Virus record (IMG/VR): IMGVR_UViG_3300048918_000186
Coordinates: 1 to 36,781 of that record
Direction: 5' to 3' (one strand)
Origin: a virus
Length of the DNA: 36,781 nt
A program made the translations under genes and the position numbers. Below, piece after piece: positions 1-36,781 of this stretch (position 1 is its first letter; each line of letters opens with the position of its first letter). Under the pieces are notes generated by a model. It had not been told where the DNA came from and did not search any database. It was given only the letters and a program-made list of their open reading frames with translations.

Positions 1-118
1 CTTCGGCGAAGCCTGGGCGCACCGTTCCCGGAAGAGCGGGAACGACCTGACCGCGCCGATCATAGCCATTGCGGCGGCGCTCACTCGGAATGCTGGAAAT
101 CCACGCCACCGTCTGGCG
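1..118. repeat. Left copy of 118-bp terminal direct repeat
   Basis: These bases match 36664-36781 at 117 of 118 positions; the single difference is t at 100 against a at 36763. Joining the two copies produces one continuous reading frame, so the repeat most likely reflects a circular (or circularly permuted) molecule whose assembly ends overlap. It is not an integration repeat, because the attachment site is elsewhere (35031-35216). Confidence 0.9.
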
Positions 119-142
119 GCGATCTTGTCCACGTTCGATCAT
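1..142 (-). CDS. Junction-spanning small basic protein, N-terminal part
   Basis: The ATG at 142-140 overlaps the TGA of the preceding gene by one base (TGATG). The frame stays open to the window edge and, after circular joining, continues at 36781-36614 to give a 63-residue Arg-rich protein (starting MIERGQDRRQT). No family is recognised. Its place in an unbroken run of overlapping genes, and its stop 2 nt before the next start codon, support it as a real gene. The window splits it, so the 3' end is missing here. Confidence 0.7.
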   Translation of the reverse strand, partial: MIERGQDRRQTVAWISSIPSERRRNGYDRRGQVVPALPGTVRPGFAE

Positions 143-555
143 CACTTGGCTCCTTTCTGAATTACCGGCGCGCCGGCCAGGCCGCAATAACCGCGGCGTT
201 TGGCCATTGCAGCATCATGTTCCGCATCGACGGTCGCCTGCAGTTCCTCCCAGCAGCCGCCCTGCAGATCATCACCTTCACCGGACAGCGGAACCCATGC
301 GGCGTCTGCCGGCACCGCCTCTGGCCGAGGCGGCTCGACCTGCGGATAGTCTTCCTCGGGCCACCACGTCTTCTGGTCGCGCTTCTCGAGTTCCGGATCG
401 GTCCAACGCCACATGCCGCATTGATCAGCGACACAACGGCAGGCTTCCGGCACCCGGCGCTGGTCGTCGCAGTCGTTGAAGGTGGCGATCTGGTTCCTGG
501 AAGTGCGCACCATTGGGCACCAGAGGCCAGCTGCTTGCTCTCGGTTGAAGATCAT
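142..555 (-). CDS. Cysteine-containing early protein, 137 aa
   Basis: Unrecognised phage early protein of 137 residues. The start (MIFNREQAAG) was chosen because it overlaps the previous gene's stop by ATGA; the longer upstream frame only shadows that gene. Visible features are scattered cysteines (WCP near the N-terminus, CRCVADQC around residues 40-47, GYCG near the C-terminus), which could bind metal, and an acidic Pro-rich middle. It belongs to the leftward early operon. No function can be assigned; confidence that it is coding is high. Confidence 0.75.
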   Translation of the reverse strand: MIFNREQAAGLWCPMVRTSRNQIATFNDCDDQRRVPEACRCVADQCGMWRWTDPELEKRDQKTWWPEEDYPQVEPPRPEAVPADAAWVPLSGEGDDLQGGCWEELQATVDAEHDAAMAKRRGYCGLAGAPVIQKGAK

Positions 556-992
556 GCTGCGCTCCCGATCGCGCCCTTGGCTGCTAACTGGCTGCGCTTC
601 TCGGCACGTCTCGCGCGCTTTGCCTCGGCCGCGTCGACTATGTGGCGCTGGCTGTCTGGCGGCGACAGCGGGTAGTCGTGCTCGGTGCCAGCCATCGGCG
701 GTATGATGTCTTTCAGCCCTATGCGCGTGATGACCCAGCCGTGACACAGCTCGCCCTTGCGCTGGTGGCAGTAGAATGGGATGCCATCGGCGACGCACTT
801 GCTGATGTCGAGCTGGGTCTGTGGGCAGCCGTTCGGCACTGTGCCCGCCCGGAAGGCGCAGGTCTTGCAGCGCTCGCCCTCGTCGACCTGTTCGCCCAGG
901 CGCTTCTCGGCGATGTCGTACAGGCGTGCCATCTGCTTGCCCAGCAGCTGGCCTTCTGGCGTCACGCGGTGGTGATCATAGGCTTCCTTCAC
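552..992 (-). CDS. Cysteine-rich early protein, 146 aa
   Basis: A 146-residue protein with a cluster of cysteines between about residues 43 and 83: CKTC, then single cysteines in NGC, SKC, FYC and ELC. This spacing suggests a zinc or iron-sulfur site, but that is inference. The C-terminal 40 residues are Arg/Lys/Ala-rich and probably helical. It overlaps both neighbours by 4 bp (ATGA), indicating translational coupling within the leftward operon. No characterised family is recognised. Confidence 0.8.
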   Translation of the reverse strand: MKEAYDHHRVTPEGQLLGKQMARLYDIAEKRLGEQVDEGERCKTCAFRAGTVPNGCPQTQLDISKCVADGIPFYCHQRKGELCHGWVITRIGLKDIIPPMAGTEHDYPLSPPDSQRHIVDAAEAKRARRAEKRSQLAAKGAIGSAA

Positions 993-1636
993 GATCTGAT
1001 CTCCTTCTCGGCCTCAGCCATCGCCACGTTCAGCTCGGACATCGCAGCATCGCTTCCCCCAGCTCGATCAGGGTGGCGCACGCTGGCCAACTCACGGAAC
1101 CGTGCTCGGATTTCTCCAGGCTTCGGCATCTTGTGTTCAGACCAGCCGAAAACCTCGCGCCAAGTCCGGTACGCTACCGGCGCCGGCAGTGCGGTGAACC
1201 CGGTGAATGCCCGGTCCAGAATCTGCGCGCCACCGTGCCGCTCGATCGCCCGCATCGCATCCAGCGTCGCGGCGATCGCGGCCAGGTTCTCCTCGACCTT
1301 GTAGTACTGGTCAATCGCCATCACGCGTTGCTCACCTTTCTTGACGTGCCAGTACACGGCGGCGCCGGCGTCACGCGGTACGGGCTGACGGGAATATGGC
1401 AACCCATCCTGACGCAACTCCAGGTTGGTCGAGATCACGATGTTGTCTCGGTCGATACCCATGCGCGCCAGTTCGGCCAGCACCCGCTTGGTCGCCTCGG
1501 CGATCGTGATCTCAACCTGGCTGTTGTAGGCCCGGCCCGGCTCTCGCTTCATCGTGTGGAACTTGCCGTGGCGCTGCTGGCTGACAGGCGTGCGCGGCCA
1601 CCCTGCGGGCCACTGGAGCGGATAGGCTGGGATCAC
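989..1636 (-). CDS. Early phage protein with C-terminal J-domain-like segment
   Basis: A 215-residue protein. The N-terminal part (MIPAYPLQWPAGWPR, then a segment with IVISTNLELRQDGLP) resembles a family common in phages and prophages of Gram-negative bacteria. The last ~55 residues contain FRELASVRHPDRAGG, which matches the HPD loop and flanking helices of a J-domain (DnaJ-type). This suggests it could recruit host DnaK, possibly for replication, but the role is unproven. It overlaps both neighbours by ATGA. Confidence 0.8.
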   Translation of the reverse strand: MIPAYPLQWPAGWPRTPVSQQRHGKFHTMKREPGRAYNSQVEITIAEATKRVLAELARMGIDRDNIVISTNLELRQDGLPYSRQPVPRDAGAAVYWHVKKGEQRVMAIDQYYKVEENLAAIAATLDAMRAIERHGGAQILDRAFTGFTALPAPVAYRTWREVFGWSEHKMPKPGEIRARFRELASVRHPDRAGGSDAAMSELNVAMAEAEKEIRS

Positions 1637-2247
1637 GATGCCCCGCCTTTTTGCTCGCGCGCCGCCGCACGGTCAATGCGCTCGATCTCGGCCAGCAGCA
1701 GCGCGGCCGCGCGCACATAGTTGGCGCGGGCATCGCGTGGCTTCCACCACGATTTCTCCCAGGGCCAGATATACGGCGCCTGGTCGTTGGCTCCGTTCAG
1801 GATGTACGATGCCGCGCCGCGCGGCAGCTCAGCCGCATGGTATCGGTCGTCGCCGTCGTGCGTCATTCCTTCGGCCTCGACTTGGCGCTGGCGCTCGGCC
1901 AGCACATCACGGGCGGCCGTCGTTGCCGCTTCCTGGAAGCGCAGCGCTTCGACCAGGCGCGAGTGCAGCTCGATCACGTCAGCTGCCGGGTCGACGATCT
2001 GGTTCTCGTCCCACATGATCACGTAGCACATGCCGCCGATGACGCGACCGGGGAAGCCGGGGCCGCGCTCGAGCGTGCCCTTGATCGCTTCATAGAAGGC
2101 GCGCAGGTGCTCAGGGTCTTCCTCATCGAACCAGGTCGGCGCACCTTCTTTCGCGCCGCGCTCCGGGTAGTAGCCCTTGTCGATGTCGGTGAGGATCGAC
2201 ATCAAGTCGCCTGCGGCCTCGATGTCCTTCTCGGACGGTTTTGCCAT
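1633..2247 (-). CDS. Early phage protein with conserved C-terminal domain, 204 aa
   Basis: A 204-residue hypothetical protein. The C-terminal half has a pattern seen in many phage early regions: a helical RDVLAERQRQVEAEG stretch, a WPWEKSWWKP motif, and a closing helix with LLLAEIERID. I know no biochemical function for this domain. The ATG at 2247 is preferred over the GTG at 2253, which overlaps the preceding TAG; it lies five nucleotides downstream of that stop. The 3' end overlaps the next gene by 4 bp. Confidence 0.8.
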   Translation of the reverse strand: MAKPSEKDIEAAGDLMSILTDIDKGYYPERGAKEGAPTWFDEEDPEHLRAFYEAIKGTLERGPGFPGRVIGGMCYVIMWDENQIVDPAADVIELHSRLVEALRFQEAATTAARDVLAERQRQVEAEGMTHDGDDRYHAAELPRGAASYILNGANDQAPYIWPWEKSWWKPRDARANYVRAAALLLAEIERIDRAAAREQKGGAS

Positions 2248-2252
2248 TTTCA

Positions 2253-2453
2253 CTATGCTGCCTCCTTGGTAGATGACGCCGCGGCGCGTGCGCAGCTATC
2301 GCATGCGCCGTACTGCTGCAGCTGCTTGGATGTCACGACCTTGCCGCAAGCGCAGCGCTTGCGCACGAGGGCGATCGGCGCCGGGCTGGCCGCCGTTCGG
2401 TCACGGTAAAGGTCAGTGGCGATGGAACTGGGGATGCCGAATCTGCCGGTCAT
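2253..2453 (-). CDS. Small zinc-ribbon-like protein, 66 aa
   Basis: A 66-residue protein beginning MTGRFGIPSS. The start overlaps the methylase stop by ATGA. The C-terminal half carries CAC and then CDSC about 16 residues later, the spacing of a four-cysteine zinc ribbon, so zinc binding is likely. Small zinc proteins of this kind are common in phage early operons as nucleic-acid-binding or host-takeover factors; no specific role can be read from this sequence. Confidence 0.75.
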   Translation of the reverse strand: MTGRFGIPSSIATDLYRDRTAASPAPIALVRKRCACGKVVTSKQLQQYGACDSCARAAASSTKEAA

Positions 2454-3316
2454 TCGAACATCCTTCCCTGCGCGGTCTGCCGCTCGAGCGTGGCGGCACA
2501 GGCCGGATTGAGCCACACAACCTCCGTCGACGCAGTGCCGTGGTCAGCGACATGCGGGCGCTCATGCCGGATCCAGTCGGGATAAAGCTCGTGGTCATAA
2601 AGGTCGCTCGGGTATCCAGACAGGACGACCATGCCACGCGCAGCGCGCAGCTTCGCTGCCAGTTCGCGATGGTCGTCATCAGTCATTTCGTGCCGGTACC
2701 CTCGGGCCTTCGCACGTGTGCTGCGGCAGTACGGCGGATCCGCGTAAATCAGGGTGCGTGGCGTATCCATCCGGGCGATGATGTCGACCGCAGGGCAGTT
2801 CTCGATCAGAACACCCTGCAGGCGCTGCGTGAAGGCCGGGATAGCGTTGTGCCAGGATGAATACTCGATCGCAGGTAGCACACGGCCATCGGTGAGATTC
2901 GCGCGGAATCCAGACTTTGCCGGTCGCGTCGCAGCTGTGCTGCTGAATCCCAAAAACGCCTTGATCACAAGCTTGTGCGCGCGATCCACCTCGTCCTCCG
3001 GTTCGCTGTAGGCGGCGTCGAATTCATCACGCGCAAACGGCGTAAGTGCAACACGGCGCTGCAGCTCGCTGGCACGCGCGGGATCCCGCAATACGCGAAA
3101 CAGGTTCACTACCTCGCCATCGAGATCGTTATAGACCTCCGCTCCTACTCGCGGCTTCTGCAACAGCACGGACGCAGCGCCGGCGAACGGCTCAACATAG
3201 ACAAGGTGCTCCGGGAAGAACGATAGAATCCACGGCGCCAGGCGGAACTTGCCGCCGTGGTAGCGCAGCACCGGCCGCGGCGGCGCCTCGCCGCTGCTCA
3301 TGAAGTCGCGCTTCAT
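2450..3316 (-). CDS. dam: Dam-type DNA N6-adenine methyltransferase
   Basis: A 288-residue class D12 adenine methyltransferase. It shows the N-terminal RYHGGK motif (residues 18-23), the SAM-binding EPFAGAASV segment (42-50), YND (62-64), and the catalytic DPPY motif (193-196). Members transfer a methyl group from SAM to N6 of adenine, often in GATC; the target here is not determinable. No restriction endonuclease lies nearby, so it is an orphan enzyme, probably protecting phage DNA from host restriction or tuning regulation. It overlaps both neighbours by 4 bp and is expressed early. Confidence 0.92.
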   Translation of the reverse strand: MKRDFMSSGEAPPRPVLRYHGGKFRLAPWILSFFPEHLVYVEPFAGAASVLLQKPRVGAEVYNDLDGEVVNLFRVLRDPARASELQRRVALTPFARDEFDAAYSEPEDEVDRAHKLVIKAFLGFSSTAATRPAKSGFRANLTDGRVLPAIEYSSWHNAIPAFTQRLQGVLIENCPAVDIIARMDTPRTLIYADPPYCRSTRAKARGYRHEMTDDDHRELAAKLRAARGMVVLSGYPSDLYDHELYPDWIRHERPHVADHGTASTEVVWLNPACAATLERQTAQGRMFE

Positions 3317-3690
3317 GCCACTACTCCCTGCACTGGCCCGAACAGCGCCGCCACCAGCGGATCCCGATGAAGATTCACCTGCACCGTCGGCGCGGCCCGC
3401 GCGCCATCACCCGCCTGCTCGAGAGGTTCCGGCTTCTCGCCGGCCGCCCAGTACTCACGGTGGAACTTGGCATATTCGCCCGTCCGATGCGCGAGCCCCT
3501 GCACCTCCATGTGCACCAGGTGGCCTCGCGCGGTGTCGCGCTTGAGCCCACACTCCTCGGCGATATCGCAAATCGTCATACGCCGCTCGGCCAGCAGCTC
3601 ACCGATACGCTTGATAGATTCCTCGCGGCGCGCGATCCATTCCGCGGCGGTCGCGCGCCGGAAGGTTGCGGATGGGCTGGGGTTGGTCAT
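3313..3690 (-). CDS. Helix-turn-helix DNA-binding protein, 125 aa
   Basis: A 125-residue protein whose centre (about residues 25-60; RRMTICDIAEECGLKRDTA followed by a GHLVHMEVQG helix) reads as a winged helix-turn-helix. The C-terminal tail is Pro/Ala-rich and ends in DPLVAALFGP, a short motif found at the end of other small phage and plasmid DNA-binding proteins. A role in early regulation or replication is possible. It overlaps the methylase and the upstream cysteine-rich gene by ATGA on each side. Confidence 0.8.
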   Translation of the reverse strand: MTNPSPSATFRRATAAEWIARREESIKRIGELLAERRMTICDIAEECGLKRDTARGHLVHMEVQGLAHRTGEYAKFHREYWAAGEKPEPLEQAGDGARAAPTVQVNLHRDPLVAALFGPVQGVVA

Positions 3691-3935
3691 GCATATACTC
3701 CGTTATTCGTGTCTTCCAATAAGTCCAACTGGCGGCCTTTGCTCAGGTCCAGCCGGTAGATGTAGCTGCTCGCGCCGGGCCCGCGCGTTTCGCAATCCGG
3801 CATCCCGGCTGCTACCGCGGCCTCGCCGACCTGCCGGCATACATTGCTGCGCTCGTTGTCGAAAATGCAGCCCTGACAGTCGCGCGTGGCCGGCTCGGCG
3901 TAGAACCAGGTGCCGTTCGCAAAGGCTCGGATCAC
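3687..3935 (-). CDS. Small cysteine-containing early protein, 82 aa
   Basis: An 82-residue protein starting at a GTG that overlaps the preceding TGA (GTGA), consistent with the rest of the operon; ATG starts further upstream would overlap that gene extensively. It contains CQGC and two further cysteines within about 40 residues, a possible metal site, and conserved-looking NGTWFYAEPATRDC text. No family name can be given. Confidence 0.7.
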   Translation of the reverse strand: MIRAFANGTWFYAEPATRDCQGCIFDNERSNVCRQVGEAAVAAGMPDCETRGPGASSYIYRLDLSKGRQLDLLEDTNNGVYA

Positions 3936-4138
3936 GGCGGCCGCTCCCGATTGGCGAGCCGGCAAGTGCACCGGTCGCCCTGCTCACAGTTATGGTTGCA
4001 GGCCGACTCGGGCAGGCTCTGCACCAGGTCGCCGATCAGCAAGACCCCCGCCACCAGCACCAGGCCGAGGCCGGCCAGCGGCAGGTCAGCCAGGAGCGCG
4101 AACGCGCTCAGCAGCAGGATGATGAGGATCGTCTTCAC
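3932..4138 (-). CDS. Small membrane protein, 68 aa
   Basis: A 68-residue protein whose first ~42 residues are almost continuously hydrophobic (MKTILIILLLSAFALL, then a second stretch with GLGLVLVAGVLLIG). This predicts one or two inner-membrane helices, or a signal anchor. The tail carries four cysteines in about 15 residues (ACNHNCEQ, RCTC). Function is unknown; a membrane-associated superinfection or host-interaction role is possible. It overlaps both neighbours by 4 bp. Confidence 0.7.
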   Translation of the reverse strand: MKTILIILLLSAFALLADLPLAGLGLVLVAGVLLIGDLVQSLPESACNHNCEQGDRCTCRLANRERPP

Positions 4139-4419
4139 GCTTCGCCTCCTTCGGCCAAGGTCGGCCTGATCTGGATCTCGCTGCTGTCGATGCCGCCGCG
4201 GATGCCGGCGAGGTACACCACCATGTCGGGCTGCGTGCCGGTGCCGGTAATGGTCAGGCCGCTGATGAACTGGTTCAGGCCGCGGTACAGCACCGGGCGC
4301 GCGCAGTGCATGGACTTGAGCAGGGCCCAGTGGTGCCGGTACGCCGCTTCGTCGAGTGGCTCGTTTTGCTCCGGGTCTGGCAGCCCGCCGCCGGCGCGTC
4401 GAGACGAGAGGCCGGTCAT
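4135..4419 (-). CDS. Hypothetical early protein, 94 aa
   Basis: A 94-residue protein coupled to both neighbours by ATGA overlaps. The N-terminus is Arg/Gly-rich and the centre reads as mixed alpha/beta (LNQFISGLTITGTG). No domain is recognised. Operon position is the main evidence that it is a real gene. Confidence 0.7.
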   Translation of the reverse strand: MTGLSSRRAGGGLPDPEQNEPLDEAAYRHHWALLKSMHCARPVLYRGLNQFISGLTITGTGTQPDMVVYLAGIRGGIDSSEIQIRPTLAEGGEA

Positions 4420-4754
4420 CGCGCGCCCTCCCGAGCCCGCTTCAGCGCCGTGCGGACGTTCACCAGCACGAAGTCGATCGACATGCCCTGCGTGCCGTCG
4501 TAGTGCGGACGCAGCTCGCCCAGCTTGTGCTCGGCCCCTTCCAGCGAGGGCAGGAAGAAGGCGCGCGCCTCGGCCACTTTCTTGTCAACGTGGGAGTCGG
4601 CATGCAGCAGCGTGTGGTTGGCTTCCGGCGTGCACAGGAGGTCGGCCAGGCGCTTGATGGCGGCGCGCTTGTCGGCGCAGGCGCCGTTGGCGTCGTAGAC
4701 GATCCGCTGTGCCTCGAGCATCAACGGGGCCAATGGGTTTGCGTGGATGGTCAT
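4416..4754 (-). CDS. Hypothetical early protein, 112 aa
   Basis: A 112-residue, mainly helical protein beginning MTIHANPLAPL. A longer upstream frame only shadows the DUF7673-like gene, so the ATG at 4754, 17 bp after that gene, is preferred. The middle has a KRLADLLCTPEAN helix and an RPHYDGTQGMSIDFVLVN segment. No known family is recognised. It is part of the leftward early operon. Confidence 0.72.
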   Translation of the reverse strand: MTIHANPLAPLMLEAQRIVYDANGACADKRAAIKRLADLLCTPEANHTLLHADSHVDKKVAEARAFFLPSLEGAEHKLGELRPHYDGTQGMSIDFVLVNVRTALKRAREGAR

Positions 4755-4771
4755 GGGTGCTCCGTGTCGTG

Positions 4772-5107
4772 TCAGCCGTATTCGCGTGCCCGGCGCGGGG
4801 CCGGCTTGGTGTAGTCGCGGATGCGCCACTGCTTGGCGAGGTCCTCCCAGATCCGGCTGCCGTCGACGAAGTACTGGTGCACCTCGACTGCCGGGCTGTA
4901 ATCGAGCTTCAGCACCTCGAGGCAGTCTTCGAAGATCTCGCGATCGACGCAGCGGAAATCCGTCAGGTCGAACTTGAACCGGTTGCCGTTGTACAGGCCG
5001 AGCAGGAAGGCGGCGACGTGACGGCATTGGCCCGAGTGGCCGCGCGCGATCTTCAGCAGCCGGGCCAGCGCCTCGACACCAGGTGGGAGCTTTTTCGCTT
5101 CATCCAT
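4772..5107 (-). CDS. DUF7673-like early protein, 111 aa
   Basis: A 111-residue protein whose pattern (GVEALARLLKIARGHSGQ, FLLGLYNGNRF, FRCVDREIFEDCLEVL, then VHQYF) resembles the DUF7673 group of small phage and prophage proteins; the family name is from memory and needs a profile search. The ATG at 5107 overlaps the preceding 51-residue gene by 8 bp. It is the second gene of the operon transcribed from the 5309-5337 promoter. Function unknown. Confidence 0.8.
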   Translation of the reverse strand: MDEAKKLPPGVEALARLLKIARGHSGQCRHVAAFLLGLYNGNRFKFDLTDFRCVDREIFEDCLEVLKLDYSPAVEVHQYFVDGSRIWEDLAKQWRIRDYTKPAPRRAREYG

Positions 5108-5255
5108 GGGCGGCCTCCGCGACAACGGTGATGCCGCACGGCTGGTCACCCAGTAACTCGGCGGTCAGCATGGCGGCCTCGCTGCTGGAGCGCGCCAAAG
5201 CGTTGAAGGTGATGCTGGTGGTTGGCGTACGTGCCGTGATGAGAAATCGCCGCAT
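5100..5255 (-). CDS. First gene of leftward early operon, 51 aa
   Basis: A short gene beginning MRRFLITARTPTTSITFNAL. Its start lies about 47 nt downstream of the predicted transcription start of the leftward promoter, preceded by a GGAGAC ribosome-binding site. Proteins with this MRRFLITAR start and a Ser/Thr-rich strand are common in small phage gene neighbourhoods, but I know no function. It ends inside the next gene's start (8-bp overlap), suggesting coupling. Confidence 0.72.
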   Translation of the reverse strand: MRRFLITARTPTTSITFNALARSSSEAAMLTAELLGDQPCGITVVAEAAHG

Positions 5256-5308
5256 TGAAGTCTCCGATTCGCCGCCCAGCGGGTGCTGAGCTCGGTTGCG
5301 ATGAGGCG

Positions 5309-5337
5309 ACTATACGATTGCGTATTACGAATGTCAA
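5309..5337 (-). promoter_or_regulatory. Leftward early promoter PL
   Basis: On the minus strand the -35 is TTGACA (5337-5332, perfect) and the -10 is TATAGT (5314-5309), separated by 17 bp. It faces the early operon running to the integrase. Both elements are overlapped by CI-type operators, so it should be repressed in the lysogen. Confidence 0.88.
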
Positions 5338-5350
5338 TGCGAAAACGTAT
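5312..5350. promoter_or_regulatory. OL operators (two CI/Cro-type sites)
   Basis: Two 14-bp near-palindromes, ATACGATTGCGTAT (5312-5325) and ATGCGAAAACGTAT (5337-5350), match the three sites between cI and cro. The first overlaps the -10 and the second touches the -35 of PL. Their starts are 25 bp apart. A further inverted pair of half-sites (CGCAT 5358-5362, ATGCG 5368-5372) lies upstream of the promoter and may be a degenerate third site. Confidence 0.85.
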
Positions 5351-5412
5351 AATTTTCCGCATTAAGGATGCGAAGATGTATCAAACGGGGAGGGGAAGGC
5401 TATCGATGGGCG

Positions 5413-5436
5413 AAAAAAGGCCCGCGCGAGGCGGGC
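5413..5436 (-). terminator. Terminator after cI-linked operon
   Basis: On the minus strand a GCCCGC/GCGGGC stem (5436-5420) is followed by six T residues (5418-5413). It lies downstream of the lipoprotein gene and just before PL, so it separates the lysogenic transcript from the early operon. Confidence 0.8.
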
Positions 5437-5485
5437 TTCGACGCGAGACGCTGTTTGCTATCTCACGAACGGCCTTGGTTGGTAC

Positions 5486-5758
5486 TCAGGCGCACTTGAA
5501 GTACAGGGTTGATTGCGGTATCTGCCCCAATGCGCGCGGAATGTCGGTACTGCTGACAACGGAAAAATCACGCCCTTTCGAGGCGCAGAACTGCTTGGCC
5601 TCCTTCAAGTTCTCAGCTTGCAGGGTTCCCGCTGACGCCGTGATTCCATTGTCCTGACGAGACGTCATGTAAGTGTCTTGACCAGCTGGAACGACACCTG
5701 TCTGGGTCGCGCACCCAGCCGCCAAAAAAAGCATTGCCAGCAAAACCACCTTTTTCAT
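5486..5758 (-). CDS. Putative lipoprotein, lysogenic conversion candidate
   Basis: A 90-residue protein with a short lipoprotein signal peptide: Lys-Lys, a hydrophobic core, and an LAAGC lipobox with Cys16 as the predicted lipidated residue. The mature part has a compact DTYMTSRQDNG motif and two later cysteines, resembling small chromosomal lipoproteins of unknown function in Burkholderiales. The ribosome-binding site (GAGG, 7-9 nt upstream) is good. It lies downstream of cI on the same strand, 34 nt after the preceding gene, so it is probably expressed in the lysogen; surface exclusion is a reasonable but unproven guess. Confidence 0.8.
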   Translation of the reverse strand: MKKVVLLAMLFLAAGCATQTGVVPAGQDTYMTSRQDNGITASAGTLQAENLKEAKQFCASKGRDFSVVSSTDIPRALGQIPQSTLYFKCA

Positions 5759-5792
5759 CTATTTCCTCGACAGTTAAAAGTGTGAACGCACA

Positions 5793-6050
5793 TCAAAATG
5801 GCACTTCGGGTTCAGCGGGCAATTCAAACTGGCGCCACTGCAAATCTTCATCGGTTAGCGCGGCCTCGGGGCACATCGCACCTCGGCTGATAAATCTCGA
5901 TTCCTGGTCCCAAGCCACCAGCGCGACCGGTCGCATAAAAAAAGCTTCGAGCTTGGCGAGCAGCTCGGCGCCCTTGTCGCCTTCCAGCTGCTCGGGCTCG
6001 GCCTGCACGGCAATAAGTGGCGGATCCAGTGGAATGATCGCGTTGAACAT
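5793..6050 (-). CDS. Small cI-linked protein B, 85 aa
   Basis: An 85-residue acidic protein starting MFNAIIPLD. It has a strong GAGGAGG ribosome-binding site and starts 2 nt from the end of the preceding gene. Its centre (RPVALVAWDQESR, then DLQW) aligns by eye with the neighbouring 92-residue protein (LPVMLVARDDESW, then DIDW), so the two look like diverged tandem paralogues. It should be co-transcribed with cI. No known domain is recognised. Confidence 0.72.
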   Translation of the reverse strand: MFNAIIPLDPPLIAVQAEPEQLEGDKGAELLAKLEAFFMRPVALVAWDQESRFISRGAMCPEAALTDEDLQWRQFELPAEPEVPF

Positions 6051-6052
6051 CG

Positions 6053-6331
6053 TCACGCCTCCTCGGCCTGGCCGCACCGCTGTGGGAGCATGGCCCAGTC
6101 GATGTCGCGCATACCTAGCAACGCATACAAGTGCGGCCTGGCATCAAATTCCGCACGGGCACGCGCGCGAGTCCAGGACTCATCATCTCGCGCTACCAGC
6201 ATCACTGGCAGCGCAAGGTCTTGCTGCAGCTGGTGGATCAACACGCTTGCGCGCGGCTCCGCCAACTCCCTGCACTCGACCAGCACTACTGCCAACCGCT
6301 CTTCACACAAACGTTGAACCGAATACAACAT
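6053..6331 (-). CDS. Small cI-linked protein A, 92 aa
   Basis: A 92-residue protein whose ATG overlaps the cI stop by one base (TGATG), implying coupling to the repressor. It is helix-rich, with a central LPVMLVARDDESW strand/turn and a DIDWAMLP segment resembling the next gene. A TTG three nucleotides upstream could also serve as start. It may be an immunity or lysogeny accessory factor, but function is unknown. Confidence 0.72.
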   Translation of the reverse strand: MLYSVQRLCEERLAVVLVECRELAEPRASVLIHQLQQDLALPVMLVARDDESWTRARARAEFDARPHLYALLGMRDIDWAMLPQRCGQAEEA

Positions 6332-7038
6332 CAAAGGTGTTCGCTTTCCTTCTTTACCACCCGGCCAATGATTTGCACCGACTCGTCACATGTCCGCCTG
6401 TAGAACTGTTGCTGATCTGGATTATCCGAGGTAAGCCACCACCGGCCAGCATCCTTCGTCAACCTCTTCACCACGGGCTCGCCGTCGTAGTTGATCGCAT
6501 ATACGGCGCCGTCGATCAGCTTCTGGTCCGCGGTGTTCACGATAATCAGGTCGCCTTCGCGGTAGTTCGGCCACATGCTTTCACCGCGGACCAGCACCGC
6601 AATCAACTTGTCGGCTCTATACCCATGTCGCTCGATCCACTCGGTAGATACAGCCGTGGTCGTACCATCAAAAGGTTCTGGCTCGACTTCGAAGCCGCTG
6701 ACGCCTGCTGTCAGCCGCAAACGTACCTTGGCGATAAGCGTAAATCTCGGATCGTTTGAGGCTGCGGCCTCCACTCGGCCTACGCTACCCGCTCGCAGCC
6801 CTTCCAGCGGGTTGTCGCCGGCCAGATCCCGCTCGCGCAAGTCCGCCAACGAACCCTGGAAGAAGTCGGCCAGCGGCTGCAAGGTCTTGGTGCGCGGATC
6901 GCTGCTCTCACCCGTCAAAATGCGATGGATGGTCGGCTGCGGCACGCCGGTGGCGCGCTGCAGTTCGTAGGGGTTCGTCTTCCTCTGGCTGATAAGCCAT
7001 TCGAGGTTCTTGGCGACGAGGGTTGCCGGGTTGCTCAT
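6331..7038 (-). CDS. cI: CI-like phage repressor with S24 autopeptidase domain
   Basis: A 235-residue repressor. Residues ~12-45 form a helix-turn-helix (ELQRATGVPQPTIHRILTG). The C-terminal half is a LexA/CI-type S24 domain with Ser154 in the GESM motif and Lys191 in VVKRL as the predicted catalytic dyad. An Ala-Gly pair at residues 83-84 (LRAGSV) fits the usual RecA-stimulated self-cleavage site. The prophage should therefore be SOS-inducible. The start MSNPATL at 7038 coincides with the predicted transcription start, so the maintenance mRNA may be leaderless as in lambda. Confidence 0.93.
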   Translation of the reverse strand: MSNPATLVAKNLEWLISQRKTNPYELQRATGVPQPTIHRILTGESSDPRTKTLQPLADFFQGSLADLRERDLAGDNPLEGLRAGSVGRVEAAASNDPRFTLIAKVRLRLTAGVSGFEVEPEPFDGTTTAVSTEWIERHGYRADKLIAVLVRGESMWPNYREGDLIIVNTADQKLIDGAVYAINYDGEPVVKRLTKDAGRWWLTSDNPDQQQFYRRTCDESVQIIGRVVKKESEHL

Positions 7039-7044
7039 CCGGCA

Positions 7045-7073
7045 AATATGCGTTATCGCATACATTCACGCAA
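7045..7073 (-). promoter_or_regulatory. PRM-like promoter for cI
   Basis: On the minus strand, -35 TTGCGT (7073-7068) and -10 CATATT (7050-7045) are 17 bp apart. The predicted +1 is 7038, which is the A of the cI start codon, so the transcript would be leaderless. The operator at 7048-7061 overlaps the -10, the arrangement of lambda OR3. Confidence 0.65.
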
Positions 7074-7115
7074 TCCTTTATGCGTTTTCGCATTGACACT
7101 AATACGAATTCGTAT
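7048..7115. promoter_or_regulatory. OR operators (three CI/Cro-type sites)
   Basis: Three 14-bp palindromes: ATGCGTTATCGCAT (7048-7061), ATGCGTTTTCGCAT (7080-7093) and ATACGAATTCGTAT (7102-7115). With the two OL sites they define AT(A/G)CG-N4-CG(T/C)AT. One site overlaps the cI promoter and the other two bracket the cro promoter, so differential occupancy could set a lysis-lysogeny switch. Confidence 0.87.
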
Positions 7116-7120
7116 AGAAT
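7093..7120 (+). promoter_or_regulatory. PR promoter for cro and rightward genes
   Basis: TTGACA at 7093-7098 with a TAGAAT -10 at 7115-7120 (16-bp spacer). It is overlapped by the operators at 7080-7093 and 7102-7115. It faces cro and the replication genes. Confidence 0.8.
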
Positions 7121-7147
7121 GGTCGAAAACAACTTACCCCTTCGACC

Positions 7148-7381
7148 ATGACCTTTCGTACAGCTCAAGAGGCCTGCCAGATTCTGGTAGCGGCCAAACA
7201 GTCCCAGGCAGCGATCGGCAAGCGCGCCGGCGTCAGCCAGGCGACGATCAGCCGGATCCTCTCCGGGGAGTTCAAGGACCCTGCCGGCTCGACGCTGGTC
7301 AAGCTGAACGAGTTTGCCGACGAGGTCGAGGCGGGAACAGCCGTTCAAGCAAAAAGCAGCACCGAACCTCAGCCGCATTGA
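7148..7381 (+). CDS. cro: Cro-like helix-turn-helix regulator
   Basis: A 77-residue protein with a clear helix-turn-helix (about residues 17-42; SQAAIGKRAGVSQATISRIL). It diverges from cI across the operator region, the standard Cro position, and presumably competes for the same operators to favour lytic growth. No Shine-Dalgarno sequence is obvious in the ~21-nt leader. A terminator hairpin overlaps its stop codon. Confidence 0.85.
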   Translation: MTFRTAQEACQILVAAKQSQAAIGKRAGVSQATISRILSGEFKDPAGSTLVKLNEFADEVEAGTAVQAKSSTEPQPH

Positions 7382-7397
7382 TCCCGCGGCTTTTTTT
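7371..7397 (+). terminator. Terminator at end of cro (tR1-like)
   Basis: Stem AGCCGC/GCGGCT (7371-7376 with 7386-7391) and a T7 tract ending at 7397. The cro stop lies in the loop. Rightward genes beyond it need read-through or antitermination, as at lambda tR1. Confidence 0.75.
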
Positions 7398-7468
7398 GTC
7401 GTCGAAAAGTTGCACTAGGGAACTTTCCCTGTATCACCTGATCCTGAACTACCGCCTAGGAGAAAACC

Positions 7469-7738
7469 ATGAGCACCACCAAGCCGAACCTGAAGCGCGA
7501 GAAAACGTTGAAGGTCCCCTTGAACGATGTCGAGCAGGACCAGCTACGCAAGTTCTGCGGGACCCGCGTGGCGCCGTTCGTGCGGGACCTCGTCTTCGCG
7601 CACATCCGCCAGGTGACGAATCGTACCGCCGAGAAACGTGGCAGCGAATGGCCACGGCATGGCCATCAGCATGGCCACGCGCAGCGCTTCCCCGGCCGGG
7701 CGGCTATCGCAGGCGGTTTCAGGCGTCTGCATCTTTAA
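7469..7738 (+). CDS. Small basic protein after cro, 89 aa
   Basis: An 89-residue basic protein in the position where lambdoid phages carry cII. The first ~50 residues (KTLKVPLNDVEQDQLRKFC, then VAPFVRDLVFAHI) could form a strand followed by two helices, like a ribbon-helix-helix DNA-binding fold. The tail is His/Arg-rich and low complexity. RBS AGGAGA lies 7 nt upstream. A regulatory role is plausible but unproven. Confidence 0.65.
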   Translation: MSTTKPNLKREKTLKVPLNDVEQDQLRKFCGTRVAPFVRDLVFAHIRQVTNRTAEKRGSEWPRHGHQHGHAQRFPGRAAIAGGFRRLHL

Positions 7739-7795
7739 CGGAGATTTCAAGCCGCGCGCCCTGGTGGGCGGGCATCGACCAACGGAAGGACCGCG

Positions 7796-7984
7796 ATGAC
7801 GGACAAGGAGTACAGCACACAGACACCGGACGAGCGGGTCGTGCAGCGCGCCAGGGTGTGGCGGGATCGCGATAAAGCTGCGAACGCCAGGCCCTGCAAC
7901 GACACAAAGCGCGCCGAGTACTTCGCCCGGCGGCAGCTTCGCGAAGCGGTCGACCAGCTCGAGCAAAAACGCGCTGCCGAATAG
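7796..7984 (+). CDS. Small charged helical protein, 62 aa
   Basis: A 62-residue, highly charged, probably all-helical protein (ending LREAVDQLEQKRAAE). The ribosome-binding site GGAAGGACC precedes the ATG. No family is recognised. It lies between two hairpins in the rightward early region. Confidence 0.6.
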   Translation: MTDKEYSTQTPDERVVQRARVWRDRDKAANARPCNDTKRAEYFARRQLREAVDQLEQKRAAE

Positions 7985-7991
7985 CAGCAAG

Positions 7992-8016
7992 AAAAAAGCC
8001 CGCGTGCGAGGCGGGC
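7992..8016. terminator. GC-rich hairpin with A/T tract
   Basis: Stem GCCCGC/GCGGGC (7998-8003 with 8011-8016). An A6 tract on its left would act as a T tract for minus-strand transcripts; on the plus strand only CTTA follows. It resembles the hairpin at 5413-5436 and may block antisense transcription into the switch region. Confidence 0.5.
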
Positions 8017-8017
8017 C

Positions 8018-8026
8018 TTATCCACA
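8018..8026 (+). other. DnaA box (exact TTATCCACA)
   Basis: An exact match to the consensus DnaA box in a short intergenic gap of the replication-side operon, immediately after the hairpin at 7992-8016. A single box may be chance; it is noted because the replication genes lie downstream. Confidence 0.4.
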
Positions 8027-8047
8027 ACAAATTCGAGAGCAAAAAGC

Positions 8048-8242
8048 ATGAGCATTGTACATCAGGGTAATACCCCCGCGGCCAGCCCCGTTGCGACGGC
8101 GCAGCGCAACGAATGCGGTACCGCAAACCATCCCTCCTCCGTCGACATCGAGCGCATGTTGCGCGCCGATCGCGCGCGCGCGGCCCATTTCGGCAGCGTC
8201 GCCTCGGGCCTGGCAGCGGCCTGGCGGGAGACCGCACGATGA
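8048..8242 (+). CDS. Hypothetical protein, 64 aa
   Basis: A 64-residue protein beginning MSIVHQGNTPAAS. It overlaps the next gene by 4 bp (ATGA), which supports it as coding. The sequence is Ala/Arg-rich with a probable helix around IERMLRADRARAAHF. No recognised domain. Confidence 0.6.
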   Translation: MSIVHQGNTPAASPVATAQRNECGTANHPSSVDIERMLRADRARAAHFGSVASGLAAAWRETAR

Positions 8243-8436
8243 GCGCCTACGACTGGAAGCCCGTGGACGAGCGCCTGCCCGATGACGGCACGCTCGTGAT
8301 CATCGCCCTGAACGATGACGACGTGTGGACCGGCTACCGCGATGGCGACATCTGGCGGTACGTCGACGGCATGCCCATCACGGCCGAGCGCGTGACGGAC
8401 TGGACGCACATGCCGGCGCACCCGCGCGCGGCGTGA
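8239..8436 (+). CDS. DUF551-like protein, 65 aa
   Basis: A 65-residue protein with the DUF551 layout: an N-terminal W-K-P-V-D-E-R-L-P-D segment, a middle with VIIALNDDDVWTGYRDGD, and a C-terminal VTDWTHMPAHP. DUF551 proteins are common in phages and have no established activity. The start overlaps the preceding gene by ATGA. Confidence 0.82.
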   Translation: MSAYDWKPVDERLPDDGTLVIIALNDDDVWTGYRDGDIWRYVDGMPITAERVTDWTHMPAHPRAA

Positions 8437-8472
8437 CCACTTTGCGCGCGAGCGCACCACCGAAAGGAAGCA

Positions 8473-9291
8473 ATGAGCAGACTGACAGACCATGACCGCC
8501 GCTTCGGCCCGGTCACCTACGGGCGAAGCGATTGGGCCGCATGCCGCGCTGTGTGGAGCAGCGGCGACGATGAGGAAACGCGGAACTCACTGACCGTCAA
8601 CGCGTTCGGCTGGGTTGCGCGCATCTGGCTGCCCACGATTATCCCCGCCTTCAAGGAAAAGCACACGGCCGCGTATTGGCCGGCAGAGACCATCGCGAGA
8701 ATGGGGCGTGACTGGTACCACGAGATCCACCCGCGCGAATACGGCTTCTGTGTCAGCGACGGGCATCTGTCGGTGTACTACGGCCGGCAGACCAACGACA
8801 GCAGATCGACCCAGCGGAGGGGCTGGTTCCTGCCCTGGCGGCAATGGAGGCACGTCCGCTATTCCCTGTATGACCGCGCCGGCGAGCTGTTCTGGGAGCG
8901 GCGCCAGAAAAGCGATATTCGCGGCATGCAGGCGTTCACCGACCAGTACGAAGCCAAAAAGGCCTGTCCGTCCGCTTCGTTCCTGATCCGAGACTACGAT
9001 GGCCAGGTAATCAGTGCGCGCACCGTGATTGACGAGCGTGAGTGGCGATTCGGTGAGGGCTCGTTCCGCTGGCTGAGCCTGTTTCGCGCCCCGAAGATCC
9101 GCCGCAGCCTGGAAATCGAGTTCAGCTCCGAAGTCGGCCGCGAAAAAGGGTCGTGGAAAGGCGGCCTGGTCGGAACCAGCATCGACATGCTGCCGGGCGA
9201 ACTGCACGAGGCTGCAATGCGGCGCTACTGCGCGCTGGAGCATCGCGACAAGTCCGGCAAGTACCGCATCGAGTTTCTGAAAGCGATTTGA
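8473..9291 (+). CDS. Conserved phage protein of unknown function, 272 aa
   Basis: A 272-residue protein with many aromatic and charged residues: RFGPVTYGRSDWAACRAVWSS at the start, a REYGF segment, LPWRQWRHVRYSLYD, and REWRFGEGSFRWLSLF. I recognise the overall pattern from phages and prophages of Gram-negative bacteria, but no activity is established. RBS AAAGGAAG lies upstream. It sits in the early rightward operon upstream of the replication genes. Confidence 0.82.
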   Translation: MSRLTDHDRRFGPVTYGRSDWAACRAVWSSGDDEETRNSLTVNAFGWVARIWLPTIIPAFKEKHTAAYWPAETIARMGRDWYHEIHPREYGFCVSDGHLSVYYGRQTNDSRSTQRRGWFLPWRQWRHVRYSLYDRAGELFWERRQKSDIRGMQAFTDQYEAKKACPSASFLIRDYDGQVISARTVIDEREWRFGEGSFRWLSLFRAPKIRRSLEIEFSSEVGREKGSWKGGLVGTSIDMLPGELHEAAMRRYCALEHRDKSGKYRIEFLKAI

Positions 9292-9351
9292 CCACTACCC
9301 CGCCCGGCCAGCCCGGGCGACGACAACAACAACGACAAGGAGAAGCCGAGC

Positions 9352-9474
9352 ATGATCACTCGCTCGCAACCGAGCTGCGTCAGCTGCGGCCAGCTGCAAG
9401 GGCGTCCACATGCCCAACGCTGCCCGCTCGCGCGCTTCACCTACCGCGCCATCACCGGAGGCGCGTCATGCTGA
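9352..9474 (+). CDS. Very small cysteine-motif protein, 40 aa
   Basis: A 40-codon ORF with a good AAGGAG ribosome-binding site. It carries CVSC near residues 9-12, a later single Cys and a terminal Cys. It overlaps the next gene's start by 7 bp (ATGCTGA), typical of coupled genes here. Possibly a minimal zinc-binding peptide; function unknown. Confidence 0.5.
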   Translation: MITRSQPSCVSCGQLQGRPHAQRCPLARFTYRAITGGASC

Positions 9475-9683
9475 CCCATAAGGTGCTCGGGCCCGACGCC
9501 CAGGGCAAATACTCTGTCGGATACCCGACACCAGGTACAACCGGCTACACCGTCGTTTGCGACGGCTGCAGCGCCGATGCGGCCGAGGAAGAGGCTGCTC
9601 GCCGCAACCGCCAGCAGCAGGCCACCGCTCGCGCCATCGAGGCCGAGCGCAAGGCGTGCGGGCTGAGGAAGGAGCGCGGGTGA
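9468..9683 (+). CDS. Hypothetical protein, 71 aa
   Basis: A 71-residue protein starting MLTHKVLGPDAQG, with a beta-rich first half, a CDGC pair and a long charged C-terminal helix. Its stop overlaps the GTG start of the replication protein (GTGA). The ribosome-binding site GGAGG lies about 9 nt upstream. No family is recognised. Confidence 0.65.
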   Translation: MLTHKVLGPDAQGKYSVGYPTPGTTGYTVVCDGCSADAAEEEAARRNRQQQATARAIEAERKACGLRKERG

Positions 9684-10549
9684 AGCGTCCATCTTTTCAG
9701 TTCTACCCCGCCGACTGGAAGAACAATTCGAAGCTGCGCCGCTGCTCGGAAGCCGCGCGCGGCGCCTGGGTCGACATCCTCTGCCTGCTCAACGACTGCG
9801 ACGAATACGGCGTGTGCCGCTGGCCATTGACCGAGCTCGCCCGCGCGGCCGGCGTGCCGCTCAAGCTGGCCAAGGAACTGGCTGCCAAGGACGTGCTGAA
9901 GGGCGCAGACAAGGGCGCGCGGGACTACTCGTTCGCGCCACGCCACGCGGGCAAGGAAGGCCAGCCTGTGGTGCTGGTCGTTGTTGGTGACGGCCCATGC
10001 TGGTATTGCAGCCGCTTCGTTCGCGATGAGTATGTCCGCCAGCGACGTGGCCAAAGTTCGCGCTTCACGAGCGAAAACCAGCCGCCTTTGGTCGGCGAAA
10101 ATGAGCCACCTAACACTGCACCAAAGACCCCCATTGGTGAACGGCAGGGTGACGGCCTTACATCTACATCTACATCTACAAGTAAACCTACTACCCCTGA
10201 CGGGGTAGTCGTCGCCAGCCAGGCTGGCAACCTGAGCTCGCAGCGGCCAGACAGGGCGCCAAGGCCAGACTGCCCGCACCAGGACATCATCGCCCTGTAC
10301 CACGAGATCCTGCCCGAATGCCCTCAGGTGCGGGACTGGACGCCAGCGCGGGCCCAGCAGCTGCGCGCACGCTGGAACGAAGACCCGCGACGCCAGACCC
10401 TCGACTACTGGCGCCAGTTCTTCGTGTACGTGAAGCGCTGCGGCTTCCTGGTCGGACGCGGCGCCGGCGACAGGCCCTTCCTGGCCGACCTGGAGTGGCT
10501 GACCAAGTCCAAAAATTTCACCAAGATCCGCGAGGGAAAGTATGAATAA
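9680..10549 (+). CDS. Replication initiator / helicase-loader-like protein (O/DnaT type)
   Basis: A 289-residue protein with a GTG start (VKRPSFQFYPADW) overlapping the preceding stop. Residues ~5-75 (FYPADWKNNSKLRRCSEAARG and following) match the winged-helix domain seen in phage replication proteins of the DUF1376/YdaU sort. A low-complexity Thr/Ser/Pro linker follows (~150-190). The last ~90 residues resemble the DnaT/phage replication C-terminal domain. Placed directly upstream of dnaB, it probably recognises the origin and helps load the helicase, though the exact split of roles is unknown. Confidence 0.78.
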   Translation: MKRPSFQFYPADWKNNSKLRRCSEAARGAWVDILCLLNDCDEYGVCRWPLTELARAAGVPLKLAKELAAKDVLKGADKGARDYSFAPRHAGKEGQPVVLVVVGDGPCWYCSRFVRDEYVRQRRGQSSRFTSENQPPLVGENEPPNTAPKTPIGERQGDGLTSTSTSTSKPTTPDGVVVASQAGNLSSQRPDRAPRPDCPHQDIIALYHEILPECPQVRDWTPARAQQLRARWNEDPRRQTLDYWRQFFVYVKRCGFLVGRGAGDRPFLADLEWLTKSKNFTKIREGKYE

Positions 10550-11900
10550 CGCAACCAAAATGCCGCCGCACAGCCTGGAAGCCGAGCAAAGCGTGCTGGG
10601 CGCCCTGCTGCGCGACAACGACGCCGTCGACCGGCTGGGCGACCTGCGCGCCGAGCACTTCTACCTGTCCGACCACGCGGCGATCTTCCGCGAATGTATG
10701 CGCCAGATCATCGCTGGCAAGTCGTGCGACGTGATCTCGATGATGGTCGCGCTGGACGGCAAGATTGCCGAGGCCGGCTCCTACCTGAACTCGATCACGC
10801 AGGCCACGCCGTCCGCCGCCAACGTCGGCCGGTATGCCTCGATCGTGCGGGACAAGGCCGTGAAGCGCGCGCTGATCAACTTCGGCCGTGAGGTGGCCGA
10901 CGCCGCGGCCAATTCGCCGGAGGAGTCGGCGGCGATGCTCGACCAGGCATCCTCGCAGCTCGAGCAGCTGGCAGAGGCGCGCATGCGCGCTGAGCCAGTG
11001 CTCGCGCGCGCCGATCTGCCCAAGCACATCGCCGAGCTGGAGCAGCGTGCGGAAGGCGGGGTCAAGGCGATCTCGACCGGCTATCCGGACGTCGACAAGA
11101 AGCTGAACGGCGGCCTGCGCCGCGGCGAACTGGTGGTGCTGGCCGCGCGGCCGAAGATGGGCAAGACCGGCTTCGCCCTCAACGTTGCCTGCAACGTGGC
11201 GGCAGACCATTCGGTGCTGGTCCTGTCGATGGAAATGCCGCGCATGCAGCTGCACGACCGGAACATCGCCAGCCTCGGGCGGATCCCGCTGCCGCACCTG
11301 CTGCAGCCGTCGATGATGACCGATGAGGACTGGGGCAACCTCACGCACGCCATCGCGAAGATCGAGGGGATGAACCTGTTCCTCGACGACCAAGGCGGCC
11401 TGCGCTTGCTCGACGTTCGCATGAAGGCCAAGGGCACGAAGCGCCGCCACGGCCTGGACTTGCTGGTCATCGATTACCTGCAGCTGATGGAGGGCGACGG
11501 CGACAACCGCAACGCGCAAATCGAGGGCATCACGCGCGGCCTGAAGGCGCTGGCCAAGGAGCTGGACATCGGGATCATCCTTCTGTCCCAGCTGAACCGC
11601 AAGCTGGAGGAGCGGCCGAACAAGCGCCCGATGCCGGCCGACCTGCGCGATTCTGGCGCGATCGAGCAGGATGCCGACGCCGTGATCTTCCTGTACCGCG
11701 ACGAGGTGTACAACCCGGATAGCCAGGACATTGGGCTGTGCGAAGTGGATGTAGCACTGTGCCGCCAGGGCGCACCCGGCCGCGTGGCCCTGGCCTATAT
11801 CGGTGAGCAGACGCGCTTTGAATCCCTGGCCCACGGCTGGATGCCGAAGAAGCCCGAAGCACCTGCGCGCCGGCCGCGTGGACTGGCTGCGCACCTATGA
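10542..11900 (+). CDS. dnaB: Replicative DNA helicase DnaB
   Basis: A 452-residue DnaB-family helicase of normal length. The N-terminal domain begins PPHSLEAEQSVLGALL. The RecA-like core has Walker A ARPKMGKTG (202-210), Walker B LLVIDYLQL (307-315), and the LSQLNR and DLRDSGAIEQDAD motifs. It unwinds DNA at the phage fork as a hexamer using ATP. It overlaps the upstream loader-like gene by 8 bp and the downstream recombinase by 4 bp. Carrying its own helicase means the phage need not recruit the host enzyme. Confidence 0.95.
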   Translation: MNNATKMPPHSLEAEQSVLGALLRDNDAVDRLGDLRAEHFYLSDHAAIFRECMRQIIAGKSCDVISMMVALDGKIAEAGSYLNSITQATPSAANVGRYASIVRDKAVKRALINFGREVADAAANSPEESAAMLDQASSQLEQLAEARMRAEPVLARADLPKHIAELEQRAEGGVKAISTGYPDVDKKLNGGLRRGELVVLAARPKMGKTGFALNVACNVAADHSVLVLSMEMPRMQLHDRNIASLGRIPLPHLLQPSMMTDEDWGNLTHAIAKIEGMNLFLDDQGGLRLLDVRMKAKGTKRRHGLDLLVIDYLQLMEGDGDNRNAQIEGITRGLKALAKELDIGIILLSQLNRKLEERPNKRPMPADLRDSGAIEQDADAVIFLYRDEVYNPDSQDIGLCEVDVALCRQGAPGRVALAYIGEQTRFESLAHGWMPKKPEAPARRPRGLAAHL

Positions 11901-12946
11901 GCGTGCGCCTGTTCCGAGTCGGCGCTGGGCGCGCCTGGCACTACCGCTTCCAGGTCGCGGGCGTCCGGATCCAGCGCAGCACGCGCGAGACCGTCAAGGG
12001 CCGCGCCGAGAAGGTGGCCGAAAAGGCCTACCAGGATGCGGTCGTGCGCGCCAATGGCGGCCAGCCGGTACCGACTTTGCGCGAGACTGCGGCCGCATGG
12101 CTGGAGGTGCACCGCCCGATCGTGAGCCGCGCCCACGTGCGCAGCGTCGAGACCTTCATGAAGCTGCACATGTACTGGCTGGCCGATAAGCCGATCGGCG
12201 CGATCACAACCGAGGACGTCGAGATGGCGCGCAATGAACACCTGCGTTCGCACAAGCCGAGCAGCGCGAACCATTGGCTACGGATCCTGAAGCTGTTGGG
12301 CATGTGGGCAGTCAAGCGCGCCGAGATCCCCGCGTTGCCGTGGAAAGTTCGAATGTTGAAGGTGCAGAGGCGGCCGCGCGCCATGCTGCCGATCGATGTT
12401 GCGAACATCTGGTTCATGGCGATCGACAAGTCGGCGCGGTCGACGGCGGTAGGAACAGCGGTCCGTTTGATGTTTGGCGTCGGCCTGCGCGAATCCGAGT
12501 CATCGAGTGCGCGCTGGGAGTGGATCGATTGGGAGCGCGCTACCTACACACCAGGCATTACCAAGGGCCGGGAGGCCAAGCCGGTGCCGATGGCGGATTG
12601 GCTGATCGAGTATCTGGCGCCGCGGCGGCGTGAGTCGGGACTGATCGCTTCGCGCAGCGACGGCAGCCACCTACCGGCTGGCTTTTCCCGCAACGCGATG
12701 AAGCGAGCAAATGCAGCGTGCGAGCTTGTGGGAATCACACCGCATCGCCTGCGCGGCACCTTCGCCACGATGCTCTCCGAGGCCGGCGTGCCGCTTCAAA
12801 CCATCCAGGAAGTGATGCGCCACAAGCATCCGATGACGACGATCGGGTACCTGGAGCCGAACCTTCAGACTGCCGCCAAGGCTGTGAACGCCATTGGACA
12901 AAGACTTGGAAACGTCCGGCGAGAAAGTGGCGATGCGGCAACGTAG
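11897..12946 (+). CDS. Second tyrosine recombinase
   Basis: A 349-residue tyrosine recombinase with a complete catalytic set: Arg198 (GVGLRES), a Lys in the 223-228 strand, HRLR (His283, Arg286), a His at 309-311 (RHKHP) and Tyr318 (IGYLE). The N-terminal part carries a phage-integrase SAM-like core-binding domain. It is fused translationally to dnaB by an ATGA overlap, far from attP. It is therefore unlikely to be the main integrase; resolving multimers or acting during replication is a reasonable inference. It has no close similarity by eye to the integrase at 35230-36393. Confidence 0.9.
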   Translation: MSVRLFRVGAGRAWHYRFQVAGVRIQRSTRETVKGRAEKVAEKAYQDAVVRANGGQPVPTLRETAAAWLEVHRPIVSRAHVRSVETFMKLHMYWLADKPIGAITTEDVEMARNEHLRSHKPSSANHWLRILKLLGMWAVKRAEIPALPWKVRMLKVQRRPRAMLPIDVANIWFMAIDKSARSTAVGTAVRLMFGVGLRESESSSARWEWIDWERATYTPGITKGREAKPVPMADWLIEYLAPRRRESGLIASRSDGSHLPAGFSRNAMKRANAACELVGITPHRLRGTFATMLSEAGVPLQTIQEVMRHKHPMTTIGYLEPNLQTAAKAVNAIGQRLGNVRRESGDAAT

Positions 12947-13064
12947 TTTCATAGGAGAACGAAAATTATCAACAGTCATCCGGTACTTTCCAGCCGATTT
13001 CAAGGAAATGAGTTGGCCGAAGGCACGATCCGGCGATATCGACGAGTGCAATTTTGCCGGATAA
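12933..13064 (+). CDS. Small ORF after recombinase, 43 aa
   Basis: A 43-codon ORF starting inside the last codons of the recombinase gene in another frame, with GAGAAA upstream as a weak ribosome-binding site. The core (VIRYFPADFKEMSWPK, then GDIDECNFAG) reads like protein rather than random sequence. It fills much of an otherwise empty stretch. A TTATCAACA near-match to a DnaA box lies inside it (12966-12974). Confidence 0.4.
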   Translation: MRQRSFIGERKLSTVIRYFPADFKEMSWPKARSGDIDECNFAG

Positions 13065-13099
13065 CGCCGAGCGATAAAGCCGAATAAAGCCGAGGCGAA

Positions 13100-13243
13100 A
13101 TGCCGACAAAATTTGCGCGCCGCCCGAGCGAAACAGGCAAAGGCGCGCCTGGGGGAGCAACCAGCGTTTTGCCGAAGGATTTTGTACCGAACAACGACAA
13201 GAGGACGAGCATGACGAACGCACCGGGCGAGGGACCAACGTGA
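13100..13243 (+). CDS. Small basic protein upstream of Q-like gene, 47 aa
   Basis: A 47-residue ORF (starting MPTKFARRPSETG) with GAGG upstream. Its TGA overlaps the GTG start of the next gene (GTGA), the coupling pattern used throughout this genome; that is the main support for both starts. It is Lys/Arg/Pro-rich and probably disordered. No function is recognised. Confidence 0.5.
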   Translation: MPTKFARRPSETGKGAPGGATSVLPKDFVPNNDKRTSMTNAPGEGPT

Positions 13244-13680
13244 AAGAGAAGCCGAGCATGAAGGAGATGAGCATCGAGCGCCGGCTACAGAACTGGGCGC
13301 ATTGCCAGCGCGGCAAGGGCGGCGGGTCAATGAGCACGCGAGAAACGCGTCGCGTCTCGCCGTATGGTGGTCAAGGCTACCAGTGCATGACCAACGTCGT
13401 GTGCACCCTGATGAGGGAAGCGGCGAACGGGCCGAAGGGTGGCGCGGCCACGCAGGCGAAGCTGGACTTCGAGGACGCCGCGACGATCAACGCTGCTTGG
13501 CTGCAGGTGGACACCAGGTGCAAGCTGCTGCTGCGCGACTTCTACGTGTTGGAGCGGGCAGTGAACGTCATCTGCCGCGAGATGAGCATCAAGCACTGGC
13601 CGGCGTCGCATTGGCAGCGCGAGCTGCGCGCTGCACAGGCCGCGATAGAATCGATCATCGGCGCGGACAGCGAAAAGTAA
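13240..13680 (+). CDS. Candidate late regulator (antitermination Q-like), 146 aa
   Basis: A 146-residue protein with a GTG start coupled to the previous ORF; ATGs at 13258 and 13267 are alternatives. The N-terminus (MSIERRLQNWAHCQRGKGGGSM) resembles the start of small phage antitermination-type proteins, and the C-terminal half is helical (WHWQRELRAA-like, ending AAIESIIG). Its position at the end of the early operon, ahead of a strong promoter followed by terminators, fits a Q-type activator of late transcription. Similarity is weak, so the assignment is partly contextual. Confidence 0.6.
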   Translation: MKEKPSMKEMSIERRLQNWAHCQRGKGGGSMSTRETRRVSPYGGQGYQCMTNVVCTLMREAANGPKGGAATQAKLDFEDAATINAAWLQVDTRCKLLLRDFYVLERAVNVICREMSIKHWPASHWQRELRAAQAAIESIIGADSEK

Positions 13681-13804
13681 TGGTGATGGTTGGGGGTCGT
13701 TGGAGGCGTGCTGCCCGACTGCTGGGTCCTAACGCCAACCACGTGTGTGTTAGCATTGAATCAACGCGCGAGCCGTCGCGGAAGTAGCCAAAACTGGAGA
13801 AAAT

Positions 13805-14173
13805 ATGCTGAAGATTAATGGCAAAGAAGTGATCTATTCGACATCGTTTGTAATGGAGAAAGGCGACGATGTTGTGCTGAACCCGCCAGGAGTAATCGGT
13901 CGCAGTATCAAGATCGTGGCGCCGCAAAACGCGTCAGCGATTGGTGAAGGAACCCAAGGATTCGCTGCCGATGAGTCGGACCTCGCACAAAGCGTCATAA
14001 CCGTGCCTTTCGCCGATAAAGGAAACTTCGTCGTCGAACTGAAGGACGGCCAACTGGCCTCAAAAAAGGGACCGTTAAGCTGCCGAATTGCTGGCTACAC
14101 CCTTGGTGCTAGGGCCATGCTGGTGCACTTCGATCTTCACGAAGGCCGATACGACAACTACACCGGCGATTAA
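13805..14173 (+). CDS. Hypothetical beta-rich protein, 122 aa
   Basis: A 122-residue, apparently beta-strand-rich protein (MLKINGKEVIYSTSF at the start, FDLHEGRYDNYTGD at the end). RBS TGGAGA is upstream. Its base composition is visibly less GC-rich than its neighbours and it sits alone between the candidate late regulator and the late promoter, so it may be a moron acquired separately. No family can be assigned with confidence. Confidence 0.7.
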   Translation: MLKINGKEVIYSTSFVMEKGDDVVLNPPGVIGRSIKIVAPQNASAIGEGTQGFAADESDLAQSVITVPFADKGNFVVELKDGQLASKKGPLSCRIAGYTLGARAMLVHFDLHEGRYDNYTGD

Positions 14174-14194
14174 TACCTTCGTGTTAGAAATTTC

Positions 14195-14223
14195 TTGACA
14201 GTCGGAAATCTGAACAGTAAATT
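14195..14223 (+). promoter_or_regulatory. Candidate late promoter (PR'-like)
   Basis: TTGACA at 14195-14200 and TAAATT at 14218-14223 with a 17-bp spacer, a strong sigma70 match. About 220 bp without a gene follow, holding three hairpins before the terminase gene. This is the architecture of a Q-antiterminated late promoter. Confidence 0.72.
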
Positions 14224-14310
14224 CCTGCCAACAACTTATTTCCGTCAGAACACGACGCGGCCGGTTCCCGATTGGGAGCCCGCGGCGTCTCCGGAAGGAT
14301 AGGACGAAGC

Positions 14311-14340
14311 CCTGCCGCAGCAATGCGGTGGGGCTTTTGC
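14311..14340 (+). terminator. Terminator 1 in late leader
   Basis: An 11-bp stem, GCCCTGCCGCA with TGCGGTGGGGC, containing two G-T pairs, a four-base loop and a short T4 tract. It lies about 80 nt downstream of the predicted late promoter. Confidence 0.65.
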
Positions 14341-14356
14341 ATTTCAGAGTCTCCTC

Positions 14357-14381
14357 CACACGTGCCATTACGTGTGGTTTC
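14357..14381 (+). terminator. Hairpin 2 in late leader
   Basis: Stem CCACACG/CGTGTGG with an eight-base loop, followed by only TTT. It is a weak terminator or a structural element between the two stronger ones. Confidence 0.45.
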
Positions 14382-14415
14382 GCCCGCCAGGTGCAAGCCT
14401 GCGCGGGCTTTTTTA
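14382..14415 (+). terminator. Terminator 3 in late leader
   Basis: Stem GCCCGC with GCGGGC extended by an inner CAGG/CCTG pairing, followed by T6. It ends about 30 bp before the small terminase start, so late expression needs read-through of this signal. Confidence 0.72.
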
Positions 14416-14443
14416 TTCGTAACGTCACAGAAAGGGGGTAAGG

Positions 14444-15037
14444 ATGGGCCGCAAATCTTCTCTAACCCCCGAGCAGTGGGCCGAGGTAGAGCGCCGGCAC
14501 TTGGTCGACAACGTGTCGATCAACGCGCTCGCAGCGGAGTTCGGCGTGAACGAGTCCTCAATCCGCCGCAAGCTCAAGGCGAGCAAGGGCGAGTCGTCGA
14601 GCGGCAAGAACCGCCTCCAACAGCTGGCCGAAGAGAAGGTGCGCACCGATGCCGAGAGCAAGCGCGTCACCGCGCAGATCGCAGGCCTGCCAGTAGCCCA
14701 GCAGGTGATCGTGTCCGACTTGGCGCGCAAGCTGAGCAACATCAGCGAGCACATCGGTTCGGCTGCCGAGATCAGCGCGGCATCAGCACATCGCCTGTCG
14801 ATGCTGGCCAACCAGCAGCTGGAGAAGGTCGACGACGTGAACCCGCTCAGCAGCGCGACTGAGCTCAAGACGTTCGAGGCGCTGCAGTCGATGGCAAACG
14901 GCGCGAGCCAGATCCCGATGAACCTGCTGAAGGCGAACAAGGATGCCATCGACGAGCAGAACAAGCGCGTGAACGACCAGGCCAGCCCGGTCAACCCAGC
15001 ACGCGGTACCGTATTCAAAATCGTGAGGCCGGCGTGA
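14444..15037 (+). CDS. terS: Terminase small subunit (putative)
   Basis: A 197-residue protein with an N-terminal helix-turn-helix (about residues 7-45; NVSINALAAEFGVNESSIRRKL) and a long helical remainder. Small terminase subunits recognise the pac site and assemble as a ring on DNA. It lies directly before the large subunit, overlapping it by GTGA, and its order matches P22-like packaging modules. Specific sequence similarity is not obvious by eye, so the call rests on domain type and position. Confidence 0.82.
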   Translation: MGRKSSLTPEQWAEVERRHLVDNVSINALAAEFGVNESSIRRKLKASKGESSSGKNRLQQLAEEKVRTDAESKRVTAQIAGLPVAQQVIVSDLARKLSNISEHIGSAAEISAASAHRLSMLANQQLEKVDDVNPLSSATELKTFEALQSMANGASQIPMNLLKANKDAIDEQNKRVNDQASPVNPARGTVFKIVRPA

Positions 15038-16479
15038 CCGAGCTGCTCGAGCAACCACTGGAAATCGAACTGTTCGAGGCGTTCGAGTTTCTGCTGTACC
15101 CGAAGCGCGTCAAGGTCCCGTTCGGTGGCCGTGGCGGTGCGAAGACCGAGGAAATCGCCGAGATCCTGGTGTGGATGATGTGGCAGTACGGCACGAAGCT
15201 GCTGTGCGCGCGCGAATTCCAGAACTCGATCGAGGAGTCCAGCAAGGCCGTGCTCGAGGCGAAGATCGAGAAGCTGGGCCTGGGCGGCTTCTTCGACATC
15301 CAGAACGACGGCATCTATGGCCGCAATGGCTCCTGCGCGAAGTTCGTCGGCCTGGCGCGTAATGTGGCTTCGATCAAGTCGAAGTTCGGCTATAACATCG
15401 TCTGGGTCGAGGAGGCGGAAAACGTCAGCGAGAACAGCTGGAAGGTGCTGGTCCCGACCATCCGCGAGGCGAACTCAGAGATCTGGATCAGCTTCAACCC
15501 GAACGAGCCCGACGCGCCGACCTACAAGCGCTTCGTGCTGCCCTACATCGACCACATCAATGCCGAGATCGCCGCCGGCCGGCCTGGCGTCTATGAGGAC
15601 GATTACACCTACGTGCGCAAGGTGTCGTACCGTGATAACCCGCGCTTCCCGGACGTACTGCGCGTGGAAATGGAGCGCGACAAGGCCGGCAATTTCAAGA
15701 AGTACCTGCACGTGTGGGAAGGCGAGTGCAATGCCGACTACGAGGACTCGGTGATCGAGCCCGAGTGGATCGACGCGGCGATCGACGCGCACAAGAAGCT
15801 GAACTACAAGCCGCGCGGCGATCGCGTGGTCGGGTTCGACCCGGCCGACAGCGGCACCGATGCGAAGGCGCTCACGAAGCGCTACGGCATGCTGGTCGAG
15901 GACGTGAAGCGCTGGAACGACGGCGATATCGACGACGCGATCACACGCACCTTCGACGACGCCTTCGACTACCGCGCCGACATCATCGTCTACGACAGCA
16001 TCGGCGTCGGCGCCGGCGTGAAGGTCGGGCTGAAGGAGCGCATCGCCAACCGCAACATCGACGTCCAGGGATTTGGCGCGGGCGACTCGCCCTGGCCCGG
16101 CATCTACGAAGCCGACCGCAAGAATGAGGACGTGTTCCGGAACCTGCGCGCGATGGGCTGGTGGCTGCTGGCGGACCGATTCCGCCGTACCTATGAAGCC
16201 GTGGTCAAGGGCGAGTACCACGACCCGGCCACGATGATCAGCCTGTCGAGCGACATCAAGGACCTGCAGCAGCTGAAGACGGAGCTGGTCCGCCAGCAGC
16301 GCAAACGCACCGCAGGCTCGAAGATGATCCAGCTGGTGAGCAAGGACGAGATGCGCGCAAAGAAAATCCCGTCCCCGAACATGGCTGACTCGCTGATGAT
16401 GGCCTTCATGGTCAAGGACAAGAAAAAACCGATGCATGACTTCACGAAATCCGCCGCGGCCGGCGCAAGGGCACTCTGA
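15034..16479 (+). CDS. terL: Terminase large subunit
   Basis: A 481-residue packaging motor of the PBSX/Terminase_3 type, using a GTG start. The ATPase domain shows GGRGGAKT (31-38) and NIVWVEEAE (121-129). The C-terminal nuclease has acidic residues Asp269 (GFDPADSG), Asp321 (VYDS) and Asp452 (PNMADSLMMAF). It cuts concatemeric DNA and pumps it into the procapsid through the portal. Headful packaging is expected for this group and fits the circular map. Confidence 0.95.
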   Translation: MTELLEQPLEIELFEAFEFLLYPKRVKVPFGGRGGAKTEEIAEILVWMMWQYGTKLLCAREFQNSIEESSKAVLEAKIEKLGLGGFFDIQNDGIYGRNGSCAKFVGLARNVASIKSKFGYNIVWVEEAENVSENSWKVLVPTIREANSEIWISFNPNEPDAPTYKRFVLPYIDHINAEIAAGRPGVYEDDYTYVRKVSYRDNPRFPDVLRVEMERDKAGNFKKYLHVWEGECNADYEDSVIEPEWIDAAIDAHKKLNYKPRGDRVVGFDPADSGTDAKALTKRYGMLVEDVKRWNDGDIDDAITRTFDDAFDYRADIIVYDSIGVGAGVKVGLKERIANRNIDVQGFGAGDSPWPGIYEADRKNEDVFRNLRAMGWWLLADRFRRTYEAVVKGEYHDPATMISLSSDIKDLQQLKTELVRQQRKRTAGSKMIQLVSKDEMRAKKIPSPNMADSLMMAFMVKDKKKPMHDFTKSAAAGARAL

Positions 16480-18710
16480 TGGCAAATGACCTGAAACAGG
16501 CGCTGGAGATGTACCAGGACTCGATCGAGGCGACGCGCGAGCAGCGCCTGCAGATCGAGGAAGACCTGAAATTCTCCGACCCGTCGAACCCGCAACAATG
16601 GGACGAGGCGATCAAGCGCTCGCGCGAGACCGACCCGGGCGGCGCGCGGCCGTGCCTGGTGATGGACCACACCGGCCAGTACGTGGCCAACGTGGCCGGC
16701 CAGGTCGTCAAGTCGCCGCCCGCGATCCATACCGTGCCGGTCGGCTCGGGCTCCGACATCAAGGTGTCCGAGCAGCTCGACGGCATGCTGCGTCACTTCG
16801 AGTACTCTAGCCGCGCGCAGACCCACTACGGTGTCGCCCTGACCTCGGCAGCCCGCACCGGCGTGGGCTACCTGATCGTAAGGCCGGTCTATACCGACCG
16901 TGCGATGGGCTACCAGGAGCCGCGCATCTTTGCCGAGGCCGACCCGCTGCGCGTGGTGTTCGACCCGTGGAGCGTGGAGCTGGACGGCAGCGATGCTACC
17001 TTCGGCTACCTGCTCACGTCGATGAGCGAGCGCGAATTCGAGCACAAGTACGGCGCCAAGGCCGACAAGGTCAGCTTCGGCGCCGACCAGCGCGAGCCAG
17101 AGGGCCAGGCCGGGCGCCGCTCGATCATCGTGGCCGAGCAGTGGTACAAGGAAGACCAGATCCGCAACGTCATCATCTGGCTGGGCGTGGATGGCCAGGA
17201 GACCAGCGGCTCCGAGGAGGCATACTGGGCGGCGTGCAAGGCGGCAGGCGCCCAGCTTCACTTCGTGCGCAACTACCGCGACAAGGTCCAGTGCGTGAAG
17301 TGGCGCACGATGAGCGGTGCCGCGATCCTGGAGACGCCGAAGAAGCCAGACGGCAGCGATGGGCTCTACCCGGCTGACCACATCGGCATCGTGCCGGTCT
17401 ACGGCTACTGGGGCATCAGCGATAAGCGTTTGAAGTACTGCGGTATCCCGCGCCGGGCCATGAACGCGCAGCGCGCGTACAACTATCACAAGTCCGAGGA
17501 GCTGGCCTACATGGGCGGCGCACCGAAGTCGCCGTACATGGCATCCGTGCGGGCAGTCCGGGGACTGGAGGCGATCTGGGACCGCGCATCGATCGACTCG
17601 CGTGCTTACCTGCCGTACAACGACATCGACGAGGACGGCCAGCCGGTCGCGGCGCCAACCCGCGCGAATGTATCCGTGAACCTGCAGAACCACATCGTCG
17701 GCGCACAAGACGCGCTGCGCGACCTCGAGGCGTCGATCGGAATGTACCAGGCCAACCTGGGCGCGCCGAGCAACGAGCAGTCGGGTGTGGCGATCGACGC
17801 ACGCAAGGAACAGGGCGAGGCCAGCACGGCGCACTTCCCCCAGAACCTTGCTGCATCCCTCGGCCAGGTGGGCAGGATCGTGGTGCAGATGGCGGCCAAG
17901 CTCATCGACACCAAGCGGCAGCAGCGCATCCTCGGCATCGACATGAAGCCGGGCAGCGTCACGGTCGACCCCGAGCAGCAGCAGGCCGCCTTGGAGACTG
18001 ACCATGGCATCAGCATCAACCCGAACGTGGGCACCTATGACGTCCGCGTGGTGGTGGGCGCGAGCTACAGCACCCAGCGCAGCCAGGCGCAGGGTGCGCT
18101 CTCGGAGGTAATGCGCAACAACCCGGATATGACGCCGGCGATCGCGCCGCTGTGGGCCCAGAACCTCGACATCCCGCATGCCGACAAGCTGGCCCAGGTG
18201 CTGACCGCGATGGCGCCGGCGCCCGTGCAGGCGATCCTGAACCCGGACGCGGCCAAGCAGCCGAAGACCGAGCAGCTGATGCAGCAGGTCGAGCAGGCGC
18301 AGGCCGCGCTAAAGGAAGCGATCCAGCACGCGCACGACGCGCAGGCCGAAGCCGACCAGGCCATGCAGCAGCTGCACGACAAGCGCGAAGAACTCGCGAC
18401 CAAGGCCCGGGAGCTGGACATCAAGGCGTACGACGCCGAAACCAAGCGCCTGCAGGTGACCGCAGCGGCGATGACGCCCGACCAGATCCGGCTGATGGTG
18501 GCGGAGACCGTCGACACGATGTTGAGCCATCCCGACCCGCTGCCTGCCGAGGTGCCGAGCCAGCTGGCGGCGGCGCCGCCGCAGCAGCTGCCCGCCCCCG
18601 CGCCGCTGCCTGATCCGGCGCCCGAGCAATCCGATCCCGCTGCCCTGCAGCAACCAACCAACCCGCCGAGCGCGGGTTTTTCTTTGCCTGACCCACAACA
18701 AGGAGCATGA
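16479..18710 (+). CDS. Portal protein, P22 type
   Basis: A 743-residue portal, close to the length of the P22 portal (about 725). It begins with a helical segment (ALEMYQDSIEATREQRLQIEEDLKF) and has a long helical barrel region (LMQQVEQAQAALKEA and following) and a Pro/Ala-rich tail. The ATG overlaps the terminase stop by one base. The dodecameric ring is the DNA entry and exit channel. The last ~17 codons contain a terminator-like hairpin (18661-18685), so the extreme C-terminus may be poorly constrained. Confidence 0.93.
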   Translation: MANDLKQALEMYQDSIEATREQRLQIEEDLKFSDPSNPQQWDEAIKRSRETDPGGARPCLVMDHTGQYVANVAGQVVKSPPAIHTVPVGSGSDIKVSEQLDGMLRHFEYSSRAQTHYGVALTSAARTGVGYLIVRPVYTDRAMGYQEPRIFAEADPLRVVFDPWSVELDGSDATFGYLLTSMSEREFEHKYGAKADKVSFGADQREPEGQAGRRSIIVAEQWYKEDQIRNVIIWLGVDGQETSGSEEAYWAACKAAGAQLHFVRNYRDKVQCVKWRTMSGAAILETPKKPDGSDGLYPADHIGIVPVYGYWGISDKRLKYCGIPRRAMNAQRAYNYHKSEELAYMGGAPKSPYMASVRAVRGLEAIWDRASIDSRAYLPYNDIDEDGQPVAAPTRANVSVNLQNHIVGAQDALRDLEASIGMYQANLGAPSNEQSGVAIDARKEQGEASTAHFPQNLAASLGQVGRIVVQMAAKLIDTKRQQRILGIDMKPGSVTVDPEQQQAALETDHGISINPNVGTYDVRVVVGASYSTQRSQAQGALSEVMRNNPDMTPAIAPLWAQNLDIPHADKLAQVLTAMAPAPVQAILNPDAAKQPKTEQLMQQVEQAQAALKEAIQHAHDAQAEADQAMQQLHDKREELATKARELDIKAYDAETKRLQVTAAAMTPDQIRLMVAETVDTMLSHPDPLPAEVPSQLAAAPPQQLPAPAPLPDPAPEQSDPAALQQPTNPPSAGFSLPDPQQGA
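18661..18685 (+). terminator. Terminator-like hairpin within portal 3' end
   Basis: ACCCGC/GCGGGT stem with a five-base loop and TTTTTCTTT, lying in the final codons of the portal gene and 22 bp before the scaffold start. It could reduce transcription of the downstream head genes, or be suppressed by antitermination. Confidence 0.55.
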
Positions 18711-19543
18711 CTTTGGACTCAGTAGAAAACGCATTGCCAACTGGCGACACCGCCGCGGCGGGCGGTAACGTCAACAATGGCGCCGAACACGAACCCGGCC
18801 AGAACAACCTGGCTGACGGCAATGGCGGCGCCGGCGGTGGCGAGGGCGAAGAACCCGCAGCGGCGGGAGCGAAGAAGGAAAAGACCGCGGAGCAGCGCGA
18901 AATCGAGCGCCTGCGCCGCCGCGTCGACAACCTGACCCGCCAGAAGTATGAGCTGCGCGCCGGCATGCCGGCCGCCGCTCCCCAGCAACAGCAGCAACCC
19001 AGCCACGCGGACGATGACGAACCCGTGACGCTGACCCGCGCCGAGCTGCAGCGGCAAATCGCAGAGCAGGCCCAGAGGCTTGCACCGACGATGACCGAGC
19101 AGCGGGCCGAGGCAGAGCGCCGCCAAGGGGTCGTCAACAACCTTGCCAAGGAATGGGGACCGGAGAAATTCGACACGCTCTCGGCTGAACTGGACGAGGC
19201 CTTCGGCGGCTTGGTCGATCGCAGCGGCAGCCCGAAGCCTGCCACCGACGCGATCTTCCACGCGGACGATCCGAAAGGCGTCATCGAATACCTGACCGAC
19301 CCCGACAACGCAGAGGAAGCCGCCAGCATCGCTCGGATGGGCGCGCTGCAGGCCGGCCGCGCGATCGCCAAGCTCGAGCTGAAGCTCGAGGCCGAGAAAT
19401 CGAAGGCGAAGCCGAAACCGAGCAATGCAGCAGCCCCGATCGAACCCGCGCGCGGCGGCGGTGTGCCCAACGGCATGCCGGATCCATCCAACACCAAGGC
19501 CTACATCGCCTGGGCGAACGCCCAGGAACAGGCACAACGCTAA
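18707..19543 (+). CDS. Scaffolding protein (putative)
   Basis: A 278-residue, highly charged, Gln/Glu/Ala-rich protein between portal and coat, the position of P22 gp8. It has an acidic Gly-rich start, a coiled-coil-like middle (EQREIERLRRRVDNLTRQKYE) and a conserved-looking LTRAELQRQIAEQAQ segment, then a KPKPSNAAAPIEPARGGG linker and a short C-terminal helix, where P22 scaffold binds coat. It overlaps the portal stop by ATGA. Confidence 0.82.
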   Translation: MTLDSVENALPTGDTAAAGGNVNNGAEHEPGQNNLADGNGGAGGGEGEEPAAAGAKKEKTAEQREIERLRRRVDNLTRQKYELRAGMPAAAPQQQQQPSHADDDEPVTLTRAELQRQIAEQAQRLAPTMTEQRAEAERRQGVVNNLAKEWGPEKFDTLSAELDEAFGGLVDRSGSPKPATDAIFHADDPKGVIEYLTDPDNAEEAASIARMGALQAGRAIAKLELKLEAEKSKAKPKPSNAAAPIEPARGGGVPNGMPDPSNTKAYIAWANAQEQAQR

Positions 19544-19556
19544 ATAGGAGCCACCC

Positions 19557-20831
19557 ATGGCAAATAACCTCGTTACCTCGCAGGTCATCACCAACGAAGT
19601 CCTGCGCATCGCTCATAACAAGAGCGCCTTCCTGGGCAACATGAATTCCGATTACAAGGATTCGTGGGAAAAGGATCTGAAGCCGGGCCAGAAGGTCAGC
19701 GCGCGCGCGCCGGTCCAGTTCATGCACCGCGACGGCGAAACCGCCGTCGTGCAGGACATCACCGAGCGCAACGTCGACATCCCCCTGCAGCCGCTGCTGG
19801 GCCTGGACTTCGCCGTCGGCTCGACCGAGCTGACCACCTCGGTCGGCAGCAATGGCCAGGTCAACAAGGCATTCAAGGAGCGCTACCTGGAACCGGCAGG
19901 CCTGAAGCTGGCTGCACTGCTCGACTACCGCCTCGGCATGCTGCTGAAGAATGGCACACACCAGATCGTCGGCACCCCGGGCACGCCCCCGGCCTCCTTC
20001 GCCGATCTGCTGCAGGCCGGTGTGCCGCTGGATCGTATGAGCGTGCCGCGCGACGGCAAGCGCATGGCCGCGATCGAGCCGGGCGCGAATGCCACCATCG
20101 TGGCGGGCCTTGCCGGGCTGTTCAACAACCCAACTGTGCTGTCCGAGCAGTACAAGACCGGCGTCATCAAGACTGGCGCCGGCCTCGACATCGCTATGAG
20201 CCAGAATGTGCCAGCGCACACGGTCGGGGCACTGGGCGGCGCGCCGCTGGTCAACGGCGGCAACCAAGGCACGATCAACGTGGGCGCGACCGACAACCCG
20301 TATGCCGCGACCACCAACCTCGTCACCGACGGCTGGACCGCTGCTGCCGCGCAGCGCCTGAACAAGGGCGACACCTTCACGATCGCCGGCGTGTACTCGG
20401 TCAATCCGGAAACTAAGGCTTCGACCGGCCAGCTGCAGTCGTTCTTGGTGACGGCTGACGCCGCGTCGGACGCAGCAGGCAACCTGAACATCGTGTGCAG
20501 CCCGGCCATCATCGCTGGCGGCGCCTACCAGAACGTGACCAACCGTCCGGCCGACAACGCCGCCATCACCATCACCTCCGGCGCCGCCGGTACGACCTAC
20601 ACCCAGAACATGGTGTGGCACCGTGACGCGATCACCTTCGTCTCGCCCAAGCAGGAACTGCCGGGCGGCATGGACATGGCGCACCAGGCGTCGCTGGCCG
20701 ACGAAGGCGGCGTTTCGCTGCGCTTCGTGCGCGGCTTCGACATCACCAACAACAAGTTCATCAGCCGCTTCGACATCCTGTGGGGTGCCGCGGTGACGCT
20801 GCCGAACTTCGCCGTCCGCCGTACCAACTAA
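19557..20831 (+). CDS. Major capsid (coat) protein, P22 gp5 family
   Basis: A 424-residue coat protein, close to P22 gp5 (430). The N-terminus (NNLVTSQVITNEVLRIAHN) and the following QKVSARAPVQFM and VDIPLQPLLGLDFAVGS segments match the P22 coat family, an HK97-fold protein with an inserted domain. A strong AGGAG ribosome-binding site fits high expression. It builds the icosahedral shell with the scaffold upstream. Confidence 0.95.
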   Translation: MANNLVTSQVITNEVLRIAHNKSAFLGNMNSDYKDSWEKDLKPGQKVSARAPVQFMHRDGETAVVQDITERNVDIPLQPLLGLDFAVGSTELTTSVGSNGQVNKAFKERYLEPAGLKLAALLDYRLGMLLKNGTHQIVGTPGTPPASFADLLQAGVPLDRMSVPRDGKRMAAIEPGANATIVAGLAGLFNNPTVLSEQYKTGVIKTGAGLDIAMSQNVPAHTVGALGGAPLVNGGNQGTINVGATDNPYAATTNLVTDGWTAAAAQRLNKGDTFTIAGVYSVNPETKASTGQLQSFLVTADAASDAAGNLNIVCSPAIIAGGAYQNVTNRPADNAAITITSGAAGTTYTQNMVWHRDAITFVSPKQELPGGMDMAHQASLADEGGVSLRFVRGFDITNNKFISRFDILWGAAVTLPNFAVRRTN

Positions 20832-20890
20832 GGCGGCCCCGGGCCGGCTGTGCAGGCTGGCCCTCCCCTTCCTCAACTTCAGGAGCAACC

Positions 20891-21064
20891 ATGTATCCGC
20901 TGAATATGAAACTGACCGAAGGCGTCGGCTTTGCCGTGGCCAACGACGAAGACGAACACCAGGCGCTGACCTCTCAGGGCTACGGCCCGGCCTACGTCGC
21001 CCCGGCCAAGCCGGCGAAGCAGACCAAGGGCGCTGCCAGCGCCTCGACCGGCGCTGACGAGTAA
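20891..21064 (+). CDS. Small head-region protein, 57 aa
   Basis: A 57-residue protein with an AGGAG ribosome-binding site. Residues 1-35 (MYPLNMKLTEGVGFAVAND and a QALTSQGYGPAY end) resemble small proteins found immediately downstream of coat genes in other podoviruses; the tail is low-complexity Lys/Ala. It may be a minor head component. Role unproven. Confidence 0.7.
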   Translation: MYPLNMKLTEGVGFAVANDEDEHQALTSQGYGPAYVAPAKPAKQTKGAASASTGADE

Positions 21065-21067
21065 TCC

Positions 21068-21733
21068 ATGACGACGGCCCGCACCATCATCACGCTCGCG
21101 CTCGAGGCCATGAACAGGCTGGCACCGGGCGAGACGCTCGACGCGGACCTCGCCGCCGCCTGCCTGCGCCGCCTGAACGCGATCGCCGACGACTGGAGCG
21201 CGGGCCGCGACATGGCGCCGCAAGACGTGATCGCCGCCGGCGTTGTCAACGGTACCAGCTTGCAGCTGGGCGTCGACGCATTCGTAGCGATCCCGGTCGG
21301 ACAGGAGATCATCGGCGCGCAGTCCGACGGCTATCCGATGGACCCGGTCACGATGCAGCAATATAACGACATCCGACTCAAGGATCAGGGTGGTCGTCCT
21401 GAAGTGTACGCGTGGGACGGCTTGGCGACGGTATATCTGTGGCCGGCCGCCGGCGGGAACACGGTCAGCCTCCTCACGCGCGCACCGTTCTCCAGCTTCG
21501 CCGACCTCGACACCGCCTACACCCTTCCGTCAGGATACCAGGGCGCCTTCGCTGCGTCGCTGGCTGTGGCCATGGCGCCGGCGCTTCTGGGCACCGCGAC
21601 GCCCGCGCTGCTGCTGGCGGAGAAGAAGGCTCGCTTCAATGTCGCGAACGCGAATGTACGCCCCGCGATCATCGCATCTAACCCGCTGATGCCGCGCGCG
21701 AACTGCGGCAACATCCTGAAGGGGTGGAACTGA
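21068..21733 (+). CDS. Head-completion / tail accessory factor, gp4-like
   Basis: A 221-residue protein matching the P22 gp4 type by pattern: ALEAMNRLAPGETLDADLAAACLRRLNAI near the start, a YNDIRLKDQGGRPEVYAWDG middle and LPSGYQGAF. It is longer than P22 gp4 (166). In P22, gp4 binds the portal first after packaging. The order gp4-gp10 with a one-base overlap is as expected. Confidence 0.85.
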   Translation: MTTARTIITLALEAMNRLAPGETLDADLAAACLRRLNAIADDWSAGRDMAPQDVIAAGVVNGTSLQLGVDAFVAIPVGQEIIGAQSDGYPMDPVTMQQYNDIRLKDQGGRPEVYAWDGLATVYLWPAAGGNTVSLLTRAPFSSFADLDTAYTLPSGYQGAFAASLAVAMAPALLGTATPALLLAEKKARFNVANANVRPAIIASNPLMPRANCGNILKGWN

Positions 21734-23118
21734 TGGCTGGCCGTAACTTCGTTGCCTGCATCGGGCCCAGCTACCACCTGGACGACCGCAAGGCCGCTGT
21801 GCAGACGGCGATCAACTGCTACCTCGAGCAGATCGAGGGCCTGGGCGAGACGCGCACGCTGACGCAGGTGTCGGCGCCCGGGCTGGCCCTGTACCTCTCC
21901 GTGGGCGCGGCCGTGCGCGGGCAACGCAATGTCGAGGGCCGCTGGTTCGTGGTGGCCGGCGGTACGCTGTTCGAGATCGTCAACGGCGCACCAGTAAACC
22001 GCGGGACGCTGTCGAGCGCGGAAGGTAGCGTCGGCATGTCCCACAACAACAGCCAGCTGGTGATTGTGAGCGGCGCCGGTGGCGACGTGTTCAATCTGGC
22101 CGCCAACGTGCTTACGCCCATCACTTCGGAAGGCTGGCGCGGCTCGAAGACGGTTGGCTACATTGACGGCTACACCGTGTTCGTGGCGCCCGACACCGAC
22201 CAGTTCTACATCAGCGCGATCGACGACACGAGCACGATGGACGCGCTCGACTTCTCGTCGGCGGACGCGCAGCCGGATAACATCGTTAGCTCCCTTGTGC
22301 AGCACCGCGAGCTGATCCTGTTCGGGCTGTACTCGACCGAGATCTGGATCGACAGCGGCGGCGCCCTGTTCCCGTTCGTGCGTTACAACGCGGCGCAGAT
22401 CGACGTCGGCTGCGTCGGAACGGACGCATGCATCGTGGCCGCCGACTCGGTGTTCTGGATCGGTCAGACGCGAACCGGTCGCGGCATCGTGTACATGATG
22501 TCTGGACACGCGCCGCAGCGGGTATCTACGCGCGCGATCGAGCAGTTGCTGGCCAAGTCGACCGACCTGTCTAGGGCGGCGATGTGGACCTACCAAGTCG
22601 ACGGCCACGAGTTCATCGGAATCAACGCGCCCGGCCTGGCTACCACGCTGGTGTTCGACGCCGCCATGCAACAGTGGCACGAGCGCGCCGAGTGGGGCTC
22701 GGGTTGGGCACCGCTGCGCGTTACCTCTGTGTGCCTGGTCAACGGCGGCCAGTACGCTGGCGATGCGCAGGGCAACCTGTACCTGATCGATCCCTACACC
22801 TATGCGTACGGGACGGCCCCGCTGGTGCGCGAACGCACCTGGCCACACCTGGTCAAGGCCAGTATGGAGCCGATCACGTACCGCGGCCTCGAGCTGGCCT
22901 GCACGACAGGCTACGGCGGCAACGTCACGCTCGAGATCTCGAACGATGGCGGCTTCAACTTCGGACCTAAGTTGATGCGCTCGCTGGGCGCGGTTGGCCG
23001 CTGGATGCAAAAAGTGCGCTGGATTATGCTCGGCACCGCCAGCGACCGCGTTTTCCGCATCCGCTGTTCTGACCCGGTCCCATTCAACATCCATGCCGTT
23101 GCGGTCGACGATGCTTAA
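21733..23118 (+). CDS. Packaged-DNA stabilisation / tail hub protein, gp10-like
   Basis: A 461-residue protein of the P22 gp10 tail accessory family, close to P22 gp10 in length (472). Diagnostic text includes FVACIGPSYHLDDRKAAVQT at the start and the repeated beta-structure with WFVVAGGTLFEIVNG. It seals the head and provides the tailspike attachment platform. The ATG at 21733 overlaps the preceding TGA by one base and is preferred to the upstream GTG. Confidence 0.9.
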   Translation: MAGRNFVACIGPSYHLDDRKAAVQTAINCYLEQIEGLGETRTLTQVSAPGLALYLSVGAAVRGQRNVEGRWFVVAGGTLFEIVNGAPVNRGTLSSAEGSVGMSHNNSQLVIVSGAGGDVFNLAANVLTPITSEGWRGSKTVGYIDGYTVFVAPDTDQFYISAIDDTSTMDALDFSSADAQPDNIVSSLVQHRELILFGLYSTEIWIDSGGALFPFVRYNAAQIDVGCVGTDACIVAADSVFWIGQTRTGRGIVYMMSGHAPQRVSTRAIEQLLAKSTDLSRAAMWTYQVDGHEFIGINAPGLATTLVFDAAMQQWHERAEWGSGWAPLRVTSVCLVNGGQYAGDAQGNLYLIDPYTYAYGTAPLVRERTWPHLVKASMEPITYRGLELACTTGYGGNVTLEISNDGGFNFGPKLMRSLGAVGRWMQKVRWIMLGTASDRVFRIRCSDPVPFNIHAVAVDDA

Positions 23119-23980
23119 CGTCCCGGCCCCAACCCGCATTCCGCTCGCCACGCTGCAGGTGGGCGGCAAGACCGTGGAAGTGTTCCTGTCGCCTGAGTGG
23201 GCTCGCTACTTCCAGTCGCTCAACACGCAGGTGACGGAATCGGCCGCGACTCTGGCCACTGCACTCGGCATGACACTGATAACGGAAGTCGACGGCGGTC
23301 AGGAGGACCAGCTCGCGCCGGGCTACGATTTTTCACACGGCGCCTACGCGGGTGGCTTCAGCTCGCTGACCTACTCCGCGGCGCTGGCCGGCAGTACCGG
23401 TACGATCAAGATCGGCGACGCGCAGTTTTACAACGATGCGCCGGGCGCCGCCGGCATTCAGTTCTACAAGGATGCGGCCGGGAAGGTCGGCATTGGAATT
23501 GTCCCGACCGCAGCATTCGAGGTGTTTTCCGCGGGCGCCGAGTACTCGGTCAAGTGGAGCAAGACCGGCTCGAACAAATGGGCGCTCGGCTCATACGCCG
23601 GCGGCGCCTACCTGGTCAACGACACCACGGGCGCCAAGCATCTGCAGTTCACGGACGCCGGGCTAACCCTGATCTGCGGCGGCGGCGCCGCGGCGATCTA
23701 CGTCGACGCATTGCAGAGAGTCGGCATTGGCGCGGTCAGCTCTGGCGCCGCGCTGTACGTCGCCGGCGGGGTGAACGCGACGAGCGGCTACGCCAGCAAC
23801 GGCGCCGCCGGCATCACGGCAACCGTTACCGGCGCGGACGGCCTCTCGATCACCATCAGCGGCGGCGTGGTAACGGGCGGGCATTCTGGGACCCCAGGTA
23901 TCACAGGAACGATGACGAGCGCGTCGCTCACGGGAAAAACACTCACCTTCACCAACGGCCTCATTACAGGATTTGCATAG
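23111..23980 (+). CDS. Virion tail protein in tail-needle position, 289 aa
   Basis: A 289-residue protein occupying the slot of P22 gp26 (tail needle). The first ~45 residues (LATLQVGGKTVEVFLSPEWARYF) resemble a short domain seen in other podovirus tail proteins. The rest is Gly/Ala-rich with many alternating beta segments (FYNDAPGAAGIQFYKD, GLSITISGGVV) and no long coiled coil. It is not a typical needle and may be a fibre-like or plug component. The start overlaps gp10 by 8 bp. Confidence 0.7.
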   Translation: MLNVPAPTRIPLATLQVGGKTVEVFLSPEWARYFQSLNTQVTESAATLATALGMTLITEVDGGQEDQLAPGYDFSHGAYAGGFSSLTYSAALAGSTGTIKIGDAQFYNDAPGAAGIQFYKDAAGKVGIGIVPTAAFEVFSAGAEYSVKWSKTGSNKWALGSYAGGAYLVNDTTGAKHLQFTDAGLTLICGGGAAAIYVDALQRVGIGAVSSGAALYVAGGVNATSGYASNGAAGITATVTGADGLSITISGGVVTGGHSGTPGITGTMTSASLTGKTLTFTNGLITGFA

Positions 23981-23986
23981 GAAACC

Positions 23987-24358
23987 ATGGCTTCGAACAA
24001 AACTTTCCGCTTTGGCCCGGTTGCGCTGACGGCTGCGTTGACCACTAACCTGCTCAATCCGCCAACCGCGGCCGGGGGCGTGAACGCGGGCGCCTCCCCG
24101 CAGTACATCGTGCTGAAGCACCTACGGATCACGAACAAGACCGCGGCAGCGGCTTCATTTTCGATGTGGCTGGGCGCGACCGGCGCGAACGCGGCCGGTA
24201 CCGAAGTGGTCGGCCAGGGGCAGGTCGTGCCCGCGAACAGCTCCTACGACTGGTACGGGCTGATGCGAATCGATGCCCCGGACTTCCTGGTGGGCGGGGC
24301 CAGCACGGCTGGCGCGCTGTCGGTATCCGGCGAGGGTGAGATCGGGGTGGCGGGCTGA
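23987..24358 (+). CDS. Small virion structural protein (putative), 123 aa
   Basis: A 123-residue beta-rich protein of jelly-roll type appearance (VLKHLRITNKTAAAASFSMWLG, then YDWYGLMRIDAPDFLVGG). Similar small proteins occur with tail or capsid genes in other podoviruses. It overlaps the following cupin-like gene by one base (TGATG). A decoration or tail role is an inference from context. Confidence 0.65.
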   Translation: MASNKTFRFGPVALTAALTTNLLNPPTAAGGVNAGASPQYIVLKHLRITNKTAAAASFSMWLGATGANAAGTEVVGQGQVVPANSSYDWYGLMRIDAPDFLVGGASTAGALSVSGEGEIGVAG

Positions 24359-24828
24359 TGAAGCTGATCAAATTCACCTATGGCAAGGGCTTCGCCCCTG
24401 TCATTTCGATGCGCCAGAAGGTCGAGCGAATCCAGGAGAAACTCGCGACGCTGACTCCGTACGAGCCGGTGACCCGGCACTATTTTCACGCTGGCATGTA
24501 CTGCCGAGAGGTATGGCGCAAGGCCGACGTGCTCGTGGTGGGGAAGGTTCACAAGAAGGAGCACTTCTACCTGATCGTCAGCGGTACGGTGCTCATCACG
24601 GACGGAATCGGCGAACCACAGCGCTTCACAGGTCCCCACATGATCCAGAGCGCACCAGGGACCAAGCGCGCTGTTTACGCCGAAACCGACGTGCTTTGCA
24701 TGACCTTTCATCGCACCGACGCGACGACGGTCGAGGCCGCAGAGGCCGAACTGGTCGAGGATGATCCAACGGCGATGTACACGCACGGGAACCGAATCAA
24801 ACAACAGGACTGCGAGGTGTTGCAATGA
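24358..24828 (+). CDS. Cupin-fold protein, 156 aa
   Basis: A 156-residue protein with a small beta-barrel reading: residues ~60-120 include KKEHFYLIVSGTVLITDG, then GPHMIQSAPGTKRAVYAETDVLCMTFH, which follows the two-motif layout of cupins. Only some of the usual metal-binding His/Glu residues are visible. Its place among ejection genes suggests a structural or assembly role rather than a metabolic enzyme. It overlaps both neighbours by 1-4 bp. Confidence 0.7.
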   Translation: MKLIKFTYGKGFAPVISMRQKVERIQEKLATLTPYEPVTRHYFHAGMYCREVWRKADVLVVGKVHKKEHFYLIVSGTVLITDGIGEPQRFTGPHMIQSAPGTKRAVYAETDVLCMTFHRTDATTVEAAEAELVEDDPTAMYTHGNRIKQQDCEVLQ

Positions 24829-25538
24829 CGTTTTGGGTAGCCGGAGCGGCCGTCGTAGGTACGATCGGCGGGGCGATGATCTCGTCCAACGCCGCAAGCA
24901 AAGCGGCCGACAAGCAGGCGCAGGGCAATGCCAACGCGCTCTCGGAGAATGCGCGCGAGTTCGACATCACCCAGGCCAACCAGGCGCCATACCTGGCGGC
25001 AGGCAAGACGGCTCTGGGTCAACTCGCCACCGAAAACGATACGCCGCTCGACACCAGCACGATCCAGATGGATCCTGGTTACCAGTTCGGTCTAAGGCAG
25101 GGCCAGCAGGCCATCGCCCGGCAGACCGCAGCGGCAGGTGGACGTATTTCGGGCGCAGCCCTGAAGGCAGCCGCGCAGTACGGCACCGACTATGCGACCA
25201 CTGGCTACAACACGGCCTACGCGCGAGTCAACCAGGCGCGCACGGATCGCTTGAACCGGTTAGCTGCGCTGGCGGGGATCGGTCAAACCGCCACCCAGAA
25301 CGTTGGCGCCCAAGTTGCAAACAATGCCGGCGCAAACAGTGCGCTTATGGTGGCGGCCGGGAACAATGCCGGCGCCGCCACTCTGGCCCAAGGCAACATC
25401 TGGGGCAATGCCACGAACCAGCTGGCAGCGCTGTATGGCCGCAATTACACCAGTAACACGGGCATTACCGACGCCCAGGTAAACCAAAGTCACGCCGATC
25501 AGATGGCGTACATCAACAGTCAACTGCCGGGAGGGTAA
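24825..25538 (+). CDS. DNA ejection protein, gp7-like
   Basis: A 237-residue protein with the composition of P22 gp7: a hydrophobic Gly-rich N-terminus (FWVAGAAVVGTIGGAMISSNAA), then helical Ala/Gln/Asn-rich sequence including DPGYQFGLRQGQQAIARQTAA. P22 gp7 (229 aa) is packaged in the head and ejected with the DNA across the envelope. The order gp7-gp20-gp16 is preserved here. It starts at ATGA overlapping the cupin-like gene. Confidence 0.85.
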   Translation: MTFWVAGAAVVGTIGGAMISSNAASKAADKQAQGNANALSENAREFDITQANQAPYLAAGKTALGQLATENDTPLDTSTIQMDPGYQFGLRQGQQAIARQTAAAGGRISGAALKAAAQYGTDYATTGYNTAYARVNQARTDRLNRLAALAGIGQTATQNVGAQVANNAGANSALMVAAGNNAGAATLAQGNIWGNATNQLAALYGRNYTSNTGITDAQVNQSHADQMAYINSQLPGG

Positions 25539-25541
25539 GAC

Positions 25542-26945
25542 ATGGCTGAGGGGAACATTTTTCAGCAGTACTTGACGCCGCCGAAATCGGTAGCCGACTA
25601 CACCGCCGAGATGGATCAGGCGGACATGCGGAGGAACGCGCTTCAGCAGAGCGCGCTCGCCGTCCAGCAGGCGCAGGCGAATCTCGCCAACGCCGCTGAC
25701 GTTGCAGGCCAACGGAATGCCTTGCGAGCTGCGGTCACATCTGGGCAGATCGACCTTACCAACCCGGCACATACCAGCCGTGCGCTGGCGATCGCCCCGG
25801 ACGTAGCCCCGGGCATGCTCAAGACGGTGCAGGACACTGCGAGCGCGCAGGCGACGGCCGCGATGAACAAGGCCACCACGGTAGCCACCACGCAGAAGAC
25901 GGCTGCGGCCGACTACGATCTGCGTATCAAGAAAAGCGACCAGGCGATCAAGGACATTGCTGGCTTCGCCACGCCGCAGGATGCGCTTGCGAGTTTGCAG
26001 GCGCACGTGGCGGCAGGCGATGTCGATCCCGCCAAGGCGCAGCTGATCCAGCAGGGCATGCCGCAGGATCCAGCCAAGTTTTCAGACTGGAAAATTGGGA
26101 TGATCCGCAACATCATGAGCGCGAAGGAGCAGATGCAGTACTCGGCGCCGGATGCCAACACCGTCGCCACCAACACGCGCATCGCGGCCGAGGGTGTGGC
26201 CAATCGGGCGAACCAGATCAAGGTGCAGCAGATGATCGGTGACCGCCAGGACAAGAGCGGCGACGACGGCTCCGGCCTGAGCGATGCTACCAAGCAGCGC
26301 ATCGCTCAGCAGGCGGTCGACTCCGGGGATTACAGTGGCTTGAAGAACATCGGTCGTGGCCAGCAGGGCGCCAAGGACCTGCGCGGCATCCAGAACGCGA
26401 TCACCGATTATGCGAGCAGCAAGGGGATGTCGCCGGGCGACATCTCCGCCAAGCTGGCCGAGTTCGAGGCCATGAAGGCCGGCATGAAGGCATCGGCCAA
26501 CATCAGCGCGAAGATCGAGAACGCCGCCGCCGAAGCCGACCAGCTGGCACCGCTGGCGATCGACGCCGGCCGCCAAGTGGCGCGTTCTGGCTTCCTACCG
26601 TTCGGCCGCGCGCAGGTTATGTTCAACAACCAGACCAACGACCCGGCGGTGAACAAGTTCGCTACCGCGAACATCGGCCTCGCCACGGCCTACGCCAGCG
26701 CGATGGCGCGCGGCAACAAGCCGACCGTGTCCGACAACGAACACGCGCGTGATCTGCTGAGCACCGCCAAGAGTCAGGAGGCCTACGAGGCCATCGTGGG
26801 CCAGATGCAGCAAGAGATCAAGGCCGCGCGGGCAGCGCCGCAGCGCGTGCGCGACAACCTGCGTGGCGAGATCAGCGGCAAGGGCGGCGCAAGCACTGGA
26901 TCGCCGGCTGGCAAGCCATCGCTCTCCGACATCTTTGGGCATTAA
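25542..26945 (+). CDS. DNA ejection protein, gp20-like
   Basis: A 467-residue, largely helical, Ala/Gln-rich protein in the position of P22 gp20 (471 aa). It begins EGNIFQQYLTPPKSVADYTAEMD, a phrase seen in related ejection proteins, and contains a long helical ALQQSALAVQQAQANLANAA region. It probably forms part of the periplasmic DNA conduit. Sequence conservation in this class is low, so assignment rests on size, composition and gene order. Confidence 0.78.
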   Translation: MAEGNIFQQYLTPPKSVADYTAEMDQADMRRNALQQSALAVQQAQANLANAADVAGQRNALRAAVTSGQIDLTNPAHTSRALAIAPDVAPGMLKTVQDTASAQATAAMNKATTVATTQKTAAADYDLRIKKSDQAIKDIAGFATPQDALASLQAHVAAGDVDPAKAQLIQQGMPQDPAKFSDWKIGMIRNIMSAKEQMQYSAPDANTVATNTRIAAEGVANRANQIKVQQMIGDRQDKSGDDGSGLSDATKQRIAQQAVDSGDYSGLKNIGRGQQGAKDLRGIQNAITDYASSKGMSPGDISAKLAEFEAMKAGMKASANISAKIENAAAEADQLAPLAIDAGRQVARSGFLPFGRAQVMFNNQTNDPAVNKFATANIGLATAYASAMARGNKPTVSDNEHARDLLSTAKSQEAYEAIVGQMQQEIKAARAAPQRVRDNLRGEISGKGGASTGSPAGKPSLSDIFGH

Positions 26946-26948
26946 ACC

Positions 26949-29192
26949 ATGAGCGATATCCAGGAGAAGATCGCCAAGGCGAAAGCAGCCGGGTACAACG
27001 ACGCCGAGATCGCCAGCCATCTGGCGGACTCTCCCGACTACGGAAACAAGGTCAAGGCCGCCACCGCCGCCGGATACAAGCCGGAGGAGATCATCAGCCA
27101 CCTCGCGGGCGCATCGGCGACGCCCGCTGCGTCGGCCACACCGGCCAGCAGCAGCGGCAGTACGCTCGTCGACGGCATCAAGGGTCTGGCGGCCGGCGCC
27201 GGTGAGGGCTTCGGCAAGACGGTGCTGGGCGCGCAGCGGCTGGCAGGCAAGCTGATCGACTCTGCCGGCGGCGCTGCGGCGGATTCGTCGCCCACGCTGT
27301 CGAGCCTAATCACTGGCAAGAAGCCGCCATCGCTGGCTGAACGCGCCGGAAACACGCTGGTGGCGGCGATCCCGGCCGGAGGCCTGGCGTTGAAGGTACT
27401 GAACGCGACGGGCGTGGGCAAGTGGCTGGTGGAAGATGCGGACGCAGGCAAGGCCAAGCTCGAGGCTGAGAATGCACCGTACAAGACGGCCAGCCCGACC
27501 ATGAACGGCATCGGTCAGGTTGGCGGCTCGATCGTGGCCACGCTGCCGGTCGGAGGCATGGTGCCGAACGCCCTGCGCGGCGCTGCCGGGGCGAAAACCG
27601 TAATCGGCGTCATCCCGCGCGCCGCCCAGGCCGCCGGCGTCGGCGCCGTGTACGGCGGCGTGACCGGTACTGCGAACTCGAGCGCGGATACCATCGCCGG
27701 CATGCTGGCCGACGGCGCAAAGTCGGCCGTCACCAGCGCGGCGCTCGGCGGCTCGGCGACGCCGGTGACGGCCGCGGTGGGCGCCGTCGGCGGAAACGTG
27801 GCGCAGCGCCTGTCCAAGACCAGCGCGGCGGAATACGCGAAGCAGAAGGTTGCCGAGGCGCTGGCGCGCGACGCGCGCGGGACTCTCGCTACCGGCGGCT
27901 ACACGAACCCCCTGACCCAGATCGCGGCACGCTTTGCCAAGCTGGGCGACGAGGCGACGCTGGCCGACGCAGGCGGACGTAACACGAACCAGCTGCTCGA
28001 CACGCTCGCGACCCTGCCCGGCCGCACCAAGGAGGCAGCATACAACCTGCTGCGGCAGCGTACGGCGGGCGTCGGCGATCGCATGCGGACCGCGGCCGAA
28101 GAGGCGCTCGACACCCAGGGCCAGCGCCTGCCGACTACGGTGGAGTCGCTGATCACGCGCCGGCAGCAGGACTCGGCGCCGCTGTACGACCAGCTGCGCA
28201 AGATCGACATCGCCCCGAGCCAGGACCTGGTCGAGATCGTGAAGCATGCCGACGAACTGGGCGTGACGAAGCTGGGGCGCGAGATCGCGACCGCGCGCCA
28301 GATGCCGTTCACGCTCGACGCCGAGCAACCCGCGCGCTGGAACATGGGCGACCTCGACCACGTGAAGCAGGGCATCGACCAGGTGCTGTCGAGCCGCAAG
28401 GCGCTCAACCAGGACGGCACGCTGACGCCGCTGGGCACGGCTTACCAGGATCTGAAGACGAAGCTGGTCGGCGCGCTCGATGCCGCGACTAAGAACGGCA
28501 AGACCGGTGAGTCGCTATACCGGAATGCGCGCGAGGCCTTCGCGGAGCCGTCGAAGCTCATCGACGCGGCCAACGCCGGCAAGTTGGCGATCAACCGCGA
28601 CGAGGCCAGCATCACGAGCACGATGAAGGGGATGTCGGACAACGAGCTGCAGGCTTTCCGCATCGGTGCATTCGAAGGACTGCGCGCGAAGCTCGGCACC
28701 CAGGGCGGCCAGACGAATATCATGAACATGTGGAAGGAGCCGGCCACGCAGGAGAAGCTAAAGGCCGTGTTTGGTGACCTGCGCGCCTACCGCGAATTCG
28801 CCTCGGATGTCGCGAAGGAAGCGCAGCTGAAGCGTCTGCAGAGCGTCGGTACCGGGTCCCAGACGGCCGCGCGCCAGGCCGGCATGGGCGACCTCGACCT
28901 GGCGGCGCTGACCGAGGCCGGCGGCGCGCTCGGCGCGGCGAAGTCGGGCAACCTGCTGTCGGCGATCGGCTCGGCCAAGAACGCATGGAACCGCGTGGCG
29001 ACCCCGCAATCGGTGCGCGACGAGATGGGCAGCATGCTGCTGTCCAAAGGCCCCAATGGCGCGCGCAACCTGAACAGCCTCGAGGCCCTGGTCCAGAGCA
29101 TCAATAACCGGAACCTCCTGCTGTCGAACGGCGTCGGTGTTCTGGGCGGCCAGATCGGTAGTAAGATCGCCACGCCGACGCAGCTGAAGTAA
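26949..29192 (+). CDS. DNA ejection / injection protein, gp16-like, 747 aa
   Basis: A 747-residue protein, last of the ejection genes and longer than P22 gp16 (609). The N-terminus contains two copies of a short repeat with the core AGY-x3-EI-x-SHLA (about residues 14-25 and 40-51). A Gly/Ala-rich hydrophobic part follows (about 170-270; AAQAAGVGAVYGGVTG), then a helical region. Hydrophobic stretches suit insertion in the inner membrane during DNA entry. No lytic transglycosylase motif is visible. Confidence 0.78.
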   Translation: MSDIQEKIAKAKAAGYNDAEIASHLADSPDYGNKVKAATAAGYKPEEIISHLAGASATPAASATPASSSGSTLVDGIKGLAAGAGEGFGKTVLGAQRLAGKLIDSAGGAAADSSPTLSSLITGKKPPSLAERAGNTLVAAIPAGGLALKVLNATGVGKWLVEDADAGKAKLEAENAPYKTASPTMNGIGQVGGSIVATLPVGGMVPNALRGAAGAKTVIGVIPRAAQAAGVGAVYGGVTGTANSSADTIAGMLADGAKSAVTSAALGGSATPVTAAVGAVGGNVAQRLSKTSAAEYAKQKVAEALARDARGTLATGGYTNPLTQIAARFAKLGDEATLADAGGRNTNQLLDTLATLPGRTKEAAYNLLRQRTAGVGDRMRTAAEEALDTQGQRLPTTVESLITRRQQDSAPLYDQLRKIDIAPSQDLVEIVKHADELGVTKLGREIATARQMPFTLDAEQPARWNMGDLDHVKQGIDQVLSSRKALNQDGTLTPLGTAYQDLKTKLVGALDAATKNGKTGESLYRNAREAFAEPSKLIDAANAGKLAINRDEASITSTMKGMSDNELQAFRIGAFEGLRAKLGTQGGQTNIMNMWKEPATQEKLKAVFGDLRAYREFASDVAKEAQLKRLQSVGTGSQTAARQAGMGDLDLAALTEAGGALGAAKSGNLLSAIGSAKNAWNRVATPQSVRDEMGSMLLSKGPNGARNLNSLEALVQSINNRNLLLSNGVGVLGGQIGSKIATPTQLK

Positions 29193-29207
29193 TCCATACC
29201 GCTTTAT

Positions 29208-29272
29208 CCACCAGCACCTGCAGCTGGTGGCTTTTCTTCAATCCAGCCCTGCTCACGCGGGGCTTTTGTTTT
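29208..29272 (+). terminator. Two tandem terminators after ejection genes
   Basis: First stem CCACCAGC/GCTGGTGG (29208-29215 with 29223-29230), followed by CTTTTCTT. Second stem AGCCCTGC/GCGGGGCT (29245-29252 with 29257-29264), followed by TTTTGTTTT. They separate the ejection genes from the tailspike. Confidence 0.82.
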
Positions 29273-29282
29273 AGGACGATCA

Positions 29283-31223
29283 ATGCCAGCCAGCCAGCCA
29301 GCAAATTTCAACCTGCAGGAGTTCACCGACGTCGGCAAACCGCTGGTGGGCGGCAGGATCTACACCTACGCGTACGGGACAACCCAGCAGCAAATTGCCT
29401 ACACTGATCCGGACGGATTGGTGCCGCATACCTACACGGCCGATGGCGCCGGTGGCCAGTACATCGCGCTGAATGCGCGGGGCGAGCTGCCGGCGCCGCT
29501 GTATCTTGGAGCCGGCTCGTATGATATTTCTCTCAAGCGCGCCGATGGTTCGACAGTGTGGACGCGAAAGGCAGATGGCGTCGACGGTTCTCTTCGATCG
29601 TGGATGGCGCTGCTCACAGCCTCACTCGGCGCATCCCTAGTCGGCTTCGCCCAGGCCGACGCCAACGCCGTCGCACGCACCGTGCTGGATGATCTCCGCG
29701 ACCGCCCGGTGAGCATCAGTGCATTCGGCGCGCTAGGCAAAGGCAACGACCGCGCCATCGTTCAGGCTGCTGTCAATTTCTGCAAAAACGGCAAAGTACT
29801 CGATCTCGGCTCGAACGTGCTGGACCTGGGCATTGTGGCGCCCGGCGCGCCGGCCATCACGATCGACAGTCCGGTTAACATGAAGATCATCGGCAACGGC
29901 GCGCTGGTCAAGTGCATCGCTACACTTGACCGTTGCGTTGCCATTGCGGTGAAAAATCCGATTAACTTCATCAGCGATGGCGTCGAATTCACGAACCCCG
30001 GCTTCGATATCTCGCAGACGCAAAGTGGCGTGAACCGCATCGGCATCTATGGCTACTATCCGTACGCCACCGCTCCGTACACGGCAGCGTCGCCTTGCGG
30101 CCCGGTGAGCATCACGGGTGCTGCCCATGATTGTCTTGGATTTGTCGTGGTCGACAGTACCACCCAGCTTGGCGTTCACGGCGCCGTGCCCTTCGCAATG
30201 AAGAACGTAAAGGTGAGGGGGCATTGCGAGCGCGTCTACTATGGCGTGTCGTCAATCTACGGCGCCACGGACGTGGATGTCGAAATGAGCCACCAGGACG
30301 TACGACGCGGCTTTATCTCGTACGGCCAGCAGCGCGCCAAGATTGACCTTTCGCTGAACTGCAGCGCGGGATTCCTCGGGTCCAACGCTTATGTCGAACT
30401 GGCGTGTGAAGGCCAGGCGAACGGCAACGTGCGAGACATCGACATTCGGGTTCGCGTCGATGGAGTGGAAGCCCACGAAAACATCGTGAACTTCTATCAC
30501 CAGCAGGCCGGCGCCGCCGGTTCGATCGGCAATGTGAAGGCGCGCGTGACCTTCAACTACCTGACCACCGCAGGTAAGGCCGCGGGCCTGAATTCGCTGG
30601 CCGCCTTCTGTTTCCTGCACGAGGATCCAGTCACCGCCAACCCGATCAGCCCAACCGCGCGACTGACCGAAAATTGCGACATTGATTGCGATGTCCTCGG
30701 GGCAATCTCTGGCCCGCGCGTGCGCCTGTCCAGCTCGCCTAGCACTAAGGTGCCGATCACGCTGGGCCGCGGTGTTACCGAAGGCATGACGGACTTCGGC
30801 ATGTTCCAGCTCTGGAAGGTGCGCCGCGGTTCGCTCACGCTGCCATTCACGCCTTACGCCTACGGCCGCACTACGCTGGGCGCGGCCAACTACAACATGC
30901 AGAAGGGCACGATGTCGATTGTCGACGGCGTGGCTTCCTGCTCGATCTCGTTGAACTGGACGGCCCACACCGGCACCGGAAATCTGATGGTCACGCCGCT
31001 GCCTGTACAGGGCATTTCATCGGCCACGATCGGTAACCCAGCCGCTGCTGTCATTTCCAGCGGTTTTGGCCCGGCCGGCGGCCAGATCGGCGCGCTGCTG
31101 ACCGACCAGATGGACACCTTCACCATCTACTCGGTCGACTCGACCACCCACGCCATTTCAATCCCGGCAGTACCAGCCGCCGGGAACCTCTACCTGAGCT
31201 GCTCATTCCCGCTTTACACCTGA
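29283..31223 (+). CDS. Tailspike with P22-type head-binding domain
   Basis: A 646-residue tailspike, similar in length to P22 gp9 (667). Residues ~5-105 match the P22 head-binding domain (FTDVGKPLVGGRIYTY, YTDPDGLVPHTY, ARGELPAPLYLG). From ~140 a parallel beta-helix begins (AFGALGKGNDRAIVQAAVNF), and the C-terminus is a beta-rich trimerisation region. It attaches to the gp10-like hub and binds, perhaps cleaves, the host surface polysaccharide. Active-site residues cannot be picked by eye. No strong ribosome-binding site precedes the ATG. Confidence 0.92.
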   Translation: MPASQPANFNLQEFTDVGKPLVGGRIYTYAYGTTQQQIAYTDPDGLVPHTYTADGAGGQYIALNARGELPAPLYLGAGSYDISLKRADGSTVWTRKADGVDGSLRSWMALLTASLGASLVGFAQADANAVARTVLDDLRDRPVSISAFGALGKGNDRAIVQAAVNFCKNGKVLDLGSNVLDLGIVAPGAPAITIDSPVNMKIIGNGALVKCIATLDRCVAIAVKNPINFISDGVEFTNPGFDISQTQSGVNRIGIYGYYPYATAPYTAASPCGPVSITGAAHDCLGFVVVDSTTQLGVHGAVPFAMKNVKVRGHCERVYYGVSSIYGATDVDVEMSHQDVRRGFISYGQQRAKIDLSLNCSAGFLGSNAYVELACEGQANGNVRDIDIRVRVDGVEAHENIVNFYHQQAGAAGSIGNVKARVTFNYLTTAGKAAGLNSLAAFCFLHEDPVTANPISPTARLTENCDIDCDVLGAISGPRVRLSSSPSTKVPITLGRGVTEGMTDFGMFQLWKVRRGSLTLPFTPYAYGRTTLGAANYNMQKGTMSIVDGVASCSISLNWTAHTGTGNLMVTPLPVQGISSATIGNPAAAVISSGFGPAGGQIGALLTDQMDTFTIYSVDSTTHAISIPAVPAAGNLYLSCSFPLYT

Positions 31224-31246
31224 AGCATCAATTAAACCAAACGCAG

Positions 31247-31267
31247 GCCGCCTTCGGGCGGCTTTTT
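31247..31267 (+). terminator. Terminator after tailspike
   Basis: GCCGCC-TTCG-GGCGGC hairpin followed by TTTTTCTTTT. The stable UUCG tetraloop makes it a strong intrinsic terminator, upstream of the lysis genes. Confidence 0.88.
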
Positions 31268-31329
31268 CTTTTCCTGAAAGGTCGACATGAAAACCACCCC
31301 CATCACCGGTCGCGCGCCGGTCCTGCGCC

Positions 31330-31596
31330 ATGTGCGCGCCGCGTGAGGACCTGCCTGCCCAACCCCCGCAGGTAGATCCGCCGCCCCACTTCCCGACCGT
31401 CCCCAACATGAGCGAACACGTCAAACATGCACTCGACGCTGCATCCACCATGACCGCCGCAGCCACGATCACAGGCTGGTTTGTCAACGCGCTGCCGCCG
31501 CTGGCCGCGCTCGCGTCGATCCTCTGGATCGGCTTCCAGTGGTACCACTCCGCGCCAATGAAGGAATGGCGCGAAAAACGAAAGGCCAAGAAATGA
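31330..31596 (+). CDS. Putative holin-like membrane protein 1, 88 aa
   Basis: An 88-residue protein. The ATG at 31408 (MSEHVKHALD) is an alternative start giving 62 residues; neither has a clear ribosome-binding site. The middle has a hydrophobic stretch (TITGWFVNALPPLAALASILWIGF) that may form one or two membrane helices, and the tail is Lys/Arg-rich, as in small holins. It directly precedes a second membrane protein and the lysozyme, so a holin or antiholin role is likely. Confidence 0.7.
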   Translation: MCAPREDLPAQPPQVDPPPHFPTVPNMSEHVKHALDAASTMTAAATITGWFVNALPPLAALASILWIGFQWYHSAPMKEWREKRKAKK

Positions 31597-31838
31597 ACAT
31601 CAAAGCCCGTATCGAGACGGCGCTGCGCTCGACCGGCGTATGGTTCAACGCCGTGCTGCTAGCCGCGCTGCCGTTCACCGACGCCATCCTGAGCGGCGTG
31701 CGCGACAACCTGCCCGACATGGCACCGTACCTACCGCCGAACATTTACAAGGCGGTGGGCTTCGTCGTGGTCGTTTTCAACCTTGTCAGGGCCGCTCAGC
31801 GCGCGCACCAGGCGGCACTGACCAAAGGAGTTGGATGA
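31593..31838 (+). CDS. Putative holin-like membrane protein 2, 81 aa
   Basis: An 81-residue protein with two hydrophobic segments (VWFNAVLLAALPFTDAIL near the start and YKAVGFVVVVFNLV near the end) and a basic tail. The pattern recalls phage proteins annotated as holins or DUF7940, though the label is from memory. It starts inside the preceding stop and overlaps the lysozyme by ATGA. Which of the two membrane proteins is the holin is unclear. Confidence 0.72.
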   Translation: MNIKARIETALRSTGVWFNAVLLAALPFTDAILSGVRDNLPDMAPYLPPNIYKAVGFVVVVFNLVRAAQRAHQAALTKGVG

Positions 31839-32308
31839 TGTCGGCGGCCGATATGAAGCCGTCCCCCGTCTGCCGCGCGCTGGCCTGCGCCTTCGAGCAG
31901 CGTCGCCTGACCGCCTACCTGTGTCCCGCTGGCGTGCCGACGATCGGCTGGGGGCACACGAAGGGCGTGAAGCTGGGCGACACCTGCTCAGTGCAGCAGG
32001 CCGACATCTGGCTGACGCAGGACCTGGAAGACGCCGCGGCTGCCGTCTCGTCGCTCGTGCACGTGCCGCTCACGCAAGGTCAGTTCGACGCCCTGACCGA
32101 CTTCGTGTTTAACCTGGGTGCCGGCCGCCTCAAGAGCTCGACGCTGCTCCAGCTGCTGAACGACGGCCGAGTGTTCGCGGCTGCAGACCAGTTCGAGCGC
32201 TGGGTGCATGGAAAAGTGAATGGTCAAGACGTTGTACTGCCCGGCCTGGTCAAGCGGCGCGCGGCTGAGGCGGCGATGTTCCTCGACAGGAAGGCGGTGT
32301 CAGCATGA
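31835..32308 (+). CDS. Endolysin, T4-type lysozyme (GH24)
   Basis: A 157-residue muramidase that cleaves the glycan strands of peptidoglycan. The catalytic triad follows the family's E-8-D/C-5-T spacing: Glu21, Cys30, Thr36, in the text FEQRRLTAYLC and PTIGWGHT. Cys replaces the Asp of T4 lysozyme, a known variation. No signal or SAR-like N-terminus is seen, so release should depend on the adjacent holin. A clean AAAGGAG ribosome-binding site precedes the ATG; an ATG 3 nt further on is an alternative. Confidence 0.92.
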   Translation: MMSAADMKPSPVCRALACAFEQRRLTAYLCPAGVPTIGWGHTKGVKLGDTCSVQQADIWLTQDLEDAAAAVSSLVHVPLTQGQFDALTDFVFNLGAGRLKSSTLLQLLNDGRVFAAADQFERWVHGKVNGQDVVLPGLVKRRAAEAAMFLDRKAVSA

Positions 32309-32796
32309 GCCGCCTCGAGCAACTTTTGGCCGGCACCCTGGTGCTAATCGCGCTGGCCGTGGCCGGCTGGTTCGGCCTGGACCACTACGGCGCGGCGCGG
32401 TACCAGGCCGGCTACGCCAAGGCCGTCGACGACCGCGCGCAGGCCGACGCCAAGGCCGTGCTGGTGCGCGCCGGCGAGAACAAGGCCAAGGCCGCCCAGC
32501 AGGCCACCGACAACACCACCATCACGAAGGAGAAAGACGATGAAATTGCCGCTTTGCGTGCTCGCCTTGCTGCTGCTCCACGGCTGCGCGTCGGCGCCGC
32601 AGTATGTCCCGACCGACCTGCCACCGCCGCCCACGCCGAAGGCGCCGCCAGCAGCGACAGCCCCAATCCATCCGCCCGGGTGGTTTCAGCAGCGGCTGAC
32701 CGAGATTTTAAGCAGCTGATTCAGGACGTCGAACAGGACCTGGCTACCGGCCGAGCGTGCCAGGCTTTCTTGCAGAAGAATGGATTGGAGCCGTGA
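32305..32796 (+). CDS. Rz: Rz-like inner-membrane spanin
   Basis: A 163-residue i-spanin: one N-terminal membrane helix (LLAGTLVLIALAVAGWFG), then a charged helical periplasmic domain (KEKDDEIAALRARLAAA). It connects with the Rz1 lipoprotein encoded inside it to disrupt the outer membrane at the last step of lysis. It overlaps the lysozyme by ATGA and completes the usual holin-lysozyme-spanin order. Confidence 0.88.
   Translation: MSRLEQLLAGTLVLIALAVAGWFGLDHYGAARYQAGYAKAVDDRAQADAKAVLVRAGENKAKAAQQATDNTTITKEKDDEIAALRARLAAAPRLRVGAAVCPDRPATAAHAEGAASSDSPNPSARVVSAAADRDFKQLIQDVEQDLATGRACQAFLQKNGLEP
32540..32719 (+). CDS. Rz1: Rz1-like outer-membrane spanin, embedded in Rz
   Basis: A 59-residue lipoprotein read in the +1 frame wholly inside Rz. 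It has a Lys-containing start, a hydrophobic core and the lipobox LHGC with Cys16 as the predicted lipidated residue. The mature part is strongly Pro-rich (PTDLPPPPTPKAPP), the hallmark of Rz1. GAAGGAGAAAGACG upstream provides a ribosome-binding site. It is the o-spanin partner of Rz. Confidence 0.88.
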   Translation: MKLPLCVLALLLLHGCASAPQYVPTDLPPPPTPKAPPAATAPIHPPGWFQQRLTEILSS

Positions 32797-32888
32797 TGGA
32801 CGTTCACGTGATCACCCCGCACGCAGTGCACCACATCATGCGCGTGGTCGACGGCAAGGTGATCATCGTGCCGCCGCCGGCCGCGTGA
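32796..32888 (+). CDS. Very small ORF after Rz, 30 aa
   Basis: A 30-codon ORF whose ATG overlaps the Rz stop by one base (TGATG), with GGAG upstream. The translation (MDVHVITPHAVHHIMRVVDG and a Pro-rich end) is His/Val-rich and has no known match. Its 3' end overlaps the convergent STY0301-like gene by 26 bp. Coding status is uncertain. Confidence 0.4.
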   Translation: MDVHVITPHAVHHIMRVVDGKVIIVPPPAA

Positions 32889-33240
32889 TACCAGGCCGTG
32901 ATAACTCACACGTCATCTTGGCGGTGACCGCGGCCCGCGATTCTCGCACCTGCAGGCGGCATTCCGTGGTGCGCTCGTCCATGCGCTTGTACTGCTCGAC
33001 GTCGCCCTTGCTGCCGTAGTAGCAGGCCAGCCATTTGGCCTCATGTCCCGGGAACCGGTACAGGATCTCGTAGCCGCCCCGGGTCTTCGTCTCATCGCCT
33101 CCAGCGAGCTCAGCTTGATGCTCGGCGCCTGCTCGGATTGCGGCTGACGTCAGGCGCTGCGACTGGTGCGATTGCGGACACTCGACCGTCTGCGCCACAG
33201 CGGCCGGCGCGACCAGGCATGCCAGCAGGAGCGCCCTCAT
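32863..33240 (-). CDS. STY0301-like exported protein, possible immunity protein
   Basis: A 125-residue protein with a Sec signal peptide (RALLLACLVAPAAVAQ, predicted cleavage after Ala16) and a mature part containing CPQS, WLACYYG and TTECRLQV, the cysteine and Trp pattern of the STY0301 family. It overlaps the upstream amidase-like gene by ATGA, so the two are translated together. Its periplasmic location next to a cell-wall-targeting enzyme suggests it is the immunity partner; that role is inferred. Confidence 0.72.
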   Translation of the reverse strand: MRALLLACLVAPAAVAQTVECPQSHQSQRLTSAAIRAGAEHQAELAGGDETKTRGGYEILYRFPGHEAKWLACYYGSKGDVEQYKRMDERTTECRLQVRESRAAVTAKMTCELSRPGITRPAAAR

Positions 33241-33656
33241 ACCATCACCACATAGAACTGGTCGGCATTGTCGCAGTCGCCGTAGGTGTTCCCGTCTCGA
33301 TAGCTCTTCTCGCCCAACGGGTAGATGTCTCGCCACTTGACGATGTTCCTTGGGCGCCTACCCCTGAATTGGTCCATCACCCGGATGCTCATCACCTTGC
33401 CGCTGACGCTGCGCGTGAAATCCATGAAGAGCGCGGCGTGGTACTTGTGGCGGTTCGGAAAACGCCCATCCAGAAAGTTGGCGATCACGGTTCCCGGGTT
33501 CAGGTAGCTGAGGTCGACCACGCGCGGGCCAGGCCTCCATCTGCTCGTCGGCCCTATGCTCGTCACGCACTGGACGAGTGCGACGCACTCGCCGTCACGG
33601 TAGGGCTCGTGACCCTGTAGCGCGTCCACATCACCCTGATAAATCACTGCTCCCAT
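33237..33656 (-). CDS. BPSL0067-like (Tae2-type) peptidoglycan amidase, candidate antibacterial effector
   Basis: A 139-residue protein resembling the BPSL0067 family. The putative catalytic Cys24 sits in GECVALVQ at the start of a helix, and a candidate His73 in KYHAALFM, the Cys-His arrangement of NlpC/P60-like amidases. Further family-like text is TSRWRPG, PGTVIANFLDGRFPN and VMDQF (Asp95). From memory, this family includes type VI secretion amidase effectors of the Tae2 group. It lacks a signal peptide, and an exported partner follows in the same transcript. RBS GGAGGG is 4-5 nt from the ATG. Confidence 0.75.
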   Translation of the reverse strand: MGAVIYQGDVDALQGHEPYRDGECVALVQCVTSIGPTSRWRPGPRVVDLSYLNPGTVIANFLDGRFPNRHKYHAALFMDFTRSVSGKVMSIRVMDQFRGRRPRNIVKWRDIYPLGEKSYRDGNTYGDCDNADQFYVVMV

Positions 33657-33695
33657 GTGCCCTCCATTGTCGATGAGGACATGGTGCGCTTGTTG

Positions 33696-33722
33696 GGTTT
33701 ACAGCAACTTATCGACTGTCAA
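33696..33722 (-). promoter_or_regulatory. Possible promoter of the amidase-immunity pair
   Basis: On the minus strand TTGACA (33722-33717) and TAAACC (33701-33696) are separated by 15 bp, a short spacer. The predicted start lies about 33 nt before the amidase-like gene. This would allow expression independent of the lytic operons. Confidence 0.35.
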
Positions 33723-33916
33723 CGCTCGGAAGGCGGCAGATCAAGAGCACGCCCGCGGCGCCGCTCGGGCTCGGCCAGCACACGGCAGGTCAGCGCGAAG
33801 CCGGCGCCCTGTTCGGCCAGGAAGGAAGCCGCGGCGCGCGGGCCGAGCTCGTGGTGAATGTCCAGCGCCTGGTCGACGGCGGCGGCAAGGTGGGTGTTGG
33901 AACGGTCGGTAGTCAT
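33719..33916 (-). CDS. Small conserved protein, 65 aa
   Basis: A 65-residue helical protein starting MTTDRSNTHLAAAVDQALD. The text HHELGPRAAASFLAEQGAGFALTCRVLAEPERRR matches small proteins I associate with Burkholderiales genomes and prophages, with no known role. The start at 33916 is preferred; two upstream ATGs exist. It precedes the amidase-like gene on the same strand and may be expressed with it. Confidence 0.65.
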   Translation of the reverse strand: MTTDRSNTHLAAAVDQALDIHHELGPRAAASFLAEQGAGFALTCRVLAEPERRRGRALDLPPSER

Positions 33917-33950
33917 GGCCGCCATGTTGCCGCGAGCGCGTGGGCTGCTG

Positions 33951-33979
33951 CTGACCCTGCTCAACAGTGCTGCTACACT
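33951..33979 (+). promoter_or_regulatory. Promoter of the 97-aa gene (possibly leaderless)
   Basis: CTGACC (33951-33956) and TACACT (33974-33979) are 17 bp apart. The predicted transcription start (33986) is the A of the downstream ATG, and no Shine-Dalgarno sequence is visible, so the mRNA may be leaderless, as predicted for cI. Confidence 0.5.
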
Positions 33980-33985
33980 CGACCC

Positions 33986-34279
33986 ATGTACGGAAAAGTT
34001 AAACGGCTGCGCGAGCGCGGCAAGCGCCTCTCGGATCGCGACATCGCGAACGCACCCTTCGTCGAAGGCCAGCTGAGCCTATTCAGCATGGGCGGCGTGT
34101 TCGTGCTATCGGTGCGCGACCCGAACAATCAGGTCGGCCCATGGCTTTATCCCGAGCTGCACGATGCGCGCCTGGTCGGCATGCACAACGGAAAAATGGC
34201 ATTCAAAGGCGAGGAGCGACCGCAAGGTGATGACGGGCCGGCGTTCGTGCAGGAGTGGTCAGTGCTGATCACCTGCTGA
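33986..34279 (+). CDS. Small conserved protein, 97 aa
   Basis: A 97-residue protein beginning MYGKVKRLRERGKRLSDRDI. It has a beta-rich middle (GQLSLFSMGGVFVLSVRD) and a WSVLITC end. I recognise it as a recurrent small protein of Burkholderiales genomes with no assigned function. The start is set by a promoter whose +1 coincides with the ATG. It has its own promoter and stands alone on the plus strand, so it is probably a moron expressed in the lysogen. Confidence 0.7.
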   Translation: MYGKVKRLRERGKRLSDRDIANAPFVEGQLSLFSMGGVFVLSVRDPNNQVGPWLYPELHDARLVGMHNGKMAFKGEERPQGDDGPAFVQEWSVLITC

Positions 34280-34290
34280 AGCTTTTAGGT

Positions 34291-34986
34291 TCAGCGCACT
34301 GCGGAATCGGGTATGACAGGAGCAGCATGTTCCTTCAGTTCTGGCACGGAACGATGCAACGTGTACAAGAGCTCATGAGCAATTTGGCGGATACATGCGA
34401 GCTCGGGTTTGCCCCCGGCAGGCTTTCCGTCTTGCATCTTGTCGCTGTCTGGTTCGCTTTTTCTGAAAAAATAACGCAGACCGTTTTCGCGCGATAGTGA
34501 CTGATATGCTTCTTCAAGATCAGGATCCACATGCGCACCGCCATCGGTATCGGCGACGTTTTGAACAAGCGTCATCCGACTAAAAGTGGGTCCCGCCGCC
34601 ATCTTTAAAACCGGCTCTTGCCACCACTCAGAAAATGGCAAAGGCCGGTAACCGTGATCCAGTGCAGACCCCGCAATGTCAGGCACGGCCGTAAGGCCGT
34701 CCTTGCCGACATCCATCCAAATCAAGGGATTCGCCATTACTTGGTCATCCGTGATTGGCTCACCAGACGCCCAATAACGCCCAGTTCGATAACCCAACTG
34801 ATCTAGTAAAGCACGAGACCGCCCTTGGAGATGAAGCAAGACCCTAAGGCTCAGCGCAATATGCTTCCCAGCAGCTTCGAAACCCCGATCATAGCTTTCG
34901 CAAGACATGCGCAACAGCTGGAGCTGATCGACCAACTCGCGCTTGAGATCTTCTTTGGAACGAGCTACCCGCTTCGGTTTTGTCAT
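34291..34986 (-). CDS. Conserved protein of unknown function next to attP, 231 aa
   Basis: A 231-residue protein starting MTKPKRVARSKEDLKRELV. The longer upstream frame is rejected because it translates the tRNA fragment. Residues ~40-130 include LLDQLGYRTGRYW and a FSEWWQEPVLK segment; a conserved core reads FSRMTLVQNVADTDGGAHVDP near residues 140-160, followed by YQSLSRENGL and IRQIAHELL. I recognise this as a widespread family in bacterial genomic islands with no known activity. Its composition is clearly less GC-rich than the phage core and it abuts attP, typical of cargo genes. Confidence 0.8.
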   Translation of the reverse strand: MTKPKRVARSKEDLKRELVDQLQLLRMSCESYDRGFEAAGKHIALSLRVLLHLQGRSRALLDQLGYRTGRYWASGEPITDDQVMANPLIWMDVGKDGLTAVPDIAGSALDHGYRPLPFSEWWQEPVLKMAAGPTFSRMTLVQNVADTDGGAHVDPDLEEAYQSLSRENGLRYFFRKSEPDSDKMQDGKPAGGKPELACIRQIAHELLYTLHRSVPELKEHAAPVIPDSAVR

Positions 34987-34998
34987 TTCAGCCCCAAC

Positions 34999-35023
34999 GA
35001 AAAAAGCCACCTGAAGGTGGCTT
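34999..35023 (-). terminator. Terminator at attP side of integrase transcript
   Basis: On the minus strand AAGCCACC/GGTGGCTT (35023-35004) with a four-base loop is followed by T6 (to 35000). It would stop transcripts arriving from int through attP, and lies only about 14 nt before the start of the 231-aa gene. Confidence 0.72.
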
Positions 35024-35030
35024 CCGCTAA

Positions 35031-35216
<186 letters not shown>

Positions 35217-35229
35217 GTCGGAAGTCGCA

Positions 35230-36393
35230 TCACTTTGCCCCAGAAATGGCGGGCTCATCAGGCGATATTAGATGGTTCCAAGGCAGTTTCATGTCGATCG
35301 CCGACACGTCCGGGACCGCTTCCTTGATGTAGATTTCGCTGGTCTTCGAGCTGGTGTGCACGAGGCGCTTTTGGATTTCAGCCAGGTGCTTGCCGGCCTT
35401 GGCCGCGTCGGTAGCGCCCAACGAGCGCAGATCCTTGAACGTCACGTCGTCCTTGATACCGGCGCGGTCCTTGGCGCGGTCCCACATCGAGATCAGGCCG
35501 GTCTTTGCGTAGGGCGTCCCCTTCTGGGTCGGGAACAGGTACTGGTTCGACGCCGGCAGCTCGTAGGTCTCTTTGATGGAGCGCGCGCGATCGATCACGC
35601 TCTGGATCGCCGGCGTGATGTGGATGTCGACCACCTTCCCGCTGCTCTTCTTCGTTTTGCTGGGCTGGATCCGGATGTAGCCGCCATCGATCTGGCTTTC
35701 CTTCATTGTCCGGATGTCGATCGCGCGCGCCCACAGCAGGTAGGCCATGTCGATGATGCAGGCGAACATCGGGCCGCTGGCGGTCGGAATTCGCTGGCCG
35801 GTGTCCTTGCGTGCCTTGCTGTACATGCCGGCGGCGCGGATCTTCTGCACCTGGTCGTGCGTCAGCAGCACGGTACGGCGCTCCGTCTCGAACTCGCCCA
35901 GGTCGAGCTGGTCGATCGGGTTGTCCTGGCGCAGGCCCAGGCCGGACACAGCGTACTTGAACAGCTTGGCGGCCAATGCGCCGTACTTGCGAGCCGTGTT
36001 CGGCTTGTTGGCGAACTTCTCGCGCAGGAAGTCGGCAAATTCCTTGGTGGTGACCTCGACCACCTGGAAGGCCTCGAACTCGTCTGCGATCACGTCCAGG
36101 TACCGGCCGTAATCCTCCTGCACCGGCTTCGTATACTTGCCGAGCTTCTTCGCCTTGAACTCGGCGCACAGGTGGGGCATGGTGCCTTCCACGTGGGTCT
36201 TGCTGCCGAGGAGTGTGGCCAGCGCGTTCAGCATGGCGATCTCGCCGTCTTCCACCGCGCACAGGCGAATCCAGGTCTTGAGCTCCTTCGTCTTCGGGTC
36301 GCGGATCTTCTCCGGCGCCACGTAGTAGTAGGCGTTGAATTTGATGTACACCCGGCGCGGGAGCCCGCGGTTCGTCTTGCGCTGCCTGTTCAT
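35230..36393 (-). CDS. int: Phage integrase (tyrosine recombinase)
   Basis: A 387-residue integrase starting MNRQRKTNRG; the ATG overlaps the DUF4224 gene's stop (ATGA), so the longer N-terminal frame is rejected. An arm-binding-like beta segment (RRVYIKFNAYYYV) leads, then a core-binding domain (YGRYLDVIADEFEAF) and the catalytic domain with Arg223 (WARAIDIRTM), Lys in 246-248, KDLR (Arg323; Lys replaces the usual His), His346 and Tyr355 (SEIYIKE). It recombines attP with tRNA-Pro(GGG). It is the last gene of the PL operon, next to attP. Confidence 0.93.
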   Translation of the reverse strand: MNRQRKTNRGLPRRVYIKFNAYYYVAPEKIRDPKTKELKTWIRLCAVEDGEIAMLNALATLLGSKTHVEGTMPHLCAEFKAKKLGKYTKPVQEDYGRYLDVIADEFEAFQVVEVTTKEFADFLREKFANKPNTARKYGALAAKLFKYAVSGLGLRQDNPIDQLDLGEFETERRTVLLTHDQVQKIRAAGMYSKARKDTGQRIPTASGPMFACIIDMAYLLWARAIDIRTMKESQIDGGYIRIQPSKTKKSSGKVVDIHITPAIQSVIDRARSIKETYELPASNQYLFPTQKGTPYAKTGLISMWDRAKDRAGIKDDVTFKDLRSLGATDAAKAGKHLAEIQKRLVHTSSKTSEIYIKEAVPDVSAIDMKLPWNHLISPDEPAISGAK

Positions 36394-36611
36394 TGCCTTG
36401 CTGATTTCCTCTTTGGTGCCGGACTGATCGGCGCCGGTGCGCTGCTCGGGTTCTTCACGTGGGCCCGGAGAACGCACACGGTGTTGTCGATCTTGCGCAG
36501 CTTGGCCGGGATACCGAGTTCGGTGAGCGCGGCCAGCTGCTTCTTCGGAAGTTTGTAATGGGTGATCCCGAAGATCTCTTCGGGCGAAAGGGTCAAGTCA
36601 TACTGCTGCAT
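36390..36611 (-). CDS. DUF4224 protein, possible excisionase-like factor
   Basis: A 73-residue protein with the DUF4224 pattern: LTLSPEEIFGITHYKLPKKQ, LAALTELGIPAKL, then a VLRAHV strand. These proteins commonly sit just upstream of phage integrases and are presumed to control or assist recombination. Here it overlaps int by 4 bp and starts 2 nt after the junction gene. A DNA-binding, excisionase-type role is an inference from neighbourhood. Confidence 0.82.
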   Translation of the reverse strand: MQQYDLTLSPEEIFGITHYKLPKKQLAALTELGIPAKLRKIDNTVCVLRAHVKNPSSAPAPISPAPKRKSARQ

Positions 36612-36613
36612 AG

Positions 36614-36781
36614 CTACTCCATCCCGGTCTCGGGCACGCGCCGCCGCTCCGCGCGAGGCGCCGCTTCGGCGAAGCCTGGGCGCACCGTTCCCGGAAGAGC
36701 GGGAACGACCTGACCGCGCCGATCATAGCCATTGCGGCGGCGCTCACTCGGAATGCTGGAAAACCACGCCACCGTCTGGCG
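36614..36781 (-). CDS. Junction-spanning small basic protein, C-terminal part
   Basis: This is the 3' portion (codons 9-63) of the gene whose start is at 142-140. The frame enters from the window edge in phase and ends with TAG at 36616-36614. It is Arg-rich (RRNGYDRRGQ, APRAERRRVPETGM) with no recognised domain. Continuity across the repeat supports the circular map. Confidence 0.7.
   Translation of the reverse strand, partial: RQTVAWFSSIPSERRRNGYDRRGQVVPALPGTVRPGFAEAAPRAERRRVPETGME
36664..36781. repeat. Right copy of 118-bp terminal direct repeat
   Basis: Second copy of the window-end repeat, with one mismatch to bases 1-118. The mismatch changes codon 15 of the gene crossing the junction from ATT (Ile) to TTT (Phe), leaving the frame open in both versions. 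Confidence 0.9.

Follow-up and report, generated by a model that had tools for sequence, protein, structure and literature searches.

The window analyzed here, a virus record from IMG/VR with a length of 36,781 bases, carries genes for a CI-like repressor, an O-like protein, DnaB, the large terminase subunit (terL), the portal, and the major head protein. From portal size and gene order, we infer that it belongs to a P22-like temperate phage. The two ends of the window carry copies of a direct repeat of 118 bp that differ at one position, which makes a circular or permuted genome probable. IMG/VR classes the record as linear despite this repeat, which the single mismatch probably hid. Elsewhere in the window, positions 8473-9291 on the plus strand give a strong match to Pfam Acb3 (E 1.4e-64), described by Pfam as an inhibitor of CBASS, an anti-phage defence. 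The subject of this study is a tyrosine recombinase gene directly behind dnaB, here called REC2, and the DNA around its 3' end. The relevant features are as follows.

1..118 and 36664-36781: terminal direct repeat, the copies 117/118 identical
9653..10549, plus strand: O-like replication initiation protein (PHROG_5810, PHROG_345)
10542..11900, plus strand: DnaB-type replicative helicase (DnaB_N/DnaB_C), overlapping REC2 by ATGA
11897..12946, plus strand: REC2, arm-binding-type tyrosine recombinase, 349 aa, ATG start (assigned from Pfam, PHROG, AlphaFold2, and Foldseek)
12918..12932, plus strand: putative arm-type block GGCGAGAAAGTGGCG, a pair of GGCG repeats with an 11-bp spacing, within the REC2 reading frame at its 3' end
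12964..12980, plus strand: core-type recombination site AATTA-TCAACAG-TCATC, with conserved arms and a variable 7-bp spacer, 17 nt past the REC2 stop
13240..13680, plus strand: small protein (PHROG_19609), between the REC2 site and the late genes
14444..15037, plus strand: putative small terminase subunit (terS), labeled from its position directly before terL and its conservation in relatives; the next module downstream of the REC2 site
15034..16479, plus strand: large terminase subunit, terL (PHROG_3717, PHROG_2)
16479..18710, plus strand: portal protein (PHROG_156)
35230..36477, minus strand: INT1, the second tyrosine recombinase gene of the window, a lambda-type int whose counterparts in relatives are close to the ends of contigs or prophages

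REC2 matched PF00589 (E 4.6e-18, above the 27.1-bit cut-off) and the PHROG_1 integrase family (8e-42). The sequence-only reading of this DNA had reported a full catalytic set, and all six residues are indeed present (R198, K223, H283, R286, H309, Y318). This R-K-H-R-H-Y set and the PF00589 match place REC2 in the tyrosine recombinase superfamily. Decay of the catalytic residues in relatives, which the same reading had raised as a counter-indication, was not seen: they are kept in 43-44 of 44 relatives, and the sole exception (L014) is an apparently frameshifted contig. An AlphaFold2 model built with 26 relatives (mean pLDDT 89) contains a beta-beta-beta-alpha N-terminal domain, the fold of the arm-binding domain in complex tyrosine recombinases; with a pTM of 0.63, the arrangement of the domains is uncertain. 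When the model was searched with Foldseek, Tn1549 Int ranked first and full-length lambda Int was aligned. Judged from the model, REC2 is of lambda/Tn916 (arm-binding) architecture, with an arm-binding-like N-terminal domain, a core-binding domain, and a catalytic domain, and the extra N-terminal domain sets it apart from simple recombinases of the Cre/Xer type. The class of complex (arm-binding) tyrosine recombinases follows a published classification (PMC8138268).

Aligning the DNA behind REC2 in relatives revealed a conserved region at positions 12918-12983, within and behind the REC2 3' end, that the sequence-only reading had missed. Most other non-coding DNA in this area has diverged. The region comprises the repeat block (consensus GGCGnGAAAGTGGCG) and, 30-39 nt further on, a core with the consensus RATKA-N7-TCATC, whose spacer differs between clades. 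The block lies within the 3' end of the REC2 reading frame at 86 of the 88 loci where block and core were both found, and the counts for the three reading frames across clades are 51, 34, and 1. Because the block is kept even though it is read in different frames, it is conserved as DNA rather than as protein. The exact block sequence of the window occurs nowhere else in it, and the repeat block is clearly conserved on one side of the core only. Directly right of the core, positions 12981-12995 on the minus strand hold a weak inverted copy of the block with 3 mismatches. It could represent a second arm that has degenerated or a chance match, given an expected number of about 10 for the window.

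The target of the recombinase had been described as not evident. Comparison with relatives speaks against this: block and core are both present beside REC2 at 88 of 102 non-redundant loci, and several of the remaining loci have variant cores, as judged by eye. Arm-type repeats near the core, a hallmark of sites used by complex recombinases, are thus found at these 88 loci and are presumably bound by REC2. Each of 11 near-complete genomes has exactly one copy of the core motif, located behind REC2. The layout is that of a single site adjacent to its recombinase gene, as in Cre/lox or TnpI/IRS, and some phages have a second site with a different spacer. A single core subtype, RATTATCNNCAGTCATCSG, was also sought in 2.9 million viral contigs by DNA pattern only. 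The scan returned 50 matches, 41 of them with REC2 directly upstream (the REC2 stop lies -2 to 28 nt upstream in 39, and in two, on clipped contigs, the C-terminus of REC2 is encoded by the DNA upstream); the sequence around the remaining nine is unrelated. The full repeat-plus-core pattern was found in 14 of 393 Oxalobacteraceae genomes, at 25 places, and its reversed control nowhere. These data, drawn from sequence comparison, indicate that the adjacent block and core are very probably the substrate of REC2.

REC2 relatives are widely spread. A sequence search of viral contigs found 32 loci, and a profile search reported 163 relatives, of which 80 were kept. Relatives also occur in the genomes of Massilia, Janthinobacterium, Rugamonas, Paraburkholderia, and Burkholderia. 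Among records of isolated phages there was a single match, partial and at 34%. Part of the wider family lacks the site (for example L042, L045, L047, and L048). Two elements located between tRNA-Leu and host genes (L039 and L040) encode a primase-like gene, a P4-like integrase identified by reading, and REC2 with its site, and so provide a non-P22 context for the unit.

The overlap of REC2 with dnaB is as the sequence-only reading described it, with the dnaB stop codon TGA at 11898-11900 and the REC2 ATG at 11897-11899. That reading took translational coupling to dnaB as the key relation, a view that the relatives do not bear out, many of them having a replication gene other than dnaB ahead of REC2. 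Where sequence behind a dnaB at least 63% identical to that of the window was available, REC2 was present at 24 of 34 loci; the 10 loci without REC2 also lack the site. Its usual place is after dnaB or other replication genes and upstream of terS-like genes. Since REC2 keeps its position behind the replication module and ahead of terS even where other genes stand in for dnaB, the pairing with dnaB is incidental, and we rejected the coupling as a functional link.

As previously noted, the genome already has an integrase, INT1. The claim that REC2 is remote from attP is plausible in that INT1 abuts the contig ends; attP itself was not located within the window. If REC2 were the integrase, its att site would be expected at the prophage ends, and this was not so in the lysogens of three relatives (L041, L043, and L046). 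These prophages are bounded by 50-58-bp direct repeats that resemble tRNA gene ends and lie 37-40 kb apart; between them, REC2 and its site are both intact. In L041, the left repeat adjoins INT1, as judged from a matching viral contig. Two further lysogens showed no convincing end repeats within the stretches examined. More generally, 13 of 15 relative contigs of at least 33 kb have a second PF00589 match, that of one contig (G008) falling below the curated cut-off. REC2 is apparently not the integration enzyme in the three lysogens checked.

We then considered host targets. In 393 Oxalobacteraceae genomes, searched at up to 1 mismatch for one spacer subtype, there was no recurrent REC2-free host attB, a stringency that a poorly matching attB could escape. 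Apart from those in one genome (G384), the matches that recur are at the 3' ends of REC2. Three Janthinobacterium hosts, searched for their site with up to 3 mismatches allowed, yielded only the copy of the prophage itself. Exact-type and degenerate scans together returned only prophage copies, REC2-linked copies, the stand-alone sites of G384, and chance-like singletons. Action on host sites, suggested earlier, may still occur at an attB that matches poorly.

In one lineage, a second site lies in the same orientation 0.97-2.1 kb downstream and has its own repeat block. The spacers of the two sites always differ (TCATCAG beside REC2, TT[AG]TGAA downstream), as would be expected if identical ones led to deletion of the intervening DNA, which carries varying small genes. 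The second site can be a homology island of about 90 bp between unrelated flanks. Comparing loci in pairs, 121 of 139 pairs that were at least 86% identical upstream across the REC2 3' end lose homology downstream, mostly 2-35 nt right of the core. These breakpoints are consistent with exchange at the site. We regard them as suggestive only and not as proof of exchange, because the REC2 start is also a homology breakpoint.

Sites also occur on their own. Two repeat-plus-core sites 2.5 kb apart, with no intact REC2 nearby, were observed in G384 (L155, positions 8501 and 10991); the DNA between them is AT-rich, with a GC of about 0.4 in a GC-rich genome. Satellite-like elements of Oxalobacteraceae (L315 and L316 in G360, L319 in G351) encode a primase-like gene and have a REC2-type site without REC2. 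This site adjoins a gene that, by reading, is probably that of the major capsid protein, and it sits about 0.67 kb inside a tRNA-type end repeat.

Several explanations could account for a recombinase gene and site at this position. REC2 and its site may form a second int and attP cassette that inserts at an attB on the host chromosome, a plasmid, or a prophage sharing little beyond the spacer, giving the phage two entry routes. Enzymes of the arm-binding kind usually serve as integrases, with the int gene normally adjoining its attP, and those similar to Tn916 Int accept targets that match poorly. The best fold neighbors of REC2 being Tn1549 Int structures, and spacers that vary between clades as coupling sequences would, fit this explanation as well. 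However, the three lysogens have their prophage ends elsewhere with the REC2 site intact, the 393 genomes hold no recurrent attB, and the repeat block is clear on only one side of the core. We therefore consider a second integrase doubtful, with a modest chance of being correct. The selected role could instead be the exchange of modules or accessory genes, with phages joined at the early/late boundary and two-site phages swapping the DNA between their sites. The abrupt loss of homology right of the core, the island-like second sites, and the differing cargo between sites are what such exchange would produce. On the other hand, any selected unit of gene and site beside variable DNA would give a similar boundary, as the REC2 start does; in Janthinobacterium two-site phages, cargo changes start 14-30 nt right of the core without a further flanking core; and pairs that share only the downstream side are nearly absent. 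We judge this role unlikely. A more specific version, that two-site phages are natural cassette exchange, with REC2 recombining like sites between phages to swap the intervening genes and satellites borrowing REC2 in trans, we hold to be quite improbable.

Two further explanations dispense with recombination at the site by REC2. The enzyme could have lost recombination and become a DNA-binding regulator at the site, similar to MrpR, the master regulator of SPbeta. MrpR did appear in the Foldseek search, as a weak match at rank 50, and the site is located before the late genes. A regulator of this kind is hard to reconcile with six catalytic residues kept across the family and with core-like conserved arms around a variable spacer, and we think it highly improbable. 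Alternatively, the site could be an element for packaging (cos/pac) or an origin of replication, located behind REC2 by chance and not its substrate. Its place upstream of terS, its short direct repeats, and its retention without REC2 in the G360 and G351 satellites would agree with such an element. However, the site accompanies REC2 on its 3' side even where terminases and replication genes differ between phages, and it is missing from relatives that have a similar dnaB and lack REC2, making a packaging or origin element very unlikely.

Inversion of a DNA segment had also been proposed. The window has neither a second nor an inverted copy of the site, so inversion is unlikely, and with no convincing inverted or duplicated segment we rejected an inversion switch. 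A search for dif-like sites with a 21-base pattern of the E. coli type, allowing up to 3 mismatches, likewise found none in the window.

Because the site is single-copy and has no recurrent host partner, the most likely reaction is site by site, between copies of the phage genome. We thus favor, with moderate confidence, the explanation that REC2 and its site are a dedicated unit acting on phage DNA, probably by recombining site with site for multimer resolution and occasional joining of phages. By analogy with known complex recombinases, the N-terminal domain would bind the repeat block, the core-binding and catalytic domains would bind and cut the core, and strands would be exchanged within the 7-bp spacer. 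Recombination between two sites would resolve dimers or multimers that arise in replication, and would occasionally join co-resident phages at the early/late boundary. Resolution of concatemers or dimers, one of the original proposals, stays a live option given what appears to be an intact second recombinase beside the resident integrase. Headful packaging depends on concatemers; in phages that use it, resolution that ran constantly would require timing. The REC2-less stand-alone sites, in the G360 and G351 satellites and at two places in G384, count against resolution, as do the family members without a site and the usual role of arm-binding recombinases as integrases.

The distribution of Holliday-junction (HJ) resolvases gives a hint in support of multimer resolution. 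Matches to PHROG_34 or PHROG_1770 were found in 4 of 13 contigs without REC2 and in 0 of 34 with REC2; the P value of about 0.004, calculated by hand, assumes independent contigs, and the contigs are related, so that the contrast is phylogenetically confounded. Pfam RusA and RuvC models gave no match, a negative that is uninformative because the PHROG models did find resolvases. RusA-like or other HJ resolvases were seen in REC2-less relatives of the window's dnaB (L189, L190, L195, and L199), downstream of dnaB in L189, L190, and L199.

A survey of Xylella described prophage-like regions with one or two integrases (PMC2605562). We found no description of the REC2/site unit in the literature searched. 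The enzyme class and an int gene beside an att site are already known; what appears undescribed in that literature is a second recombinase/site unit, apparently non-integrative, at the junction of replication and late genes in many integrating phages. When a temperate phage has a second recombinase, that enzyme is usually written off as a spare integrase; here, comparison identified its probable target. The unit, small and testable, recurs in many phages of Burkholderiales and in some satellites. If multimer resolution is correct, a Cre-like step operates in integrating phages in addition to homologous recombination; if module exchange is correct, the unit explains how mosaicism can arise at the early/late boundary. 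With either role, it is a new enzyme/site pair with natural spacer variants.

REC2 resembles several known systems in part. It shares with the lambda and Tn916-Tn1549 integrases the modeled domain plan, the catalytic hexad, and a gene beside an att-like site. Unlike them, it is not at the sampled prophage ends, coexists with a separate int, has no recurrent host attB at the stringency searched, and has a repeat block that is clear on one side only. Cre/loxP, Xer/cer, and TnpI/IRS resolve dimers or multimers, and a core with accessory sequence on one side is typical of resolution systems. Cre/loxP of phage P1 is likewise a phage recombinase beside a single site, and both systems likely keep replicating genomes monomeric. 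However, P1 is a plasmid prophage and REC2 phages integrate, and Cre lacks an arm-binding domain just as loxP lacks accessory repeats. TnpI/IRS of Tn4430 and Xer/cer have a core and one-sided accessory sequence as REC2 does, a likeness of layout, and REC2 differs in its arm-binding-like domain. Finally, RusA and Rap (NinG) of the lambdoid nin region occupy the same genomic neighborhood, where resolvases similar to RusA or RuvC are encoded in some relatives that lack REC2; those proteins are structure-specific nucleases and not site-specific recombinases.
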